From: Candidatus Jettenia caeni
GTDB taxonomy: Bacteria; Planctomycetota; Brocadiia; Brocadiales; Brocadiaceae
Assembly: GCA_000296795.1 (NCBI GenBank)
Contig: BAFH01000003.1
Location: 62,401-126,400 of the forward strand
Direction: 5' to 3'
Length of the DNA stretch: 64,000 nt
Numbering within the stretch: position 1 is the first letter of the stretch; the number at the start of each line of letters is the position of its first letter. The position numbers were made by a program, and so were the translations under genes. The notes beneath the pieces are model-generated. The model searched no databases. It worked only from the letters and a program-made list of their open reading frames with translations, and had not been told where the DNA came from. Positions 1 to 64,000 of the stretch are shown one piece after another.

Positions 1-1586
1 TCTAAAGGGGTATGGGGTGAATAATACAGAGGGGTTAGGCTGAAAATACTACGCACGTTGCTCCTACACATGCTTTTTAAATCTGCCAGGCGTTTTACAA
101 ATTTTTCAAACTCTAAGAAATCTTCCTCTTGTTCCAGTCCGGTACTAATTAAAAAAATCTTTAGTTCTCTGATGCCTCTCTCAAATAAGAATTCACATGC
201 CTTGTAGACTTGTTCCTCGGTAAGGTTCTTGTGCAGATAGCGCCGTAATCGTTCGCTGATACCTTCCATTCCGCAGCTAACCGTTGTCTTTCCAATTATC
301 TGTAACACCTCTACAAGGAAGCGGTCTGTGGATAGCAAATCGAATCGTTGGCTTTTCAGGCTAATATTGGCTGTTTCCTCATAAAAAGATAAAACCATGG
401 GATACAATTCTTCATGGGTATTAAAATTAAAGCTCAGGAGGTTAACGGTATCGAGTCCTTGATGTGCTTTTGCAGACCGCAATCCTTCTAAAAGTTTTGG
501 TAGAGATCGTTCACGATATGGTTTTCTCTCCCAACTTTCAGCGCAAAAGGCACAAAAGCATGGGCATCCGTTGCTAATTTGCAGGCTTCCCGTGCCCAAA
601 CTTTCCGGATCATACCATAGAGGGCATGATTCCATCGTTTTTGTCTGATCAAGGTTATATACAATTGCGCCTTTTACAGGATATGATACATACGGCTCTC
701 TCGGTACGATTCCCACTAAACCTTTTTCATTCGAAAGGGGAATTTTTGTCTCCTTTTCGCAAAGAGAGGATGAGGGGGATGGTTTTTCAACTTGCTCACT
801 GCCCGTTTTTTCTCCTAGTTCTTGTTCTGAATAATTTTGTACAATCATCGTATATTGATGTTCGTATTTATCGGGTTCGTAGAATCCATCTACCTTTCCA
901 TGACAGGAATTCAGAATTTCTGCTTTACTTAAACCCAAGGACTTTCCTTCTTTTACTATCTCCAGAAATTGTTTTATGGCATGTTCCCCTTCGCCAATAA
1001 TTACCGCATCTACAAGTCCATAGTTATTCTCAAATCCCTGATCCTTTATGGGTCCGTGTAACACTGATGTAACTGCCGCATTGGCGCCACCAAGGATAAT
1101 CAGTGGAATATCAGGCCGGATCATGCGTTTATTTTTGAAGATTGGGATACCTGAAAAATGTAAGAGTCCTGGCAAATTCAATAGCTCGAGTACAAATGAA
1201 TTACTGATACCAAGTATATCAAATGCACAGGCTGGTTCTTTGGTAGTTATGCCTAACCAAAGCGGGATTTTTGAATCGTTCATTATCTCCATGTCCTTTG
1301 GTGGTGGAAGGAAGGCAAAATCTACAAAAACCCCTTTAACCTCTTGGGCAATTTGAGCTATCAGGGAATGAGAGATAGAGACTGATACATCGCGATAGGT
1401 TGATAATCGGCAGACGAGAAATCTCAGTTCTGCCTGAGTAAACAAGGCAGCATCCATGGTATTAGGTTCTCCACCTTTTAACCAGAGTCCACTGAGTGAG
1501 AGTAAATGATAGTTCTCCTCATACCACTTTTTGATATCTTGTGAGGATTTTAAACAAGGATAAGGTTTAATGTCTAACAGAGTCAT
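1..1586 (-). CDS. Radical SAM protein with B12-binding-like N-terminus (3' end missing)
   Basis: The minus strand reads open from an ATG at 1586 to the left edge, so the C-terminus is outside the window. About 528 codons are visible. Cys341, Cys345 and Cys348 form the CxxxCxxC cluster of radical SAM enzymes, in the context NGCPCFCAFC. The roughly 300 residues before it look like the alpha/beta domain that precedes the radical SAM core in B12-dependent family members. After the cluster come core-like segments such as CGMEGISERLR. The substrate cannot be told. No clear Shine-Dalgarno precedes the ATG, so the start could lie slightly downstream. The plus-strand open frames inside this stretch are shadows. 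Confidence 0.8.
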   Translation of the reverse strand, partial: MTLLDIKPYPCLKSSQDIKKWYEENYHLLSLSGLWLKGGEPNTMDAALFTQAELRFLVCRLSTYRDVSVSISHSLIAQIAQEVKGVFVDFAFLPPPKDMEIMNDSKIPLWLGITTKEPACAFDILGISNSFVLELLNLPGLLHFSGIPIFKNKRMIRPDIPLIILGGANAAVTSVLHGPIKDQGFENNYGLVDAVIIGEGEHAIKQFLEIVKEGKSLGLSKAEILNSCHGKVDGFYEPDKYEHQYTMIVQNYSEQELGEKTGSEQVEKPSPSSSLCEKETKIPLSNEKGLVGIVPREPYVSYPVKGAIVYNLDQTKTMESCPLWYDPESLGTGSLQISNGCPCFCAFCAESWERKPYRERSLPKLLEGLRSAKAHQGLDTVNLLSFNFNTHEELYPMVLSFYEETANISLKSQRFDLLSTDRFLVEVLQIIGKTTVSCGMEGISERLRRYLHKNLTEEQVYKACEFLFERGIRELKIFLISTGLEQEEDFLEFEKFVKRLADLKSMCRSNVRSIFSLTPLYYSPHTPL

Positions 1587-1681
1587 AATAAAACAATTAT
1601 ATCAGTTAAACGACAATATGAAAAGATGTTGGGAAAAGTTATTATATTTTATGGATAACAGGAAAAGGATATTTCCTTAAT

Positions 1682-2125
1682 TCAGGTGTTTATTCTATTC
1701 CTGTCTGGATTTGAGCTTCTTTTAGCGGTTAGTAATTTCTCTTTCGTTTGCCGCTTAGGCGCTAGCAATTGCCATAAAAAACCAGCAGTGATGGCGCCGG
1801 CGGTGTCTGCTAACCAATCAGAGATATTTACAGAACGATGGGGGGTGAAGTATTGATGGAATTCATCTGACATACCATAAAGAGAGGTGATGCCAATTGC
1901 CAGAATAGTCTTATATATCATCTTAGTTCCCATGAGAACAGGGGAAAATGACCAGCATATCATAAAGCATAATAAACCAAATTCTACAAAATGAATGAGC
2001 TTGTCGGTATAAGGCGGAAGGGGAACAGAAGAGGTATCTTCGGAAGATGCAAGATATATACAATAAGCATAAGCTAAGGTCAATATGCATCTAAAAATCC
2101 AGGGTATTTTAATCTTTATGTTCAT
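1682..2125 (-). CDS. VanZ-like family membrane protein
   Basis: A 147-residue protein begins at an ATG (MNIKIKIPW) placed a few bases after AAAGGA and overlapping the end of the upstream NYN gene by 17 bases. A longer open frame exists upstream but would overlap that gene much more. The motifs are those of the VanZ-like family: DKLIHFVEFGLL, YGMSDEFHQYFTPHR and DWLADTAGA, spread over about four hydrophobic helices. VanZ gives low-level teicoplanin resistance in enterococci, but most bacterial homologues have no established role. The overlap with the NYN gene suggests cotranscription. Confidence 0.85.
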   Translation of the reverse strand: MNIKIKIPWIFRCILTLAYAYCIYLASSEDTSSVPLPPYTDKLIHFVEFGLLCFMICWSFSPVLMGTKMIYKTILAIGITSLYGMSDEFHQYFTPHRSVNISDWLADTAGAITAGFLWQLLAPKRQTKEKLLTAKRSSNPDRNRINT

Positions 2126-2786
2126 CCTTTTCGATTCCTTTAAATACACGAAGCCAATAGTGATTCTCATCGGGAGAGGGTCCCTGGTACTTATACAGTG
2201 GTTCACCTGTACTACAGGGGGGGTTCCCTTTTTTATTCTTTATCTTTGGTATATCTGCTTTCTTGATATTTGATTTTAGTTCTTCTGGAGAAATATCTTT
2301 AAAAATATCCTTCCAGTATTTTGAATCTTTTTCTGATAAACCGTTTTGTTTATCTTCATATTCATCACATCCCCGTTTTTTGGTTTTGTTTATAATTTCT
2401 AGAATTTCTTTATAGAATATTTTTGGTTCAATAATCTGACAGCCACATTTTTTCACATGTCTTTTTATATCGTTATCATACGTTACAATACGAACATCTT
2501 TGGGATTTTGGCACAGGCTTGTGATATTTTTTATTTCGGTATCGGCATTAATGCCAGATTTTGAATAAACTACGGTAATGCCGGAGTATGTTTGCTTTTT
2601 TGGTAAGATAACTTCAGTACAATTACCATCAAATACGATAATTATTTCATAATGTTTTTTTTCTTTGTACTTCGAGAGCAATGAAATTACATAGTTACGA
2701 ACCGGTTCTATATGGTTTCCTTCTACGTACTTCTCCAACTCTGGCACTGTAAATATGAAATTATAGCCATCAATAATAATTAACAT
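2109..2786 (-). CDS. NYN-domain (YacP-like) putative RNase
   Basis: A 225-residue protein opens with MLIIIDGYNFIF, the first strand of the PIN/NYN nuclease fold with its acidic DGYN motif. VFDGNC and VRIVTYDNDIKRHVKKCG follow, supplying further conserved Asp residues. This matches the YacP/NYN family (DUF901), thought to be ribonucleases acting on rRNA or mRNA. The C-terminal half from about residue 150 is a charged extension that I do not recognise. The ATG at 2786 overlaps the TAA of pyrC (ATGTTAA), indicating translational coupling, so I prefer it to a TTG four codons upstream. Confidence 0.75.
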   Translation of the reverse strand: MLIIIDGYNFIFTVPELEKYVEGNHIEPVRNYVISLLSKYKEKKHYEIIIVFDGNCTEVILPKKQTYSGITVVYSKSGINADTEIKNITSLCQNPKDVRIVTYDNDIKRHVKKCGCQIIEPKIFYKEILEIINKTKKRGCDEYEDKQNGLSEKDSKYWKDIFKDISPEELKSNIKKADIPKIKNKKGNPPCSTGEPLYKYQGPSPDENHYWLRVFKGIEKDEHKD

Positions 2787-4069
2787 AAAATCGAGCAATT
2801 ATCAAAAACTACTTTTCCACCAATGAGGGTGGTTACTACTTTGCCTTTTAACGTCCAGCCATTGAAAGGACAATTTCTTGCTTTTGATTCAAATTTTTCG
2901 ACATCCACGATCCATTCCTTATTCAGATCAATAATAGTAATATCGGCAGGCATACCAACTGCTAAACTGCCCCCATGAATCTTAAATATTTGAGCCGGAT
3001 TGGTAGACATTTTTTGAATAACTTTTTTCAGTGATAAAATACCGGGATGAACAAGTTTCGTGAGAATAACACTCAGTGCGGTTTCGAGTCCTACAATACC
3101 AGATGCGCCATTTTTGATATCCTTATGGGTATGCGGAGCATGATCTGTAGCAATGACATCGACTACATCATTATTTGACACGCCGTTTTGGAGTGCTTCT
3201 ACATCTTTCTGTGAGCGTAAAGGGGGATTGGTTTTGGGTGCATTCCCATTCATATTTTTGAAATTTTCGTCCAATAGTAAATGATGGGGGGTGACTTCGC
3301 ACGTTATTCTTGCAAGATTTCTTTCTTTGGCCTGCTGAATAACCTCCAGAGAACTTTTTAAACTAACATGCGAGATGTGTAGCCACCCTTTCGCTTGTTC
3401 GGTACATTTAATCTCACGGATAATGAAATCGGTTTCATGGCAGAACGGCTTACCTGGAAAATATGCCACGTTGTGATTTTCTTTTGCTTTATCCAGAGAA
3501 ATTTGAGAATCCTCACAATGAGGACTTATAACAATGTTGTTTTGTGCAGCCAATTCGCAAGCTTTTTTCATTAATGTTTCGTAAAATACCGGATTGCCGT
3601 CATCAGACAAGGCTCTAACGCGTTTATCCTTCGATAGCGCTTTAATATCCGTTAGTTCTTCTCCTAATAATCCCTTTGTAATACACGCCTTTGTATAGAT
3701 ATTGACTACACTCTTTTGGCAAACCTTTTCCATTAAGGAGTCTACCATTTCTAATGAATCAATAGGGGGAATTGTATTTGGTTCGCATATCAGAGTTGTA
3801 TAACCACCCTTTGCGGCAGCCCGGGAACCTGTTTCAATGGTCTCTTTATACTCTAAGCCAGGCTCGCGAAGATGGGTATGGCAATCGATCAAGCCAGGGA
3901 CTACATATTTAAGAGTTGCGTCGATAATGGTAACGTCGTTATTTACCCTAATATCGCTTGAAATCGCTTTAATCTTACCATCCTTGATAAAGATGTCTGC
4001 ACGACTATCAATCCCTGTTGCAGGGTCCACAACATGACCGCCTTTTATCAACACCTCATTACGTATCAT
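2780..4069 (-). CDS. pyrC: Dihydroorotase
   Basis: Catalyses the reversible cyclisation of N-carbamoyl-aspartate to dihydroorotate in pyrimidine synthesis, in the cytoplasm. The 429-residue length fits class I dihydroorotases. Zinc ligands are visible in DCHTHLREPG near residue 62, the HCED segment, HISHVSL and ATDHAPH, and the substrate-binding RALSDDG segment is present. The N-terminal GGHVVDPATG and the C-terminal beta region are typical of the amidohydrolase fold. No pyrB lies next to it. The upstream gene is a DNA glycosylase on the same strand 57 bases away, and downstream pyrC overlaps the NYN gene. Confidence 0.95.
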   Translation of the reverse strand: MIRNEVLIKGGHVVDPATGIDSRADIFIKDGKIKAISSDIRVNNDVTIIDATLKYVVPGLIDCHTHLREPGLEYKETIETGSRAAAKGGYTTLICEPNTIPPIDSLEMVDSLMEKVCQKSVVNIYTKACITKGLLGEELTDIKALSKDKRVRALSDDGNPVFYETLMKKACELAAQNNIVISPHCEDSQISLDKAKENHNVAYFPGKPFCHETDFIIREIKCTEQAKGWLHISHVSLKSSLEVIQQAKERNLARITCEVTPHHLLLDENFKNMNGNAPKTNPPLRSQKDVEALQNGVSNNDVVDVIATDHAPHTHKDIKNGASGIVGLETALSVILTKLVHPGILSLKKVIQKMSTNPAQIFKIHGGSLAVGMPADITIIDLNKEWIVDVEKFESKARNCPFNGWTLKGKVVTTLIGGKVVFDNCSILC

Positions 4070-4126
4070 TTTATTTGCTCCATAAATAATCTTGCCATGC
4101 CTCGCATTATCTCTAATAGAGATATC

Positions 4127-4771
4127 TTATAAAAATTCTTTTAAAGGACACTGTTCGCAGAACTTCTTGGGCTTACAAAACATCTTTCCTGTATTTACTA
4201 ATAAGGCATGGTATTCGTTAAATAATTTTACATCTTTTGGCAGATTTTCCTCAAAGAGAGATTTAATCTCATCATAGGAACTCTCTTCAGGAATAAATCC
4301 ATGCCGTGAAAAGATTCTATAGGTGTATGTATCTACAACAAATGTGGGCAAATTTCCTGCATATAACAGAATAGAATCTGCTGTTTCTGGTCCGATACCT
4401 TTCACGGCGAGTAATTCACTTCGAAGTGTTTGCAAATCCTGAGCAAACAACCTTGATAGGCTACCTCCGTAGTTTGAGAATAACCAGTCCATGAACGTTT
4501 TTATACGCCTTGCCTTGACATTAAAAAAGCCAGAGGGGCGTATAAGCTGCGATAACTCTGTTACATTCAACTCATGTATTGCTTCTGGGGTAAGCTTCCC
4601 GGTATTCTTAAGATTCCTGATAGCCTTTTCGACATTAGACCAGCTGGTATTTTGTGTTAGTATAGCACCAATAATAATCTCAAAGGGGGTTTCTCCGGGC
4701 CACCAGTATTGTGGGCCTAAAGTATCAAACATCTTTTGATATATTTGTAAAAGGACTTTTGCTTTACTCAT
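4127..4771 (-). CDS. Endonuclease III-family glycosylase, MagIII/MpgII-like
   Basis: A 214-residue HhH-GPD protein probably removes alkylated bases such as 3-methyladenine from DNA. WWPGETPFEIIIGAILTQNT and the hairpin VKGIGPETADSILLY resemble the 3-methyladenine glycosylases MpgII and MagIII more than classic Nth. The Asp of VDTYTYR corresponds to the catalytic Asp. The lyase Lys of Nth is replaced by Glu in GPET, predicting a monofunctional glycosylase. The C-terminus has only three Cys of the Fe-S loop (C-x5-C-x2-C), and the fourth position is the terminal Leu. The ATG at 4771 overlaps the stop of the preceding gene (ATGAGTAA). Confidence 0.8.
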   Translation of the reverse strand: MSKAKVLLQIYQKMFDTLGPQYWWPGETPFEIIIGAILTQNTSWSNVEKAIRNLKNTGKLTPEAIHELNVTELSQLIRPSGFFNVKARRIKTFMDWLFSNYGGSLSRLFAQDLQTLRSELLAVKGIGPETADSILLYAGNLPTFVVDTYTYRIFSRHGFIPEESSYDEIKSLFEENLPKDVKLFNEYHALLVNTGKMFCKPKKFCEQCPLKEFL

Positions 4772-5732
4772 CTCCTGTACCAAGTTGTGAGAGAATACCC
4801 ATTCTCAATAGTGGTAACATAATCTCATGGTGGCCTGTGATTTCGTATCCATACTGAGTGGGTCTTTTTAAGACATTTGTTCTTGGTCTATAATGTTGAA
4901 TCATGTCCATATTTACGGTTGTAAAATTTTCAACCTTATAACCCAGATTTCTCGCAATACCAATTGCTTTGAGAAAGACTTCGGGCATAATAACTGCAGA
5001 ACCTATATTTAACCATACCCCTCCTTCTAATTCCGAAACGACGGAAGCGAGGATTTTAAAATCAATGTGGCTTGATTCTCCTAAGTCTTTTCCCGAAATA
5101 TTCGGGTGCATGTGGATGGTATCTGTCCCTAATGCAACATGGACGGTAATGGGGATGTTTAATCGTGCACCCCAGGCCAACAAACTAAGATCATTATACT
5201 CATTTTTTTCTTCATGTATTCTATTTCCCAGCGCCCGTCCAAGTCCTATGTTTTCTGTTATACCTTTTGCGGATGCAATTTGAAACGCTCCGGCTGTTTC
5301 TTTTGCCATACCAAAACTACCGTCTTTTAAGCTTGCTGCTACGTCTTCAGAAGTTGCTCCGATGAGTGAGATTTCGTAATCGTGAATCGCAGCAGCGCCG
5401 TTCATGGCAAGAGCCGTTACCACATTTCTTTTCATGAGATCTATAATTAATGGTGACAAACCGCATTTTATAACATGTGCGCCAATAGCCATTACTACAT
5501 GATGCTCATTCTGATATGCCTGGACTATTGCATGAATTATTTTCCGAAGGTTTGCGGATGCTAAAATTTCTGGTAGGGATTTGAAAAAGGCATGTATTCC
5601 ATCTGAAGGTAAAACAGGCTTGGAAAATACATTGATACTTGAAAGATTCTTTCGTTCTTTTATCGAATATGTCTTAATCTTACTTAAGTCTAAAGGTTTA
5701 AACGAAGAATGCTTTTGTTCCCGCTGTTTCAC
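4764..5732 (-). CDS. Deoxyhypusine synthase-like protein
   Basis: A 322-residue protein with a GTG start after AAGGAAGGAA. Segments line up in order with deoxyhypusine synthase: a Gly-rich strand (MAIGAHVIKCGLSPLIIDL), MNGAAAIHDYE at the position of the TAGGVEED motif, WGARLNIPITVHVALGTD, HPNISG, LNIGSAVIMPEVFLKA, and a final HHEIMLPLL. In eukaryotes and archaea that enzyme modifies eIF5A using spermidine and NAD. Bacteria lack eIF5A, so here another polyamine or NAD-linked reaction is more likely. The assignment is by remembered motif order only and is moderate. It is coupled by overlap to the glycosylase gene downstream. Confidence 0.5.
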   Translation of the reverse strand: MKQREQKHSSFKPLDLSKIKTYSIKERKNLSSINVFSKPVLPSDGIHAFFKSLPEILASANLRKIIHAIVQAYQNEHHVVMAIGAHVIKCGLSPLIIDLMKRNVVTALAMNGAAAIHDYEISLIGATSEDVAASLKDGSFGMAKETAGAFQIASAKGITENIGLGRALGNRIHEEKNEYNDLSLLAWGARLNIPITVHVALGTDTIHMHPNISGKDLGESSHIDFKILASVVSELEGGVWLNIGSAVIMPEVFLKAIGIARNLGYKVENFTTVNMDMIQHYRPRTNVLKRPTQYGYEITGHHEIMLPLLRMGILSQLGTGDE

Positions 5733-5834
5733 CAGCCCTGTTCCTTCCTTGAAGCTAACAGATTAACTTTTATCGACGCCAGAATTTTCACATCTTAGGG
5801 ATTCTTTGATAAACAAGAATCCGCCTCCTTGTCG

Positions 5835-6005
5835 TTAAGGAACAAGAATTGCTTCAACAGGACATACGGATACACAGCTGCCACAATCAGTACAGGTATC
5901 TGCATCAATTATCCTCTTCTCTCCTGATTCTGCTATAGCATTTACAGGGCATTCGCTCTCGCATGCTCCACAATTTATACAATCATCGGTAATTTTATGA
6001 GCCAT
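5835..6005 (-). CDS. Ferredoxin, 2[4Fe-4S]
   Basis: A 56-residue electron carrier starts at an ATG seven bases after AAAGGAG. It has two classic cluster motifs, CINCGACESECP and CTDCGSCVSVCP, each a CxxCxxCxxxCP. It therefore carries two low-potential [4Fe-4S] clusters, as in clostridial-type ferredoxins. It follows lpxK by 13 bases on the same strand, but there is no obvious functional tie. Likely partners are low-potential cytoplasmic enzymes such as radical SAM proteins or oxidoreductases. Confidence 0.95.
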   Translation of the reverse strand: MAHKITDDCINCGACESECPVNAIAESGEKRIIDADTCTDCGSCVSVCPVEAILVP

Positions 6006-6018
6006 TTTATTTCTCCTT

Positions 6019-7110
6019 TCAATTCAAAATAGCGTTGATCTTATTTTCAAAAATCTCATAATCTTTTACAATACATATTTCCATCTTTAACGTCCACAAT
6101 GGGAAATCCCATATATCAGAGTTATCCCGTATTTTTACTTTATCTTTTTGGGTAATAATAATTGCGTCTGGCTGTATACCGCCCATTTCTTTATTTAATG
6201 CTATGAGTTCAGAAGAGGTATAGTGGTGGTGATCTGGAAATATACGAAGGCCAAGCAGTTCTGCCCCTAACCCTTCGATACTCTTTCTGAATGATAGCGG
6301 ATTACCTATGGCACAAAATCCAAAGACTCTTTTACCCTTTAAATAATTAATATCTAATAGTTTGCCATCTTTTACCGATTCTAAATACGTAGGTTTGTGA
6401 ATTGTCTCTATTACAGGAATATATCCCGCAAATTCATGCAAACGATCAACAATAAACCCGATTTTATCAGGGGCGCATTGATCTGCATGGGTAAGAATGA
6501 TCATATCGGCCCTTCTTAGTTCCTTAAGCGGCTCTCGCAACATCCCGCGTGGGACCATGTGTTCATATCCAAAGGGATTCAGGGTATCAATAATTACGAT
6601 ATTCAGGTCTCTTGTAAGGCGAAGATGTTGAAACCCATCGTCCAATACTACATATTCAGCCTTAAAACGCCTGATAGCTTCTAATCCGCTTTTAACCCTA
6701 TCTTTACTCAATAAATTTGGAATATCAGGAATATTTTCTTTCAGTAAAAGATACTCATCATTACAAGCTTTGTTGGCCGGAAAATTGTGTTCCTGCCGTA
6801 AGTTAGCCGCATAACCCCTGCTGAGAATAACAACTCTTCTGTTTCTTTCTTGTAAATATCTTGAGATGTATTCAACGATTGGCGTCTTGCCAGTTCCCCC
6901 TGTAGTAATATTCCCCACGCTAATTACAGGGATAGGGAGGCGTATGCTCTTGAAGATACCTTCCTTATAAAAAAAAATACGAGTTTTAACTACAAACCCG
7001 TATATTTTTGAGAGCAGATAGAGCACATTCCGAATTATTCTGAAATGAATATCGGGATTTCCCTCTACCACAATTTTTACATAATATTCTCTAAAAAGAG
7101 AAATAAACAA
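6019..7110 (-). CDS. lpxK: Tetraacyldisaccharide 4'-kinase
   Basis: Phosphorylates the 4' position of the lipid A disaccharide precursor at the inner membrane. The P-loop GNITTGGTGKTP lies about 65 residues in, after a hydrophobic N-terminal segment that anchors LpxK. RGYAA and VLDDGFQHLRL are family signatures, and the 363-residue length is normal. The start is uncertain: the longest frame begins at TTG and there is no clear ribosome site. Its presence implies lipid A and an outer membrane, useful evidence for the cell type. No other lipid A gene is in the window. Confidence 0.9.
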   Translation of the reverse strand: MFISLFREYYVKIVVEGNPDIHFRIIRNVLYLLSKIYGFVVKTRIFFYKEGIFKSIRLPIPVISVGNITTGGTGKTPIVEYISRYLQERNRRVVILSRGYAANLRQEHNFPANKACNDEYLLLKENIPDIPNLLSKDRVKSGLEAIRRFKAEYVVLDDGFQHLRLTRDLNIVIIDTLNPFGYEHMVPRGMLREPLKELRRADMIILTHADQCAPDKIGFIVDRLHEFAGYIPVIETIHKPTYLESVKDGKLLDINYLKGKRVFGFCAIGNPLSFRKSIEGLGAELLGLRIFPDHHHYTSSELIALNKEMGGIQPDAIIITQKDKVKIRDNSDIWDFPLWTLKMEICIVKDYEIFENKINAILN

Positions 7111-7161
7111 ATGGTATAAAAGAAAAAAATTTTAAATTCTGAATCTATGCAAATACAGGAT

Positions 7162-7797
7162 TTATTTCAATGGAACTGACCAATACGCCTCATCTAAAAA
7201 TTGTTTCCATGAGCGGTATTTATCAGAACGAAGTTTCAAGCTGAGTATTGGACTATGCTTAGGTTTAACAGGTTTTCGTTTTAACCTCATTCCTGCCTGT
7301 TCAGGGGTTCTGCCACCTTTCTTTTTGTTACATTCCGTACAGGCGCATACAATATTTGTCCAAGTAGTTTTCCCATGATATGTTTTTGGTACAATATGAT
7401 CCAAACTAAGTTCGGATGTTGGAAATCGTTGACCGCAGTATTGACATTTATTCTCGTCTCGGGCAAATATATTACGCCTGTTGAACTTTACACTGGATTG
7501 AGGAAGTTTATCATAAAATAAAAGGCGGATAATTTTTGGTACCTCAATTTCAAAAGAAACAGTTCTGATCCAACTTACATTATCCTCTTCAGGTAAACCT
7601 GATTTTGCTTTGTAAAGAGAGACGTCTTTCCAATTTTCAAAATTATAGGAACTGAATTTTCCATCATCTATGGAAATAACCTCTGCTGTCTCTTTGCATA
7701 GTAAAGCAAATGCCCTCTTTGCTGAAACTACATGCAGAGCCATGAAAAACTTATTTAATACCAGTACACTAGATTCTAATGCAGCAACTTGTTGCAT
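7162..7797 (-). CDS. HNH endonuclease family protein
   Basis: A 211-residue protein with a C-terminal HNH nuclease module: NKCQYCGQRFPTSELSLDHIVP, then WTNIVCACTECNKKKGGRTP. The two CxxC pairs bind structural zinc, DHIVP holds the catalytic His, and the Asn of WTNIV completes the motif. The N-terminal 100 residues (VLVLNKFFMALHVVSAKRAFALL) are typical of a widespread chromosomal HNH family with no defined biological role. It is not part of an obvious restriction system, because no methyltransferase is beside it. The ATG at 7797 follows GAGGATTTACTAAT. Confidence 0.85.
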   Translation of the reverse strand: MQQVAALESSVLVLNKFFMALHVVSAKRAFALLCKETAEVISIDDGKFSSYNFENWKDVSLYKAKSGLPEEDNVSWIRTVSFEIEVPKIIRLLFYDKLPQSSVKFNRRNIFARDENKCQYCGQRFPTSELSLDHIVPKTYHGKTTWTNIVCACTECNKKKGGRTPEQAGMRLKRKPVKPKHSPILSLKLRSDKYRSWKQFLDEAYWSVPLK

Positions 7798-7963
7798 ATT
7801 AGTAAATCCTCAATACAAAACAAGTGCATATTGCGGTAAGCCGCAAATAAGTCAATTTACCATAGAAATGCTGAGGATGAATACTCCAAAACACGTAAAA
7901 AATAGATTTTATAAAAATATCTTAAGTATAGAAATAAAATTATACCAATCGAGCATGGGTAAT

Positions 7964-8794
7964 TCAAGGGAATTGTACTGCTTCAAATTGGTTCAATGTC
8001 CCATACCCTTTGCCAGGATTCAATGATTTTTTAATGGCTGCGGTAATAAATTTTTTTGCCTGCGTAACAGCATCTATTAAGCTGCTTTCCTTTGCCAGGT
8101 AAGTAGCTATTGCCGAGGCATAGGTGCATCCTGTACCGTGGGTATTTTTTGTTGGTATATATTCACCCTCAATATACTCAAAAGATTTTCCATCGTATAA
8201 AATATCAACGACTTTATCCTTATATTTTCCATTCTCCCATGATCTTTCTGCATGTCCGCCTTTTATAAGTATAGAGAGAGGACCTAATTGATGAATACGT
8301 CGGGCAGCTTCTTCTGCATGAGAAAAATTCCTTATCTTTAATCCGGAGATATATTCTGCTTCCGGAATATTTGGCGTTACTATGAGGGATAATGGAAACA
8401 ATTGCGATGTGAGGACGTGTGTGGCATCAGGAGATAACAATCGCTTTTCATTTTTGGAAAGCATGACAGGATCTACGACTATACGTTTAGTGTTATACTC
8501 TTTTATTTTTGAACTAACCATTTCCACGGCATCTTTACTCATAAGCATTCCTGTTTTGATAGCATCCGCACCTATATCCATCATAACCGCATCTATTTGT
8601 TGTCCTATAAAAAATGCTGGTATTTCAAAAATAGAGTGAACACCAAGGCTATTTTGGGCAGTTAATGCAGTAATGACAGTAGTTGCATATCCTCCCAATG
8701 CTGTGATAGTTTTCATATCTGCCTGTATTCCTGCGCCACCGCTTGTATCGGAACCGGCTATGGTGAGAATTTTAGATAAGGAAGATTGAACCAT
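7964..8794 (-). CDS. thiD: Hydroxymethylpyrimidine/phosphomethylpyrimidine kinase
   Basis: Phosphorylates HMP and HMP-phosphate in thiamine pyrophosphate synthesis. The ribokinase-fold signatures are clear: IAGSDTSGGAGIQADMKTI at the N-terminus, VVDPVM mid-protein, and the anion-hole GTGCTYASAIA near the C-terminus. The length of about 276 residues is standard. I use the ATG at 8794 (MVQSSLSKI) rather than a TTG four codons upstream. No TPP riboswitch is visible in the 73 bases upstream and no other thi gene is near, so it stands alone here. Confidence 0.95.
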   Translation of the reverse strand: MVQSSLSKILTIAGSDTSGGAGIQADMKTITALGGYATTVITALTAQNSLGVHSIFEIPAFFIGQQIDAVMMDIGADAIKTGMLMSKDAVEMVSSKIKEYNTKRIVVDPVMLSKNEKRLLSPDATHVLTSQLFPLSLIVTPNIPEAEYISGLKIRNFSHAEEAARRIHQLGPLSILIKGGHAERSWENGKYKDKVVDILYDGKSFEYIEGEYIPTKNTHGTGCTYASAIATYLAKESSLIDAVTQAKKFITAAIKKSLNPGKGYGTLNQFEAVQFP

Positions 8795-8867
8795 TATTAT
8801 TATCAATTACCTTAACAAGATACTCGTATACACCAGAACTTCCGTTAAGTTATTATTGCGGTATTGG

Positions 8868-9191
8868 CTAATCATCTTTATTTAATTGATTCGTTTCTTC
8901 TTCAGGTATTTGCTCTTGTGTATTTTGTTCCGTCTTTGCCTTTTTTTCAGCCTCTTCCTTAGCCTTGTCTGCCGCCTCACGCTCCTTTTGCCTTCGTTTT
9001 TTCTCTGCTTCTCTGAGATCGTATTCGAGTTCTTTATTTAATTTATCGGGATCTGTTTTTGAGTCATCGACGTAGATATCTGGAGAGGTTTTAAATTCTA
9101 TATTAACACGATCACTACCGCAACCGACAAGGAAAAACAAGAATATACCACCTGTTAATAATGCCTGTAAAATACGCCCGTGAATGTGCAT
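8868..9191 (-). CDS. Small charged lipoprotein
   Basis: A 107-residue precursor with a hydrophobic N-terminus ending in the lipobox LVGC, so it should be lipid-anchored after signal peptidase II cleavage. The mature part has a short region ending DIYVDDSKTD, then from about residue 60 a strongly charged alpha-helical or coiled-coil segment rich in Lys, Glu and Ala. A strong ribosome site, AGGAGG, lies seven bases before the ATG. No family is recognised. The gene sits alone between thiD and mtnA on the same strand. Confidence 0.75.
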   Translation of the reverse strand: MHIHGRILQALLTGGIFLFFLVGCGSDRVNIEFKTSPDIYVDDSKTDPDKLNKELEYDLREAEKKRRQKEREAADKAKEEAEKKAKTEQNTQEQIPEEETNQLNKDD

Positions 9192-9295
9192 ATAAAACCT
9201 CCTCTATTCATTAATATAGTGTTATCCCTGTAAAGCTTTTTGGTAAGTTTTTACCCACATTTGGCTAAGTTTATGTTATAGGAGAATTCTCATTT

Positions 9296-10354
9296 TCATG
9301 AAGTATGTTTTCCTAGTAGATACTGTATACTTTCATGAGAAGGCTTATGAATCACCCCTTTTTCAGTAATAATAGCAGTGATGTTTTTCGCAGGGGTGAC
9401 ATCAAATGCAGGGTTAAAGACGGCAACCCCTTCAGGCGCAGTTCTCCTGCCAAATCCGTTGGTAATTTCTTCAGGGGAACGTTCTTCAATAGGGATATCA
9501 TTTCCTGATTTTATGCTCAAATCGAATGTTGAGACAGGCGCTGCAACGTAAAAGGGAATTCCATGTTCTTTTGCCAGGATGGAAACTCCATAAGTGCCAA
9601 TTTTATTTGCGGTATCACCGTTGGCGGCTATTCGATCAGCTCCAACAATTACACCATGTACTTTTCCCTGTTTCATTACATGTGCTGCCATATTATCACA
9701 AATCAGGGTAACGGCTATTCCTGCATGCATAAGTTCCCAGGCCGTTAATCTTGATCCCTGTAACAGAGGGCGGGTTTCATCCGCATAGACATGAATACGT
9801 TTTCCTTGTTCTTTGGCACGAAATAGAACGGCTAACGCAGTCCCATAATCCGCAGTTGCTAAGCCGCCTGCATTGCAATGTGTCAGGATACCATTTCCGT
9901 CTTTTATAAATCCGGCGCCATTTTCTCCAATTTGCCTGCAAATTATCTTATCTTCATTTTGTATCTTGAGCGCTTCTTGTAAGAGTGCTTCTTTTATTTC
10001 ATGGACAGACCTTTTCTTATTTTCCTGGGCAATACGTTCCATACGGGTAAGTCCCCAAAAGAGGTTAACCGCTGTGGGACGTGATGAACCTAAGTAGGTA
10101 ACGACCTGCCTGAGTTCTTTTAAGAACGTATCCATATCCTTTGTATGTATATCTCTAATACCTAAAATAACCCCCATAGCGCCAGCGATACCAATAGCTG
10201 GCGCACCCCTTACCATAAGGGTTTTAATCGCATGCCAAATGCTTTTTATATCTTCACAATAAACGAATTTCAATTCATTTGGTAACAGGGTTTGATCAAT
10301 AAGCCGGATACGACCTTTGATATCCCCTTCCCATTCGATAGTTGGTAACGGCAT
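9296..10354 (-). CDS. mtnA: Methylthioribose-1-phosphate isomerase
   Basis: Isomerises 5-methylthioribose-1-phosphate to methylthioribulose-1-phosphate in methionine salvage. Signatures include RGAPAIGIAGA, THCNAGGLAT with the catalytic Cys, YADETRPLLQGSRLTAWEL and the GADRIAANGD segment with the catalytic Asp. The 352-residue length is normal. Homology to eIF2B-alpha is part of the family, but the Cys/Asp pair supports the isomerase role. The hpnG-like nucleosidase/phosphorylase lies 670 bases upstream with purE between, so a joint purine and SAM-by-product salvage context is possible but not shown. Confidence 0.93.
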   Translation of the reverse strand: MPLPTIEWEGDIKGRIRLIDQTLLPNELKFVYCEDIKSIWHAIKTLMVRGAPAIGIAGAMGVILGIRDIHTKDMDTFLKELRQVVTYLGSSRPTAVNLFWGLTRMERIAQENKKRSVHEIKEALLQEALKIQNEDKIICRQIGENGAGFIKDGNGILTHCNAGGLATADYGTALAVLFRAKEQGKRIHVYADETRPLLQGSRLTAWELMHAGIAVTLICDNMAAHVMKQGKVHGVIVGADRIAANGDTANKIGTYGVSILAKEHGIPFYVAAPVSTFDLSIKSGNDIPIEERSPEEITNGFGRRTAPEGVAVFNPAFDVTPAKNITAIITEKGVIHKPSHESIQYLLGKHTS

Positions 10355-10495
10355 TCCATCTCCCTTGTTTCATATTGAGTATTATCAAAAACTTATCCAC
10401 GAGAGCTTTCGAAGGAAAACGTTAGAAATCCTTCTCTCATTTTACGCTCTTGGTAGTTGTACTTTTCTTTTTATACAATTGCAATCTCCGCAGGC

Positions 10496-11002
10496 CTATA
10501 ATAATTTAAGTTCTTCTCTTGTTTTTTTATCTTTTCTTGCTACTTCATCTGATAAATTTTTTTTATAAAGAACCATTTTTTGCCTTAATTGTTCATTTGA
10601 TATGCTGAGTATCTGTACTGCTAATAGTGCGGCATTGATAGCTCCGGACTTTCCAATACCCATGGTAGGCACAGGGACACCTGACGGCATTTGTACCATG
10701 GAAAGAAGCGAATCTAATCCGCCTAGTCCAGAGGTTAGCATAGGGACGCCAATAACAGGGATCGGGGTTAGACTTGCAATAACTCCTGCCAGGTGTGCGG
10801 CTCCGCCTGCGCCCGCAATAATTATTTCATAGTTCTTTTCTGCCTCTGTTGAATAAGCATGAGCTCTTTCCGGAGAACGGTGTGCAGATATGATGTTTAC
10901 ATCAAAATCTATCCCAAATTCCTTTAGGATATTTATAGCTTCTCTCATTATCGTAAGGTCTGAGTCGCTACCCATTACAATACCAATTTTCTTATGTGAC
11001 AT
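10496..11002 (-). CDS. purE: N5-carboxyaminoimidazole ribonucleotide mutase
   Basis: Converts N5-CAIR to CAIR in de novo purine synthesis. GIVMGSDSDL at the N-terminus, SAHRSPERA, AGAGGAAHLAGV and GVPM are the class I PurE signatures, including the conserved His in SAHR. The 168 residues fit a single-domain PurE. No purK is adjacent. The start ATG lies 20 bases after the stop of the hpnG-like gene on the same strand, suggesting cotranscription. Confidence 0.95.
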   Translation of the reverse strand: MSHKKIGIVMGSDSDLTIMREAINILKEFGIDFDVNIISAHRSPERAHAYSTEAEKNYEIIIAGAGGAAHLAGVIASLTPIPVIGVPMLTSGLGGLDSLLSMVQMPSGVPVPTMGIGKSGAINAALLAVQILSISNEQLRQKMVLYKKNLSDEVARKDKKTREELKLL

Positions 11003-11021
11003 TATTCACCTTTATATAATT

Positions 11022-11807
11022 TCATGTTAGCAAAGAGTTATACACTTGTGTAATAAAATTTGGGAAGAATACTGATAAAGTGTTTGTAGCTAATTTTGTT
11101 TGCTTACGGAGCCTGTTAAGGTAAGGGATATGATGAGGTTTATTGAATAAATGGCGTGCTGTGGCTGGTATATTAACATTTCCACGCTCAGTTACCATAT
11201 TTTCATCTATTTCCATATCATCCTCTAATCCATCAGAGATAGACCGTATAATAACAAAGGGAATTCCCATAGCATTAGCTCGTTCTGCTATAGCGAATGA
11301 TTCCATATCAACGGCTATTGCCGAAGTTTGGTTTCCGATGTGCTTCTTAAGTACGGATTGACGGATTATTTTGTTAACGGTTAAGATATCTCCGCAATGT
11401 GATTTAAAGGCATTGTTACTGCATAATTTAACAGCCAGATCTACAACCGGAGTATCGCCAGGAAATATCGAATCAATTTGAATTTCTCCTTCCATCGATT
11501 CCTGGAGCGAATAAAGAACCTGTTTTCCTATAACTAAATCTCCAACATTAACTTGAGAATTTACACTACCTGCAAAACCAGACGAGACCATTAACTGTAT
11601 TCTAAAATATTTTGATAAATGTTGGACGGATTCTGATACGTTTTTTCCTATACCTGTCTGAACGAGGGTTATTGGAAAACCGCAAAATTCTGATTGATAG
11701 AATACTGCATTGGCATGCCGAATCTTTTTTAAAATATTTACCTGTGATTTTAAGGATGATATTTCTTGGCTTAATGCAAAAAATATAGCTATCATAGATT
11801 TTCTCAT
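11022..11807 (-). CDS. hpnG: Nucleoside phosphorylase family, probably hopanoid-associated HpnG
   Basis: A protein of about 260 residues of the PNP/UDP (MTA/SAH nucleosidase-like) family. TGIGKNVSES, VSSGFAGSVN, and AVDMESFAIAERANAMGIPF followed by VIIRSISDG are the ribose- and base-binding motifs. HpnG removes adenine from adenosylhopane, giving the ribosyl intermediate of C35 hopanoids. Its divergent position beside hpnH, with shc next, is the main reason to prefer HpnG over an MTA/SAH nucleosidase. The start is uncertain: ATGs at 11807 and 11795 and a longer frame to 11858 are all possible. Confidence 0.68.
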   Translation of the reverse strand: MRKSMIAIFFALSQEISSLKSQVNILKKIRHANAVFYQSEFCGFPITLVQTGIGKNVSESVQHLSKYFRIQLMVSSGFAGSVNSQVNVGDLVIGKQVLYSLQESMEGEIQIDSIFPGDTPVVDLAVKLCSNNAFKSHCGDILTVNKIIRQSVLKKHIGNQTSAIAVDMESFAIAERANAMGIPFVIIRSISDGLEDDMEIDENMVTERGNVNIPATARHLFNKPHHIPYLNRLRKQTKLATNTLSVFFPNFITQVYNSLLT

Positions 11808-11912
11808 GTAATTAAGAAATGAATAGTAAATGGAATCAAATTTAATTACAATTTTCAATACAATTATAAAAAATTATATAAAATTTGCTGGAAACTGCAC
11901 TTTAAATAATCC

Positions 11913-11941
11913 TTGACTGTACTCTATAATTGGTATAGCAT
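11913..11941 (+). promoter_or_regulatory. Sigma70-type promoter for hpnH
   Basis: TTGACT (11913-11918) and TAGCAT (11936-11941) are spaced by 17 bases in the divergent hpnG/hpnH gap, about 65 bases before the hpnH start. This is a consensus call only. Confidence 0.5.
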
Positions 11942-12007
11942 CATGTACTTGTAATTCGTTAATTTGGATCACTAGTTCTTCTTTATATAAATGGAGTTCT
12001 ATCCGTT

Positions 12008-13003
12008 ATGAGGGTATCACTATCATTAAGTTCTTCATTGGCAAGATATTTAATTAAGAATAAATTCTTATCCAGAAAAAAATTCCCTCTGGTATTGATG
12101 CTGGAGGTTACCCATCTCTGTAACCTTGCTTGTGAGGGTTGTGGCCGTATACGAGAATACAAGGAAACGATGCGGGAAATGTTAAGTGTCGGGGAATGTG
12201 TTGAGGCGGTGAACGAATGTCCGGTGCCTGTTGTTTCCATTACCGGGGGAGAGCCTCTCATGCATCCGGAAATTGATAAGATTATCAGCAATATTTTGAA
12301 TAAAAAACGGCATATTTATTTATGTACCAACGGAATTTTATTAGAGGATGCTATAAAAAAACTAAAACCAAATAAATATTTTAATATCAATGTCCATATC
12401 GACGGCCTTGCTGACACGCACGATGCTATTGCCGGAAAAGGAGTTTTTAAACGGGCAACGAGTGCTATCCGGGAAGCAAAACAGGCAGGATTTAAGGTTT
12501 GCACAAATACCACTATTTATAAAAATACCAGCAAGGATGAGATTAAAGAGTTATTTTCATTTTTACAAGGATTAGGAGTGGATGGTATGCTGGTCTCTCC
12601 TGGTTTTAGTTTTGAGCATAATGAGAACGAGATATTTCTTTGCCGAAAAGAAGTGCAGGAAAAATTTGGGTTTATTTACAGAATTTCAAAGAAATATAAA
12701 GTATTAAATTCGCCTCTGTATTTAAAATTTTTAAAGGGTGAAAGATCCCTGAAGTGTACACCCTGGGGAAATCCAACGAGAAATTATTTAGGCTGGAAAA
12801 GTCCTTGCTACCTTATTACCGATACTCATTATAAAACCTTCAATGAATATATGAAACATACGGATTGGAAAAAATATCAGGAGGGAGATGACCCGCGCTG
12901 TAAGAATTGTATGATGCATTGCGGTTTTGAGCCTACCGTGGTATTAGAAAGTGGAAAGCGATTGTCTGATATTATAGAAATGACTAAATGGAGTTTTCGC
13001 TAG
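12008..13003 (+). CDS. hpnH: Adenosyl-hopene transferase (radical SAM)
   Basis: Adds the 5'-deoxyadenosyl group of SAM to hopene (diploptene), the first step towards extended C35 hopanoids. The cluster motif CNLACEGCGRIREY is the HpnH form of CxxxCxxC near residue 38. SITGGEP and the TNG/DG segments of the radical SAM barrel follow, then a C-terminal Cys-rich part (CTPWGNP, CKNCMMHCGFEP) typical of this subfamily. The 331-residue length matches. Its neighbours hpnG and shc confirm the pathway. The start ATG is preceded by GGAG 12 bases upstream. Confidence 0.93.
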   Translation: MRVSLSLSSSLARYLIKNKFLSRKKFPLVLMLEVTHLCNLACEGCGRIREYKETMREMLSVGECVEAVNECPVPVVSITGGEPLMHPEIDKIISNILNKKRHIYLCTNGILLEDAIKKLKPNKYFNINVHIDGLADTHDAIAGKGVFKRATSAIREAKQAGFKVCTNTTIYKNTSKDEIKELFSFLQGLGVDGMLVSPGFSFEHNENEIFLCRKEVQEKFGFIYRISKKYKVLNSPLYLKFLKGERSLKCTPWGNPTRNYLGWKSPCYLITDTHYKTFNEYMKHTDWKKYQEGDDPRCKNCMMHCGFEPTVVLESGKRLSDIIEMTKWSFR

Positions 13004-13093
13004 AAATAGGGATTTTAACATTGGGATTCTGTATCATTTCATGACTCAGAATAACCGTAGTTCTATGAAAATATGTCTCTATTTTAATCATAC

Positions 13094-13167
13094 GTAGGGC
13101 AAACCTTTAGGTTTGCACTTTTGCTCCCCGGGCTACACATGTGCAAGGCTAAAGCCCTTTGCCCTAC
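13094..13167. repeat. Short intergenic repeat with inverted ends
   Basis: A 74-base unit starts with gtagggcaaa (13094-13103) and ends with its exact inverse, tttgccctac (13158-13167). It has inner palindromic words (ccccgggg-like, acatgt). Related sequence is present near 56120-56157. It resembles dispersed non-coding hairpin repeats of bacterial genomes. Confidence 0.6.
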
Positions 13168-13243
13168 TTATAGTATCAAATAGATGAAACCGGACGGAAT
13201 ATAATGAAACCAAATACAATGAGTCATGATTTGATTGTGCCAT

Positions 13244-13267
13244 CACGGACAAACGAGTTTGTCCGTG
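13244..13267. repeat. Perfect 11-bp hairpin
   Basis: The stem cacggacaaac and its inverse are separated by two bases in the gap between hpnH and shc. There is no T-run on either side, so it is more likely a repeat than a terminator. With the 74-base repeat just upstream it fills most of the 330-base gap (13004-13332), where I see no gene. Confidence 0.6.
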
Positions 13268-13332
13268 CCACCCTATCAGAAATACGTTCGGTTTCATATC
13301 TTGAGTACTATAATTATTGTATATTTCCTGCG

Positions 13333-15381
13333 CTATAATTTTTGGATAAGATTTCGATATCTGCTTAATGCTAATAAAGGAAAATAGTTCCGATACATAT
13401 GATATTTTAAGTAAAAAACTTTCGGAAAACCAGTTGCTGTAAATTCAGTTTCATCCCAACTTCCGTCCTCTTTCTGCCCGTTTAAGAGAAATTTTATTCC
13501 CCTTTCTACGGCATCTGATTTTATCTCATTGACTGCAAAGAATGCTAATAATGCCCATGCCGTTTGTGATGGTGTACTCTTACCAATTGCCTTAAGGGAT
13601 GGGTCATCGTACGATTTTATAGTTTCACCCCACCCTCCGTCTGAGTTTTGAGATTTTCTCAGCCACTCAACAGCCTTTTTGATGTATGGCTTGTCCATAT
13701 CCTCTCCAGCGGTTGAGAGTCCGGAAAGTACAGACCACGTGCCGTAGATATAGTTTGCACCCCAACGCCCAAACCAGGATCCGTCTTTTTCTTGCTCTTT
13801 TTGAAGAAATTCTATGGCTGATCGAATATTGGTGTAGGTGTTGCTAAATCCTACCCGGCCCAAAAATTCCAGACATCGGCCTGTTACATCACTGGTGCTT
13901 GGGTCTAATAATGCATTGAAATCAGCAAAAGGTATATGATTTAAAATCGCCTTATTGTTATTACGGTCAAATGCTCCCCATCCGCCATCATCACATTGCA
14001 TAGCCTGAAGCCACTTTAATCCGCGTAAAAAGGTTCTTTCTTTATGCGCACTTTCCGGTAATGATACTCGTTGCAATGCCATAAGTACAGCAGCGCTATC
14101 GTCCGTGTCGGGATAAAATTCGTTTGCATATTGGAAGTACCAGCCACTCGGCTCTTCTACCTTGCACTTTAAAGTCCAATCCCCGAAATTCCTGACTTCT
14201 TTACTCAGGAGCCACCGCCCTGCTTTTTGTAATGATGGATGGGTATTGGGAATTCCTGACTCGTGAAGTGCTATAATCGCCCACGCTGTATCCCAAACAG
14301 GTGATACACATGGTTGCAAATAAAGCCTGTCTGTTTCATAAATAATCAGATTCTCCACCTCTTTCAATTGACTTAGCAATGCGGGGTGATCTTCCGGATA
14401 GTTAAGACATTTCATCGCAAAAATAGAATTGATAATTCCCGGCCATATAGCTCCTAGCCCACCAGAATTATCCATATGATCCAGCATCCATTTTTCCGCC
14501 TTTTTCAGGGCTATCTGCCTGATGAACTTAATAGGCTGCTGTTCGTATCTTCTAAAGATGCTATCGGCATCAATAAAGAAATTATGCCAACACCATCCTG
14601 ATTGATTTCTCTTTATTCGGTAAACCACTTTATTGCGTGGGATGAGATAAAGTTCGCTCAGCAAATCATCGTCTACCGGAATATGTGGTTTTTTTGCAAT
14701 AGCAATAGAAAGGGGGACAACAATGCACCTCGACCAATAAGACATCTCATAAATACTAAAATAAAAACCAGGGGGAAATAGTATCATTTCGGCGGGAACT
14801 GCCGGCACTGCCTGCCAATCAACTTGCCCAAACATAGCCAGGTAAATTTTCGTAAAACAATTAGCCCGCATGATACCACCCATATCCAGGATGCATTTTC
14901 TGGCTTTTTGCATAACAGATTCATTAGCAGAATATCCAGCCAGTTTTAAGGCAAAATAGGCCTTTACTGAGGCGCTGATTTCACTTGGTCCTCCATAATA
15001 GATATTCCAACCGCCATCAGGAAGTTGATGATCGAGGATTAGTCTTGCAGCTTTTTTTTGCTTCTCATGGTCTACTTTAGCAAGGAAATGCATCAGCATG
15101 ATATAATCTGATGTTAAGGTGGTATCCGCCTCTAAGATTCCTACCCAGTGTCCATCAGTTTTGTTTTGTTCTCTAAGAATATATTGTTGCGATCTTTGTA
15201 TAGCGCTATCTAACGGATTTTTTGTTGATAGAGTAGATGCAGGGACACCGGGAAATGTATTTTCAAATATTAATTTGTGTTTCGGTAATTCCGAAATAAG
15301 GTGTTTTCCATTGCCATTTCCGTTGGATTTATGAATACCCGTTTCTAATCGTTCAAAAAGATTAACTAAGAAATTTCTCAT
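13333..15381 (-). CDS. shc: Squalene-hopene cyclase
   Basis: Cyclises squalene to hopene at the membrane. The catalytic acid motif appears as PDTDDSAAV (DxDD), and many QW repeats such as DGGWG, DGSWFGRWG and QKEDGSWDE run along both halves of the 682-residue protein. The first 50 residues, before the first QW motif, are a low-complexity extension. An AGGAG ribosome site lies about ten bases before the ATG. hpnH lies beyond its 3' end, pointing the opposite way, so the three hopanoid genes share a locus but not one operon. Confidence 0.96.
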   Translation of the reverse strand: MRNFLVNLFERLETGIHKSNGNGNGKHLISELPKHKLIFENTFPGVPASTLSTKNPLDSAIQRSQQYILREQNKTDGHWVGILEADTTLTSDYIMLMHFLAKVDHEKQKKAARLILDHQLPDGGWNIYYGGPSEISASVKAYFALKLAGYSANESVMQKARKCILDMGGIMRANCFTKIYLAMFGQVDWQAVPAVPAEMILFPPGFYFSIYEMSYWSRCIVVPLSIAIAKKPHIPVDDDLLSELYLIPRNKVVYRIKRNQSGWCWHNFFIDADSIFRRYEQQPIKFIRQIALKKAEKWMLDHMDNSGGLGAIWPGIINSIFAMKCLNYPEDHPALLSQLKEVENLIIYETDRLYLQPCVSPVWDTAWAIIALHESGIPNTHPSLQKAGRWLLSKEVRNFGDWTLKCKVEEPSGWYFQYANEFYPDTDDSAAVLMALQRVSLPESAHKERTFLRGLKWLQAMQCDDGGWGAFDRNNNKAILNHIPFADFNALLDPSTSDVTGRCLEFLGRVGFSNTYTNIRSAIEFLQKEQEKDGSWFGRWGANYIYGTWSVLSGLSTAGEDMDKPYIKKAVEWLRKSQNSDGGWGETIKSYDDPSLKAIGKSTPSQTAWALLAFFAVNEIKSDAVERGIKFLLNGQKEDGSWDETEFTATGFPKVFYLKYHMYRNYFPLLALSRYRNLIQKL

Positions 15382-15519
15382 ATTTTAGAAACTCCTAACA
15401 ATACTCATAATATCAATTTATTGCCATCTTGATAAATATTAAATAGGTAATTGGACTTAGGTTAAGCAAATATTGAAGGCAACAAAATAACAGATTTGTA
15501 AATCAATTTCAAGAAAAAC

Positions 15520-15548
15520 TTGCCTTAGCTCTTAGCTTTTTATAGTAT
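15520..15548 (+). promoter_or_regulatory. Sigma70-type promoter for the deacetylase gene
   Basis: TTGCCT (15520-15525), 17 bases, then TAGTAT (15543-15548). Transcription would start just before the GAGG ribosome site at about 15554, giving a very short leader. Confidence 0.4.
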
Positions 15549-15565
15549 CTAATGAGGTAATTTAT

Positions 15566-16501
15566 ATGACAATACTCATGTATGACAATATCTTCTTAAA
15601 GCACGATACAGGACATGGGCATCCTGAGAATGCCAAAAGGCTTGAAAATACTGTAAAGCACCTTAAAGCAACCGGGCTTTGGGACCAATTAAGAGTAGAA
15701 AAATCTCGTGCTGCTTCTTTAGAAGAAATAGGTCTTATCCATACAGAAAATTATATTCAAGCTATTAAACACATTGCAAATACTGGCGGTGGCCAATTGG
15801 ATAGTGATACTATAATTTCCGCAGCATCGTATGATGCTGCTGTTCATGCTGTAGGAGCGCCATTAGCAGCTATAGATTTTATTATGAAAGGCGAAGAGAA
15901 AAACGCCTTTTGTCTTATACGTCCACCAGGACATCATGCCACACCTGCAAGGGGCATGGGCTTTTGCCTCTTTAATAATGTAGCTGTTGCTGCGAAATAT
16001 ATTCAATCCAAGTATAAATTAGAAAGGATCTTTATCATTGATTGGGATGTACATCACGGTAATGGTACCCAGGATGCATTTTTCAATGATCCAACGATTT
16101 TATATTTTTCTATGCACCGATATCCTTTTTACCCTGGTTCAGGGAGAAAAGAAGAAAGTGGCTGGGACAAGGGTGAAGGATTTACAATAAATGTGCCTGT
16201 TCCAGCGAATATACCATCTCAAAGGTATATTGAATTATTTACCGATGTTATAAAACAAAATGCAGATCAATTCATTCCTGAATTTATTATTATTTCAGCA
16301 GGATTTGATACCTATAAAAAAGATCCCATTGGGGGACTGAACCTCGATAGGGAAGATTTTAGGATATTAACAGAGATTGTTATAAGAACCGCACAAAAAT
16401 ATTGTAACGGTAGACTTGTATCATGCCTTGAGGGTGGTTATAATTTCTCGGATCTGCCTTTATGCATAGAAGCTCACCTCAAGGCACTGCTGCAGGGGTG
16501 A
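15566..16501 (+). CDS. Histone deacetylase-family amidohydrolase
   Basis: A 311-residue zinc amidohydrolase of the AcuC/HDAC/acetylpolyamine family. It shows HDTGHGHPENAKRLE, the His-His pair in RPPGHHATPA, DWDVHHGNGTQ with zinc ligands, AGFDTYKKDPIGGL, and EGGYN with the active-site Tyr. The natural substrate (acetyl-lysine of proteins, acetoin-pathway enzyme or acetylpolyamine) cannot be told from sequence. Its stop codon abuts the rpsT stop from the other strand with no spacer, so the two convergent transcripts must overlap or end inside each other. Confidence 0.88.
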   Translation: MTILMYDNIFLKHDTGHGHPENAKRLENTVKHLKATGLWDQLRVEKSRAASLEEIGLIHTENYIQAIKHIANTGGGQLDSDTIISAASYDAAVHAVGAPLAAIDFIMKGEEKNAFCLIRPPGHHATPARGMGFCLFNNVAVAAKYIQSKYKLERIFIIDWDVHHGNGTQDAFFNDPTILYFSMHRYPFYPGSGRKEESGWDKGEGFTINVPVPANIPSQRYIELFTDVIKQNADQFIPEFIIISAGFDTYKKDPIGGLNLDREDFRILTEIVIRTAQKYCNGRLVSCLEGGYNFSDLPLCIEAHLKALLQG

Positions 16502-16786
16502 TTAAGCTTTTTGTTGTGAAGCAGCTTTTATCTGGTTAAGCTTTTTTGTTAGTTTTGATTTTTTTCTGTTGGCAGTATTTTTGCGCAAAATTCCTTTTGC
16601 AACGCTTTTGTCCAATTTTTTTACTGTTAATCGAAGCTCTGCTGCCGCTGTTTCTGTATTTCCTTCTTTTAGCAAACTTAAAAATTTCTTTACTTGAGTT
16701 TTTAAAACAGATTTATGTGTTTTATTTCTCAAATTATGTTTTTTATTTTGTTTAAGCCTTTTTTTGGCAGAATTGGTTGTAGGCAT
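16502..16786 (-). CDS. rpsT: 30S ribosomal protein S20
   Basis: A 94-residue, very basic protein. MPTTNSAKKRLKQNKKHNLRN is the usual S20 start, and the remaining helices are rich in Lys, with LRKNTANRKKSKLTKKLN near the end. It binds the 5' domain of 16S rRNA. It is transcribed alone from a well-formed promoter in the gap shared with def. Confidence 0.96.
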   Translation of the reverse strand: MPTTNSAKKRLKQNKKHNLRNKTHKSVLKTQVKKFLSLLKEGNTETAAAELRLTVKKLDKSVAKGILRKNTANRKKSKLTKKLNQIKAASQQKA

Positions 16787-16860
16787 TTTCTATATTACTC
16801 CCTAAACTTAAATTACTAAATTAACATTGTTCAATAGATACGTAAAGATTATCGATTTAT

Positions 16861-16889
16861 AATTTATGTAATTTATGGTCCAAAGTCAA
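16861..16889 (-). promoter_or_regulatory. Sigma70-type promoter for rpsT
   Basis: On the minus strand TTGACT (16889-16884), a 17-base spacer and TAAATT (16866-16861), ending 75 bases before the rpsT start. Confidence 0.5.
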
Positions 16890-16907
16890 TAGGAAAATGA
16901 AAGAGGC

Positions 16908-16936
16908 TTGCATTTCTTATTGTTTTTTATTATAGT
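16908..16936 (+). promoter_or_regulatory. Sigma70-type promoter for def-fmt
   Basis: TTGCAT (16908-16913), 17 bases, TATAGT (16931-16936). The leader to def is about 120 bases. It lies back to back with the rpsT promoter. Confidence 0.5.
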
Positions 16937-17061
16937 GAATTTAAAGTAATTTAATAAACAATTATTTAAAATTCGTGAAAAAATCTAAGATTACAGTTAT
17001 AGATACAAAAAATTTGTAATTGCTGTTATATTTGATTTAAACATAAAGAGAAAATTGGAAA

Positions 17062-17574
17062 ATGAATATCATTGTCTACCCCGACCCTGTGCTTCGGCAA
17101 AAAGCAAAGCCATTAACGGAAATTAATAAAGAGGTATATCAAAAAGTGGAAGAGATGATGGAGTTAATGTGCCAGGCTAATGGAGTTGGACTGGCTGCTC
17201 CACAGGTAGGATGGTCTGTCCGCCTTTTTATTATCGATGTAAATGATAGCAGGTGTGAGGATAAAGTATTTATCAATCCAACCATTATAGAAGAAACAGG
17301 GGAATTGAGTAAAGAAGAAGGTTGTTTAAGTTTACCGGGTATTATGAGTAAGGTTATTCGAGCTCAAAGAATTAAAGCACGAGCTTATAATCTTAAAGGA
17401 CAAAAAATAGAAATAGAGGCAGAAGGGCTTGCTGCACGGGCCTGGCAGCATGAGATTGACCATCTTAATGGTTGCCTCTTCATTGATAAGATAAGTCCTG
17501 CAAATCATTTATCTATATCCCAACAATTAAAAGAGTTCGAGCGGTCCTATAGCGATATAAAAGCTTCTGTGTAA
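17062..17574 (+). CDS. def: Peptide deformylase
   Basis: Removes the N-formyl group from nascent proteins. All three family motifs are present: NGVGLAAPQVG, EEGCLSLPG with the metal-binding Cys, and WQHEIDHLNGCLFID with the two metal His residues and catalytic Glu. The 170-residue length is standard. It lies 57 bases before fmt, whose product puts the formyl group on, and the two probably share a transcript. Confidence 0.97.
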   Translation: MNIIVYPDPVLRQKAKPLTEINKEVYQKVEEMMELMCQANGVGLAAPQVGWSVRLFIIDVNDSRCEDKVFINPTIIEETGELSKEEGCLSLPGIMSKVIRAQRIKARAYNLKGQKIEIEAEGLAARAWQHEIDHLNGCLFIDKISPANHLSISQQLKEFERSYSDIKASV

Positions 17575-17631
17575 TCAGCATTTTGCGATAAGTATAAAAC
17601 AAACCATAAATACAGGTTGATTTATTAAAGA

Positions 17632-18594
17632 ATGAATGTGGTCTTTGTGGGAACTCCTGAATTTGCAGTTCCTAGTTTAAGCTCGCTGGCAATGTCCGCG
17701 CACAAAATTATCGCAGTTGTTACACAGCCGGATAGACCAAAAGGAAGAAGTAAAATGCCAAGCCCTCCACCAGTAAAGGAGGCAGCGCTTAAACTGGGAT
17801 TAAAAATTTTACAACCTGTCAATATCAATAACGAAGAAGTTGTGAAACAACTTCAATATTTTTCACCAGACTGTATCGTTGTTGTTGCATTTGGACAATT
17901 TTTATCTCATTCAATCCTCCGGATTCCGAGATATCAATGTATTAATATCCATGCCTCTTTACTTCCTAAATTTCGTGGAGCAGCTCCCATTCATCATGCG
18001 ATTATTTGCGGTGAGAAGATTACTGGTGTCACTGCTGTAGTTATGACAGCCAAGATGGATGCCGGTGATATTATTGTTCAAAAGGCAACACCAATATTTC
18101 CTGATGAAAATGCAGAAGAGCTTGGAAAAAGGCTTGCCTCTATGGGTGCAGAATTATTAATTGAAGCGCTCAATCTCATAGAAACAGGAAAAGTAACCTA
18201 CACAGAACAAGATGAGATAAGAGTGAGTTTTGCCCCTAAATTGGAAAAAGAAGATGGGTTGATTTCCTGGTCGCAGGAAACAGAAAAAATTTACAATCGG
18301 ATACGCGGCATGACTCCGTCACCGGGGGCTTATACCTATTATTATAGGAAAAATAGCTCTCAAGAAAAGAAAAGGATTATTATCTTAAAAACACAAATTC
18401 ATCATGGATCAGAAATCAAAACATCCCTTAGCCCTGGTACATTCGTTGAGATTGCTTCATGTGGAATCCATGTAGCTACCGCGGATGGTTTTCTTTGTAT
18501 TACACGATTACAACCTGAGGGTAAACGTGACATGGATGTGCAAGAGTATGCACGCGGCCATAAAATAGCAGTTAACGATATGTTTATATCATAA
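17632..18594 (+). CDS. fmt: Methionyl-tRNA formyltransferase
   Basis: Formylates initiator Met-tRNA using 10-formyl-tetrahydrofolate. The N-terminal VFVGTPEFAVPSL, QPDRPKGR, and the folate-binding NIHASLLPKFRGAAPIHHAI with catalytic Asn and His, followed by TAKMDAGDI, define the formyltransferase domain. The C-terminal 110 residues form the tRNA-binding OB-like domain. The length of 320 residues is normal. It directly follows def. Confidence 0.97.
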   Translation: MNVVFVGTPEFAVPSLSSLAMSAHKIIAVVTQPDRPKGRSKMPSPPPVKEAALKLGLKILQPVNINNEEVVKQLQYFSPDCIVVVAFGQFLSHSILRIPRYQCINIHASLLPKFRGAAPIHHAIICGEKITGVTAVVMTAKMDAGDIIVQKATPIFPDENAEELGKRLASMGAELLIEALNLIETGKVTYTEQDEIRVSFAPKLEKEDGLISWSQETEKIYNRIRGMTPSPGAYTYYYRKNSSQEKKRIIILKTQIHHGSEIKTSLSPGTFVEIASCGIHVATADGFLCITRLQPEGKRDMDVQEYARGHKIAVNDMFIS

Positions 18595-18769
18595 ACACAC
18601 GTGTATAGAAAGTAAAGACATCATAGGTAATATGTCATGTATAGTTCTAAAAGAGTTTTACGTTTCATTATACTATCCTAATATATTTGCTTAATACATT
18701 ATCATTGCAGAAAAAATTATTTAGCTTCTCTTTGATCAGCTTAACTCCTCTTACTTAAAGGCAGGTACT

Positions 18770-19213
18770 ATGGAATTTATTGATAAAAAGGTTGTTTCTA
18801 TTAATAACCTTATGTTGAAGTTTCGTAAAAAGAAGTGTACTCCAAAGAATTTATTAATTTTATTTCCCCACTGTATCCAGAATTCCCAGTGTAAGCAAAA
18901 TGTTAAAAATGACTTGAGCGAATGTAAGCGTTGTGGGAAATGTAAAATTAAGGATTTATTAGAATTTTCTGAAAAGTATGGAGTAAATATATGCCTGGCT
19001 ACAGGAGGGCGTGTTGCTCTTCAAAAGGTTATGGCTGAAGATATACATGGAGTAATAGCCATTGCCTGCGAAAAAGAACTGAGAACGGGTTTGATGGCAG
19101 CTATGTCTAAGGCCATATTTGCGGTACCGAACTTAAGGCCTCATGGATATTGTAAAGATACTGATGTATATCTGGATGAGGTAAGAGAAGCGATTGAGCA
19201 ATTCCTTCAATGA
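18770..19213 (+). CDS. DUF116 family protein
   Basis: A 147-residue protein with a Cys-rich middle: FPHCIQNSQCKQ, then CKRCGKCKIKDL, then ATGGRVALQKV and VIAIACEKELRTG. This is the DUF116 pattern. The function is unknown, but the Cys motifs suggest bound metal or an Fe-S cluster. Homologues are often found close to fmt, as here, where it lies 175 bases downstream of fmt. An AAAGGCAGG ribosome site precedes the ATG. It may belong to the def-fmt transcript. Confidence 0.75.
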   Translation: MEFIDKKVVSINNLMLKFRKKKCTPKNLLILFPHCIQNSQCKQNVKNDLSECKRCGKCKIKDLLEFSEKYGVNICLATGGRVALQKVMAEDIHGVIAIACEKELRTGLMAAMSKAIFAVPNLRPHGYCKDTDVYLDEVREAIEQFLQ

Positions 19214-19697
19214 GGCAGATATTCGTTATGAGAGTGTATTCATGTTTTAAGAGCACTTGATGAAAAAGTTAGCTTATCGGGCGGGTACAGTTAAATTTAC
19301 CAATGCAGTTCTTCGATCTACAGAAAGAAGCATATTAAGATAAATCTGAACAGAACAGGGCTTATTGATTACCGGAAGGCCCTTTACAGAGGAAAGAATG
19401 CATGATGCACTTTTTACAATACCTCATCTTGTCTGGTTCTATAAAATAAACCTTTTCCTCCCTGATAATTAATGATAGTCCTTTTGAATGGCTGGTAAAA
19501 TGCCGGATTAACAAGTATAGGAAGAAAAAGGCTGTTGAAGTTTGTAAAACAAACAATCTTGCCCTAAGAGTATTTCCCCGCATTAAGTATAAAAAATCTC
19601 CCCACCAAAATATAGTATCTTACTCAATAAGATACTATTTACTTCAGGGAAAAATCCAGAGAATGAGAAGTATTTTTTTCTTTTTTTAAGAATCCTC
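19214..19697. other. Gap without recognisable gene
   Basis: Nearly 500 bases between DUF116 and the nrdR promoter hold only short frames on either strand. One minus-strand frame of 73 codons (19362-19583) has no ribosome site and no protein-like composition. I see no repeat or terminator. It could be decayed sequence. Confidence 0.5.
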
Positions 19698-19728
19698 TTG
19701 ACTGTCTATATGTGGTATGGTATATAAT
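19698..19728 (+). promoter_or_regulatory. Sigma70-type promoter for nrdR
   Basis: TTGACT (19698-19703) with TATATA at 17 bases or TATAAT at 19 bases (19723-19728). It lies about 85 bases before nrdR in a very AT-rich stretch. Confidence 0.5.
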
Positions 19729-19811
19729 CAACCTATCAATATATATAATATTTTTAAGCGAATAGGATTTAAAAATAGCTTAATTTCATGTATTCTTTAT
19801 GGTAGGGTTAT

Positions 19812-20321
19812 ATGCAATGTTTATTCTGCAAAGTAGATAACGACAAGGTTATTAATTCTCGTACGTCTTTGGATGGATTGAGTATTAAGCGAAGACGAGA
19901 GTGCTTGAGTTGCGGGCGTCGGTATACAACGTATGAGCGGATTGAGGAAAATCCGCTGCGAGTGGTTAAAAAAGATGGAAGGCGTGAGGTTTTTGATCGC
20001 AAAAAGATTCTCTCCGGATTATTGAAGGCATGTGAAAAAAGACCTGTATCAACAGATACTTTAGAAAATACTGTAAATGAAATTGAACGGGATATTTATA
20101 ACAAATTTGATCGGGAAGTAGACTCCAGTTTTATAGGGTCGCTGGTAATGCAAAAATTGAGAATTCTGGATATGGTCGCTTACGTGAGATTTGCATCTGT
20201 ATACAGGGAATTTAAAGATATATCGGAATTCATAGACGAATTGAAACCATTTATGAGTACTATTAAAAAGAAAAAGGAAGATGAAAATGGCAATGTACGA
20301 GGCGCATCTGTTAAACATTAG
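19812..20321 (+). CDS. nrdR: Ribonucleotide reductase regulator NrdR
   Basis: A 169-residue repressor of ribonucleotide reductase genes. The N-terminal zinc ribbon MQCLFCKVDNDKVINSR then CLSCGRRYTTYER is diagnostic. The middle holds the ATP-cone (VVKKDGRREVFDRKKILSGL) that senses ATP/dATP. It ends 15 bases before nrdD, so it probably controls its own operon. I looked for the paired 16-base NrdR boxes in the promoter and found only weak AT-rich matches. Confidence 0.95.
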   Translation: MQCLFCKVDNDKVINSRTSLDGLSIKRRRECLSCGRRYTTYERIEENPLRVVKKDGRREVFDRKKILSGLLKACEKRPVSTDTLENTVNEIERDIYNKFDREVDSSFIGSLVMQKLRILDMVAYVRFASVYREFKDISEFIDELKPFMSTIKKKKEDENGNVRGASVKH

Positions 20322-20336
20322 GCTGGAGGAAGTGGG

Positions 20337-22778
20337 ATGAACACAACAATAGAGAACATCGTAAAACGTGATGGAAGATTAGTACCTTTTAATGAGAAAA
20401 AGATTGCTGATGCAATATTTAGGGCTGCATTGGCGGTGGGAGGCGAGGACCGTGCCTTAGCTGATGAACTGGCAGTTGTTGTTACTATGTTTTTGGAAAA
20501 GAAATATGCAGGGCAAACCCCCGGCATTGAAGATATACAGGATATTGTGGAGAAGGTGCTTATCGAGACGGGACATGCCAAGACAGCCAAGGCTTACATT
20601 CTCTATCGTGATAAAAGGGCGAGGGTACGCGAATCCCTTCGTGTGCGGAAACAAAGTAAGAAGCGGGCTGATACAACTGATGTCTCTCTGATGGTAAATA
20701 CAGAAACAAAGGATGAAACATTTCCGTGGGATAAAAGAAAAATTGCAGATGCCCTGCTCAAGGAAGCTGATATGTCGGAAGAGGCATCAGGTGAAATTGC
20801 GAGTGCCGTAGAACAGAGAGTTTTTTCCTCAGGATTAAACCGTATTTCGACATCTCTTATACGAGAACTTGTGGATAATGAACTCTTTGAAAGAGGGTAT
20901 AACAAGAAACTCGAAAAACAAGTCGTGATTGGTATGCCTAAGTACGATCTTGATGAATTAATTATGTCGAAAAATAAGGAAAACAGTAATATCGCAACGA
21001 ATAATCCGGAGGCAATTAACCTTGCAATTGCTGAAAATACATTAAAACAATTTGCCCTGCAGGAGGTATTTTCAAAGGACGTTGCAGATGCTCACCTCAA
21101 CGGGATGGTACATATTCACGATCTGGGTTATCCAACACGGGTGTATTGTTCCTCTCACTCTCTGGAATATTTGAAAAAATATGGGCTGACGCTTCAGAAT
21201 TTAGATACCGAATCTGCACCTGCAAAGCATGCACGTACTTTGACCGGGCATTTGAATACGTTCCTGGCTTCTATGCAGGCTTACTACGCCGGTGCTCTCG
21301 GAGTAGGATATGTCAATATTATGTATGCCCCTTATCTGGAAGGGATGAGCTATAAAGAGATGAAGCAAGAGGCTCAGCACCTTATCTTCAGTTGTTCCCA
21401 AAGTGCTTTTTCCCGCGGAGGCCAGACTTTATTCCTGGATTTCAATATTCATACCGGTGTTCCAAGGTACTTAAGGAATATTCCTGCCATCGGGCCTGGT
21501 GGAAAACCTACCGGTAAAACGTATGGGGAGTATGAAGAAACAGCCAGACAATTTACTCTTGCTATGCTGGATGTATGGCGTGAAGGGGATTGCTACGGAC
21601 ATGTTTTTGCTTTTCCGAAGTGTGATTTTCATATTAATGAAGATACCTTTAATGATCCAAAGCAATACGAGATTTTGGAGTATACATGCCAGATTGCGAG
21701 CGAGAATGGTGTTCCGTACTTTATCTTTGACAGAGATGAGATCACACTCTCTGCTTGCTGCCGTCTACGCACTACTATTGATGATAACTATATGATCCAG
21801 CATCCAGAAAGCATGCGTTTTTGCGGATTTCAAAATATTACGATTAATCTTCCTCAAGCCTCTTATCGGGCCGGTAAAGGTAATTGGGATGCGATGTATA
21901 AAGAGATTGACAAAGCTATCGAGATTGCCGTAAAGGCACATTTGCAGAAAAAGAAGTTTGTCAAGAAGTTGATGCAGAGTCAGGAAATGCCCCTTTGGGA
22001 GATTGGTAAGAAAGCCAAGGATGGCCGCCCCTACGTGGATCTGGAAGCTTCGACATACATTGTGGGTATCTTAGGATTAAATGAATGCCTGCAATTTATG
22101 ACAGGAAGGGAATTACACGAAGGTGATGACATGATCAGACAGGGACTGCGGGTGGTCTCTCATATGTATGCACGTGTTAAGGAAGCGGGAAAGAAACACA
22201 ATTTAAAATTCTCTTTGGAGGAATCTCCGGCTGAAAGCGCCAGCAGAAGGCTCGCTAAGGTCGATGTAAGAAATTATCCGGAAGCGGCAGATATGGTAAA
22301 GGGAAGCATCGAAAGGGACGAGTTCTATTATACCAATAGCGTACATTTGCGTCCGGATGCCCCTGTGGATATGATAACCCGTATATTCCTGCAGAGTAAA
22401 TTCCACACCATGATTGAATCAGGCGCTATTATCCATGCATTTGTTGGTGAAGAAAGACCACCAGCGTCGAGTATTATGAATCTTGTTAAAAAGACCTTTA
22501 AGAATACTCAGGCTGCCCAGGTTACAATTTCTCCTGAATTTACTATTTGCAATGATTGTAAAAAAGTTACCCAAAAGCTTACCGATATTTGTGTGCATTG
22601 CGGCTCCAGGAATGTATATGGTATTTCAAGAATTGTAGGCTATTTTAGCCGTATTAATAACTGGAATAAATCCAAGATCGGCGAACTGGCAGATAGGCAC
22701 AAGGGTAACTATCAGGTTAATGATTTATTGCCTAAAGAAAGAGAAGTTTTGACAGAATCTTGCGTAACAAAATGCTAA
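20337..22778 (+). CDS. nrdD: Anaerobic (class III) ribonucleoside-triphosphate reductase
   Basis: Reduces ribonucleotides to deoxyribonucleotides without oxygen, using a glycyl radical. Residues 7-95 are an ATP-cone (VKRDGRLVPFNEKKIADAIF). A second cone-like region follows at about 118-205 (FPWDKRKIADALLKEA). The catalytic barrel comes next. The C-terminus has a zinc-ribbon pair (CNDCKK and CVHCGS) and RIVGYFSRINNWN, where the Gly of VGY carries the radical. Length is 813 residues. The GGAGG ribosome site is strong. It lies between its regulator and its activase. Confidence 0.96.
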   Translation: MNTTIENIVKRDGRLVPFNEKKIADAIFRAALAVGGEDRALADELAVVVTMFLEKKYAGQTPGIEDIQDIVEKVLIETGHAKTAKAYILYRDKRARVRESLRVRKQSKKRADTTDVSLMVNTETKDETFPWDKRKIADALLKEADMSEEASGEIASAVEQRVFSSGLNRISTSLIRELVDNELFERGYNKKLEKQVVIGMPKYDLDELIMSKNKENSNIATNNPEAINLAIAENTLKQFALQEVFSKDVADAHLNGMVHIHDLGYPTRVYCSSHSLEYLKKYGLTLQNLDTESAPAKHARTLTGHLNTFLASMQAYYAGALGVGYVNIMYAPYLEGMSYKEMKQEAQHLIFSCSQSAFSRGGQTLFLDFNIHTGVPRYLRNIPAIGPGGKPTGKTYGEYEETARQFTLAMLDVWREGDCYGHVFAFPKCDFHINEDTFNDPKQYEILEYTCQIASENGVPYFIFDRDEITLSACCRLRTTIDDNYMIQHPESMRFCGFQNITINLPQASYRAGKGNWDAMYKEIDKAIEIAVKAHLQKKKFVKKLMQSQEMPLWEIGKKAKDGRPYVDLEASTYIVGILGLNECLQFMTGRELHEGDDMIRQGLRVVSHMYARVKEAGKKHNLKFSLEESPAESASRRLAKVDVRNYPEAADMVKGSIERDEFYYTNSVHLRPDAPVDMITRIFLQSKFHTMIESGAIIHAFVGEERPPASSIMNLVKKTFKNTQAAQVTISPEFTICNDCKKVTQKLTDICVHCGSRNVYGISRIVGYFSRINNWNKSKIGELADRHKGNYQVNDLLPKEREVLTESCVTKC

Positions 22779-22905
22779 GCTTTAACTGAGGGTTGCAATT
22801 GTGGTGAAATGGAACTGATACCCTGCCTGATGAATTCCCGGTGCAGAGTAATTAGTATTGTGGAAGAATCCAAAATAGATCAAATTTACCAGATAATATT
22901 AATGT

Positions 22906-23640
22906 ATGGTTGTACCAATTAAAGGATTTATAGAAAATAGTCTCATTGAATGGGAAGGAAGAATTGTTTCAATAATTTTCTTACCAACCTGTAACCTGCG
23001 TTGCCATTATTGCCATGCCCCTCATTTGGTTCAAACACCAGATGAACTGGAATCCATTCCTGTTGATACTATCGTTGACAAAATACGACAAAACCTGGGA
23101 TGGGTAGATGGCATTGTCATTACTGGTGGTGAGCCGACTTCACATAAGCATCTCGCTGCGCTTATTAAGGTATTAAAAGAAACAGGAATTATGGTTCGCC
23201 TGGATACGAATGGTACGAATCCCCTTGTACTTAAGGATTTAATCGACAGGGGCCTTCTGGATGGTGTAGCTATGGATATCAAGGCCCCTCTTCAAAAAGA
23301 GAAGTATGAACAAATTTCTGGTGTATCCTGTGACATTGAGGACATTAAAAAAAGCATTTGTATTATTATGGAAAGCGGTATTGAGTATGAGTTTCGCACT
23401 ACCGTATGTCCGTCTCAATTGGACGGTGATGATATTGAGGATATTGCTAAAGCCATTAAGGGAGCGGAAAGATACATATTGCAATCATTCAAACCAAACC
23501 ATTGTTTGGATACAAGGATGTTACAGATTATACCATATCCCGTAGAGGCACTGAGAGATTTTGCAGCAAGTGCCGGTAAGTATGTCGATTACTGTTGTGT
23601 TCGCGGTGAAGAGGGAAAGGTAGTAGCTCGGAATTGGTGA
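22906..23640 (+). CDS. nrdG: Anaerobic ribonucleotide reductase activating protein (radical SAM)
   Basis: Generates the glycyl radical on NrdD. CNLRCHYCH gives the CxxxCxxC cluster at about residue 29, and VITGGEPTSH and LDTNGTNP are radical SAM barrel motifs. The 244-residue length fits the longer NrdG type (TIGR02495), not the short enterobacterial one. It lies 127 bases after nrdD on the same strand. No good ribosome site precedes the ATG at 22906, and a slightly different start is possible. Confidence 0.9.
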   Translation: MVVPIKGFIENSLIEWEGRIVSIIFLPTCNLRCHYCHAPHLVQTPDELESIPVDTIVDKIRQNLGWVDGIVITGGEPTSHKHLAALIKVLKETGIMVRLDTNGTNPLVLKDLIDRGLLDGVAMDIKAPLQKEKYEQISGVSCDIEDIKKSICIIMESGIEYEFRTTVCPSQLDGDDIEDIAKAIKGAERYILQSFKPNHCLDTRMLQIIPYPVEALRDFAASAGKYVDYCCVRGEEGKVVARNW

Positions 23641-23693
23641 TTTTATTATACCATTTGGTTCTTATGATAATTTCAGAAAGGGGGTGATTGTGT

Positions 23694-23780
23694 ATGGCAA
23701 TGAAAAAGTGTGGTACTTCAGGAAAGACAGCAAAAGCAGCAGACAAGAAGGATACAAAAAAGAAACCAACAAAGAAATAA
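23694..23780 (+). CDS. Very small Lys-rich protein
   Basis: A 28-residue ORF (MAMKKCGTSGKTAKAADKK then KDTKKKPTKK), with 12 Lys and one Cys, reads from ATG to TAA. It is supported by an unusually complete Shine-Dalgarno, AGAAAGGGGGTGAT five bases before the ATG, almost the full complement of the 16S rRNA tail. A rho-independent terminator follows at 23887. It lies just after nrdG and before smc. The composition suggests nucleic-acid binding, but I know no family and the function is open. Confidence 0.6.
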   Translation: MAMKKCGTSGKTAKAADKKDTKKKPTKK

Positions 23781-23886
23781 TGAATTTTTAGTACTATGGA
23801 GAAATTGGTAAGTATATATGCATAGAAAATAATAGTATGTAAATAATTTTACATGTATGTATTGAACCAAATGTATGTATAATGAA

Positions 23887-23927
23887 GAGGGGTGTTTTAA
23901 TAAGGTATTCAAAACACCCCTCTTTTT
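23887..23927 (+). terminator. Rho-independent terminator after nrdG/small ORF
   Basis: A perfect 12-bp stem (gaggggtgtttt with its inverse, loop of 12) is followed by TTTTT. It ends the nrd transcript before smc. Confidence 0.85.
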
Positions 23928-23964
23928 GTATATTGTCTTTATATTTTGAAGTTACGTTACGGTT

Positions 23965-26900
23965 ATGAAGCTTAAAAAATTAGAATTATTCGGATTTAAA
24001 TCTTTTGCTGAAAAGACGGAAATTATTTTTGAAGATGGAATAACAGTTGTTGTAGGACCGAACGGGTGTGGAAAGAGCAATATCATTGATGCTGTAAAGT
24101 GGGTACTGGGGGAACAGAGCGTAAAATCGTTAAGGGGTAATGAAATGGCAGATGTGATCTTTAACGGGACTGATAAGCGTCCATCTCTTGGTTATGCAGA
24201 GGTATCCCTGACTATCCAAAATAATAAAGGACTATTACCACTCGAATATACTGAGGTTTGTATTACCCGTCGTTTATATACTTCGGGAGAATCGGAGTAC
24301 CTTATTAACAAACAGGCAAGCCGGTTAAAAGATATTCGAGAGCTTTTTATAGATACGGGTTTTGGCGCGGATGCCTATTCTGTAATTGAACAAGGCAATG
24401 TGGATGCTTTGCTACGGGCGGATTCTCATGAGCGACGGGCATTATTTGAAGAGGCTGCGGGAATTAGTAAATTTAAATCACGAAAGAAAGCTGCTTTGGG
24501 TAAACTAGATCATGTTGAACAGAATCTGTTGCGGGTTGGCGATATTATTGAAGAGTTACGGAAACAACTGCGCTCGGTAAAACTCCAGGCATCCAAAGCG
24601 AGAAAATATCAGGAATATGTGGAACAACTAAAACGATTAAAGATAGGACTTTCACTGAAGAATTATCGGGAGCTTAAAGATAAGAAGATCACGGTTTCAG
24701 AACAAGTAAATCAGATCGAAGAGCAAAACCAGAGAATAGCTACCGATATCGACGAGATCGGGCCTCAAATAAACGAAATCGAAGATGTCATGAATCAATT
24801 AGAGCAACAATCAGCGCAGATGCAAACAGAGATGATAAATCTGGAGGCGCAGATATCGAAAAATCAGGATAAGATACACTACGACCACGAACGTATTAAA
24901 GAGTTAGAAATTCAGCATGAAAAGTATTACGAGCAGCAGGAAAACCTGAAAAACAAACTACATGAGACAGATAATAGAATCACAGAAACGAAAGAATTAT
25001 TGACTACGTTAGAGCAGGAAATTGTTAAGTTTGTAGATGCTCAAAAGATGAAAGAAACAGCCCAAAAGCAGATTGGTCTGGAATGCGATTTGTTGTACCA
25101 GAGTATGGATGAAAAGAAATCTGAGGTTATCACCATACTTCAAAAAGAGTCTGGCCTTCAAAATGAGATTGGCAGTTTAACTACGGAAAAAGATAGTTTA
25201 AAAAGCAGAAGGATGAGGCTTTCGAAAAGACAAGAGGAAATCAGTTCATTTCTGGATACTTTGGTATCTAAACATCAGGAGAGTATGAGAGAAAAACATG
25301 CACTGATGGAGGAGTTCACCGGTTTAGAACAAAGAGTATCTTCTTCAAAAGAACGCATACAGGAATTGATGATTATGATACGTTCTTTGGATGAGCAGAT
25401 TAATCAACAAAAACAACAGAAGAGCAGCAAGGTATCCCGGCACGAAGTTCTTATGGATTACGAGATGCGGTCGGAAGGTGTAGAAGCAGGCGCAAAGACT
25501 ATTTTAGAAGAATCTAAAAAAGAGCAACCAACGGTAAAGGGTATACGGGGTATGGTTGGTGATCTGTTAAAGGTTGATCTGATGTATGCATTGGCTATTG
25601 AGACTGCTTTGGGTGATAGAGTGCAGGGTATTATTGTGGATACTACAGATAACGCTGTACAGGCGATTACCTTCTTACAAGAGAATCAAAAAGGCCGTGC
25701 GGTTTTTTTCCCGCTAGACAGAATAAAGAACCAATCCTCTGTTCCCGATGAAATTTTACAAAAACCAGGCGTTATCGGTGTTGCCAGTAAACTGGTAAAT
25801 AGTACAGAAGAGGTTTGTAAGGCAGTTCATGGGTTTTTAAGCAATACCATTGTTGTAAAAGATCTTAACGCTGTGCTGGCGCTAACCGGTTATACCAAGG
25901 GGATTTGTTATGTAACACTTGATGGTGAATTATTAGAGCCTGAAGGTACCCTTAGCGGTGGCAAGAAACAAGGGCAGGTAGGGATTATATCGCGTAAAAG
26001 TGAATTAAAGAAAATCGAAGATGATTTGATTCAAATCCAGCAAACCCTTGAAAGATTGGAGCAAAATAAACAGAATTACAGCGATGAGCTTGCCGAACTC
26101 GAAATAGAAACATCTCAACTGGCAAAAAGATTGGATCAGGTAAATATTTCAAAAATCTCTAAAGATAATGAACTTGCGCAGAATGAACAAAAGCAAGATG
26201 AGCTTACGGAAGAGAAAAAAATCAATGAGAATGAAATAGAAGAGATAGATGTGGAAGTCGGGGGGGCTTGTGAACGGGAGGCAGCTTTACAGGACGAATT
26301 AAAGCTTCTCAACCAGCAGCATGAGCGATTGGAGCAGCAGGTTGAGGATGCGTCTATGCTGGTAAAGGAGAAAGAGCACTTAAAAAAGAATATTCAAGAT
26401 GAGATAACCACCTTAAAGGTTGGCCTTGCTCAAAAACAGGAAAAACAAGATGGACTGAAAAAAAGTCTGAATAAACTTTGTGCTGAACTACAGGAAGCCC
26501 AAGAACTAATCAAGCATATTGCCCATGAGAGTCAAAGCTGTATTCAGAAAAAACTGGAGGCAGAAGAGGAAATAAGATGTCTGGGACTCCAGATACAAGA
26601 GCTTCAAGCCAGGAGAGTTGTACTGGAAGAGTCAATAGTCTCTCTGAAATCAAGACAGGAAGAACATGATCTTAAACGTATAGAACTAAAGACAGACCTT
26701 GAAGGAAAACAGACAGAACACAAACATATTGAACAGCAATCACAGGAATTACGACTGAAGGAAAATGAGTACCATATTCGTATGTCCAATCTGGAGGAGC
26801 GCGTTCGGGAAGAGTATCATCTGGAGTTATTAAATTTGGATGCTACCACCGGTGAAATCAGTTTAGAATTAAGTATATCTCAAGACCAACCTGCCAGCGC

Positions 26901-27588
26901 CGCCGGTTCACAAGTCGATTTCTGGAATGCAGTTTCCCAGGAAATCGAAGAATTGCAGGGAAAAATCGAAAGGTTAGGAAATGTGAACCTGGAAGCAATT
27001 AAAGAACAAGATGAACTGGAGATACGCGAAACCTTCCTGGTGAATCAGAAAGAAGATCTTGAAAAATCACATAACGCCTTGCAGGATTTGATAAAAAAAA
27101 TCAACCATACCAGTCGTGAATTATTCGAGAAAACCTTTTGTGAAATTCGTCAGAATTTCCAGGTAATGTTCAGAAAACTATTTGGCGGAGGTAAAGCCGA
27201 TGTAATCCTGGAGGAAAATGTGGATATATTAGAGGCGGGAATAGAGATCATGGCGCAACCACCGAATAAAGAGCTTCGCTCAATTACCCTTCTTTCAGGC
27301 GGCGAAAAGGTAATGACCACCGTTGCACTTCTTTTTGCTGTATTCCAAACCAAGCCGAGTCCTTTTTGTATTCTGGATGAAGTAGATGCAGCCCTTGACG
27401 AGAGTAACATCAATCGGTTCTCCCATGTTGTAAAGGACTTTACCAGGGATACGCAATTCCTTATAATTACCCATAACAAAGTTACCATGAGTATCGCCGA
27501 CGTGATGTATGGAATTACCATGCAGGAACCGGGAGTTTCCAAAAAGGTAGCTGTTAAGTTTGAGGAAATCGAACGCAAGGTTGCTTGA
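23965..27588 (+). CDS. smc: Chromosome segregation ATPase SMC
   Basis: A 1207-residue condensin subunit that entraps and organises chromosomal DNA. The N-terminal head has Walker A GPNGCGKSNIIDAVKWVLG. Two long coiled coils (about 170-500 and 690-1030) flank the hinge at about 520-670. The C-terminal head holds the signature LLSGGEKVMTT and Walker B FCILDEVDAALDESN. It is intact. The last 69 bases of the gene and about 150 bases of downstream DNA are repeated at 29691-29900, beyond the methyltransferase module. scpA and scpB are not in the window. Confidence 0.97.
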   Translation: MKLKKLELFGFKSFAEKTEIIFEDGITVVVGPNGCGKSNIIDAVKWVLGEQSVKSLRGNEMADVIFNGTDKRPSLGYAEVSLTIQNNKGLLPLEYTEVCITRRLYTSGESEYLINKQASRLKDIRELFIDTGFGADAYSVIEQGNVDALLRADSHERRALFEEAAGISKFKSRKKAALGKLDHVEQNLLRVGDIIEELRKQLRSVKLQASKARKYQEYVEQLKRLKIGLSLKNYRELKDKKITVSEQVNQIEEQNQRIATDIDEIGPQINEIEDVMNQLEQQSAQMQTEMINLEAQISKNQDKIHYDHERIKELEIQHEKYYEQQENLKNKLHETDNRITETKELLTTLEQEIVKFVDAQKMKETAQKQIGLECDLLYQSMDEKKSEVITILQKESGLQNEIGSLTTEKDSLKSRRMRLSKRQEEISSFLDTLVSKHQESMREKHALMEEFTGLEQRVSSSKERIQELMIMIRSLDEQINQQKQQKSSKVSRHEVLMDYEMRSEGVEAGAKTILEESKKEQPTVKGIRGMVGDLLKVDLMYALAIETALGDRVQGIIVDTTDNAVQAITFLQENQKGRAVFFPLDRIKNQSSVPDEILQKPGVIGVASKLVNSTEEVCKAVHGFLSNTIVVKDLNAVLALTGYTKGICYVTLDGELLEPEGTLSGGKKQGQVGIISRKSELKKIEDDLIQIQQTLERLEQNKQNYSDELAELEIETSQLAKRLDQVNISKISKDNELAQNEQKQDELTEEKKINENEIEEIDVEVGGACEREAALQDELKLLNQQHERLEQQVEDASMLVKEKEHLKKNIQDEITTLKVGLAQKQEKQDGLKKSLNKLCAELQEAQELIKHIAHESQSCIQKKLEAEEEIRCLGLQIQELQARRVVLEESIVSLKSRQEEHDLKRIELKTDLEGKQTEHKHIEQQSQELRLKENEYHIRMSNLEERVREEYHLELLNLDATTGEISLELSISQDQPASAAGSQVDFWNAVSQEIEELQGKIERLGNVNLEAIKEQDELEIRETFLVNQKEDLEKSHNALQDLIKKINHTSRELFEKTFCEIRQNFQVMFRKLFGGGKADVILEENVDILEAGIEIMAQPPNKELRSITLLSGGEKVMTTVALLFAVFQTKPSPFCILDEVDAALDESNINRFSHVVKDFTRDTQFLIITHNKVTMSIADVMYGITMQEPGVSKKVAVKFEEIERKVA

Positions 27589-27738
27589 AAATATCTTCAC
27601 TGTACGTTTTCCTTATCGCACGGCTTGCTTTGATTTTTTTAAAAATGAGGGGTTGCTGAAGCTATCTAAGATGATTTGAAAATAGCAGAATGAAATCGGG
27701 AAACACAGAAGGGGGTCATGGAGGCGATTTGTCAATAA
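27520..27738 (+). repeat. Direct repeat, copy 1 (smc 3' end plus downstream)
   Basis: It runs from atgcaggaacc inside smc to gtcaataa. It matches 29691-29900 with about nine in ten bases alike and a few small indels. The methyltransferase/HNH genes lie between the two copies. Confidence 0.9.
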
Positions 27739-27754
27739 CAAAGATTTTACCCCT
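27711..27754 (+). repeat. GGGGTCA...ACCCCT short element, copy A
   Basis: Starts gggggtca and ends ttacccct. It contains ggaggcgatttgtcaataa, which recurs at 29581 and 29882. Related elements lie at 29515-29615 and 30582-30685. Confidence 0.6.
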
Positions 27755-27916
27755 ACGACAGCCGACCGTAAAAAGCATGGCGGCTGATTTTTTTGTTATA
27801 CCGCAATAAAGACAATGGCAAATGGTTTACGAGTAAGCTCCGGAATTCGGTATATTTGATGCATTAAAACCCAAACTGTCGCTGCAAAACCATACCACGA
27901 AAAAAATGAGAGAGAA

Positions 27917-28768
27917 ATGATACCAGATTTTAAGATAAATGATTTACAAATATTTACAGGAGATTGCCGCAAAATCCTTCCTGCTCTCCCTGCAGAATCA
28001 GTTCAGTGTTGCGTCACTTCTCCACCATATTGGGGTCTTCGCGATTATAATCATTCCTCCCAAATTGGTGCGGAGCCGTCACCGGTTCAATATGTAAAAA
28101 GCCTTGTTGAGGTTTTTAGCGAAGTTTGGCGTGTTTTACGTAAAGATGGTACTCTTTGGTTAAACATCGGCGATGGTTATGCACGAAATGGTGGAACTGG
28201 TAGTTGCGGCCCAAATGCAGTAGTTGGTAATACAAAAAAGCTTATTCAAAAACGAAATTGCAAAGTTCCAGATTGTTGGGGCTTGAAAGATAGAGATTTA
28301 ATGGGTATCCCTTGGCGTGTAGCCTTTGCATTACAAGAAGATGGTTGGATATTTAGGTCAAGAATAACTTGGGTTAAAAAAACAGCCATGCCGGAAAGCG
28401 TAAAAAACAGGCCAACAAATGCAACCGAAGATATTTTTCTAATGTCAAAATCGCCAACTTATTATTACAATGCAACCGCCGTGAGAGAAGCGTCTGGTGC
28501 TAATTTGAGAAACTACTGGCTTCTTGGCCCTGATAGCAGTGATAATGGCCATCCAGCAACCTTTCCACGTGAATTAGTACGCCGTTGCATTCTTCTTGGT
28601 AGCCAAGTCGGCGATTCTATATTAGACCCATTTGGTGGCTCTGGAACCACAGGAGTAGTTGCTCAAGAATTAGATCGGAGTGCTGTTCTTATTGAATTAA
28701 ATCCAAAATATTCCACTTTTTCAAAGGAACGCATAAGCCATGGCTGTCAAAAAGCCTTCCGGATCTAA
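27917..28768 (+). CDS. Site-specific DNA methyltransferase (beta class, N4-C or N6-A)
   Basis: A 283-residue amino-methyltransferase. The catalytic motif TSPPYWGLRDY (motif IV) comes first near residue 34, and the SAM-binding DPFGGSGTTG (motif I) comes near residue 237, the beta-class order. TSPPYW suggests N4-cytosine methylation, but N6-adenine is possible. It overlaps the downstream HNH gene by 29 bases, giving a compact modification/nuclease pair. No specificity subunit is seen, so target recognition must be within these two proteins. The pair sits between direct repeats of the smc 3' end, a sign of insertion. Confidence 0.9.
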   Translation: MIPDFKINDLQIFTGDCRKILPALPAESVQCCVTSPPYWGLRDYNHSSQIGAEPSPVQYVKSLVEVFSEVWRVLRKDGTLWLNIGDGYARNGGTGSCGPNAVVGNTKKLIQKRNCKVPDCWGLKDRDLMGIPWRVAFALQEDGWIFRSRITWVKKTAMPESVKNRPTNATEDIFLMSKSPTYYYNATAVREASGANLRNYWLLGPDSSDNGHPATFPRELVRRCILLGSQVGDSILDPFGGSGTTGVVAQELDRSAVLIELNPKYSTFSKERISHGCQKAFRI

Positions 28769-29327
28769 AGAATTAATTCTAAATTACTTTTTAGCAAATA
28801 TTGGTAAAGTTTTAGATTCAAAGCAAATACAGCGTGTGAGTGGCGGTGCTGTTGAATGGGCACGTCGGGTTCGCGAGCTACGTAATGAAGAAGGATATCA
28901 AATTCTATCTCACAAAGACCGTTCTGATTTAAAGCCAGGCCAATATCTTCTTGAAACAATTGCTCGTGTCCCTGCTTTTAAACGTGGCATCTCAAAAGAA
29001 ACACGTGCTCAGGTTTTAGAACGCAATGGTTTTACTTGCCAAATGTGCGGCGTTGCGGCAGGTGACCCAGATCCTCTAGGCGGCCCTCGCACTGTTCGTT
29101 TAACAATTGGCCATATTTTGGATAAATCAAAAGGTGGCGACGATACACCGCAAAATCTTCGCGCTATTTGTACTAACTGTAATGAAGGTTTACAAAATAC
29201 AGCACTACCAAAACCCGACCAAATTCATTTGCTCTCCCAAGCACGTCGTGCAACAATTAATGACCAAAGAGTTTTACTCAATTGGTTGCTAAATAAGTTT
29301 AATTTGGTCGCTAGCCCAAAATCTTAG
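28740..29327 (+). CDS. HNH endonuclease, probable restriction partner
   Basis: A 195-residue protein. Residues 1-85 resemble a winged-helix DNA-binding domain (QIQRVSGGAVEWARRVRELR). From about residue 90 comes an HNH nuclease: CQMCGVAAGDPDPLGG, LTIGHILDKSKGGDD with the catalytic His, NLRAICTNCNEG. The two CxxC pairs would bind zinc. Its overlap with the methyltransferase gene supports a type II restriction-modification system. The alternative is a solitary HNH protein linked to an orphan methyltransferase. Gene order, methyltransferase first, suits safe establishment. Confidence 0.8.
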   Translation: MAVKKPSGSKELILNYFLANIGKVLDSKQIQRVSGGAVEWARRVRELRNEEGYQILSHKDRSDLKPGQYLLETIARVPAFKRGISKETRAQVLERNGFTCQMCGVAAGDPDPLGGPRTVRLTIGHILDKSKGGDDTPQNLRAICTNCNEGLQNTALPKPDQIHLLSQARRATINDQRVLLNWLLNKFNLVASPKS

Positions 29328-29397
29328 CTATAATTTATTTGCGGCGGCAATACGATAAAATTGTAAACAGTAATTCACGTCTTTCGCAATAAAAACG

Positions 29398-29465
29398 TGG
29401 TATAACACGGCGTTCAAGACAGACGTGGTCGCGCCGTCCTCGTAACAGGTTCAGGTTTGCTGGGT
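29398..29465. other. GC-rich scrap after the restriction gene
   Basis: The gap 29328-29514 holds a GC-richer, partly palindromic stretch (around gtataacacggcg and gcgccgtcctcg) unlike its surroundings. It vaguely recalls a recombination site but lacks matching ends. I see no gene. Confidence 0.3.
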
Positions 29466-29514
29466 AGAAGCGATGGTTTTTCAAACAAAGGTACTTCCCC
29501 GGCCAAGGACAGAA

Positions 29515-29615
29515 GGGGGTCAAGGGATACTTAAGTCATAGCAAAGAGACGAGCGTTTTTCTTAGATTATCAAAAGAGTTGGAGGCGATTTGTCAATAAT
29601 AAAGATTTGACCCCT
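29515..29615 (+). repeat. GGGGTCA...TGACCCCT short element, copy B
   Basis: Begins gggggtca and ends tgacccct. It contains gatacttaagtcata joined directly to gcaaagagacgag, which in copy C are separated by 23 bases, and a ggaggcgatttgtcaataa block shared with copy A. Confidence 0.65.
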
Positions 29616-29690
29616 ATATGGACTCTATATGGACTATATGGACTGACCCCTATATGGACCCCTATATGTATATGTATGTATATGTATACT
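29611..29690. repeat. Degenerate tandem repeat of tatatggac / tatatgta
   Basis: About 80 bases are built from cctatatggac-type and tatgta-type units, directly before the second smc-end copy. The repetition suggests slippage at a rearrangement junction. Confidence 0.7.
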
Positions 29691-29900
29691 ATGCAGGAAC
29701 CGGGAGTTTCCAAAAAGGTGGCTGTTAAGTTTGAGGAAATTGAACGCAAGGTTGCTTGAAAATATCTTTATTCCTTATCGTAAGGCTTGCTTTGATTTTT
29801 CTTGAAAATTAGTGGTTGCTGAAGCTATTTAAATGATTTGAAAATAGCAGAATGAAATCGGGAAACACAGAAGGGGGTTATGGAGGCGATTTGTCAATAA
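29691..29900 (+). repeat. Direct repeat, copy 2 (displaced smc 3' end)
   Basis: Encodes the last 22 residues of SMC in frame (MQEPGVSKKVAVKFEEIERK), followed by the same downstream DNA as copy 1. It is a non-functional fragment. Confidence 0.9.
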
Positions 29901-29904
29901 TAAA

Positions 29905-30001
29905 CAGGCTGTCCGAGAATAGGTATTTTATCAAATTCTCGTGTCATAAGTCCTTTAATATCAATACCTGATTTTTTGGATTTTACATTCTCGGACAACC
30001 T
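29905..30001. mobile_element. MITE-like element 1
   Basis: About 97 bases bounded by caggctgtccgagaat and the near inverse attctcggacaacct, with no coding capacity. The same left end recurs at 31459. The size and inverted ends fit a miniature inverted-repeat element of an unidentified transposase. Confidence 0.65.
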
Positions 30002-30043
30002 CTCAAGGTGTGATCCTTTTTACGGGAACTCTGAAGGGAAAAC

Positions 30044-30472
30044 ATGCACAAAGCATCGATCCTGCCTCTCACACTCGCATTCGTTCTTCTTGGATGCGGC
30101 ACCGTTCCAACACCGATGTCTAAGGTGAAGCAGGTACCGCAATCCCGAGTGCGCGCGGCTCTTCCTTCCGCTTCCAAGTCGCCGGCGCGAATAACGGTCA
30201 TTCGAGACTCGGGGTTTCAAGGAATAGAACATGTCTTTGAACTCTGGATCAACGGCATTCTTGTCGCTGAATTGAGGCCGAGGGAAGCTTTCGCTTTTGA
30301 TGTTGATCCCGGTCTGGTCTTTCTTGAGATTCGAATGTTCAACATCATCGGAACGGTTGCGCCTGTTCAGGTAGAGACAACTGTCGAGCCGAACAAGGGA
30401 TACTTCTACCGCGCCGGAATTGATGGGCAAGTCAAGCTCCACCTAGTTAGGGACCTTTCGCTGTCGCAATAG
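30044..30472 (+). CDS. Small GC-rich lipoprotein, likely a gene cassette
   Basis: A 142-residue precursor with signal peptide and lipobox LLGC (Cys18), so a membrane-anchored lipoprotein. The mature part (FELWINGILVAELRPREAFAF, FFLEI-type strands, PNKGYFYRAGIDGQ) resembles small beta-sandwich lipoproteins of the DUF2846 kind. Third codon positions are much richer in G and C than in neighbouring genes, which marks transfer. An attC-like site begins 26 bases after its stop, the position expected in an integron cassette. No attC end is left upstream, where MITE 1 sits. Confidence 0.75.
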   Translation: MHKASILPLTLAFVLLGCGTVPTPMSKVKQVPQSRVRAALPSASKSPARITVIRDSGFQGIEHVFELWINGILVAELRPREAFAFDVDPGLVFLEIRMFNIIGTVAPVQVETTVEPNKGYFYRAGIDGQVKLHLVRDLSLSQ

Positions 30473-30497
30473 CATCAGCAACGTCTGTGCAGCAGGC

Positions 30498-30571
30498 GCC
30501 TAACTATTGCGTCCAGACGGATCGGTCATCGGCATGCCCGCGGTGCGGGCCGCTTAGCTCAAACGTTGGCG
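30498..30571 (+). other. attC-like recombination site 1
   Basis: GCCTAAC (R'', fits RYYYAAC) at 30498-30504 and GTTGGCG (near GTTRRRY) at 30565-30571 enclose an imperfect palindrome with a perfect gcccgc/gcgggc hairpin at 30536-30550. The length of 74 bases fits attC. The GC-rich sequence and the position after a cassette-like gene agree. Confidence 0.6.
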
Positions 30572-30581
30572 TGTCAAGAAT

Positions 30582-30685
30582 GGGGTCAAAAGAAATGGTA
30601 TTTTGATTATACCGTGATACTTAAGTCATATGGAGAAAGCATTGCTGCATCCTGCAAAGAGACGAGCCTTTTTCTTATGACCCCT
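30582..30685 (+). repeat. GGGGTCA...TGACCCCT short element, copy C
   Basis: Begins ggggtca, ends tgacccct, and carries gatacttaagtcata and gcaaagagacgag as in copy B. It has no coding capacity. It lies inside the second putative cassette. Confidence 0.6.
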
Positions 30686-30818
30686 ATGATGACTGATTAA
30701 GAAGAATTGCGAATATATTTTCTCGCTTGTTGGGGGAGTAGATAGTGTGATACATGACGCATGAGACAATAGCTTGAATCTTTATGTGTGGTAGCTTCTT
30801 ATGAAGAATGAAGAAAGC

Positions 30819-30884
30819 GCCTAACTTAACCTGCATTGCGCCGCTAGTCGAGGCCTCCTCCGTGAGTCATTCCTGACGTTGGGC
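30819..30884 (+). other. attC-like recombination site 2
   Basis: GCCTAAC (30819-30825) and GTTGGGC (30878-30884) match both consensus ends and are 66 bases apart in total. Inner pairing is weaker than in site 1. The next open frame starts 16 bases after it, the spacing typical of cassettes. Confidence 0.5.
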
Positions 30885-30899
30885 ATATAGATTATAAGG

Positions 30900-30983
30900 G
30901 TGAAAAATCCTGTGTATTTTGAGATAATAGGAGAGATTCAGGATATTGAAACTATTGCCATAGGAGGAAGAATACGTGTATAA
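30900..30983 (+). pseudogene. N-terminal piece of a split small gene
   Basis: A 27-codon frame opening with GTG (KNPVYFEIIGEI, IETIAIGGRIRV) ends at a TAA that overlaps the next ATG as TAATG. I recall small proteins in which a GEI-DIE-IAVGGRIRE stretch is continued by a KRYG-GRWRKLKG stretch. The two frames here therefore look like one gene of about 80 codons broken by a small indel near 30980. Translational coupling of two peptides is the alternative. Confidence 0.5.
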
Positions 30984-31144
30984 TGCGGATTCAAAAACAC
31001 TTTGGTCATGGTCGCTGGCGCAAGCTTAAAGGTATTGGAAAAGTTTGTCTTGAAAATGGAAGGATATGTAATGCAGAGTTACACTGGTACGAAGCACATG
31101 GTATTGGCAGAAAGAAAATGAAAATCAAGAGGTTTTTGGGTTAA
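30983..31144 (+). CDS. Small basic protein (HWYEAHGIG family), C-terminal piece
   Basis: A 53-residue basic protein: GHGRWRKLKGIGKV, then AELHWYEAHGIGRKKMKIKRFLG. I recognise this as a recurrent small hypothetical protein of bacterial accessory DNA, function unknown. It may be the second half of a frameshifted gene beginning at 30900. It ends three bases before the next ORF, with which it usually pairs. Confidence 0.55.
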   Translation: MRIQKHFGHGRWRKLKGIGKVCLENGRICNAELHWYEAHGIGRKKMKIKRFLG

Positions 31145-31147
31145 ACT

Positions 31148-31378
31148 ATGGAAAGAGAAAAGGAAGATCAGACATTTGCGATTTGTATAGGAAATAAAGA
31201 CTGTGAAGATTTGGAAATACGCAAGATTTATCAAATCCTTCCGGACGACGATGCCGAAAGGGAAGGATATATTAGAGTTGTTGATGAATCCGGTGAAGAC
31301 TATCTTTATCCACAGTCCTATTTCATTCTTGTTAAACTACCTCACGAAGTGAAAGAAGCTTTAATAATAGCAAGATAG
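31148..31378 (+). CDS. Small acidic hypothetical protein
   Basis: A 76-residue protein (CIGNKDCEDLEIRKIYQILPD, then GYIRVVDESGEDYLYPQSYF, then LPHEVKEAL), a compact, probably beta-rich fold. Similar small proteins occur in many bacteria, often beside the HWYEAHGIG protein found just upstream here, which hints at a two-gene unit. The role is unknown, and a toxin-antitoxin or regulatory pair is only a guess. It lies after attC-like site 2 and before attC-like site 3, so it probably belongs to a cassette. Confidence 0.65.
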   Translation: MEREKEDQTFAICIGNKDCEDLEIRKIYQILPDDDAEREGYIRVVDESGEDYLYPQSYFILVKLPHEVKEALIIAR

Positions 31379-31390
31379 ATGTTTGAATTC

Positions 31391-31458
31391 GTCTAACAAA
31401 AACGCCCCACATGACCACTATTCCACTACCGCTCCATATGAATGGAATCACGCCTTGA
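31391..31458 (+). other. attC-like recombination site 3, truncated
   Basis: GTCTAAC (31391-31397, RYYYAAC) begins 12 bases after the small ORF stop and is followed by a palindromic region with attcca/tggaat pairing. The expected GTTRRRY end is missing because MITE-like element 2 begins at 31459. Confidence 0.4.
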
Positions 31459-31576
31459 CAGGCTGTCCGAGAATGTTTTCACACGACAAATCCTATACTA
31501 TATGTTGATAAAATATTAGCACAACAACAATATTTAGTATGGTATTTGTGAGTCAATTGAATTCGCGGACAGCCTG
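31459..31576. mobile_element. MITE-like element 2
   Basis: About 118 bases bounded by caggctgtccgagaat and attcgcggacagcctg. The left end is identical to element 1 and the interior is different. No coding capacity. It closes the cassette-like region. Confidence 0.65.
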
Positions 31577-31591
31577 TAAAGATATATTCAG

Positions 31592-31984
31592 TTATTTTTC
31601 ATGATACTCTGTGAATCCCTTGCTTATTATTGACTTTGCCATTCTTTTTATCAGGCCTACATCTGAATCGATCACTTTCAGCATAAATTCCTTGGTCTCT
31701 GGTATTCCAACTTCATTAAGGGTATTAAGAATTTCCATTTTTAAAAAGGTATTGTCTGTTTGTTTAAAGAGCTTTATAATCGGCCGTACAGCTTTTGTAC
31801 TTTTAAGTTTACCAAGGATATGAATAGCCCGCCGAACTGTCTCCCGCTCTGGATGCCTGAGTGCATTTACCAACTTTTCCTCAAAATCTTTATTCACATA
31901 TTCTAATATATCGGCACCACAGAAAGGGCATATGAGATCGATTTCTTTGATCTCCTTCCAACACAAAGGACAAAAGAATGTCAT
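31592..31984 (-). CDS. Zinc-ribbon plus HEAT-repeat protein
   Basis: A 130-residue protein. The first 25 residues hold two CxxC pairs (CPLCWKEIKEIDLICPFCG) forming a zinc ribbon. The rest is HEAT-like helices (VNALRHPERETVRRAIHILGKLK, AVRPIIKLFKQTDN, LNTLNEVGIPETKEFMLKV) suited to protein-protein contacts. The function is unknown. A diverged copy of its last 19 codons lies inverted at 36856-36915, so this gene end marks one border of the block up to 36.9 kb. Confidence 0.75.
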   Translation of the reverse strand: MTFFCPLCWKEIKEIDLICPFCGADILEYVNKDFEEKLVNALRHPERETVRRAIHILGKLKSTKAVRPIIKLFKQTDNTFLKMEILNTLNEVGIPETKEFMLKVIDSDVGLIKRMAKSIISKGFTEYHEK

Positions 31985-32131
31985 GATATTTTACCTTAAG
32001 GAAAATACAATCAATTAAATCAAAAGTTTCTATCCAATTTCCTATAAAACATGGTTTCCTTCTAACATTAAACGAACCATCATATTCATTATGATAAGTA
32101 ATGATTTATTACTATTTGTATATCTAAAGAT

Positions 32132-33889
32132 TTATTCACTATCCGTAGAAAATTCTTTTTCCGAGGAAAAAGATAAATAACGCATGTGTGGCCGCAAATA
32201 AAGAAACCAAAACACTGCACCAATCAGAATAACGCCACCGATGAGATTTCCCAAGGTAACGGGAAGAAGGTTGTTGATAAAAAACCCCTTCCAGGTAAGT
32301 TGAGAGAGATCTAGTGTTTTTCCTGCCATTCTTTCTGCTACAGCGACGACATCCGGATGTTTTCTCAAAATTACACCCATTGGGATAAAATACATGTTTG
32401 CAACGCAGTGTTCAAACCCGCTGGCAACGAAACCACCAATGGCAAACAGAGTCGAAATTACCTTATCTGCTACACTCCTACTGCTGTAGCACAACCAGAC
32501 ATTAAGACATACCAATGCGTTGCAAAGTGTACCTCTTGCCAGGGCCTCTTCAAAAGAGAGATTAACTTTTTTATGGGCAATAAGCAGTGCCTTCGCACCT
32601 GTCATACAGTGGAAAAATTCCCACTGGTGTGCCGTATACATCCAATAAACCATCATAAGGCCGCCTATAAAATTACCAACATATACTAAGGTCCAGATCC
32701 TAAACAATTCACGTGTCATAATCTTTTTACTAAGATAACCTACAATATTTAAATTGTTACCCGTAAAAAGTTCAGAGCCAGCAACTTCGACCAGTATAAG
32801 CCCAAGGGAAAATACAATACCAGTAATGAAAGAAGTAAATCCAGCGTGTAAGGCAGAATCGCTTGTCACAAAGGTGGCAAACTGGGCACCCATAGCAACA
32901 TAAATCCCGGCTAAAATGCTCAATACAAGTGTTTGTGTAACCGTTAATCCTGCCCTTATTACTGCCTTATTTTCAACTACAGAGGCTGTCTGTGAAGGTG
33001 AATATGCTACATCTCTATCTATAGTTTGGGTAGACTCTGGAATATTATTTTCTGCCATCTTTCGCTTTCCTTTGCAAGGGGTAAGATTTGAAAGATCTGG
33101 TATTCCACCATGAATCTTTTCGGCGGCAGCCAGTACCGCTCGATTCTCTTTTAGGATAATTCCCATAGGAATAAGCCACATGTTAACAACACAGTGTTCG
33201 AATCCACAGGCCATAAGGCAAGACGTAGGCCAGAGTAATGACAGTATTTTATCGAGATTACTTTTACCACAATAGCACATCCAGACACCGAGACACAGCA
33301 AGGCATTGCCCATCATTCCCCGTGCAAAGACTACACCGAATGGGATGTTTACTTTATCATTGGCCGTAAGGACTATTTTCGCGCCCAGGAGATGATTATT
33401 CATCATCCATTGGCCAGAGGTGTATAGACATAATACAACGGCTAATGCACCAATAAAATTGCCAAGAAATGTAATGACCATATTCCTGGTAAAGGCCTTA
33501 CCGGAAATTTTCCGGGCCATAAAAGACATCGCAACAAGGCAATTTCCCGCAAAAAGTTCGGCACCGGTAATCACAATTAAAACCATTGCCAAAGTAAAGG
33601 CCACACCGCCAACAAGTTGATTTATACCATAATTAGATGTTGCAGTATGTGTTACTAATATAAAGAGCTGAGCACCAAGTGCCATAAAAACACCAGCAAG
33701 AATACTTAATACCAGCGTAGTTAAAGTGTCAAGACTGGATTTTGTTACACCTACCAGACCCACTCTATTAGTCATTTCTACCGACCCATAGGTATCAATT
33801 TCAAGTACTGGTATGATATACTTCTGTTTACCAGTGCCATCCCATGTATCAGGCATACATGGCATCCTTTTTTGATCGTTATTTAACAT
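32132..33889 (-). CDS. Fused tandem formate/nitrite transporter (FNT) protein
   Basis: A 585-residue membrane protein made of two FNT-family units that normally occur as single proteins of about 280 residues forming pentamers for formate, nitrite or related anions. Unit 1 (about 50-250) and unit 2 (about 310-570) each have GAELFAGN/GSELFTGN, an ARG-NALLCL helix, and the pore His in GFEHC (His232 and His494). The sixth helix (LPVTLGNLIGGVILIG) is present only at the end of unit 2. Unit 1 runs instead into a hydrophilic linker (about 250-310). It lies 128 bases downstream of a PII gene. The substrate is not determinable from sequence. Confidence 0.88.
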   Translation of the reverse strand: MLNNDQKRMPCMPDTWDGTGKQKYIIPVLEIDTYGSVEMTNRVGLVGVTKSSLDTLTTLVLSILAGVFMALGAQLFILVTHTATSNYGINQLVGGVAFTLAMVLIVITGAELFAGNCLVAMSFMARKISGKAFTRNMVITFLGNFIGALAVVLCLYTSGQWMMNNHLLGAKIVLTANDKVNIPFGVVFARGMMGNALLCLGVWMCYCGKSNLDKILSLLWPTSCLMACGFEHCVVNMWLIPMGIILKENRAVLAAAEKIHGGIPDLSNLTPCKGKRKMAENNIPESTQTIDRDVAYSPSQTASVVENKAVIRAGLTVTQTLVLSILAGIYVAMGAQFATFVTSDSALHAGFTSFITGIVFSLGLILVEVAGSELFTGNNLNIVGYLSKKIMTRELFRIWTLVYVGNFIGGLMMVYWMYTAHQWEFFHCMTGAKALLIAHKKVNLSFEEALARGTLCNALVCLNVWLCYSSRSVADKVISTLFAIGGFVASGFEHCVANMYFIPMGVILRKHPDVVAVAERMAGKTLDLSQLTWKGFFINNLLPVTLGNLIGGVILIGAVFWFLYLRPHMRYLSFSSEKEFSTDSE

Positions 33890-33910
33890 AATACTATGTC
33901 CCCCCGTAGG

Positions 33911-33972
33911 GGCGAAGCATTTGCAAGGGTATGGGAAAATACACTCATTTCACGATCAGCAAATGCTTCACC
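33911..33972. repeat. Intergenic inverted repeat
   Basis: Arms ggcgaagcatttgc (33911-33924) and gcaaatgcttcacc (33959-33972) match at 13 of 14 positions. It lies between the PII and FNT genes, where it could fold in the mRNA, but it has no T-run. Confidence 0.6.
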
Positions 33973-34017
33973 TCTCCTCTATTCCTTAATTTGTTGAAAA
34001 ATTCACAATCACATTAT

Positions 34018-34356
34018 TTAGATTGCAATCTCTCCTGACTCGCTGGTACGAACTCGATAAGCGTTCTCTATATTGAAAACAAATATCTTCCCATCGCCAA
34101 TACTCCCCGTTTGAGACTCATTGATGATAGCAGTAACAATACTTTCCACATCAGTATCTTTGACAACAATTTCAATCTTGAGCTTTGATAAGAGATCAAT
34201 GCGAAATCTTCTCCCGCGCCACACCTGATCTATCCCTTTTTGATTCCCATGTCCATTTACCTTTGTTACCGTCATCCCTGGATAGCCCAATTCTAATAAA
34301 GCATCCTTCACGGTATCAAACCTTTCAGGCCTAATTATTGCTTCTATCTTTTTCAT
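34018..34356 (-). CDS. PII-family nitrogen regulatory protein
   Basis: A 112-residue GlnB/GlnK-type signal protein that binds ATP/ADP and 2-oxoglutarate and regulates partners through its T-loop. MKKIEAIIRPERF, PGMTVTKVNGHGNQKG and the C-terminal GSIGDGKIFVF are family signatures. The T-loop residue 51, the uridylylated Tyr of enteric PII, is Phe here, and residue 46 is Trp. Uridylylation at 51 is therefore impossible. The ATG at 34356 is chosen for its GGAGGT ribosome site. The gene lies between a dynamin-like GTPase and the FNT fusion, not beside amtB. Confidence 0.93.
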   Translation of the reverse strand: MKKIEAIIRPERFDTVKDALLELGYPGMTVTKVNGHGNQKGIDQVWRGRRFRIDLLSKLKIEIVVKDTDVESIVTAIINESQTGSIGDGKIFVFNIENAYRVRTSESGEIAI

Positions 34357-34442
34357 AAAGACCTCCATTTGTTTAAAATGAATATACGAAAGATACTCTG
34401 AAATTTAGACTTCTCGTAATTGAAAAACTAAGGGTATTGTTT

Positions 34443-36230
34443 CTACATCTGCTTACTCTCTTTATCAATTAAATTACCAGTGTTCCATATATTTTCAAGT
34501 TTCATTCTATTCCCTTCAAGGATTTCTGCTTTACTCGTTAATAAGGCAAGTTCAACACGTATAGACTCACTTCCTGCCTTTCGCCTCTCCTGGCCTCTTT
34601 GAATTGCCTGTTCTATCTGCTTAATGAGGTCACTCCCAAGATCCTTCAATTGTTTAGAGTAATGATGAATAGTTTTACAAATCCTTGCTGATAAATCAGA
34701 GCGTACCCTGCCGCAATTTCGACTCACATCAGAGGATACCCGCTCCATCATCTCATGTAAAACCATCTTTCTGCTTACCGATTTAGGCAGAAAGGTGCGC
34801 AGAATAGACTTGACCTCTTCTTCGGTAGGAGCCGTATATTCCTGGACCATGTAATAAAAACTATTATCCCTGGTTAGTTCAACGGAAAATTCAAATTGAT
34901 TCATGGATACCTCAAAGAGTATCTCTGCAGCCGTCCTAAACTCACACATAATGTCGTTGGAACGTTTTGTAAAACGATGAAAGGTTTCCTGGATACTATT
35001 TGAGATTATGCCCTCGATATCTTTCCTAAACACATCAAATCCCTTAACAATCTCATCCTTGATAATCTTCTGCATCTCATCCCTTAAGATCGTTGGATTT
35101 GTATCTTGATTTTTTTCAAAAAAATCCTGGAGGAAGCGCTTTATCGCCGGTATCTCCTTTTCCTCAAAAACCTTTAACATCTCTTCTACCTTGAAACACA
35201 ACTTGTCCGATTCACCCCTGAGCAGACAGGTAATATCCTCTCTGTCTTGTTTCAGGTTTGCAACAAGCTTATGAAAGGTTTTGATTTTATTTTCCAACTC
35301 TTCCTCGGAAGCCTCTAGTGTCTTTTTCTCAATGGCTATTTGTGACAGTTTCTGTAAAATAATTCGTTTTACCTTGGATACCGCTGTATTTAAGATGATT
35401 TTACCTTTCTCTGAAGCAAGAAAATTACCTAATCTATCCTCCAGGTTCAAAAGTCCACTCTGTGAAAGCTGAATATCGTTTTTCGTCATCTTAGCCTTAA
35501 GTGCTTCCCTTGCAGAGACGGGTAATATTTCATGAACAGTAAATCCCATCTCTTCAAGAACATGCTTGTTGAAGGCAATAATCTCTTCGATTTCCTCAGG
35601 AGACAAATTATCGATCTTATTCAAAACAAAGAATATTTTTTGGATAGAATCTTTAATCGTATCAAGGAGTTCTTTTTCTACCTGTGAGATGGGTACGTCA
35701 GCACTCATGAGGAACAATGCCGCATCCAGATGGTCTAAAAACTCATACGTCGTTTCTGTATTATGCAGAAAGGTAGATCCTACACCGGGCGTATCTACCA
35801 GCAACATACCCTGCTCAAGAAAAGAAGACGGATGCTCGATACGTGCACACCGTACACCACGTATATTTTTCGGGTTTCCTTTTTCTGTTACATAATCAGA
35901 AAGTTCTTCTATGCGAATCTTCTTCTCACTACCGTCTTCCATAAAGACACCGCATCTGACTTCTTCACCAAACTTCAGGATCGTTACAACAGATGTTAGT
36001 GGCACTATGGATGAAGGGAGGATTTCTCTGCCAATCAGACTATTAATAAGTGTCGTCTTACCTCTTTTGAATTGGCCCAGGGTTACCAGGTTAAAACAAT
36101 TGGATACCAACTGTTCCTTGATGGTAAGCAATCGATCATCCGTTTTCCCGAACTCTTCTTTCGTTAGAACCTCAATATCTTCAATAACAGCCAGTATTTC
36201 TGTTTTCTGTTTTATAAATTCCTCTAACAT
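34443..36230 (-). CDS. Dynamin-like GTPase
   Basis: A 595-residue large GTPase. P-loop GQFKRGKTTLINSLIG, a switch I Thr in VPLTSVVT, DTPGVGS (G3) and LNKIDN (G4) define the dynamin-type G domain in residues 45-280. The remainder is predicted helical stalk with coiled coil. Bacterial dynamin-like proteins remodel or protect membranes. The ATG at 36230 overlaps the stop of a tiny upstream ORF and sits about eight bases after GAGAGG, so I prefer it to an ATG three codons earlier. It is the first sizeable gene after the fluoride riboswitch. Confidence 0.88.
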   Translation of the reverse strand: MLEEFIKQKTEILAVIEDIEVLTKEEFGKTDDRLLTIKEQLVSNCFNLVTLGQFKRGKTTLINSLIGREILPSSIVPLTSVVTILKFGEEVRCGVFMEDGSEKKIRIEELSDYVTEKGNPKNIRGVRCARIEHPSSFLEQGMLLVDTPGVGSTFLHNTETTYEFLDHLDAALFLMSADVPISQVEKELLDTIKDSIQKIFFVLNKIDNLSPEEIEEIIAFNKHVLEEMGFTVHEILPVSAREALKAKMTKNDIQLSQSGLLNLEDRLGNFLASEKGKIILNTAVSKVKRIILQKLSQIAIEKKTLEASEEELENKIKTFHKLVANLKQDREDITCLLRGESDKLCFKVEEMLKVFEEKEIPAIKRFLQDFFEKNQDTNPTILRDEMQKIIKDEIVKGFDVFRKDIEGIISNSIQETFHRFTKRSNDIMCEFRTAAEILFEVSMNQFEFSVELTRDNSFYYMVQEYTAPTEEEVKSILRTFLPKSVSRKMVLHEMMERVSSDVSRNCGRVRSDLSARICKTIHHYSKQLKDLGSDLIKQIEQAIQRGQERRKAGSESIRVELALLTSKAEILEGNRMKLENIWNTGNLIDKESKQM

Positions 36231-36313
36231 GGAACACATTCCTCTCTCAAATAACTCATAGCAATATTTTTCACAGCAGCACTTGCCGTTGTTACCCTTC
36301 CTGCAACTCTCAT
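36224..36313 (-). CDS. Possible 29-residue coupled ORF
   Basis: An ORF starting ATGAGAGTTGCAGG gives MRVAGRVTTASAAVKNIAMS followed by YLREECVPC. Its TAG overlaps the GTPase start (ATGTTAG), a classic coupling arrangement. The frame stays open upstream into the previous ORF, so it could also be the end of a larger frame-shifted gene. The evidence is the overlap only. Confidence 0.35.
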   Translation of the reverse strand: MRVAGRVTTASAAVKNIAMSYLREECVPC

Positions 36314-36332
36314 GATCTCTTTTTTATAAGTC

Positions 36333-36533
36333 TTAAACCATCCAATTATCCATCCCAAAACAAGAGCTACTGTCAAATATATATTTGCCGTTCCTTAAAA
36401 CAACATGATCCTTAATGGTTTCACTATTCAGTATCAAGTACATCATAAAAGCATCGTACAAATCTAACTTCGTATATTCAACGCCCAACAAACCTAAATT
36501 CTGAAGATCCTTAACGCCGATAACTTTCTCCAT
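36333..36533 (-). CDS. Small 66-residue protein downstream of the fluoride riboswitch
   Basis: A 66-residue ORF (MEKVIGVKDLQNLGLLGVEY ... MMYLILNSETIKDHVVLRNG ... FGMDNWMV) with a strong AGGAGG ribosome site seven bases before the ATG. There is no membrane segment, so it is not a fluoride channel. I know no family. It is the first ORF after the riboswitch and two terminators, and so should be under fluoride control if transcription reads through. Confidence 0.6.
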   Translation of the reverse strand: MEKVIGVKDLQNLGLLGVEYTKLDLYDAFMMYLILNSETIKDHVVLRNGKYIFDSSSCFGMDNWMV

Positions 36534-36591
36534 AAACTCCTCCTATCGATCAGGGAATAGGGGAATTATCTTTCAGATAATACTGAAAAAC

Positions 36592-36633
36592 AAAAAGCCC
36601 CTGTCAAAACTATATGCTTCGACAGGGGCTTTT
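36592..36633 (-). terminator. Second intrinsic terminator below the riboswitch
   Basis: On the minus strand the stem AAAAGCCCCTGTC pairs with GACAGGGGCTTTT, followed by TTTTTGTTTTT. It lies directly below the riboswitch terminator, so the leader contains two terminators in series. Confidence 0.85.
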
Positions 36634-36637
36634 CCAA

Positions 36638-36676
36638 TAAAAAAACTCCTATCGAAGGAAAACCTCAATAGGAGTT
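36638..36676 (-). terminator. Riboswitch expression-platform terminator
   Basis: On the minus strand AACTCCTAT pairs with ATAGGAGTT, followed by TTTTTTT. Its 5' arm (AACTCCTA) is the same segment that forms the aptamer pseudoknot. Fluoride binding would block the terminator and turn transcription on. Confidence 0.88.
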
Positions 36677-36716
36677 ATCAGCTACCGTGTAGCAGTTTGG
36701 CGAACTCCATCGCCTT
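36664..36716 (-). ncRNA. Fluoride riboswitch (crcB motif)
   Basis: Minus-strand RNA with every hallmark: GGCGATGGAGTTCGCC, then AAACTGC, a short variable hairpin, GCTGAT, then AACTCCTATTG. GAGTT in the first loop pairs with AACTC downstream as the pseudoknot. The linear order matches the well-known Thermotoga and Bacillus aptamers almost base for base. The family is known to switch on fluoride exporters or fluoride-tolerant enzymes. Here the transcript leads to tiny ORFs, a GTPase, PII and an FNT fusion, with no CrcB or CLC-F gene in sight. Confidence 0.93.
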
Positions 36717-36736
36717 AGAATTCTTTAATAATCGTA

Positions 36737-36765
36737 AATTTACAATACATCCAATTGGTTGTCAA
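36737..36765 (-). promoter_or_regulatory. Promoter of the fluoride riboswitch transcript
   Basis: Minus strand: consensus TTGACA (36765-36760), 17-base spacer, TAAATT (36742-36737). It places the start about 15 bases before the aptamer. Confidence 0.7.
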
Positions 36766-36855
36766 ACAAATTTTATAAAAACGATAAAAGCCATCACCCT
36801 TAGTATTTTCAGTACGCCTGGTGGTTAGCTCAATTTTATCCCTTTTTATGCGTGA

Positions 36856-36915
36856 TTTAAAAGAATGGCAAGGTTAATAATAAGCAAGGGATTTACGGAT
36901 TATCATGAAAAATAA
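36856..36915 (+). pseudogene. C-terminal remnant of a HEAT-repeat gene
   Basis: Encodes FKRMARLIISKGFTDYHEK and TAA, nearly the same as the end of the HEAT protein at 31592-31984, with a TGA just upstream. The match continues past the stop to 36930. It is in inverted orientation to that gene. Confidence 0.85.
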
Positions 36916-37105
36916 CTGAATATATCTTTATCCAGGACTTCATGCTATTATTTTACTATAATTTGGATAGTAGGATATTCTGATAGGCCCTATAAAATTT
37001 AACGTTGACCACGGTCTTATAGAAAAGTTGAGTTTCATTTCTCAACCTATAAAATTAAAATTAAGCCGAATTAATAATTACTATATATTTTCTATGAGGA
37101 TTAAA

Positions 37106-37750
37106 ATGAAATATATTATCTTTATCTTGTGTTTTATAAGTTATCTGTATTTTTTAAATATTGATTCCAAAGCTCAGAATGGAGGTCAAATGAGATCTAC
37201 TTTTCCTGTGGATAATGGAAAGGAAATTGCAACACTTGCGGGAGGATGCTTCTGGTGTCTGGAAGCTTTGTTTTTAGAACTGCGTGGAGTAGAGAAGGTG
37301 GAATCTGGCTATTCCGGGGGTAATGTACCTAATCCTTCATACGATCAAGTTTGTACCGGAACTACTGGCCACGCTGAGGTGGTTCAGATTACCTTTGATC
37401 CTATGATTATTTCATTTAGAGAACTTTTGGAGGTTTTCTTTACTATACATGACCCTACGACATTGAACCGCCAGGGTGCTGATGTAGGTACACAATACCG
37501 TTCAGCGATTTTTTATCACACACAAGAGCAAAGGGAGATTGCCGAACATGTGATGAAAGAATTTCGTGAAGCCAAAATATGGGATGCACCGATAGTAACC
37601 GAAATGAAGGCATTCACAGCATTCTATCGGGCAGAGGAGCATCACCAGGGATATTATAAACGCAATCCTGAGCAACCGTATTGTCGCATAGTAATTGCGC
37701 CCAAAGTGGCTAAACTTCGTAAGCAGTATCGTGCAAAACTGAAGAAGTAA
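37106..37750 (+). CDS. msrA: Peptide methionine sulfoxide reductase A, exported
   Basis: Reduces Met-S-sulfoxide in proteins. GGCFWCLEA holds the catalytic Cys, and [34 protein letters not shown] and EEHHQGYY are the MsrA signatures. The ATG at 37106 follows GAGGA by seven bases and opens a signal peptide ([17 protein letters not shown]), so the enzyme probably works outside the cytoplasm or anchored in the membrane. The longer upstream frame has no ribosome site. The C-terminal extension with Lys/Arg ([12 protein letters not shown]) is normal. It stands alone on the plus strand. Confidence 0.95.
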
Positions 37751-37792
37751 CGTCTTAATCCGCTATGTATAAGATTATTTGATGCCGCTTTT

Positions 37793-38434
37793 TTACTCTT
37801 GTATATTCCCTTCTAAATCATAAGTCCAGGAATAATTATGAGTAGCGTCGAAGATTACTTTTTTGAACCCTAGTTTTTTAAGCGAGGGCAAAAAACCTGT
37901 ACCATTAATTACTCTGTATATGAGAGGGTATGACCATGATACATACTCTAATTTTAAAATGGTTTTTTCTTCTCCGTCTAATTGCACATTTACGTACATG
38001 TTTTTGCCTATAAAATACTTCTCCAGTTTGCCTGCCACTTCTTCCCGTTGTTTTCTCATACATTCCTGGGTTAAGATCGCCGATACTTTTTCCATTTCTG
38101 CTTCTTTCTGCTTTACTTCATCCATGAGCCTTTGTGCTTCGATATATTCAGGAGAATCGCGTTTAATAGCCTCCAAATGTATTCTTGCATCATAAATTTT
38201 TTCCTGAGAAAATTTTAACCAATTTTCATTCAACTTATATTCATTAATTAACGCCTTCTTGGCTTCAATAAGATGTTCATAGGGGGTTAATTCTTCTGGC
38301 TTGATTTTGTTCATAAATGCAGGCTGTTTTATGTTTTTTGTGTCCAATGTAACCATAACAAAAAGAATGCTTACACAAATAATACATAGACCAATTGCCC
38401 ACTGTCTTTTGTGCTGACGTTTTGATTGATGCAT
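37793..38434 (-). CDS. Membrane-anchored hypothetical protein
   Basis: A 213-residue protein with one N-terminal membrane segment (AIGLCIICVSILFVMV), an alpha-helical charged middle (residues 45-150, probably coiled coil, with YIEAQRLMDEVKQKEAEMEK), and a compact C-terminal part (NVQLDGEEKTILKLEYVSWS, LKKLGFKKVIFD). No known domain is recognised. It is 21 bases downstream of a multi-pass membrane protein on the same strand and is probably cotranscribed with it. Confidence 0.7.
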   Translation of the reverse strand: MHQSKRQHKRQWAIGLCIICVSILFVMVTLDTKNIKQPAFMNKIKPEELTPYEHLIEAKKALINEYKLNENWLKFSQEKIYDARIHLEAIKRDSPEYIEAQRLMDEVKQKEAEMEKVSAILTQECMRKQREEVAGKLEKYFIGKNMYVNVQLDGEEKTILKLEYVSWSYPLIYRVINGTGFLPSLKKLGFKKVIFDATHNYSWTYDLEGNIQE

Positions 38435-38455
38435 TTTGGTATATCGTACATTGTT

Positions 38456-39367
38456 TTATTGGTTAATTTGAGGTGCTTGTCTTACGAGTTTGCAAAGATG
38501 ATAAAAACAAAAATATTCCCATGCGAAAGGTCCAAATCCTAAAAATCCTGCAATAGGCATTTCAAAAATCTTGACGTCCTTCATAAAGGGAGCTGTATAT
38601 ACCCATTTTGATACAGCCCAGTAATTCCAAAATTCCCACAGGAAACCACAGATATAGCCAGCTATAAACAAGCTCAGTATACGCGAGAGCCTGCCTTCTT
38701 CTAAATCCCTGAGTAATGAATTTCCTTTACTGGAATATACAATAGGTTCAAATATCATTACATATCCAGTCCATACAAGCCCAAAGAGATATTGAGCATA
38801 GTCTCTGCTTATGAGTAATGGCGCCATAATAAAAAAGAATCCGAGTACAATACTGGTGTAAATAACCCTGTTTGAGACATGGAGGCTGCTAATCCGAAAT
38901 CGTTCGAAGAGCCGAAGTGTTTCAATAAGTTCTGTTGTCTGGAACATCCCCGGCATAATCATTCCAAAGGCTAATCCCATCCCCAGGCAAAGTTCTATTT
39001 TATTTTTGGGTAAACCTTGATACTCCCAGTTTGCGAGGTGCAAGTTATAAAATTCAAATAAGAGCCAGAAAGCAATAGACAGAGGTATTTGAATGTAAAA
39101 CTCGCGTCTGCGATTACAGAGAAGCGAATTTCCTTTAAGCTTAAAAATAACAGCATCTAAAAACATCACATAGCCTAACCAACACAAAGGAGTCGTCCAG
39201 ATACTTACTTTATATGCAAAGGAGACATGATGTTGGATAAGTAAACAAAACTCTACAAAACAGATTAACCCAATACCCAGCCAGCCGTGGTATTTAAAGA
39301 TGAGTGGTTTTTCACTCATAGCGGCCTTTACGGCTGTCTCGCGATTCGTCTTGAAATATTTCGCCAT
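38456..39367 (-). CDS. Multi-pass membrane protein with internal duplication
   Basis: About 303 residues from the ATG at 39367 (MAKYFKTNRE), with eight or so hydrophobic helices. Two related halves are visible: GYVMFLDAVIFKLKGNSLL ... FWLLFEFYNLHLANWEYQG and GYVMIFEPIVYSSKGNSLL ... FLWEFWNYWAVSKWVYTAP, so the gene arose by duplication of a four-helix unit. The second half ends in FGPFAWEYFCFYHLCKL. I have seen the WEFWNYW motif in uncharacterised bacterial membrane proteins and know no function. The longer frame upstream is Ser/Pro-rich and less likely. Confidence 0.7.
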   Translation of the reverse strand: MAKYFKTNRETAVKAAMSEKPLIFKYHGWLGIGLICFVEFCLLIQHHVSFAYKVSIWTTPLCWLGYVMFLDAVIFKLKGNSLLCNRRREFYIQIPLSIAFWLLFEFYNLHLANWEYQGLPKNKIELCLGMGLAFGMIMPGMFQTTELIETLRLFERFRISSLHVSNRVIYTSIVLGFFFIMAPLLISRDYAQYLFGLVWTGYVMIFEPIVYSSKGNSLLRDLEEGRLSRILSLFIAGYICGFLWEFWNYWAVSKWVYTAPFMKDVKIFEMPIAGFLGFGPFAWEYFCFYHLCKLVRQAPQINQ

Positions 39368-39717
39368 AGATTTTTTCCCTTTGAAAAAAGGAGTTGGCAG
39401 GGAGCTTCTTTCCGTTACTGATTCCCTTGAAGACAAGGAGGGTTTGCTCTTTTGCAATTACCATTTTTAAGATTGTTAATACAATTTGGATTCTACCTGA
39501 ACTAAGATAATTATTTCAAGATAAAAAGGTGATTTCTGATTTTTGAAGATATTAGAGATAGTGATCCTTGTCTGATTTCAGTTGAAATAATTCCCTTGAC
39601 ACTCAAACAGATTCAGCATAGCATCTATTTTGATGTTAGGAATTTCAGTGTTGAGGTTCTTCTGTATCATTTCACGACTCAGGGTGCCTTTATTCCTTAT
39701 GAGAATAGGTTATCTCT

Positions 39718-40104
39718 ATGTTAGAGAAATTGCCGAATAGTACCTCTCCTACAAAAAAACAGCTCATAGTTATTTTCTTTTTAACGACACTATTATGTAT
39801 TGGCGTTGTGATAAAAGCAGGTACGGATTACCATTGGTGGCTACCCGAAACAGAGGTAATACGTAATCTTAATCCTGAGGATATAAAAATCAAACTGGAT
39901 GTTAATAAGGCTCCCTGGTATGAGTTGGTTTTATTGCCAAAATTAGGTGAAGTAAAGGCAAAGGCAATTGTGAACTACCGTGAAAAATACGGTGATTTTA
40001 AAACCCCGGAAGAATTGGCAAAGGTAAACGGTATTGGAACATCTATTATAGATGCCATAAGAGAACATATAAAGATTGGACCGGATACGGCTTCTGTAGA
40101 CTGA
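39718..40104 (+). CDS. ComEA-like helix-hairpin-helix protein
   Basis: A 128-residue protein with an N-terminal membrane segment (QLIVIFFLTTLLCIGVVI) and a C-terminal double helix-hairpin-helix: KLDVNKAPWYELVLLPKLGE, AKAIVNYREKYGDFKTPEEL and VNGIGTSIIDAI. This is the ComEA arrangement, in which an exported HhH domain binds DNA during uptake. No other competence gene is in the window, so a DNA uptake role is not shown. It ends 12 bases before the AI-2E family gene and probably forms an operon with it. Confidence 0.85.
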   Translation: MLEKLPNSTSPTKKQLIVIFFLTTLLCIGVVIKAGTDYHWWLPETEVIRNLNPEDIKIKLDVNKAPWYELVLLPKLGEVKAKAIVNYREKYGDFKTPEELAKVNGIGTSIIDAIREHIKIGPDTASVD

Positions 40105-40116
40105 AAATAAAACTTT

Positions 40117-41394
40117 ATGGAAAAAGAACAAAAGATATTAGACAACATATGGATGCGGGTCGTACTTATCGGTATTTCAATCGTTATTTTTTCATTCTTT
40201 TGTTACTTGCTGAGAGGGCCGCTTGTTTCCCTTCTCCTCGCATTCATTGTTGCTTATATTTTTAATCCTGTGGTTAATTTTTTTGAGCGAAAGCGATGGC
40301 CGTTTACCCGAAAACATATACAACGTGGATTTGGAATAATTTTTCTCATTCTTGCTGTTTTGCTATTTACATCAGGATTTTTAGCTTACGCAATACCTAA
40401 AACAGCTGACGGGGTTTATAGAATAGGTGTTTTAATAAAGGAACGGTATCCAAAGTATTTACACGTCTTTGAGGGATTGATCGAAAGATACGGAGATAAA
40501 GAATTTGCTCAATTAGTAAAACCAATTCTGCAGGAGCAAATTGAAAAAGTGAAATCAACGGAGAATGAAGAACAAAAAAAACAGGAGCATGCTGAGAAGA
40601 CTGAATCAGAAGAGATAAAAAAACAAAAGGTAAAGGATGTCCTTACTGCTCCGGAGGAGCAAGTTAAAAAAGAGGTTCGGGCGCAAAGAAGACGTTTAGC
40701 TGAAGCAATACAGGAATATAAAAAATATCTTCCGCAGATTATCAATTTTTTCTTAAAAATTATTAAGAATATTTTTTATGGTACCTTCGGATTCTTTAGT
40801 GTTGCAGTAAATTTTATTATCTTTAGTGTTGTAGCTATATACTTACTTAAGGACTTTAATGTCCTTGTCCAAAAAGTAAAAAATATTTTTCCTTTACCAA
40901 TAAGAGACAAGGCAATGGCCCTTTTATCTAAAGTAAATCACAATCTCCGGTTTTATCTGAGAGGCCAAACTATTACTTGCCTTGTTCTTTCCTTTATCTA
41001 TAGCATTGGTTTAACAATTACCGGGATTGATCTAGCGTTTCTTGTTGGTTTTATAGGAGGTTTTGGTAATCTGATTCCCTATGTGGGGACTGCTATTGGT
41101 ATTTTTCTAGCATCTATTATTGCTCTTTTCGAATTCGGTGATTTCAAACATCTCTTATATGTTATCATAACATTCAGTGTTGGACAATCGCTTGAAGCAA
41201 CGGTAATAACACCGAGAATTATGGGAAAGGAGTTATCTCTGCATCCTGCTCTGGTAATTTTAGCTATCCTGATTTTTGGCCAACTATGGGGATTTTTAGG
41301 GTTACTGTTAGCAGTTCCGATTGTAGCTACGCTAAAAGTTTTTATTGATGAATTTATTTCAATGTACAAATCTTCAAAATATTATACCGGGTAA
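40117..41394 (+). CDS. AI-2E family (PerM-like) membrane transporter
   Basis: A 425-residue protein of the AI-2E exporter superfamily. N-terminal helices (LLAFIVAYIFNPVVNFFERK) and a C-terminal set with GQTITCLVLSFIYSIGLT, GFIGGFGNLIPYVGT and HPALVILAILIFGQLWGFLG are diagnostic. Between them lies an unusually charged Lys/Glu insert (about residues 150-205, EEQKKQEHAEKTESEEIKKQ), probably cytoplasmic coiled coil. Members transport AI-2, ions or unknown solutes, and the substrate is not predictable. Its end converges on a broken minus-strand gene 14 bases away. Confidence 0.88.
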   Translation: MEKEQKILDNIWMRVVLIGISIVIFSFFCYLLRGPLVSLLLAFIVAYIFNPVVNFFERKRWPFTRKHIQRGFGIIFLILAVLLFTSGFLAYAIPKTADGVYRIGVLIKERYPKYLHVFEGLIERYGDKEFAQLVKPILQEQIEKVKSTENEEQKKQEHAEKTESEEIKKQKVKDVLTAPEEQVKKEVRAQRRRLAEAIQEYKKYLPQIINFFLKIIKNIFYGTFGFFSVAVNFIIFSVVAIYLLKDFNVLVQKVKNIFPLPIRDKAMALLSKVNHNLRFYLRGQTITCLVLSFIYSIGLTITGIDLAFLVGFIGGFGNLIPYVGTAIGIFLASIIALFEFGDFKHLLYVIITFSVGQSLEATVITPRIMGKELSLHPALVILAILIFGQLWGFLGLLLAVPIVATLKVFIDEFISMYKSSKYYTG

Positions 41395-41408
41395 AATTTA
41401 TGCCCGTA

Positions 41409-42429
41409 TCAAAAAGCCTTAAGAATGAAATGCCCTACAAGACTATGACGCTCATAAGAAAGCAAATAAACATGGAGGGAATTTGGATTGTCAATATCCC
41501 TGTGAAGAACAGGCCCATCAACAGCCAGTTTATGATGATTAACCCATGTATCCTTTGAATCCAGCAGTACGCTAAAATAAGGGCTCTTGTTGGGTGGATT
41601 CCTCTCTAAATCTTGATAACCCTGGAAGAACGGGGGTACTTCGATACCCATCGGCATGTATAAGCCCTGTGGATAATCCTCGATCCGGAGCTGGGGAAGC
41701 TGATTTAACTTAAATCCGCTTACGAAAAACCGATTCTCTTCACCCGTTTTAGAATCTTTAAAAATAAGTTCTATCTCCTGTAACACATCCTCCGAAGCAG
41801 GTGATTGAATATCCCTTATCATAGCTCTCGTAAACTCAGCAATTTTCCAGTATTCATTTTTCCAGGGTTTTTTAACAAAATATCTTCCGGGAGAAGCAAA
41901 TGTTGCAAATTCAACCGGGTGATGCCCATCGTAGAAATCCTTCCATGTGATAATATTCCAAAAATGCGTTGTCCGGAGTTTTTTCTTTTGCTCTCCGAGT
42001 GCAAAAACACGCTCATGAGCCAGAAATTCTGCGTGAGCTTCCTTTGCGGAGATAACCTTTCTTAGAATATTTAAACTCACATGAGACCCGGCAGGGTCTA
42101 CCCAATGCTCTAACCTCTACCATCGCCGATTTTCCCAATAAGATAAACCACTAATCTCTTCAAATACCTTTTTATAATGCCCAAGAGGAAAGATAAACCA
42201 TCCCTGGTAATACAGGGCCTTTTGTCCATTCTCTTTTGTATAGAGGAAAACTTCCCAAAGGCCGGCATTCAAACAATTTTTTGCAATCTCGGCTGAATAG
42301 AGATTCTCTTTTTCGAATCCATCACCACCAGTGATCTCAATGTACTCCGAGTTCGGTTCGAAGCTTAACTACCGTTAATTTTCTTATTGAGAATATTCCT
42401 TTAACATGTTTTAAAAACCCTCTAAACAT
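41409..42429 (-). pseudogene. Broken hypothetical gene (in-frame TAG plus frameshift)
   Basis: A 223-codon frame (41409-42080) continues upstream in the same frame through one TAG at 42117-42119 into protein-like sequence (LNAGLWEVFLYTKENGQKAL, YYQGWFIFPLGHYKKVFEEI, SGLSYWENRRW). Near 42340 that frame gives way to another that starts at ATG 42429 (MFRGFLKHVKGIFSIRKLTV). Joined, they give about 335 codons. Motifs such as YMPMGIEVPPFFQGY and LHVYLLSYERHSLVGHF recall a planctomycete hypothetical family with no known function. A nonsense mutation plus one indel explains everything. Sequencing error is possible. Confidence 0.75.
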
Positions 42430-42442
42430 TGTATGCTTAGAG

Positions 42443-43573
42443 TTAATTGAATAACCAGTTTTCTAGTATCCAGTACGCGCCGCCGCTAAATACCGCGGCA
42501 GCAGGCAAGGTTATGAACCATGACAGAAGTATTTCCAGTACTCTACGAATATTTGCATGTTTTGTAATTAAACCTATCCCAAAAAGGGATCCCACTGATA
42601 CATGGGTAGTAGATACAGGCATTCCAAATTTACTAGCACATATTACAAGAATACCCGTAGCAAGGTTTGCAGTAAAACCCTGCCCGTGATTTAATTTTGT
42701 GATTTCATTGCTCATGGTATTAGCCACTTTTCTGGCGCTAAAAAGTCCGCCAACAGCCATACCAAGCCCAACAGCCAACATGCCCCAATATATAGATAAA
42801 CCTTTTATTAACAATAAGAGGGCTACGATCTTTGGTGTATCATTAAGACCTCTGGCAAAACTTACGATTCCAGCAGAGCAGAAGTGCAGGGAATCCAGCA
42901 GTCTTTGGCTATTCATACCTAAAAAATAACCTTTATAGATCTCCCGGCAGTTCTTTTCTTCATCAATGGTAACACTAAGGGTACTGCCGCAGTTTGCTGA
43001 AAGAGAAGCGGCAGGCTCATATGATGGAATTATCTTTTTCTGCTTGCCGACACAAAGACACCACTCTTTTGTTATACCTGATCGAATTCGAATATTCCGG
43101 AAAATAACATAAAGAATACTACCGGAGGCTATTGCGATAACAGGGCTCAATAAAAGAGGAAGTAAAAAAGAGGTACCTAAAATAGCAAAATTTACCTGCG
43201 TGCCTATGGCTATAAAACCTGCACCAATCAAGGCGCCTGTTAAACTGTGTGTTGTTGAGATGGGAAATCCCGTGATCGTTGCAACCATAACTGTAAGAGC
43301 AGCACCAATTCCAATTGCGGTAAGAAATTCAGGAGAGTTTGTAGTGCTTTGAGGAACAAGCCCTTTCCCGGAAAAGGTATTTACCAGGTTGTATGCAAGG
43401 AAAATGGAAGCTATCGAACCTGCAAATGTTGTAAGGGTTGCCCACCATATTGCACATTTATACGTCGTGGTCCTGCTACCAAAAAGCGTTGCAACACCCT
43501 TAAAATTATCATTAGCACCATTTGTGTATGCAAGAAAGCATGTAGCCAGAAAAAGAATTGTTAAGATTGCCAT
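42443..43573 (-). CDS. PiT-family inorganic phosphate transporter
   Basis: A 376-residue membrane protein. The PiT signature appears near the N-terminus (AYTNGANDNFKGVATLFGS) and again in the second repeat (SFARGLNDTPKIVALLLL). GFPISTTHSLTGALIG and GMPVSTTHVSVGSLFGIG are the paired repeat motifs of the family. About ten helices surround a cytoplasmic loop with Cys residues near 175-215. It probably imports phosphate with a cation. No PhoU-like gene is next to it. Upstream on the same strand lies the broken cytochrome, 32 bases away. Confidence 0.93.
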   Translation of the reverse strand: MAILTILFLATCFLAYTNGANDNFKGVATLFGSRTTTYKCAIWWATLTTFAGSIASIFLAYNLVNTFSGKGLVPQSTTNSPEFLTAIGIGAALTVMVATITGFPISTTHSLTGALIGAGFIAIGTQVNFAILGTSFLLPLLLSPVIAIASGSILYVIFRNIRIRSGITKEWCLCVGKQKKIIPSYEPAASLSANCGSTLSVTIDEEKNCREIYKGYFLGMNSQRLLDSLHFCSAGIVSFARGLNDTPKIVALLLLIKGLSIYWGMLAVGLGMAVGGLFSARKVANTMSNEITKLNHGQGFTANLATGILVICASKFGMPVSTTHVSVGSLFGIGLITKHANIRRVLEILLSWFITLPAAAVFSGGAYWILENWLFN

Positions 43574-43605
43574 TTAGCACCTCCTTTTCAAATGTTTTCA
43601 GGTCT

Positions 43606-45066
43606 TTATTTGCTTTTCTCTATGAGGCTCCTCATTGCTTCTGAGATTATCTTCTCATGCTGCTCTGCCGTCTCAGCCCTTCCGTACTTTTCAATTATTT
43701 TTTCCCATTCAGGTGTACCGTGATATTGATGGCAGCCTATACACAAACCCTCTCTTTCAACAAGGTTTCTCTCGCCGGAATTTAATGGCCTGTCCTCAGG
43801 CATCGGCATGTTCTGTACCTGTTTTCCACTTCTCACAACAAGTTGGTCTAAAGCATAAGGAAAATCCTCTATTCCTGGAACCTGCCATTTGCCGGACTTC
43901 TTCGCACCGGGGATATCTCCGTACGCCCCTTTAGACAAGTCCTGAAATAAAGGACTGCCACCCAATAGTTTCCCGGTACTCCTTGAATTGCCCGTTCCAT
44001 ATCCTATAGTTTTTGGATTGGTGTGGCAATCCTCTTCTTCTTCCTCTCGTATGGCAATGGGTACACTGTGCCGCCGGTATAGCAGAGGTAATACGAAGTT
44101 TTAACGGATGTGGGCGATGGCCATCATCTTTTATTGTAGGGTCATTTCCCTCATATTTACCGTCGTTTCCGTAAAGTACATGGCATGCGGCACAACCGGA
44201 AGCCCTCAGGTCTCCCCTTTCATTTCTCCCCTCGCCCCAGACATGGCATCTTGCACACTGTTTTCTGTAAATATCTGAAAAACCTGCTTTTTCTTCTGAG
44301 CCAAATACTTTCATCACCTCTTCAAAATCAGGGATTTCATCTACTTTTTCAAGTTTCCTTAAAAAACCTGCGGTAACTGCTTTTTCAACCCATTCCTTGT
44401 ATTCCTGAGAACCAACCCTTGGAACTGCACCATCTGTATCTATCATGTTAAAGTTTCCAAAAGGAAATGTGCCTTTCGGTATTACCCCGTTTGAAGACAG
44501 TATCTTACTTGATATTCCTGTCATCAGGGAGTGCAAAGACATTGACATTCTGTATGTGTAGTCTATTTCCAGCGTCATGGAAGGTTCTGAAAAAAGGAGT
44601 TGCTGCGACATAAGTTCTCCTCCAACAGGCTGGCTGAGAGGTTCTCCCATGAGTGTAGGTATACTTCCTTTACTGTCATGGCATTTTGCGCAACCTTTTC
44701 CCTCATGGAGTACCCACATACTCGACGGGTTTGAAATGAGTCCTCTGTGAGCTTCTTCCTTTTTACCGGATGAGGGTTCCCCTTCGTGGCAGATTGTGCA
44801 TTCGTGGCCGACCCTTTTTTATACTTCTGTCTGGCAAAGCTTAAAAGAAAAGGCTGCATCCTGTCACTAATAACTTCAATTCCTTCGTGGCATGATAAGC
44901 ATCCTTTCTTTTCTGCATCTCCCGTTTCGTTTTCCTTTTCTGTAGTATGTACCACCTTATTTGCAGTTAAAGAACCATTAGTATTATGAGGATTAATACC
45001 TTTACATCCCCCAGACATTCCTATAATAAAAGTGATAAGCCCTATCAAGAATAAATTCCTTTTCAT
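43606..45066 (-). pseudogene. Multihaem c-type cytochrome lipoprotein, two frameshifts
   Basis: Three overlapping minus frames read as one protein of about 485 residues. The first has signal and lipobox (MSGGC) and CLSCH. It loses frame at the A6 run at 44817-44822. One extra A restores HECTICHEG and joins the second frame with CAKCH, CARCH, CAACH and CTHCH. Near 44050 the frame must shift again, into sequence leading to GGSPLFQDLSKG and the last motif CIGCH. That gives seven CxxCH haem sites. The protein would be an outer-face electron carrier. Either the gene is decaying or these are assembly errors. Confidence 0.8.
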
Positions 45067-45164
45067 TGTTTATAAAATTCCCCTCTCTAATTCTAATGTT
45101 TGAACGACTAAAACACACAGTAAACATAGATTGCACAGCGTGGCAAAGCTGTAACCAAAAATAT

Positions 45165-45398
45165 TTTAACCACGAAGTTCACTAAGGACACGAAGAAAGA
45201 CTTAATTTATAGAACCTAGGCGGGTTCATGTTTGTAACTTGAACCCTATGTTTTATGTTGCCGATCACGTCTTCGATTACACATAGCGCCGTTATCTACA
45301 TAAACTCAGAAGTTCAGGTTGCAAACCCGAACCTGCAGGGAAAGATTTGTTTTATAGTTTTTTTACTTCGTGCCCTTCATGCTCTTCGTGGTGTTAAA
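45165..45398. repeat. Nested palindromic element 1
   Basis: Outer arms 45165-45195 and 45366-45398 are imperfect inverse copies built on tttaaccacgaag and cttcgtggtgttaaa. Inside are two further hairpins (gggttca/tgaaccc type and caggttgcaaacccgaacctg). No coding capacity. Confidence 0.6.
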
Positions 45399-45480
45399 AA
45401 GTTTTTTTTAAATTTTGGTCATTTGAATTTGTTTCGCATTTCGTGCTTAGTATTTCGTATTTCCTTTTCGCCGTTTCAAA

Positions 45481-45598
45481 GTTGGTTCAATCGTCCATGA
45501 TTGAACCGAAACGTTTAGCATGTTTCATACGCCTGGCGTAAACTAAAACGTACTGGCCAGTGCTAAACGCATGGTTCAATCTACAAGGTTGAACCAAC
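45481..45598. repeat. Nested palindromic element 2
   Basis: Arms gttggttcaatc... (45481-45507) and its near inverse (45573-45598) are each hairpins themselves (ggttcaatc/gattgaacc). Between them are cgtttagc/gctaaacg, tacgcctggcgta and actggccagt. Four palindromes in 118 bases would allow a cloverleaf or cruciform. Confidence 0.7.
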
Positions 45599-45704
45599 CA
45601 TAGTCGTTGCCAAAAGCCTAACTTAAGATTCTCTGTTTTTATTTTCCTGTATTGACGGACAGGGATAGAACATTATTTAACGTCAATATCTTTTGATTTT
45701 TTGC

Positions 45705-45831
45705 AACAATTGAGTTTTTTGAAAAGTTTCCGACAATAACAATGTGTTACACGCCGCGTAGGGGCAGGTTTCAAACCTGCCCCTATCAATAAATACCATT
45801 CGTGCAGGGGTCTTCAAAAAACTCAATTGTT
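45705..45831. repeat. Nested palindromic element 3 (MITE-like)
   Basis: A perfect 19-base inverted repeat (45705-45723 and 45813-45831) encloses a perfect 13-bp hairpin with a one-base loop (45759-45785, aggggcaggttt stem). It abuts the stop codon of the TVP38 gene. Confidence 0.75.
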
Positions 45832-46498
45832 ACGATTTTTTAAACCTCTTATAAAGAGTTGGTGCAAGTGAAATTACTATCAATAATGAACTGGCTATTA
45901 TTAAATTAATCCAGGCCTTTTTCCTGGCCCCTGTGGCTCCTTTCAGGAGTGCATCTGCAAAATAGGTGTAAATAAACGTACCTGGCAGCATACCTAAAAC
46001 AGAACCCAATACATAATCACGATATTTAATCCTGGAAAGACCTGCTCCAAAGTTAAGTGCATTAAAGGGGATAAGAGGGATGAGCCTGAGGGTGAAAATA
46101 AACCGGAAACCATGACTGGCGACCTTTTCGTCAAATGATTCTATTCTTCCTTTCATAAGACCGGCAACAAAATCACGACCAAAGTATCTTGCCATTAAGA
46201 ACGCGAGGGTGGCACCTAAATTAGAGGCGAGTATATTGTAGACAGTACCCCATATCACGCCAAATATTGCACCACCAATTAATGTCAAAAGTGAACCGGG
46301 AATTGCAAAGACACATCCAATGCCATAAATAAGAATAAAAGCCACCGGTCCCCACCAGTGTTCTCTCAACTGTTCAAGAAGACCTAAAAGCTTGTCTTTT
46401 TGGATATATTGTGATAAGAAGGTATACCTGAGGGCAAAGAAAGCGCCCCCAATGGTACCAATGAAAATGCTGAATTTTATTATTGATTTCTTATTCAT
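45830..46498 (-). CDS. TVP38/TMEM64 (VTT/DedA-type) membrane protein
   Basis: A 222-residue membrane protein. GIGCVFAIPGSLLTLIGGAIFG, ASNLGATLAFLMARYFGRDFV, and LRLIPLIPFNALNFGAGLS followed by YVLGSVLGMLPGTFIYTYF are the VTT-domain core. The family is linked to lipid scrambling and membrane homeostasis. In this window it clusters with a mercuric-reductase-like flavoprotein and two DUF547 genes on the same strand, an association I recall from other planctomycete and cyanobacterial genomes. The stop lies inside palindromic element 3. Confidence 0.9.
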   Translation of the reverse strand: MNKKSIIKFSIFIGTIGGAFFALRYTFLSQYIQKDKLLGLLEQLREHWWGPVAFILIYGIGCVFAIPGSLLTLIGGAIFGVIWGTVYNILASNLGATLAFLMARYFGRDFVAGLMKGRIESFDEKVASHGFRFIFTLRLIPLIPFNALNFGAGLSRIKYRDYVLGSVLGMLPGTFIYTYFADALLKGATGARKKAWINLIIASSLLIVISLAPTLYKRFKKS

Positions 46499-46573
46499 CG
46501 GAAATAATATTATTCCTTCACCTACTCAAGACAAACAATAAATGGAAATATATTCCCACAAAAATGAGAATAT

Positions 46574-47332
46574 CTATGATTTTTGCTCATTCAAGCCCCA
46601 ATCATAATCAAGGTATTTTACGATAACTTTATTATTCCTTATGAACTCTGCGTCATCCTGGTTTAGATATTTTGCAGCATACTCCTCAATCTTTTCGCCT
46701 TTCTTTACAAAATCTTCCTCATACCATGTAAAAATCGATGAGAGATACAGAATCTTTTTTTCTTTATCTAAATAATTCTTTTTCCTGTTATTGAGAAAAG
46801 ACCTTGCTTGATCATCTAATTGATGTTCCAATTTCTCAGTCCTGTATGCCTCTGTTCGTAACTTTGGACAACTCATTGAGGCACAACTAATGGCAAAATG
46901 TATTCTCGGTTCATGGAATGCCTCTCTTAGCATTTCATTCTCGATCTCTCGCAGTGTTATCTTCCCTTGTTTCGTCTTAAATTTCTTTCGGATGAAAAAA
47001 CCGTGAGGAATCCAACCTACATCAAGGACACTTTTTATCGGATATTCTTCTAATACCCCTTTTAGAACAAACGCATTATAAGCATTTATCCAGAAAACCA
47101 ACCGGTGTTTATCGGACGGCAGTGTATCAGGGTCTATCGTGGAAAGATATTCTCTATATTTTTCAAATTCCTTATCCCCTTTCAGTGACTTGTAATCAAC
47201 CATTCCGTCTTCCGTAACATATTGCTTTAGAATACGATCATAGAGAGTGTTTGGATCATTTTCTTCAGCCGCATAAACGGTAATTACCATACCCAAAATC
47301 AGTATAGGAACCAGAAGTATAATCATTCTCAT
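46574..47332 (-). CDS. DUF547 family exported protein
   Basis: A 252-residue precursor. The ATG at 47332 (MRMIILLVPILILGMVITVYA) is five bases after AAGGAGG and opens a signal peptide, so the protein is exported. The DUF547 signature is complete: RLVFWINAYNAFVLKGVLEEY, PRIHFAISCASMSCPKLR, LSSIFTWYEEDF. The two Cys in SCASMSCP are conserved. The biochemical role of DUF547 is unknown. It may be cotranscribed with the flavoprotein gene upstream. Confidence 0.9.
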   Translation of the reverse strand: MRMIILLVPILILGMVITVYAAEENDPNTLYDRILKQYVTEDGMVDYKSLKGDKEFEKYREYLSTIDPDTLPSDKHRLVFWINAYNAFVLKGVLEEYPIKSVLDVGWIPHGFFIRKKFKTKQGKITLREIENEMLREAFHEPRIHFAISCASMSCPKLRTEAYRTEKLEHQLDDQARSFLNNRKKNYLDKEKKILYLSSIFTWYEEDFVKKGEKIEEYAAKYLNQDDAEFIRNNKVIVKYLDYDWGLNEQKS

Positions 47333-47424
47333 TTCAACCTCCTTCTGCAATGATTATCTGCAATGATTAATAGCTACGACTACGATAAACAACTATGAGG
47401 AATAATATCTTGAAATGAGATGCA

Positions 47425-48849
47425 TTATCCAAACCATCGTATCAGCTTCTTGGTAAATTTCGGAACCCATCCAGAAAATATCTTTTCAGCATAGTATTTA
47501 TCCGTTGTCCTTTTTACTATTTGAGCTAATGTCGGATAGACATGGATCGTTTCTGAAATATTTCTCACTCCAAGATTACTCTTCATTGCCAGGATAAACT
47601 CGTGCACTATTTCTCCGCCCTGTGGTGCAAGGACATGAGCACCTAATATCATGCCTCTCGTTGTACAAACAATCTTAATAATTCCTTTTGCTGCACCTTC
47701 TATGATAGCCCTATCCAAATCTTTTACATCATATTTATATACCTTTATCTGCTTGTATCTTTTTCGTGCCTCATCTTCCGTTAATCCAACACGACCCAGT
47801 TCTGGGTCGGTAAAGGTAACCCATGGAACGACACGGTAATCTGCCTTTCGCTTCACAAAAGGAATCAAGGCATTTGGTATTACAAGGCCCGCCTGATATT
47901 CGGCTACATGGGTAAATAAATATTGCCCTGTAACATCTCCGCATGCCCATATATTCTTAGCAGTAGTACGCATATACTTATTTACCAGAATCCCTTTCTT
48001 TTCTGCCTTAATTCCAGCAGCTTCAAGATTTAGTCCCTCTAAATTAGGCGCTCGTCCAATGGCAATCATAAACTCATCGGCTTGAAAGGTCCTTGGCTGT
48101 CCGCTGCATTCTGCTACTACGACCTTTAGATTTCCTTCTTGCTTAACACGATCTACATTAATACAGGTGTATATCTCAATTCCCTCTTCCTTAAGGATTG
48201 ATTCAAGGGTATCAGCAAGCTCTTTATCCTCGCGCGGCAGAACTTGCCCCATCTTTTCTAAAATAATGACCTTCGATCCAAATCTTGCAAACATTTGTGC
48301 AAATTCAAGTCCTATTGGCCCGGCTCCTAATATAATTATTGATTTCGGTAAATAATCCAACCCAAGGGCATTCTCATTGGTTAAATATTTGATATTTTCA
48401 AGTCCTTTGATCGGAATTGCAACTGCCCTTGACCCTGTAGCGATAACAAATTTTCTACTGGTAATCCTGTGGCCATCGAATTCGAAAGTATGAGGGTCGA
48501 TAAACCTTCCATTGGCAAAAATGACTTTTACCCCCATATTCTCAAATCTTTTTGGATCATCGCGTTCGCCGACCTTTGTTATTACGTCTCTCATATGATT
48601 CACAACGTTTTTGAAATCGAATGAGACAGTGGTTTCATTCAATCCATATGCTTTTGACCTTTTTATGTTAGATACTATTTTGGCAGAATGAATTAAAGTC
48701 TTCGTTGGAACGCATCCAGTATAAAGACAATCTCCGCCCAGTTTATTTTTCTCAATAAGGGCAACCCTGGCACCCAGTTGGGCAGCGCCACTTGCAACAT
48801 TTAATCCACCAACCCCGCCTCCAATTACCGTAAGATCATAATCGGCCAT
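47425..48849 (-). CDS. FAD-dependent dithiol-disulfide oxidoreductase, MerA-like
   Basis: A 474-residue flavoprotein of the pyridine-nucleotide disulfide oxidoreductase class I family. GGGVGGLNVASGAAQLG binds FAD, CLYTGCVPTKTL holds the redox-active Cys pair, GAGPIGLEFAQMFARFG binds NAD(P)H, and HVYPTLAQ carries the C-terminal catalytic His. It lacks the N-terminal metal-binding domain and the C-terminal Cys-Cys pair of true MerA, so mercury reduction is not supported. Such proteins with TVP38 and DUF547 neighbours form a recurrent cluster of unknown role. Confidence 0.9.
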   Translation of the reverse strand: MADYDLTVIGGGVGGLNVASGAAQLGARVALIEKNKLGGDCLYTGCVPTKTLIHSAKIVSNIKRSKAYGLNETTVSFDFKNVVNHMRDVITKVGERDDPKRFENMGVKVIFANGRFIDPHTFEFDGHRITSRKFVIATGSRAVAIPIKGLENIKYLTNENALGLDYLPKSIIILGAGPIGLEFAQMFARFGSKVIILEKMGQVLPREDKELADTLESILKEEGIEIYTCINVDRVKQEGNLKVVVAECSGQPRTFQADEFMIAIGRAPNLEGLNLEAAGIKAEKKGILVNKYMRTTAKNIWACGDVTGQYLFTHVAEYQAGLVIPNALIPFVKRKADYRVVPWVTFTDPELGRVGLTEDEARKRYKQIKVYKYDVKDLDRAIIEGAAKGIIKIVCTTRGMILGAHVLAPQGGEIVHEFILAMKSNLGVRNISETIHVYPTLAQIVKRTTDKYYAEKIFSGWVPKFTKKLIRWFG

Positions 48850-48861
48850 AATCGGTCTCCT

Positions 48862-49431
48862 TTACTCCAAAGATTTATTCAAATTCCAGTTGTATGGTAA
48901 ATACCGTATCCTTAAATTATTGATATTTTCTAAGGTATAATCTTTCACATCCTCATCAGCAAAGTTGAGTACATAACGTATTACCTGCTGTTGTGTTTTA
49001 CCAAAATCAGAGGCATACCATTTGAATATCTGGGAAAGGTAGAGTATGTTACTGTTCTTATCAAGCACAATGCCCCTACGATTACCAAAACTCCTCCCTG
49101 CAATATCAAGCTGCTCATGAATACGAGCAGGGTCATAAAATTCTATGGGAGGGCAGGAGCTTGCCGCACAAACGAGGTCAAAGTGAATACGGGGATCCAG
49201 TTTTGTTACACACAACGCCTTTCTCTTATCAAACCATGAGAATTGTTTTAGTTTAGAGCCAGGATGAGGACTATTGGCGCGTAGTATCCCATGCTCTATA
49301 TCATCAGGAGTGAAGAAAAATCCGCCGATAACATATCCAATGCGTCCAAAGAAATTAAAAACCTCTTTAACCGAACTTTCTATATCCAGTTCTATAACAC
49401 CGTGGATAATAAGGATATTATACATGTTAAT
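48862..49431 (-). pseudogene. DUF547 gene truncated at its 5' end by an IS remnant
   Basis: The frame holds the DUF547 core (MYNILIIHGVIELDIESSVK, PRIHFDLVCAASSCPPIEFY, LSQIFKWYASDFG), but it begins in the middle of the WIN-YN-LVIHG motif. Bases from 49432 upstream belong to the inverted repeat of an IS5-type element. At least 60 N-terminal residues are lost compared with the intact paralogue at 46574-47332. An ATG (49425) by chance sits at the junction, but a working protein is unlikely. Confidence 0.8.
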
Positions 49432-49600
49432 GGCTTTGTTGCACAAATCTGATAAAAAAATAGTTTTTTTCCTGCATCGTGTAATTTATGCGATAGCATA
49501 ACTTTCAGGCATTCCCAGTTCTATAATACGGTTTAGAAAAGCTGCCTTGATACCGGCTTCTGTCCTTTGCCAAGCAAGATCCTGGCATGAAACTTATCGC
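49432..49600 (-). mobile_element. IS5-type insertion sequence remnant
   Basis: The end ggctttgttgcacaaatc resembles the terminal repeat of IS903-like IS5-family elements. Inside, 49486-49578 on the minus strand encodes a transposase tail, RTEAGIKAAFLNRIIELGMP then ESYAIA and a stop. The rest of the element is missing and upstream sequence is frameshifted. Confidence 0.75.
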
Positions 49601-49647
49601 CAAAGACCGTTTCGGAAAAGATAAAGACAGATAAAAATTAAATTCCC

Positions 49648-49675
49648 TTGAAAGCCTTTAGATTACTGATAAAAT
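49648..49675 (+). promoter_or_regulatory. Sigma70-type promoter for uvrB
   Basis: TTGAAA (49648-49653), 16 bases, TAAAAT (49670-49675), about 70 bases before uvrB. No LexA-like box was recognised. Confidence 0.45.
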
Positions 49676-49744
49676 CAAAGGGAACAGAAAAATAAAAATG
49701 TATAAAAAGCTTAAAATTAACGGGAATAGTATACGGGTTAGTCT

Positions 49745-51703
49745 ATGTCTATTTTTAAATTAGTTTCGTCATTTACTCCGCAAGGTGATCAGCCTCGTGC
49801 GATACAACAATTGGTTGAAAGTTACAAAAACAGTGTGGGTTCCCAAACCTTATTGGGTGTAACAGGTTCAGGGAAGACCTTTACTATGGCAAATGTTATT
49901 GCAGCTTTGGGAAAGCCTACTCTGGTCATGACTCACAATAAGACTCTGGCAGCTCAGCTTTACAGTGAGTTCAAAAGTTTTTTTCCGGAAAATGCCGTTG
50001 GATATTTTGTCAGCTATTATGATTATTATCAACCAGAAGCGTATATTCCACAGCGCGATATCTACATTGAGAAAGAATCGACCATTAATCAGGAGATCGA
50101 CCGGTTACGGCTCCTGGCTACGAGCGCTCTTATGTCACGAAGGGATGTTATTATTATTGCCAGTGTCTCCTGTATCTACGGCTTAGGCTCTCCTGAAGAG
50201 TATCAGGAGATGTATGTACATCTTTGCAAGGGTGACTCGATAGAACGAAATAAACTTTTAAGGAAGCTTGTCAGTATCCAATATGAGCGGAATGATATCC
50301 AGTTTATTCGCGGCTCATTGCGGGTACGCGGAGATGTGGTAGAGGTATTTCCTGCCTACGAGGAGATTGCCTATCGTATAGAACTATTTGGTAATGAGGT
50401 TGATAAAATTTCTAAAATTAATCCCATGACAGGAAATTTCTTACAGGAAGTACAAGATATATCGATCTATCCTGCCAAGCACTTTGTTATGCCGGAAGGA
50501 AAGATTGAAGGGGTGGTCAGATCAATCGAATATGAACTCAATGATAGACTTAAGGATCTTCGTTCAAAAGAAAAGTTTTTAGAGGCACAGCGTCTGGAGG
50601 CGCGTACCCGCTATGATATGGAAATGCTTCTGGAGGTAGGTTACTGTCATGGTATCGAAAACTATTCACGGCATCTGAGCGGCCGTGCACCTGGAGAAAC
50701 ACCGTATACTCTTTTCGACTATTTTCCGAAAGACTTTTTCCTTATTATAGATGAATCTCATGTTTCTATTCCACAAATCGGAGGTATGTACCATGGAGAT
50801 CGGGCGCGCAAAGAGGTTTTAGTCGAATATGGCTTCCGTTTACCCTCTGCATTAGATAATCGGCCTTTAAGATTTGACGAATGGGAATCGAAGATACATC
50901 AGATCTTATTTGTCTCAGCAACGCCAGGTTCCTATGAGTTAAAAAAATGTCATGGTACCATAGTTGAACAAATTATTCGTCCCACAGGGCTTGTTGATCC
51001 AATAATCTCTGTGAAACCTGCAAAGACGCAGATAGAGGACTTGTTGAAGCAAATCAGGAGCAGGGCGCAGAAAAAGGAACGGGTACTGGTAACCACATTA
51101 ACGAAGCGGCTTGCAGAGGATCTTAGTGAATATATTAAGGAAGAGGGACTGAAGGGTATGTATCTTCATTCCGAGCTAAATGCTATAGAAAGGGTAACGA
51201 TTTTAAGGGATTTAAGGTTAGGGAAATTTGATGTATTGGTGGGTGTTAATCTACTCAGAGAAGGTTTAGACTTACCGGAAGTTTCTTTCGTAGCAATTTT
51301 GGATGCAGATAAGGAGGGCTTTCTCCGTTCAGAGACCTCGCTCATACAGACTATTGGCAGAACTGCAAGAAATGTAAATGCCGAGGTGATATTGTATGCA
51401 GATGAGATAACAAATTCGATGAAACGAGCAATGGACGAAACCAACCGCCGCCGTACCCTGCAAATTGCATATAATAAAAAGCATAATATCACGCCAGCTA
51501 CCATACAAAAAGAGATCAAGAAGGGCATTGAAGATGAGGTTGCATCTCATAAGATCGTTTATGAGACCGTTGCTGAAAGTGAAGAAGAATACATTACCCA
51601 GGAGTTTGTGAATGAATTGGAAGAAGAGATGCTTAAGGCCGCAGAGGCATTGCAATTCGAGCGGGCAGCTGAGCTAAGGGATAAAATACAACAGATACGA
51701 TAA
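49745..51703 (+). CDS. uvrB: Excinuclease ABC subunit B
   Basis: The damage-verifying helicase of nucleotide excision repair. Walker [16 protein letters not shown], the beta-hairpin region [21 protein letters not shown], the DESH box ([11 protein letters not shown]), helicase motifs SATPGSYE and QTIGRTARN, and the C-terminal UVR motif ([20 protein letters not shown]) are all in place. The 652-residue length is normal. It is transcribed alone. uvrA and uvrC are not in the window. Confidence 0.97.
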
Positions 51704-51827
51704 AAGTGCAGCATGGGCAGTTTATCATCAAAACCGAAACAGACCGCCAGGAAAGTCGCATCGGAAAGGTAAAAAGAAGGGAATCTAAGGAATAAAAGAA
51801 TTCAAATTTTACAGGTGAATCAATTTG

Positions 51828-52331
51828 CTAAAATACTTTCCAGATAAATATAATAATCATAGCCAGTCCAATTATTATTTTTACTATTGACCCTCCCAGA
51901 AAACCTGCAAAATTACCCAAGCCAGACTTCAATGCCCCCTTGTAACTCTTTCCGCCAATAACCTCAAAGACAACAGTGCCTGCAACAGGTCCTAATATCA
52001 ATCCTATAGGGCCGCCCATATAAAACCCAACTCCGGTGCCTATTATTGAGCCTATTATTCCCCATTTTGTGGCGCCAAACCTCTTTGCTCCATATACATT
52101 CCCAAGATTTTCAAGTACAATAGAAAAAATGGTAAGGAGCGCAAATATCAGTAATATCATCCACGTAATTTTTTCAAAATGTGTGAAGAGAGCATAGAGA
52201 AATGCCCCAATCCAAATAAGGGGGATACTCGGTATTATGGGCACTATAATTCCAGCCATACCGACCACCATTATTATGAGCGAAATTACAAATAAGATAA
52301 TTTCCCAAATTCCCATATTTTGCCCATCCAT
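51828..52331 (-). CDS. DUF456 family membrane protein
   Basis: A protein of about 167 residues almost entirely of hydrophobic helices: IIMVVGMAGIIVPIIPSIPL, then a cytoplasmic loop, then GIIGSIIGTGVGFYMGGPIG and LILGPVAGTVVFEVIGGKSY, the Gly-rich DUF456 pattern. The function is unknown. The start is uncertain between ATGs at 52331 and 52316. It faces uvrB convergently and shares a divergent gap with the SemiSWEET fusion. Confidence 0.8.
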   Translation of the reverse strand: MDGQNMGIWEIILFVISLIIMVVGMAGIIVPIIPSIPLIWIGAFLYALFTHFEKITWMILLIFALLTIFSIVLENLGNVYGAKRFGATKWGIIGSIIGTGVGFYMGGPIGLILGPVAGTVVFEVIGGKSYKGALKSGLGNFAGFLGGSIVKIIIGLAMIIIFIWKVF

Positions 52332-52453
52332 GATACATACCCGATACAAGAAATTATTTTTGAAAAAAAGTAATAATACGATAATATACCATTGTAGCTT
52401 ATGTCCAACAAAATCGCCTGGATAAAGTTAAATATTTGTAAGGTGGAATACTT

Positions 52454-54640
52454 ATGATATGGTTTTTAATAGGAGTAATTGCTGCAATCTGCTCGTCAAT
52501 AGGATTTATACCACAAATCATTCAGGGTATAAAAACTAAATCATTGTCTGATGTTTCGCCAGCCATGATGACCATTGTAGTAGTAGCAAGCAGTTTGTGG
52601 TTAGCTTATGGAATCCACATAAAAAATTCTACCATTATATTTTCAAATGTATCCACACTCTCATTTGCTATAATAACTCTTTTATTGCGTTTTTTATTTA
52701 AACCTGAGTTTGTTCAATTAAAGAGAAAATTACTATCGATTCCAATTAAAAACCGGCTTATTCTTTTGCTCATCACCTTTACGTTGTTGCCGTTCGTTTT
52801 ACTGAGGATTTTAGCGTATCCAAGAATACAGGCTGATGTTCAGGAAGTGTTGATACGGAATCTCGAGGGTATTGTCCATAAACAGGCTGAATTGGTAACT
52901 AACTGGATATATGAGAGGGTAAAGAATGCGCGTGTAATTGCAAACAATCCCCTCATAGCAAAAGGTACGGAGATTACTAAAGAGGATAAGGATTATCCCG
53001 AAATTGTTCAATATCTTGAAGAAATTAAGAATGAATATGGATATAAAGGGATAATGATGAGTAATAATAAGGGATTAGTAACCGTTACTACCTCAGGAGA
53101 GAGTATCGGAAGGGATATCCTGCAAACTGATTATTTTCATGGAGCAATGCAAGGAGATTCATTTGTATCAAGTATTGTTCCATCTGAGATTCCCCTTATC
53201 AATGAATACGCAGAAGAAGAACTGGGTATTCCTACGATGTTTGTTTCAACACCATTGAAAGATAAAGGGGGGAATATCACGGGCGTTGTTGCATTGAGGA
53301 TCGATGTATCCAGGCTGAACGATGTAATGTTAAGCCTTAATCTGGGGAAGACAGGGAAAACGTATCTTGTCAACAAAGATGGATACATGATTACTGAATC
53401 ACGGTTTGCAGGATATCTCAGAGATATGGGGCTAATAAAAAAGAGATGTGCGTTAGAGTTGAGGGTGATTGATCGGGAAACGGGTAAAGTAACTCAAGGT
53501 GTTCAACAGTGCATTTCAGGTAATAACGGCTTTGATGCACAGGGCTATAAGGATTATAGCGATGTAACCGTGTTAAGTGCATGGCGCTGGTTGCCTAAGT
53601 TTCATTGGGGTGTTATAGCAGAAATCGACAAAGATGAAGGATATGGAGTCGCTTATAACCTGAATTATATTGTATGGGGTGTGCTCTTAATTCTTGCATT
53701 TCCCTTTGTTATGGTAGCATACCTTGTGGGGAAAAAACTTTCAGTGCCGATTCTTAAGTTAACAGAAGTGACCAAGAAGATGGCATCAGGAGATTTAGCA
53801 CAACGGGTAGACATCCAGAGAGAAGATGAGCTGGGTGAATTGGCAAGCTCATTTAATGTTATGGCAAAGTCCCTTGATGAGAAGACAAAAGAGATCATCA
53901 TTTCCGAGAAGAGATACCGGGAGATCTTCAATTCGATTAAAGAAGGGGTGTATCAGTCAGATCCGGGGGCGGAAGGAGTCTTTACGTTTATCAACAAGGC
54001 AGGGGCAGAGATTCTGGGATACAGCACTCCGGAAGAGGTAATCGGAACAAAGGTAAAGCATATCTATGTCGATCCGGAAGACCGAAGGCGCCTCTGCGAT
54101 AAACTGGAGAAGGATGGGGTCTGGAGAGAGTTTGTATCGCTGTGTAAGAGGAAAAGCGGCGAGAGTTTCTATGCAGAGCGTACGAGCAGTATGCTGAGGG
54201 ATGAGAAGGGCAATCCGGCGGCTATTTATGGGGTATTCCGGGATATTTCCGAGAGGAAGAAGGCAGAGATGGAGGTCATAGAGTCAGAGAAGAGATACCG
54301 GTTATTATTTGATTCACTGAAGGAAGGGGTATATCAATCCGAGCCGGAGGTGGATGGGGTATTTACCTGGATCAATCAGGCAGGGGCAGAGATCCTTGGC
54401 TATAAGTCTCCGGAAGAAGTGATTGGACTTAAGGTAAAGGATGTTTATGTAAATCCGGATGACCGGAAAGAATTAATTGATACCCTGGAAAAGGATGGTA
54501 TATGGAGAAGTTTTATTTTATATTGCAGGAGGAAAAATGGTGAGCGGTTTATTTCCGAAAGTACTTGTAACCTTGTACGTGATGAGGCTGGTAAGCCGGT
54601 AAGAATTGATGGGATACTCAGAGATATAACGGAAAGATAA
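52454..54640 (+). CDS. SemiSWEET-dCache-HAMP-PAS-PAS fusion receptor
   Basis: A 728-residue protein with an unusual order. Residues 1-88 are a complete three-helix SemiSWEET/PQ-loop unit (GFIPQIIQGIKTKSLSDVSP). Then come a membrane helix (about 98-118), an extracytoplasmic dCache sensor domain (120-395), a second helix (405-428), HAMP (about 425-480), and two closely related PAS domains (490-605, 612-728) with EGVYQS and FINKAGAEILGY/WINQAGAEILGY. It stops at ILRDITER, the end of PAS2, with no kinase, cyclase or methyl-accepting domain. The output must be another protein. A free SemiSWEET follows 21 bases later. Confidence 0.9.
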   Translation: MIWFLIGVIAAICSSIGFIPQIIQGIKTKSLSDVSPAMMTIVVVASSLWLAYGIHIKNSTIIFSNVSTLSFAIITLLLRFLFKPEFVQLKRKLLSIPIKNRLILLLITFTLLPFVLLRILAYPRIQADVQEVLIRNLEGIVHKQAELVTNWIYERVKNARVIANNPLIAKGTEITKEDKDYPEIVQYLEEIKNEYGYKGIMMSNNKGLVTVTTSGESIGRDILQTDYFHGAMQGDSFVSSIVPSEIPLINEYAEEELGIPTMFVSTPLKDKGGNITGVVALRIDVSRLNDVMLSLNLGKTGKTYLVNKDGYMITESRFAGYLRDMGLIKKRCALELRVIDRETGKVTQGVQQCISGNNGFDAQGYKDYSDVTVLSAWRWLPKFHWGVIAEIDKDEGYGVAYNLNYIVWGVLLILAFPFVMVAYLVGKKLSVPILKLTEVTKKMASGDLAQRVDIQREDELGELASSFNVMAKSLDEKTKEIIISEKRYREIFNSIKEGVYQSDPGAEGVFTFINKAGAEILGYSTPEEVIGTKVKHIYVDPEDRRRLCDKLEKDGVWREFVSLCKRKSGESFYAERTSSMLRDEKGNPAAIYGVFRDISERKKAEMEVIESEKRYRLLFDSLKEGVYQSEPEVDGVFTWINQAGAEILGYKSPEEVIGLKVKDVYVNPDDRKELIDTLEKDGIWRSFILYCRRKNGERFISESTCNLVRDEAGKPVRIDGILRDITER

Positions 54641-54661
54641 ATAATATTTGAGGAAAAGATT

Positions 54662-54946
54662 ATGTTATGGTCTATAATGGGGACGATTGCTGCAATTTGT
54701 ACAACGGTAGGATTTATACCGCAAATTATTCGCGGCTTAAAAACGAAGTCATTATCTGATGTTTCGCCGATGATGATGACTCTTTTATTTGTAGGATGCA
54801 GTCTGTGGATGGTTTATGGGATTCATTTAAAAAATCTTATTATTGCACTTGCGAATGGGTTTACCCTTTCATTTGTTACTACTATTATTTTATTACGTAT
54901 TTTATTTAAAAAATCAGCGCAGGATCTTGGTACTGAAAAGACCTGA
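54662..54946 (+). CDS. SemiSWEET (PQ-loop) transporter
   Basis: A 94-residue three-helix protein, the length of bacterial SemiSWEETs, which dimerise to move sugars. GFIPQIIRGLKTKSLSDVSP is the PQ-loop motif and is nearly identical to the N-terminus of the preceding fusion protein, so the two are recent duplicates. The ribosome site TTGAGG lies nine bases before the ATG, and the gene follows the fusion by 21 bases, so they form an operon and their products may heterodimerise. The substrate is unknown. Confidence 0.9.
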   Translation: MLWSIMGTIAAICTTVGFIPQIIRGLKTKSLSDVSPMMMTLLFVGCSLWMVYGIHLKNLIIALANGFTLSFVTTIILLRILFKKSAQDLGTEKT

Positions 54947-55107
54947 TTATTCTTTCGGTGTCATTTTCATAAGATAGAAAAATAGAAAGTTTACAAAAAA
55001 TAAGTTTTTTCAAATTGAGTTTGCAAAACGATACAAGGTGAGATGTATTATTGCCTTATGATTTTACACGAGAGGAAGTATGCTAAAGATGTGTCATCAG
55101 AGTAAAT

Positions 55108-55938
55108 TTAAACAATCTGACTACTATTTCTCAAGGTGAATAAGGTTATTTCTGGTCGTGCACAGAATCTTATCGGTAAACAAGAAGTTCCAATGCCTTT
55201 ATTTACATACATAATTGTTTTTCCTTCCCGAAACAATCCTGATGCATAGCGGATACAAAATTTAGAAGATGTAACCAGAGACCCATAAAAAGGCAGATTG
55301 ACCTGCCCGCCATGAGTATGGCCTGCTATGACAAAATCAATATCTCTATACTGAATCATTTCCATAATGTCTGGATTATGGGACAATAAGATTTTTGGTT
55401 TATTATCCATGCCCTTCAGGGTAGCTTCTAAATTAACTTTCCCTTCCCATAAATCATCTATACCTGCAATAAAAATATAATCCTTTTTTCTATATAGGGG
55501 GATATGTCTGTTGATTAATACATGGATACCTTCCTTACGGAGTGTATCGAAAGCGCTTCCTTTATTATCATGATTTCCTACTACGGCAAAAATACCTTCT
55601 TTTGCCTGTAATTCTGCCAATTCTTTTGTGACGGGCAGGAGAAAATTATCGGAATTATGGATATAGTCGCCTGTCAAAACAATAATGTCAGGAGCTAATG
55701 CATTTACCTTCCGGACACATCTTCGGATAAATTCCCGGGGAACATATTTGCCATGATGAATATCAGAGAGTTGCGCAATCGTCATTCCCTCAAATCGTTT
55801 TGGCAGGGCATTAATCTTTATGGTGATAGCGTTTATTTCAACCCAGCGAGGTTCTAACAGGCGGCTATAACCCCCAAGGGATGCAGTTACAACTATATGA
55901 CCAAACGCGCTTTGCATGAAAGTACGTCGGGAAATCAT
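55108..55938 (-). CDS. Exported calcineurin-like metallophosphoesterase (YkuE/YaeI type)
   Basis: A 276-residue protein. It starts SRRTFMQSAFGHIVVTA, a twin-arginine-type signal. The two-metal motifs follow in order: QLSDIHHGKY, TGDYIHN, GNHDNKG, and AGHTHGGQ. Family members such as YkuE are exported by Tat and act at the cell envelope, and YaeI/LpxH relatives act on lipid or UDP-lipid phosphates. The actual substrate is unknown. It stands alone on the minus strand. Confidence 0.9.
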   Translation of the reverse strand: MISRRTFMQSAFGHIVVTASLGGYSRLLEPRWVEINAITIKINALPKRFEGMTIAQLSDIHHGKYVPREFIRRCVRKVNALAPDIIVLTGDYIHNSDNFLLPVTKELAELQAKEGIFAVVGNHDNKGSAFDTLRKEGIHVLINRHIPLYRKKDYIFIAGIDDLWEGKVNLEATLKGMDNKPKILLSHNPDIMEMIQYRDIDFVIAGHTHGGQVNLPFYGSLVTSSKFCIRYASGLFREGKTIMYVNKGIGTSCLPIRFCARPEITLFTLRNSSQIV

Positions 55939-56112
55939 TCTTCATCCTCGTTGCATGGATTATATTTGAACATACGTATAGATTAAACTGTACGCTTTGA
56001 ACTGGACTCCGGGATTTACATGCATACAGTGAAACAGAATCATGTGAAATGTTTTAACTCAATCGAAGGTAATCGAAGATCTAATTGAACATATAGGGAG
56101 TTTAATTATGTA

Positions 56113-56157
56113 AGGCGCCCCCTAGAGTTACCTGGCAAGGCTCAAGCTCGCCCTACG
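56113..56157. repeat. Partial copy of the short agggc repeat
   Basis: A ggcgccccc...aaggctcaagctcgccctacg stretch recalls the repeat at 13094-13167. It lies in the 290-base gap 55939-56230, which holds no gene that I can support. Confidence 0.35.
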
Positions 56158-56230
56158 TCACTTCTGTTTTTTCATGAGTGCTACCAGGGATAATCTAATG
56201 TATTTTATCTGTCTTGTATCAAGAAAATCA

Positions 56231-56455
56231 TCATCTTTTAAGATCACAGGGGGATGCACAATCTGCACAAATTCCTTCTTCCCACTCTTCTTTAACAAAT
56301 GATATCCAGTCTTCCGGGGAGTTTCGGCAGGACAAACATATTCCAAGATCACAAAGCCCTTCAACTGCGTTGCTTGCATCATTTATTGCAGCTCCACAGC
56401 ATGCGCATTGCCAGGTAATCATATCACTGCTTATATGGCCACCTACGTCACACAT
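56231..56455 (-). CDS. Small Cys-rich, probably zinc-binding protein
   Basis: A 74-residue protein with ten Cys: CACCGAA, LCDLGICLSCRNSPEDW, and CADCASPCDL at the end, grouped as CxxC-like pairs that would bind zinc or Fe-S. A strong AAAGGAG ribosome site lies seven bases before the ATG. It is the last gene of a minus-strand cluster after CBS, YkgJ and carbonic anhydrase genes, 22 bases beyond the CBS gene. An overlapping frame (56158-56382) is a shadow. No known family. Confidence 0.7.
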   Translation of the reverse strand: MCDVGGHISSDMITWQCACCGAAINDASNAVEGLCDLGICLSCRNSPEDWISFVKEEWEEGICADCASPCDLKR

Positions 56456-56477
56456 TTTGTACTCCTTTTAATTTATG

Positions 56478-56906
56478 TTAAGCGTTAAGCTTTTTTTTGT
56501 TTTGATACTCGTCTATGAAGTATTGTAATACATCAGTCTCAGTAATCAAACCAATTAATTTATTTCTATCTTTTACTACTGGCAGGCATCCTACCTTTTT
56601 ATCGATCATGATCTTTGCAGCTTCTTCGACTGTAGTATCTGGTGAAACAGTAATTACATTCTTTGTCATTACTTCTGAAACCTTAACGGAGTCCAGAAAT
56701 TCCTTATTCTCTCTCCAATTTGTAAGAATAGAAGTTAGCGAAGCACGGTAGAGGTCTCTCTGGGATAAGATGCCTACAATATCTTCTCCTTTCATAACAG
56801 GTAAATGTCTGATTCTTCCCAGATACATGATATCGTTGGCAAAACCAAGTTTTGCGTCAGCATTCAATGTTACCAGTTGTGTTTTCATCATCTCTTTTAC
56901 TAGCAT
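56478..56906 (-). CDS. CBS-domain pair protein
   Basis: A 142-residue protein made of two CBS domains: VKEMMKTQLVTLNADAKLG ... RHLPVMKGEDIVGILSQRDL and VSEVMTKNVITVSPDTTVEE ... CLPVVKDRNKLIGLITETDV. Such pairs bind adenine nucleotides and regulate partners. There is no attached enzyme domain, so it acts in trans. AATGGAGGAG gives a strong ribosome site. Its start lies inside the 3' end of the YkgJ gene (50-base overlap). Confidence 0.93.
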   Translation of the reverse strand: MLVKEMMKTQLVTLNADAKLGFANDIMYLGRIRHLPVMKGEDIVGILSQRDLYRASLTSILTNWRENKEFLDSVKVSEVMTKNVITVSPDTTVEEAAKIMIDKKVGCLPVVKDRNKLIGLITETDVLQYFIDEYQNKKKLNA

Positions 56907-57666
56907 CTTTCTCCTCCATTTCTATGGCATCTTTAAGCCTTATTTCCCATTCTGACCCATAATGATTTTGAAGATTTTTTTGTATCTTCGCTTCCCATCT
57001 ATCATATGCTTGTCTTATTGTAGTAATTGGCTGATGTTTTTCTGATATATAGAGAACTTTATGTACTTGTTTTGGAAGAGGAATCAGGATATAGTCTTGT
57101 TCTTTTTTCCCTTCACATATGGTTACACAATGAGTATCTTGTGCTTTTAATATTGTTTTTCTTGCAGTCATAGCATCCTCACTGAGAAATATATTTCGCA
57201 TTGCTTCTGCCCGGTCTTGAATTGCATAAAAGGCCTGCCACTCTCTCTTGTATACAAGTTTCTTGTATGTACGGGAAGCCGTATATTCGTTAAAGATACA
57301 TGGGCCGCTAATCTTGTGATATACGGATTCTCCTGCCATGTCCGGATATCCCATACATTGGCTAGGCCTGGATTTATAAATACTGCAGCGTAAGTCCATT
57401 TTTAGATTGGCATCCGGCGATGCCTTTGAGATCGTAAAATCCAGAAATTTGCATGAGTCATATAATTCGTTTTTATATCCTTTGCTCATTACTAATAATT
57501 TAACATATGGTGAACCCGTACCCTTTCTCCATAGTGATTTGAAAAAACCGATATGTCCGTTATTGGGCGGAATGACGCAGGTAAAGCAGCACATTCCATC
57601 TGAGCACTCGCTTTCCACAAAGGTCATAGTACAGGAATTTCCGTGTGTTGTGCAATTATTATTCAT
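56857..57666 (-). CDS. YkgJ-family Cys-cluster protein
   Basis: A 269-residue protein with the CxxxCxxC-like cluster of the YkgJ/UPF0153 family, CSDGMCCFTCVIPP, then DLRCSIYKSRPSQCMGYP and GPCIF, which together would bind zinc or an Fe-S cluster. The C-terminal 120 residues are less conserved and charged. The ATG at 57666 is chosen after AAGG, rather than a TTG that would overlap the carbonic anhydrase gene. The function is unknown. It lies between carbonic anhydrase and CBS genes. Confidence 0.8.
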   Translation of the reverse strand: MNNNCTTHGNSCTMTFVESECSDGMCCFTCVIPPNNGHIGFFKSLWRKGTGSPYVKLLVMSKGYKNELYDSCKFLDFTISKASPDANLKMDLRCSIYKSRPSQCMGYPDMAGESVYHKISGPCIFNEYTASRTYKKLVYKREWQAFYAIQDRAEAMRNIFLSEDAMTARKTILKAQDTHCVTICEGKKEQDYILIPLPKQVHKVLYISEKHQPITTIRQAYDRWEAKIQKNLQNHYGSEWEIRLKDAIEMEEKDASKRDDENTTGNIEC

Positions 57667-57679
57667 ACGAGCCTTATAT

Positions 57680-58471
57680 TCAGGATTCAATGCGTGTTAC
57701 TTTTTCCTCAATCAATTGACAAACCAGCTTGTATCCTTCGCTCGATTCATTATAGCTAGGTATCCTCTTAATGATTTTCCTGGCCATTTCCTGGAGTTCT
57801 CCCGTGTTAAAAACACCATTAATATTAGTAATCAGGATTCTTCCCAGTTCTTTTGAGTAGGCGCCCACAAAATCATAAATCCCCCCAATAATAGTCAATT
57901 TGTTCTCTTTTACCCTATTACCATAATATTTTAATGCCTTTTCTACTTGATAATCTACATTTATTTGACTCAGATAAGCAAGCTCTTTCTTCTCATTCCT
58001 GATTTTTTCTAGTTGTGGTATTCCTCTTTCAATAGGGATTGTCAAGGGAAGCATTTCGCTTTTTACCTCATGACTAATTTTTGAATAATCTGTTTTTATG
58101 AGTTTATCAAAAGATTTTGCCAGATTAACAATTTCTTCGGATTGTGTTATGCAGGCATGTGTGGCAAACTTTACGGCGCCACAATCCGTATGACCAAGGA
58201 CAAGCATAACAGGGGTATTAAGGACGAGAATTGAATACTCTATAGACCCTCTATTGATGGCTACCTGATTGCCGGCATTTCGAATGATAAATACTTTATT
58301 GAAAATATCTATTCCCAGAATCTCACCCTGTACCCGGGAATCAGCACAGGTAAGCAAGGTAATATACGGATTTTGATGTGTTGCATATGCCAGAAATTTT
58401 GTCTCATCTGTCTTTTTAACAAAGGCCTCGTTATGGACTAGCAAGTGCCGAAAAATATTTCCAACTTCCAT
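57680..58471 (-). CDS. Beta-carbonic anhydrase
   Basis: Interconverts CO2 and bicarbonate. Zinc ligands and catalytic residues are visible: LLTCADSRVQGE (Cys and the Asp-Arg dyad) and GHTDCGAVKFA (His and Cys). RNAGNQVAINRGSIEYSILV and the late GGIYDFVGA are also typical. At 263 residues it is longer than many (about 200), with an extra helical stretch at 120-185. TAAGGAGG precedes the ATG. It heads an operon with YkgJ, CBS and Cys-rich genes, and glnA lies upstream on the same strand. Confidence 0.93.
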   Translation of the reverse strand: MEVGNIFRHLLVHNEAFVKKTDETKFLAYATHQNPYITLLTCADSRVQGEILGIDIFNKVFIIRNAGNQVAINRGSIEYSILVLNTPVMLVLGHTDCGAVKFATHACITQSEEIVNLAKSFDKLIKTDYSKISHEVKSEMLPLTIPIERGIPQLEKIRNEKKELAYLSQINVDYQVEKALKYYGNRVKENKLTIIGGIYDFVGAYSKELGRILITNINGVFNTGELQEMARKIIKRIPSYNESSEGYKLVCQLIEEKVTRIES

Positions 58472-58645
58472 ACATCCTCCTTAATATATTTAAACTTTTT
58501 ATATATAGTAAAGTTTCTCATCTTAACCACATTATGGTTCTACAAAATAGAGAAAACTTTATCCCTCTAATGAGCGGTTTTTAAAATACCATATCTAAAG
58601 TTAAAAGGATGTAGAGCTGGATAGATGTTTTGTTCCGGTTCTCTG

Positions 58646-59992
58646 TTACGTTGTCTCGAAATATTTTTTATGTTCCCATTCTGTTACCTGTATTCTGTAT
58701 TCATCCCATTCAGCTATTTTTGAATGTATATAAATTTGGTACGTGTGTGTGCCCAAGGTTTGTTCCATCAATTTACTTTTTTTCAACTCTTCGATTGCTT
58801 CTCCTAAAGAGCCGGGTAAGGTAGCAATATTTCTGTACGCTAACTCATCCTTATTAAATTCATATACATTTTCTTCTACAGGATTAGGGGGTGTCATACC
58901 TTTTCGAATCCCATCGAGTCCTGATTCCAGCATAACTGCAAGGGTAAGGTAAGGGTTATTGCTGGGGTCTGGACATCTTAATTCTACTCTGGTCGCTTGC
59001 TCTCTTCCGGGAGAATATCTTGGAATCCGTATCAGGGCAGATCGATTCTTTTGTCCCCAACAAATATATACGGGAGCTTCATATCCCGGTACCAATCTCT
59101 TATAAGAATTTACTGTCGGAGATAGAATAGCACTCATTGCCCTTACATGCTGTAGCTGTCCTGCAACAAATTGTTTTGCTACCTTACTCAGTTTATATTC
59201 ATCCTTTTCATCGAAAAAGATATTCTTTCGTGTATTGAGATCAAAGAAGCTCTGATGGCAATGCATCCCACTGCCACATACCCCAAAAATTGGTTTTGGC
59301 ATGAAAGTAGCATATAAATCATGTTTATGCGCAATAGACTTTACCACCTGTTTAAAGGTTAATGCATTTTCCGCCGTCTTCAATGCTTCTGCGTATTTAA
59401 AATCAATCTCATGCTGGCCAGGAGCTACCTCATGATGGCTCATTTCAACGTTAAGTCCCATTTTCTCTAACGTGAAAATAATATCTCTCCTTACATTCCC
59501 GGCAAGGTCTCTTGGTGAGAAATCGAAATAACTTCCTACATCATGCGGGGTAGGCTCTACTTGTCCATTGCTTTTTGGTTTGAACAAGAAAAATTCTAAT
59601 TCAGGTCCTACGTTATATCCAAAGTTCATGGCCTCAGCATTTTTAATTGCTCTTTTTAGGATATATCGAGGGTCACCCTCAAAAGGGGATCCATCAGGCA
59701 TGTATACATCGCAGAATAATCTGGCGGTTGCTTCTTCTGTTTCCCAGGGAAGCAGTGCATAGGTATTTGTATCGGGTTTTAAAAACATATCGCTTTCGCA
59801 AATCCTTGTGAAACCATCAATTGAAGAGCCATCAAACCAAATACCTTTCTCTAAGGATTCCGGGAATTTTTCTACCGGTATAATAACGGCTTTGATATTT
59901 CCATTGATATCTGTGAACTGCAACTGGATAAATTTCACATTGTCTTCTTTTGCGCGATTGATTATTGCTAAATCTGCATGCTCGCTAGTCAT
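58646..59992 (-). CDS. glnA: Glutamine synthetase type I
   Basis: Condenses glutamate and ammonium to glutamine with ATP. WFDGSSIDGF, GPELEFFLF, MSHHEVAPGQHEIDF, GSGMHCHQS and NRSALIRIPRYS are GSI active-site motifs. The 448-residue length and the lack of the adenylylation-loop Tyr motif near the C-terminus (the region reads NVYEFNKDEL) place it in the GSI-alpha type, not controlled by adenylylation. The PII protein of the window is 24 kb away. The start follows GAAAGGTGAG. Confidence 0.97.
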   Translation of the reverse strand: MTSEHADLAIINRAKEDNVKFIQLQFTDINGNIKAVIIPVEKFPESLEKGIWFDGSSIDGFTRICESDMFLKPDTNTYALLPWETEEATARLFCDVYMPDGSPFEGDPRYILKRAIKNAEAMNFGYNVGPELEFFLFKPKSNGQVEPTPHDVGSYFDFSPRDLAGNVRRDIIFTLEKMGLNVEMSHHEVAPGQHEIDFKYAEALKTAENALTFKQVVKSIAHKHDLYATFMPKPIFGVCGSGMHCHQSFFDLNTRKNIFFDEKDEYKLSKVAKQFVAGQLQHVRAMSAILSPTVNSYKRLVPGYEAPVYICWGQKNRSALIRIPRYSPGREQATRVELRCPDPSNNPYLTLAVMLESGLDGIRKGMTPPNPVEENVYEFNKDELAYRNIATLPGSLGEAIEELKKSKLMEQTLGTHTYQIYIHSKIAEWDEYRIQVTEWEHKKYFETT

Positions 59993-60300
59993 GTAAATCT
60001 CACCTTTCTATACATTATTCATTATTTATCTAAAAAATAGCTTATAGCATGGTCTGTATATCATCCTCATTAAAATAATAAGATGATTATCAGTATCTAT
60101 GAATATAACCTATGATGCTAGATACCACTACTATGGCATGATTATTGTAGAGTTGTTTAAACTTAACCCATAGTGTAAGATCCATTGAATTTATTAAAAA
60201 AATATACTGCAACCAGGGTATTTTCTTTTCTACAAAAAAGTTTGTTAATTCTAATCATATTATTGTAAAAAAACAAGTAATTTATGATCAACTGGTATTG
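59993..60300. other. Divergent gap between glnA and MOSC gene
   Basis: AT-rich sequence with no gene. It must hold the glnA promoter, but I found no convincing sigma54 site: the best TTGCA-like match lacks the GG at -24. There are no clear repeats or riboswitch. Confidence 0.5.
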
Positions 60301-60309
60301 GGTTCCTGC

Positions 60310-60338
60310 TTGACACTCTAAACGTATCGTGCTAAACT
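60310..60338 (+). promoter_or_regulatory. Sigma70-type promoter for MOSC-mogA
   Basis: Consensus TTGACA (60310-60315), 17 bases, TAAACT (60333-60338). Transcription would start near 60345, about 85 bases before the MOSC gene. Confidence 0.55.
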
Positions 60339-60428
60339 TCAGTTTACGTTATAATTTAGTATTCAGAATACTACATCTTTTACTCAGAGAATTTAAGGTA
60401 AGAATAAAATATTTCTATTGAGAAGATT

Positions 60429-60884
60429 ATGGGGAAAATTATTGCAGTTTGTATAAGCGAAAAGAAGGGCACCCAAAAAAGGGATATCCGCTCATGTAAA
60501 CTTATTGAACAGTTTGGTCTGGAAGGAGATGCCCATGCTGGAAAATGGCATCGCCAGGTAAGTTTACTGGCAAAAGAAAGCGCAAATAGTATGCGCGAGA
60601 AAGGATTGAATATCAAAGATGGTGATTTTGGAGAAAACATTGTAACAGAGGGTATCGAACTAAAATCCCTTCCTATAGGGACTTTGTTAAAAATTGGCGA
60701 AGGTATACTTATTCGGGTGACTCAGATTGGCAAATTATGCCATGATCGTTGCGCTATTTACTACAAGGCTGGTGATTGTATTATGCCAAGAGAAGGCATT
60801 TTTGCTGAAATTATTACCGGGGGCACTATTAAAGTAAACGATGAAATTACCGTACTTGAGAAGGATGCAGCAATAAAGATATGA
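60429..60884 (+). CDS. MOSC domain protein
   Basis: A 151-residue MOSC domain, the C-terminal module of Mo-cofactor sulfurases and of YiiM-like proteins. GLEGDAHAGKWHRQVSLLAKE, GDFGENIVTEG and QIGKLCHDRCAIYYKAGDC carry the conserved His and Cys residues; the Cys in GKLCHDRC is the expected sulfur carrier. It overlaps mogA by four bases (ATGA). Stand-alone MOSC beside mogA is common and points to molybdenum cofactor maturation. Confidence 0.92.
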   Translation: MGKIIAVCISEKKGTQKRDIRSCKLIEQFGLEGDAHAGKWHRQVSLLAKESANSMREKGLNIKDGDFGENIVTEGIELKSLPIGTLLKIGEGILIRVTQIGKLCHDRCAIYYKAGDCIMPREGIFAEIITGGTIKVNDEITVLEKDAAIKI

Positions 60885-61378
60885 TTCAGGCAGCTATCTT
60901 GACATTAAGTGATAAGGGGTTCAGAGGAGAGCGAGAGGACAAGAGCGGTGAGGTTATTCGTAATATGCTCATGGGTATTGATGCTGTTGTTGCCGCCTAT
61001 GAGATTATTCCTGACGAGAAGGAACTTATTACAAAAAAACTCCTCGAATTTGCTGAAAAATCCGATCTCATTATCACTACAGGTGGCACCGGTGTGGGAC
61101 CCAGAGACGTTACACCTGAGGCAACACGGGCAATCATAGAAAAGGAGTTACCAGGTTTTGCTGAAGCTATGCGAATGGAAGGACTCAGGCATACTCCCAG
61201 GGCTATGGGTTCAAGGGCTATTGCCGGAATTTATAAACAGACACTTATTATTAATCTTCCCGGCAGTCCTAAAGGTGTAGCTGAAAACCTGGCCGTTGTT
61301 TTACCTGTTATTCAACATACCATTGGTCTTATCAAAGGCAATGTCAGCGATTGCGCAAAAGACCGCGAGAAGCACTAA
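60881..61378 (+). CDS. mogA: Molybdopterin adenylyltransferase
   Basis: Adenylylates molybdopterin before molybdenum insertion. AILTLSDKGFRGEREDKSG at the N-terminus, the TTGGTGVGPRDVTPEAT loop that binds the pterin phosphate, and NLPGSPKGVAENL are MogA/MoaB signatures. The length of 165 residues fits. MoaB-type annotation is possible because the two are hard to separate. It is translationally coupled to the MOSC gene. Confidence 0.92.
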   Translation: MIQAAILTLSDKGFRGEREDKSGEVIRNMLMGIDAVVAAYEIIPDEKELITKKLLEFAEKSDLIITTGGTGVGPRDVTPEATRAIIEKELPGFAEAMRMEGLRHTPRAMGSRAIAGIYKQTLIINLPGSPKGVAENLAVVLPVIQHTIGLIKGNVSDCAKDREKH

Positions 61379-61491
61379 CAATTAAGATATATTCTCAGAA
61401 TAAATAATAGTATCAGTATCATTCCTGGGGGCAACAGTCCAAATCAATCCTATTTCCTCTTTCAAAACATCATTATCCACATGTTTTCTTT

Positions 61492-61521
61492 ATAAGGGAA
61501 ATAAGATCATTTCCCTCTTAT
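61492..61521. repeat. Hairpin in gap after mogA
   Basis: ataagggaaat and its inverse (one bulge) with a six-base loop. There is no strong T-run, so a terminator role for mogA is uncertain. The rest of the gap 61379-61743 has no gene that I can support. Confidence 0.4.
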
Positions 61522-61743
61522 GAACACAATACTATCAATTTAGGAAAGCTAAAGCCTAAAAGGCTGGCATAAGATAGCTTGGGACGAATAGTTCTCATGA
61601 TTTTCATGGATTTATATTGACTTGAAATCTTATTTGGCTTACCTTCTGTGGATAGTCTCAAATTAAAAGCATATCGGCTGTGATTAAAATTAAAGTATTA
61701 TAGTCTTGGTTTGAGGCACAATTTTATAAAGGAGGAGCAATTC

Positions 61744-62076
61744 ATGAAGAAATTGATTGTGTTGGTGGTTTTGTGTTTGTTTATATGTGGCCTTACAAAG
61801 GTAACGATCGCAGGCGATATTTATGGGTATGTATACGATACTAATGATAAAGCTATACCTGGTGTTGAAATATCTACAAAAGACAATCATAACGTTTATA
61901 GTAAAGAAACATCCGGTAGTGGTCTTTATTATCTTTCTTTAAAGGTAGGAGCTTATACAATCAAATATAAAAAAGAAGGTTATCAAACTCAAATGAATGA
62001 TATAAGTTTACTAAAGAATGAAAAAAAATGCTTAGAAATGGTTGTTATGGTGGCAAACCCTATTCCGGCTGACTAA
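61744..62076 (+). CDS. Exported carboxypeptidase-regulatory-like domain protein
   Basis: A 110-residue precursor. AAAGGAGGAG precedes the ATG at 61744, which opens a signal peptide (MKKLIVLVVLCLFICGLTKV...IAG). The mature part is one Ig-like carboxypeptidase-regulatory fold: GDIYGYVYDTNDKAIPGVEI, SGLYYLSLKVGAYTIKYKKE. Such domains are structural or bind ligands at the cell surface. It stands alone. The function is unknown. Confidence 0.85.
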   Translation: MKKLIVLVVLCLFICGLTKVTIAGDIYGYVYDTNDKAIPGVEISTKDNHNVYSKETSGSGLYYLSLKVGAYTIKYKKEGYQTQMNDISLLKNEKKCLEMVVMVANPIPAD

Positions 62077-62370
62077 ATTTTGTAAGTAATCGTAAAAGGG
62101 ATAGGGTAGTTCCTGAGAATTGTAACCTTGAAGCCTCCCTGATAATTTTACTTAGGACGTTAACGTACGCAACATGGCAAAACCGCCAAATAATGAACAT
62201 GTTGCAAAGCAAAAGCAATTCAAGGGTAAGATATCAGGTAATGTTAGATAGACTTTAACCCTCAAATATTATTTGACTTATCGAATATTTTTGATTAAAG
62301 TATTAAAAATTTAATCTACTTTAATCCATATCACAAAATATGTTATTCAGGATAGGAAAATTAAAAATAT

Positions 62371-63219
62371 TTGGATAATCTCGCAGTTAGGACAGAAGGG
62401 CTTACAAAGATTTACAGGGATTTCTGGAGACGTAAAAGTACCTTAGCCCTGACGGATCTCAATCTCAATATTGAACGTGGAGAGATATTTGGTCTGCTCG
62501 GTCCTAACGGATCGGGCAAAACGACTACAGTAAAATTATTACTTGGTCTTCTGTTTCCCACCTCTGGTAAATCCTGGTTATTAGGATACCCTTCAAGCGA
62601 TTTAAAGATTAAAAGCAAGATAGGGTTTTTACCGGAGGAGTCTTATTTATATAAATTTCTTAATGCAGAAGAAATTTTAGATTTTTACGGAAAACTTTTT
62701 AGTATTCCAAGAAGAGAAAGAAGAGGACGGATTGATAAGCTAATTCACGATGTAGGACTATGGCTGCATCGGAAACGTCCATTAAGCCAATATTCAAAAG
62801 GTATGCTCCGGAGAATTGGACTGGCGCAATCCATGATAAACAACCCGGAGTTGATACTATTGGATGAACCTACAAGTGGGTTAGATCCTATTGGTAGTTA
62901 TGAGATTAAGAATCTCATCCTGGAATTTAAAAAACAGGGGAAGACAGTTGTTCTTAGTTCCCATCTTCTGGCTGATGTTCAGGATATTTGTAACCGAATT
63001 GCTATTCTGAGTAAAGGTATTTTGCAAGTAACAGGTAGTGTTCGGGAATTACTTTCTCAGAAAGATGTTATACAATTTCTGGTAAGGAATCTCTCACAGG
63101 GCGATATTCAGGCAATAGAGAATTTTATTAAGAATAAAAACGGTAGTGTACTCTCTATCGGTCACCCGTCCTCAACTTTGGAAGAGTTATTTGTAAAGAC
63201 CATACAAAACCAGTCATAA
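62371..63219 (+). CDS. ABC-2 type transporter ATP-binding protein
   Basis: A 282-residue ATPase. Walker A LLGPNGSGKTTTVKLLL, Q-loop region GFLPEESYLYK, signature SQYSKGMLRRIGLAQ, Walker B LILLDEPTSGLDP and the H-loop SSHLL are complete. The start is taken as TTG at 62371, because no ATG lies before the conserved VRTEGLTKIY. The C-terminal 70 residues are the domain usual in ABC-2 exporters. Its permease partner begins 27 bases downstream. The substrate is unknown. Confidence 0.93.
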   Translation: MDNLAVRTEGLTKIYRDFWRRKSTLALTDLNLNIERGEIFGLLGPNGSGKTTTVKLLLGLLFPTSGKSWLLGYPSSDLKIKSKIGFLPEESYLYKFLNAEEILDFYGKLFSIPRRERRGRIDKLIHDVGLWLHRKRPLSQYSKGMLRRIGLAQSMINNPELILLDEPTSGLDPIGSYEIKNLILEFKKQGKTVVLSSHLLADVQDICNRIAILSKGILQVTGSVRELLSQKDVIQFLVRNLSQGDIQAIENFIKNKNGSVLSIGHPSSTLEELFVKTIQNQS

Positions 63220-63245
63220 TATAGTTCTTTATATAGTTCTTTCGC

Positions 63246-64000
63246 GTGTTTACAATACTACTAACTATTGCTAGTCATACCTTTCGGGAAGCGATTCGAA
63301 AGAAAATACTGCATGTATTGATTGGACTTGGCATTCTTATTATGGCTGTTGTATCTATCGTTCCGACAACAGATGAACCAGATGCCAGGATCAAAATAAT
63401 GCTTGTGGTATTTTTTCAGGTAGTAGTGGTTCTCTGTATGGTAGGGATAATTCTTCTCTCTGCTACCTCATTACCTCATGAAATAGAAGACAGAACAATT
63501 TATGGTATTTTATCAAAACCTATTTCGAGATTAAAGGTCATTGCAGGAAAAATACTAGGTTTTACCTTAGTATCAGCCTTTGTGTTGGTGATTTTAAGTT
63601 TTTTCAATATAGTTGCCGTTCAGCGAATTACAACACAATTACCAGGCAAATGCCAAGATATAGTAAAGGCAAGGAATGAATGTAAGGTATCACGGTTTTT
63701 CATTCAGGGTAAGCCGCATCATATTAGTGAAGGAATCGTATGGATTGAAGGTGGAAGGACAGGGATTGCTGTATGGAATTTTTCCGATGTATACAAAAAG
63801 CTGAATAGTAAATTTTCCCTTGAAGCGGAGTTCCATGTAAAGATTGAGAGTAGTGGAGATTTTATTGATACGATTCCGTTAGTTGTAAGGATAGAAAATA
63901 CCGTTTCAGGACAGGGTAAGACCGAGGTTTTATCAGGAAAGGCTGACGAGCCATTTAACGTGAAAATAGATCCTGATATTGTTCAGGACAACAGTGCCGT
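63246..64000 (+). CDS. ABC-2 type permease (3' end missing)
   Basis: An open frame runs from GTG at 63246 (VFTILLTIASHTFREAIRKK) to the right edge. Helices ILHVLIGLGILIMAVVSIV, VVFFQVVVVLCMVGIILLSA and LGFTLVSAFVLVILSFFNIV, with the coupling motif LPHEIEDRTIYGILSKPISR between, fit the ABC-2 family with a large extracytoplasmic domain following. It pairs with the ATPase upstream. A TAG lies four codons before the GTG, so this is the only possible start. A short tandem duplication (atagttcttt twice) precedes it. Confidence 0.85.
   Translation, partial: MFTILLTIASHTFREAIRKKILHVLIGLGILIMAVVSIVPTTDEPDARIKIMLVVFFQVVVVLCMVGIILLSATSLPHEIEDRTIYGILSKPISRLKVIAGKILGFTLVSAFVLVILSFFNIVAVQRITTQLPGKCQDIVKARNECKVSRFFIQGKPHHISEGIVWIEGGRTGIAVWNFSDVYKKLNSKFSLEAEFHVKIESSGDFIDTIPLVVRIENTVSGQGKTEVLSGKADEPFNVKIDPDIVQDNSA

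Follow-up and report, generated by a model that had tools for sequence, protein, structure and literature searches.

A fluoride riboswitch ahead of a dynamin-like GTPase in Candidatus Jettenia caeni: a candidate membrane-maintenance gene set

1. Introduction

Bacterial resistance to fluoride is currently pictured as export of the ion, pH homeostasis and the supply of extra copies of inhibited enzymes. Genes described in fluoride riboswitch regulons include crcB, CLC-F, a Na+/H+ antiporter, enolase, pyrophosphatase, mutS and uspA (PMC2864571, PMC11139923, PMC5533749). CLC-F proteins are marked by the signature motifs GNNLI or GMGLI, GREGT/V and GEVTP, and the chemistry of HF entry has been set out in the same source (PMC11139923). 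Among bacterial dynamins, DynA of Bacillus subtilis is described as active in membrane surveillance (PMC8844932). A literature search found no paper naming both a fluoride riboswitch and a dynamin; the supplementary gene list of the 2012 discovery paper lay outside this search. Nothing on point was found for anammox combined with either fluoride or dynamin.

The locus described here brings these subjects together. It lies in a stretch of 64 000 nucleotides from Candidatus Jettenia caeni (the window), a member of the anammox family, and places a dynamin-like GTPase behind a fluoride riboswitch. The same pairing recurs far beyond this family.

2. The leader: aptamer, promoter and two terminators

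Four elements make up the leader, all on the minus strand.

36737..36765 (minus): sigma-70-like promoter TTGACA-17-TAAATT; consensus scan, 10/12 bases
36662..36723 (minus): fluoride riboswitch aptamer (RF01734); cmscan 48.3 bits, E 2.6e-10, and alignment with 23 related aptamers
36644..36676 (minus): terminator T1; 14-pair stem, then a U run
36592..36634 (minus): second terminator T2; 19-pair stem, then a U run

The covariance-model search with the Rfam fluoride motif returned the aptamer at 36723–36662 as the sole Rfam match in the window, above the gathering score of 34. A pseudoknot had already been proposed in an initial annotation made from the letters alone. Its strands GGAGU and ACUCC are present and are conserved across the alignment of 24 aptamers, in which the window sequence retains the core and all invariant positions. 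The promoter with a perfect −35 element named in that annotation is likewise found: TTGACA begins at 36765 and, after a 17-nucleotide spacer, TAAATT ends at 36737. Many of the related aptamers have TTGACA upstream at a comparable distance. The terminator said to share an arm with the pseudoknot corresponds to T1, whose 5′ arm doubles as the 3′ pseudoknot strand of the aptamer and contains ACUCC. Across 16 distinct leaders, 97% of cells keep its pairs. T2 follows as a second stem. Read from its sequence, the window RNA is best explained as a transcriptional fluoride ON-switch with two tandem terminators.

The two stems may also communicate. The 3′ arm of T1 and the 5′ arm of T2 are complementary to each other, with pairing in 88.5% of cells, a value reached in none of 500 shuffles. 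In a putative relay, T1 and T2 would end transcription in series when fluoride is absent; with fluoride, the freed 3′ arm of T1 would bind the 5′ arm of T2 instead, so that the second terminator could not form. Between 8 and 12 of 12 positions pair in 32 leaders (mean 10.6, letter-shuffled mean 6.2), the covariation score exceeds all 500 shuffles, and slid versions of the pairing reach at most 55%. With the T1 5′ arm removed, and before the T2 3′ arm is made, the relay helix has a folding energy of about −17 to −23 kcal/mol. Against this, T2, once complete, generally outweighs the relay helix in stability, kinship among the leader sequences inflates the covariation count, and one A–C mismatch is fixed in all leaders. 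The relay is a possible part of the best explanation, and its chances are placed somewhat below even because T2, if it arose as a copy of T1, would yield identical complementarity.

3. The genes behind the riboswitch

Five minus-strand genes follow the leader.

36333..36533 (minus): 66-residue ORF, conserved small protein; homologues behind a riboswitch in six other loci, no Pfam match
34443..36239 (minus): dynamin-like GTPase, 598 residues, putative central gene of the system; Pfam Dynamin_N E 4.4e-26, riboswitch-linked orthologues, predicted fold like IniA/BDLP
34018..34368 (minus): PII-family protein; Pfam P-II E 6.6e-31
32132..33889 (minus): FNT fusion (A′ + B′); Pfam Form_Nir_trans in two stretches, E 2e-118
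31592..31984 (minus): zinc-ribbon and HEAT-repeat protein; HEAT_2 E 9.3e-9, recurrent in fluoride riboswitch islands

Pfam bears out the dynamin, the PII protein and the fused FNT channel of the initial annotation, and the 66-residue ORF gains standing from homologues that occupy the same place in the six other loci. The zinc-ribbon and HEAT gene (31984–31592, same strand) was absent from that annotation. It is likely the end of the gene set.

4. Linkage of riboswitch and dynamin

Gene order in related genomes places riboswitch and dynamin together. Of the 24 family genomes, 21 contain RF01734, often in two or three copies per cluster, and a dynamin orthologue of 73–83% identity is found in exactly the same 21; the other three (G001, G002 and G015) have neither. 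Two sister-family genomes (G029 and G032) carry an orthologue of 62–63% identity and no riboswitch, and in another genome, G037, a riboswitch precedes a dynamin relative of 30% identity.

The linkage extends to distant bacteria. Dynamin relatives were sought in 84,980 species genomes without reference to RNA, and the best 80 were kept. Upstream sequences were scanned with a covariance model built from the local aptamers; the Rfam model added one locus. A riboswitch lies within 800 nucleotides upstream on the same strand in 61 of these best 80 relatives (60 by the local model, one by Rfam), and at 0.9–1.8 kb upstream in five more. The remaining 14, mostly from Scalindua and one Syntrophobacterales-type clade, have no riboswitch in the sequence examined, and the dynamin may therefore also work constitutively. 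When the Rfam model was applied to 12 distant loci, the riboswitch preceded the dynamin in 11 and stood elsewhere in the locus in one (L124). Judged by record title, the linked loci come from Planctomycetota, Thermodesulfobacteriota/Deltaproteobacteria, Nitrospirota, Bacillota, Actinomycetota, Calditrichota, Bacteroidota, Atribacterota and KSB1, a span of at least eight phyla, with many of the records being metagenome bins of uncertain label and completeness.

The class of Desulfofundulus, sampled without selection in 100 genomes, gives the same picture. This sample contains 31 dynamin genes, spread over 28 genomes, and a riboswitch stands immediately upstream of 26 of these genes. Each of the 28 genomes carries a riboswitch, compared with 27 of the 72 others (Fisher p 1.5e-9, with related genomes counted as independent). 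About a quarter of the approximately 106 riboswitch matches in the sample precede a dynamin.

A tree separates 74 members of the dynamin family, 61 of them with a riboswitch, from six paralogues with 100% support. None of the six paralogue loci, which belong to the same and to related genomes, has a riboswitch. This distribution bears on the idea of target compensation, by which fluoride would poison the dynamin (a metal fluoride with GDP mimicking the transition state) and the cell would respond by making more of it, as is thought for the enolase and pyrophosphatase of other fluoride operons. Enolase, a known fluoride-inhibited riboswitch target (PMC11139923, PMC5533749), does occur in some of the same islands, and GDP-AlF4 complexes of dynamin-type GTPases are among the solved structures listed. 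Yet the ordinary paralogue that these genomes also encode, which should be just as open to poisoning, is without a riboswitch, and the linked dynamin is a separate family, absent from the riboswitch-free genomes of the bacterial family, rather than an extra housekeeping copy. Target compensation is accordingly held to be distinctly improbable.

The wider islands hold a varied company. Recurring genes encode a CPA2-type Na+/H+ antiporter (often with its own riboswitch), Usp, MFS, HEAT, DUF6062 and HAD proteins; enolase, MutS domain V, UvrD and CrcB are found in a few cases only, CrcB twice. These neighbours overlap the known fluoride regulon (compare PMC11139923). They also include general stress and unrelated genes (Usp, MFS transporters, UvrD), as would be expected if the aptamer were real and ordinary and the dynamin were a passenger of some broad regulon for acid or anion stress, with no specific role in fluoride tolerance. 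A passenger would sit poorly with the position of the dynamin, in most cases the gene next downstream of its own riboswitch and often only 25–230 nucleotides away, and with a pairing that is kept while other neighbours vary from island to island; a mere passenger role is thus given very little weight. Several relatives have a second riboswitch followed by a 275-residue protein that matches the C-terminal half of the dynamin only.

The riboswitch–dynamin unit is solid at the level of sequence comparison, and it is close to certain that fluoride controls this dynamin family. The initial annotation had offered, as one of two possibilities, a hitherto undescribed system of membrane protection or anion channels. 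The link conserved across phyla supports that possibility as regards the dynamin, which may repair membranes; an FNT channel as the exit route fares less well (see §7).

5. The dynamin protein

The GTPase motifs GQFKRGKT, DTPG and NKID are invariant or nearly so among 55 members of the family. An AlphaFold2 model of the window protein (mean pLDDT 84.5) consists of a GTPase domain followed by a long helical bundle and trunk. The predicted fold aligns with IniA over 519 residues (Z 25.5) and with BDLP over 533–544 residues (Z approximately 21); the best alignments, over approximately 320–340 residues, are to mitofusin and Fzo1 constructs. The far end of the model is a low-confidence loop, residues 440–467, which contains a conserved FYY at residues 458–460, aromatic in 80–98% of the family. 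In BDLP-type proteins the membrane-contacting tip sits at the place that matches this loop. The protein scores 64 bits against the DynA equivalog model NF052648, a model of 1187 positions with a cut-off of 1600.

A role in membrane protection for the riboswitch-linked dynamin, argued by analogy, is a matter of even chances. Membrane maintenance under fluoride would nevertheless be the most economical reading, on the basis of the predicted fold, the relatives of the protein (DynA; PMC8844932) and what has been described of HF entry (PMC11139923).

6. Fluoride exporters

The lack of CrcB and CLC-F genes that the initial annotation had reported for the window extends to the whole genome. CrcB (PF02537) is found nowhere in the assembly, which comprises four contigs and is 99.95% complete, nor in any of the 24 family genomes, the three with neither riboswitch nor dynamin among them. 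The one intact CLC of the genome reads GSGASVGPADPS and shows no GNNLI/GMGLI, GREGT/V or GEVTP signature of CLC-F; the second CLC is broken. No CLC with a readable motif bears these signatures, a few fragments or sequences having given no readable motif. A CLC acting as a hidden fluoride exporter was considered and rejected, the CLCs with a readable motif, the intact copy of this genome among them, being of the chloride type.

The second possibility raised at the outset, loss of the exporter in the rearrangement that bounds the block, was also rejected. CrcB is missing from all 24 family genomes, and the absence is therefore a trait of the lineage and not of the locus; nor does any readable CLC carry a CLC-F signature.

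Among 50 named dynamin genomes, CrcB is absent from 39 and present in 11. In the class sample, it is absent from 24 of 28 genomes with the dynamin and 43 of 72 without it, and present in 4 of 28 and 29 of 72, respectively (p 0.017, again with related genomes counted as independent). A dynamin that strictly substitutes for CrcB is too strong a claim, given the 11 of 50 dynamin genomes with CrcB and a base rate of CrcB in one class of only 34%. Since CrcB accompanies the dynamin in these 4 of 28 and 11 of 50 genomes, the dynamin is not a simple replacement of export. The best reading is that the window protein would be a dedicated IniA/BDLP-like dynamin. It would act as the membrane arm of the fluoride regulon, chiefly in genomes lacking CrcB.

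7. The FNT fusion and the PII protein

In the FNT fusion, the B′ (C-terminal) half is complete, whereas the A′ half lacks the sixth and last transmembrane segment and matches only positions 2–208 of the 240 in the model. Both halves keep GFEHC. The missing helix looks like a deletion. It was not part of the initial annotation.

In a tree, the FNT proteins of these operons form two exclusive clades, A′ and B′, on long branches and derived from a housekeeping tandem pair that is also present in riboswitch-free relatives; copies that merely lie near a riboswitch group with ordinary ones. All B′ copies have Glu instead of Val at FocA position 83, together with Asn at positions 94, 96 and 178. The otherwise invariant Thr91, on which the FocA numbering is anchored, is lost in four of five A′ copies. 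These clade-specific substitutions sit near the pore. Positions were assigned by alignment with 3kcu.

In the adjoining PII protein, Phe replaces the usual tyrosine of the T-loop, as it does in those relatives whose sequence extends to that site. Its T-loop reads RGRRFRIDLL instead of the canonical RGAEYxVDFL, whose tyrosine is the site of uridylylation.

The suggestion that the FNT fusion is an anion exit route therefore deserves weighing. In its fullest form, the FNT pair of the anammox family would be the real fluoride exit, under PII control analogous to that of GlnK over AmtB, with the dynamin as a helper. The exclusive long-branch clades found only in these operons, the changes near the pore and the PII gene next to the FNT genes speak for such a function. 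Dynamin islands outside the anammox family, however, have the riboswitch–dynamin pair without an operon FNT, several anammox genomes have riboswitch and dynamin with no FNT in the stretch examined, and the A′ half in the window genome is one helix short. Nor are FNT proteins known to transport fluoride, which counts against the idea. An FNT exit as the core of the system is unlikely. FNT as a common denominator of the islands was discarded, the operon copies being confined to the anammox family; judged by this distribution, the FNT pair is an anammox-specific addition to the gene set.

8. Proposed mechanism and significance

The reading preferred here, a fluoride ON-switch driving a dynamin-led gene set with a membrane-maintenance role, is on balance probable as a combined statement. 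What comparison establishes is the riboswitch, the order of the genes, the protein family, its predicted fold and the lack of CrcB. The steps would be as follows. (i) Mg-fluoride docks in the aptamer, and the pseudoknot would then hold the 5′ arm of T1. (ii) With this arm held, polymerase would read on into the dynamin-led gene set; we infer that fluoride induces these genes in the cell. (iii) In a more speculative second step, the 3′ arm of T1, once free, would capture the 5′ arm of T2, disarming that terminator as well. (iv) The dynamin probably assembles on the cytoplasmic membrane, like IniA and BDLP, and would insert the loop with its aromatic FYY tip. (v) It would then probably reshape, tether or seal a membrane made leaky by HF and proton stress. 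(vi) The anammox version of the set has gained the duplicated FNT pair and PII, and PII may regulate anion flow.

A bolder version, in which a fluoride-dedicated dynamin family gives exporter-independent tolerance by sealing against HF and protons or by pinching off fluoride-loaded membrane, joined in anammox bacteria by a newly evolved, fluoride-conducting FNT pair, with the two-terminator relay in the leader, is rather doubtful as a whole.

That a dynamin is often the gene next to a fluoride riboswitch of its own, in no fewer than eight phyla, draws attention to the membrane as a place where fluoride does harm or is countered. Bacteria would then answer fluoride stress not only by pumping the ion out but also by reshaping or repairing their membranes. 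For bacterial dynamins, few of whose inducing signals have been identified, fluoride would be a defined chemical inducer. Desulfofundulus australicus DSM 11792 and D. thermosubterraneus DSM 16057 are culturable hosts for testing these proposals, and anammox reactors fed with fluoride-bearing wastewater offer a directly testable tolerance system.

9. Comparison with known systems

The locus shares with described RF01734 regulons the aptamer, the overlapping terminator and the ON-type logic, and its wider islands contain the CPA2 antiporter, Usp, enolase and MutS. It differs in that the regulated gene encodes a dynamin-like GTPase, in its two tandem terminators and in the lack of any known exporter in the genome.

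The FNT fusion resembles FocA-type formate channels (3kcu) in its Pfam and NCBIfam FNT matches and in the conserved histidine motif FEHC. Unlike them, it is fused, one helix short and altered near the pore, and it stands beside PII and a dynamin under a fluoride riboswitch.

Among dynamins, IniA of mycobacteria (6j72) and BDLP of Nostoc (2j68) share the predicted fold over most of the length and the conserved GTPase motifs. Identity to them is only approximately 15–17%; the window dynamin is tied to a fluoride riboswitch and not to envelope-drug stress, and its tip is a loop with the conserved FYY. DynA of Bacillus subtilis is likewise a bacterial dynamin, with a role in membrane surveillance (PMC8844932), but its model NF052648 spans 1187 positions, whereas the window protein has 598 residues and scores far below the cut-off. 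Paired bacterial dynamins encoded in operons (PMC6104087) find a parallel in the C-terminal-half paralogue of 275 residues behind a second riboswitch in relatives. That partner, in contrast to those of the paired systems, has no GTPase domain, and the window cluster comprises a single dynamin without such a partner.

Genomic position of the riboswitch–dynamin cluster

Further genes in this genome are as follows.

Window 23965-27588, + strand: gene encoding 1,207 amino acids
Window 37028-37750, + strand: methionine sulfoxide reductase gene, divergent to the riboswitch promoter
G000:C4:957090-957517 (L057), elsewhere in the window's genome: CLC gene broken by stops and a frame change

A gene of the first one's length (1,207 amino acids) lies immediately 5′ of the riboswitch–dynamin cluster at the relatives' loci L038, L041, L048, L051, L052 and L054. 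Were the two genes the same, the cluster would have been relocated in the window's genome.

At L050 (genome G024), from another family of the order, a riboswitch heads a gene set that has no dynamin and consists of a Na+/H+ exchanger gene together with Usp, HEAT and MFS genes. Among the Scalindua-type dynamin loci (L107-L111), the riboswitch is retained in L107 only, with terminator T1 present and T2 absent. A second fluoride riboswitch precedes a 275-residue paralogue of the dynamin C-terminal half, lacking the GTPase, at L040, L044, L046, L051 and L052.

Aptamer variants in relatives

Two fluoride aptamers are without a terminator.

L052:11754-11814: fluoride aptamer
L054:9242-9302: fluoride aptamer

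Both look to be of the translational type; in each, a sequence resembling a Shine-Dalgarno site 5′ of the next gene is a possible pairing partner for the pseudoknot arm. Two fluoride aptamers stand in close tandem at L041:10463-10649, spaced by approximately 60 nt, with a terminator behind the first only.

What the first reader, a model, noticed from the sequence alone, without database searches (positions are those of the whole stretch)
32132..33889. Tandem FNT channel whose first half lacks the sixth membrane helix
FNT proteins have six helices and form homopentamers. Here two units are fused. Unit 1 keeps its pore His (232) but runs into a hydrophilic linker where helix 6 should be, while unit 2 (His494) is complete. 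Five helices in unit 1 would put the linker outside and invert unit 2, unless an extra segment re-enters. Two units per chain also do not divide evenly into a pentamer.
Basis: partly seen in the sequence, partly recalled or inferred. Interest (0 to 1): 0.72.

Follow-up and report, generated by a model that had tools for sequence, protein, structure and literature searches.

The report
Deletion-fused pair of nitrite channel genes
In this anammox bacterium a small deletion appears to have cut off the end of one formate/nitrite channel gene and joined it to its neighbour, so the odd 'tandem channel' is most likely a broken gene stuck to an intact one rather than a new kind of channel.

Summary
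In detail: one 585-aa minus-strand frame (32132-33889) holds two FNT (PF01226) domains; the first lacks helix 6, the second is complete. Relatives explain it. In anammox bacteria these are two neighbouring genes: A, its stop codon, B's ribosome-binding site, then B. From A's Lys-Gly codons before helix 6 to B's start there are 120-132 nt in all 29 relatives measured; here there are 9. A deletion of about 115 nt removed A's helix 6, its C-terminal motif, its stop and the spacer. The junction AAAGG is both A's Lys-Gly codons and, in relatives, part of B's ribosome-binding site. B's own start and a Shine-Dalgarno-like site survive, so B can still be made alone. The A half also lacks the conserved pore threonine, as do 3 of its 4 intact orthologues. 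The A partner is missing beside B in three other genomes, and this genome keeps another intact A-B pair. Best reading: recent truncation of a dispensable paralogue, fused in frame by chance. The A part shows no extra decay, so residual function stays open. The inverted-topology and pentamer paradox is probably not a working design.

The parts
32132..33889 (-). Fused open reading frame, 585 aa, two FNT domains
33068..33856 (-). Remnant of gene A2 (residues 12-274): FNT helices 1-5, pore His232, Ala114 at the pore Thr position; no helix 6, no C-terminal Tyr-Leu-Arg
   Evidence: start at Met12 is inferred from alignment and an upstream AAGGA
33069..33073 (-). Deletion scar AAAGG: A2's Lys273-Gly274 codons joined to B2's ribosome-binding site; about 114-116 nt missing relative to intact orthologous pairs
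32132..33058 (-). Gene B2 (Met278 to stop, 308 aa): complete six-helix FNT with pore Thr376 and His494, own ATG with AAGGA 9 nt upstream
34018..34368 (-). PII nitrogen regulatory protein gene, upstream neighbour
   Evidence: same order in G020
34443..36239 (-). Dynamin-like GTPase gene, conserved neighbour of the pair
31592..31984 (-). Small HEAT-repeat protein gene, conserved downstream neighbour

Best explanation
The locus was an ordinary two-gene FNT operon, A2 then B2, as in other anammox bacteria. A deletion of about 114-116 bp, probably between two AAAGG copies (A2's Lys-Gly codons before helix 6 and B2's ribosome-binding site), removed A2's helix 6, its C-terminal Tyr-Leu-Arg segment, its stop codon and the spacer, and by chance left A2 in frame with B2 (shown by comparison with relatives; the repeat mechanism is inferred). 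The A2 half is most likely a non-conducting remnant, because it lacks the pore Thr, the helix-6 Asn and the C-terminal residues that FocA needs (inferred). B2 keeps its own start and ribosome-binding site and is most likely still made as a normal 308-aa subunit of a homopentamer (inferred). The long fusion, if made, would be topologically frustrated and probably degraded or inert (inferred).
For: A and B are separate adjacent genes in relatives, with one clean gap in the window at the DNA level. Lys-Gly to B start is 120-132 nt in 29 of 29 pairs measured (35 A genes tried), 123-125 nt in the four intact orthologous pairs, 9 nt here. The scar matches B's ribosome-binding region in G020. Only the window locus has two domains in one ORF among 186 FNT ORF records, duplicates included; long frames reported by the order search turned out to be split by stops. 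B2 stands without A2 in G018, G023 and, as far as its short contig shows, G021. The genome holds another intact A-B pair. The pore Thr is lost in 4 of 5 A2 sequences, kept in 31 of 31 other A and 41 of 41 B sequences. FocA needs its Tyr-Leu-Arg end and L279 for transport and pentamer integrity (PMC5572259, abstract) and T91/H209 for transport (PMC9380403, abstract and passages).
Against: The A half shows no sign of decay: 3 unique changes at otherwise invariant columns, against 8 and 7 in two intact A2 genes, and an ordinary A2 branch length of 0.50 (range 0.25-0.79). The frame of the fusion is open, as one third of such deletions would leave it by chance. Independent translation of B is inferred from sequence only. 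The deletion has not been seen in a second isolate.
Confidence: 0.8

Rival explanations
1. The fusion is a working two-unit channel: unit 1 lies in the membrane with five helices plus a re-entrant or uninserted segment, and the chain assembles into a modified oligomer.
For: The A half is not decayed; the frame is open; pore His232 is kept.
Against: Unit 1 lacks the pore Thr, the helix-6 Asn and the C-terminal Tyr-Leu-Arg; no hydrophobic segment replaces helix 6; no relative shares the fusion; FocA C-terminal trimming destabilises the pentamer (PMC5572259).
Confidence: 0.07
2. Sequencing, cloning or assembly artefact: the strain has an intact A2-B2 pair and the ~115-bp deletion exists only in the assembly.
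For: Seen in one assembly only; the A half is not decayed, as expected if the real gene were intact.
Against: A 5-base repeat is too short to collapse in assembly; the flanking sequence is clean on both sides.
Confidence: 0.1
3. The tandem arose by internal duplication of a single gene within this frame.
For: Two homologous domains in one frame.
Against: A and B are old paralogues, about 44% identical, each much closer to its own stand-alone orthologues and separated by stops in the pairs read.
Confidence: 0.02

Closest known systems
Kuenenia stuttgartiensis focA_3/focA_4 (kustd1720/kustd1721)
   Same: Inferred to be the orthologous A2-B2 pair, held here as G011 C1:1596452-1598184: the 303- and 296-aa lengths in print (PMC3482989) fit the A2 and B2 frames counted from their first Met (my count). 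Conserved GTPase and HEAT-protein neighbours.
   Different: Two separate complete genes, 125 nt from Lys-Gly to B start; reported as barely expressed (PMC7438415, passage).
The intact A1-B1 FNT pair of the same genome (C2:600842-602639)
   Same: Same A-then-B order and close spacing, 127 nt from Lys-Gly to B start.
   Different: Both genes complete and separate; A1 keeps the pore Thr.
E. coli / Vibrio FocA (3kcu, 3kly), homopentameric FNT channel
   Same: Unit 2 aligns over its whole length to FocA structures.
   Different: FocA is one six-helix unit per chain; unit 1 here lacks helix 6 and the C-terminal motif.

Membership tests
FNT family (PF01226), unit 2 / gene B2 | Full-length match to the family profile over its cut-off | tested here: met
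   230.5 bits, positions 2-240 of 240
FNT family (PF01226), unit 2 / gene B2 | Six transmembrane helices, conserved pore Thr and His | tested here: met
   Thr376 and His494; six hydrophobic segments including helix 6 at 541-559
FNT family (PF01226), unit 1 / gene A2 remnant | Sequence match to the family profile over its cut-off | tested here: met
   175.6 bits, but only positions 2-208 of 240
FNT family (PF01226), unit 1 / gene A2 remnant | Six transmembrane helices | tested here: not met
   Helix 6 deleted
FNT family (PF01226), unit 1 / gene A2 remnant | Conserved pore Thr (T91 of FocA) | tested here: not met
   Ala114
FNT family (PF01226), unit 1 / gene A2 remnant | Conserved pore His (H209 of FocA) | tested here: met
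   His232
FNT family (PF01226), either unit | Homopentamer and anion transport | not testable with these tools
   No multimer prediction or assay available

The most novel reading that the evidence does not exclude
Anammox A and B FNT proteins form obligate hetero-oligomers. A2, which has mostly lost the pore threonine, serves as a non-conducting partner, and in this strain the deletion made a covalent A-B chain that still assembles, a natural departure from the homopentamer rule of FNT channels.
Probability: 0.05. Interest if true: 0.65.

Novelty: new variant of a known kind. Interest (0 to 1): 0.25.

Why it matters
It resolves an apparent topological paradox as a simple deletion and warns against treating this gene product as a designed tandem channel. 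It points to a better question: why Brocadiales keep adjacent pairs of divergent FNT genes (A and B), and whether the A partner, with an altered pore in the A2 lineage, is a separate channel, a silent subunit of a mixed pentamer, or a gene on its way out.

Tried and rejected
A hidden sixth helix in unit 1: rejected by DNA alignment, hydropathy and, weakly, the model. A frameshift hiding helix 6 in another frame: rejected, since over 110 bases are absent. A fusion conserved in the order or phylum: not found. In the 62-genome order search, the frames of unusual length in G005, G006, G020, G032 and G048 were read directly and had stops between A and B. In the phylum sample of 392 genomes (100 with a match) the printed list of matches is cut; in the printed part I saw no second genome with two FNT matches in one frame. 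Long frames there in G216, G232 and G196 have the FNT part near the end with a late first Met and look like spurious upstream extensions. Decay of the A half: looked for, not found. A codon-model dN/dS test was considered and not run because the nearest orthologues are too divergent for reliable synonymous rates. Alignments A1 and A3 put gene-A sequences onto unit 2 and were not used; alignment A2 was used for the fold. The model is too weak (pLDDT 60.7, pTM 0.44) to judge topology or assembly, so no fold search was made on it. Rows dropped from the trees: sequences under 250 aa and five loci outside Brocadiales.

Full report
What is there. The minus-strand frame 32132-33889 encodes 585 aa. 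Pfam finds two FNT stretches and nothing else. A genome scan places them in one uninterrupted frame, unit 1 covering profile positions 2-208 and unit 2 positions 2-240 of 240. Hydropathy gives five hydrophobic regions for unit 1 and all six for unit 2; the stretch after unit 1's fifth is hydrophilic. An AlphaFold2 model from a 21-row alignment is weak (mean pLDDT 60.7, pTM 0.44) but shows only a short helix (250-260) and a low-confidence loop there, and the long last helix only in unit 2.

Where it is. The genome held for the window has 4 contigs and 4,087,350 bases. I infer Candidatus Jettenia caeni KSU-1, because a paper describes KSU-1 as four large contigs with five FNT proteins, one of them best matching kustd1720 (PMC3482989, passages); this genome has six FNT domains in five frames. 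No tool named the organism.

What relatives show. In relatives the two halves are separate neighbouring genes. Unit 1 is 72-74% identical to the A genes of G012, G013 and G020, and unit 2 is 74-82% identical to the B genes of G012 and G013, depending on the stretch compared. A and B are old paralogues, about 44% identical. Aligning the DNA of eight other A-B pairs over the junction shows one gap in the window that covers A's helix 6, its Tyr-Leu-Arg end, its stop and most of the spacer. From A's Lys-Gly codons to B's start I measured 120-132 nt in 29 pairs (35 A genes tried; 1 had no motif, 5 gave no B start), 123-125 nt in the four intact orthologous pairs G011, G012, G013 and G020, and 9 nt in the window. 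The loss is therefore about 114-116 nt. At the scar the window reads CAAAGGAAAGCGAAAG-ATG; G020 reads CTAAAGGAAAACGAAA-ATG before its B gene, and most relatives have AAAGG at A's Lys-Gly codons too. The simplest event is a deletion between two AAAGG copies. It leaves B with AAGGA nine bases before its own ATG, a normal ribosome-binding distance.

Is the fusion seen elsewhere? Among 186 FNT-containing ORF records in the loci then held (duplicates included) only the window locus, present three times, has two domains in one ORF. In the order search of 62 genomes (48 with a match) five other genomes gave frame lengths of 613-665 aa for both halves; read directly, each has one or two stops between A and B. 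In an even sample of 392 genomes of the phylum, 100 had FNT matches; the printed part of the list, which is cut, shows no second case. Paper searches listed nothing that by title, start of abstract or the passages I read describes such a fusion.

The A2 partner looks dispensable. The order dynamin-like GTPase, PII, A2, B2, HEAT protein is the same in G020. In G018 and G023 B2 is present without A2: PII lies directly before B2 in G023, and an unrelated short frame lies between them in G018. In G021 the contig ends 91 nt before B2, and what is left resembles the G018 arrangement. tblastn of unit 1 finds only B2-level matches (41-44%) in the three stretches examined. The two sister species have neither this pair nor a close copy of the dynamin-like gene. 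The genome has another, intact A-B pair on contig C2. In Kuenenia the pair that I infer to be orthologous is reported as barely expressed (PMC7438415, passage). At the position of FocA's pore Thr91, four of the five A2 sequences have Ala, Ala, Asn or Met (G020 keeps Thr), while 31 of 31 other A and 41 of 41 B sequences have Thr. T91 and H209 are described as crucial for translocation in FocA (PMC9380403, abstract and passages). Helix 6 also carries the conserved pore Asn262 (my count on the alignment). Trimming FocA's C terminus to remove R280 and then L279 impairs transport, then stability and pentamer formation (PMC5572259, abstract). Unit 1 lacks the Thr, the Asn and this C-terminal end; it keeps the His.

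Evidence the other way. If A2 had been dead for long it should have decayed. It has not: it has 3 unique changes at otherwise invariant columns, fewer than the intact A2 of G011 (8) and G012 (7), though more than most of the 36 rows. Its branch length is ordinary for the fast-evolving A2 group (0.50, against 0.25-0.79 for the others; B2 of the same genome 0.19). The deletion must be recent, or the fused half still does something. I cannot separate these.

How it most likely works. B2 is translated from its own start as a normal FNT subunit. The A2 half is a non-conducting remnant. The long chain, if made, would need either an inverted unit 2 or an uninserted segment, and is likely cleared. The deletion is shown by comparison; the fate of the products is inferred. 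An artefact is possible but unlikely, since a 5-base repeat would not collapse in assembly.

Verdict. The more interesting lead is the conserved pairing of A and B FNT genes in anammox bacteria (FNT genes with consecutive locus numbers are listed in print, PMC3655542 and PMC7438415, passages), whose reason is unknown.

Noticed in passing
33908-33975: A palindromic element with 17-nt inverted arms (88% complementary) sits between the PII gene and the fused frame; partial copies at 75-100% identity occur at four other places on the same contig. It looks like a small mobile repeat inserted in the leader.
   Followed up: partly
L150, L148, L151 (A2 orthologues), unit 1 residue 114: The A2 lineage has lost the nearly universal FNT pore threonine (Ala, Ala, Asn, Met in 4 of 5 sequences), including in intact genes.
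   Followed up: partly
31592-36239: A module of dynamin-like GTPase, PII, FNT pair and HEAT protein is kept in order in G020 and in part in G011, G012, G013, G018 and G023, but the two sister species lack a close copy of the GTPase and the FNT pair.
   Followed up: partly
L190 1563-3332 (-): In G033 the second of two adjacent FNT genes carries a ~300-aa extension that looks to me like extra membrane helices followed by a trypsin-like protease domain (reading by eye, no family search).
   Followed up: no
Alignment of 41 B sequences: Two B sequences show Gln instead of His in the pore His column.
   Followed up: no
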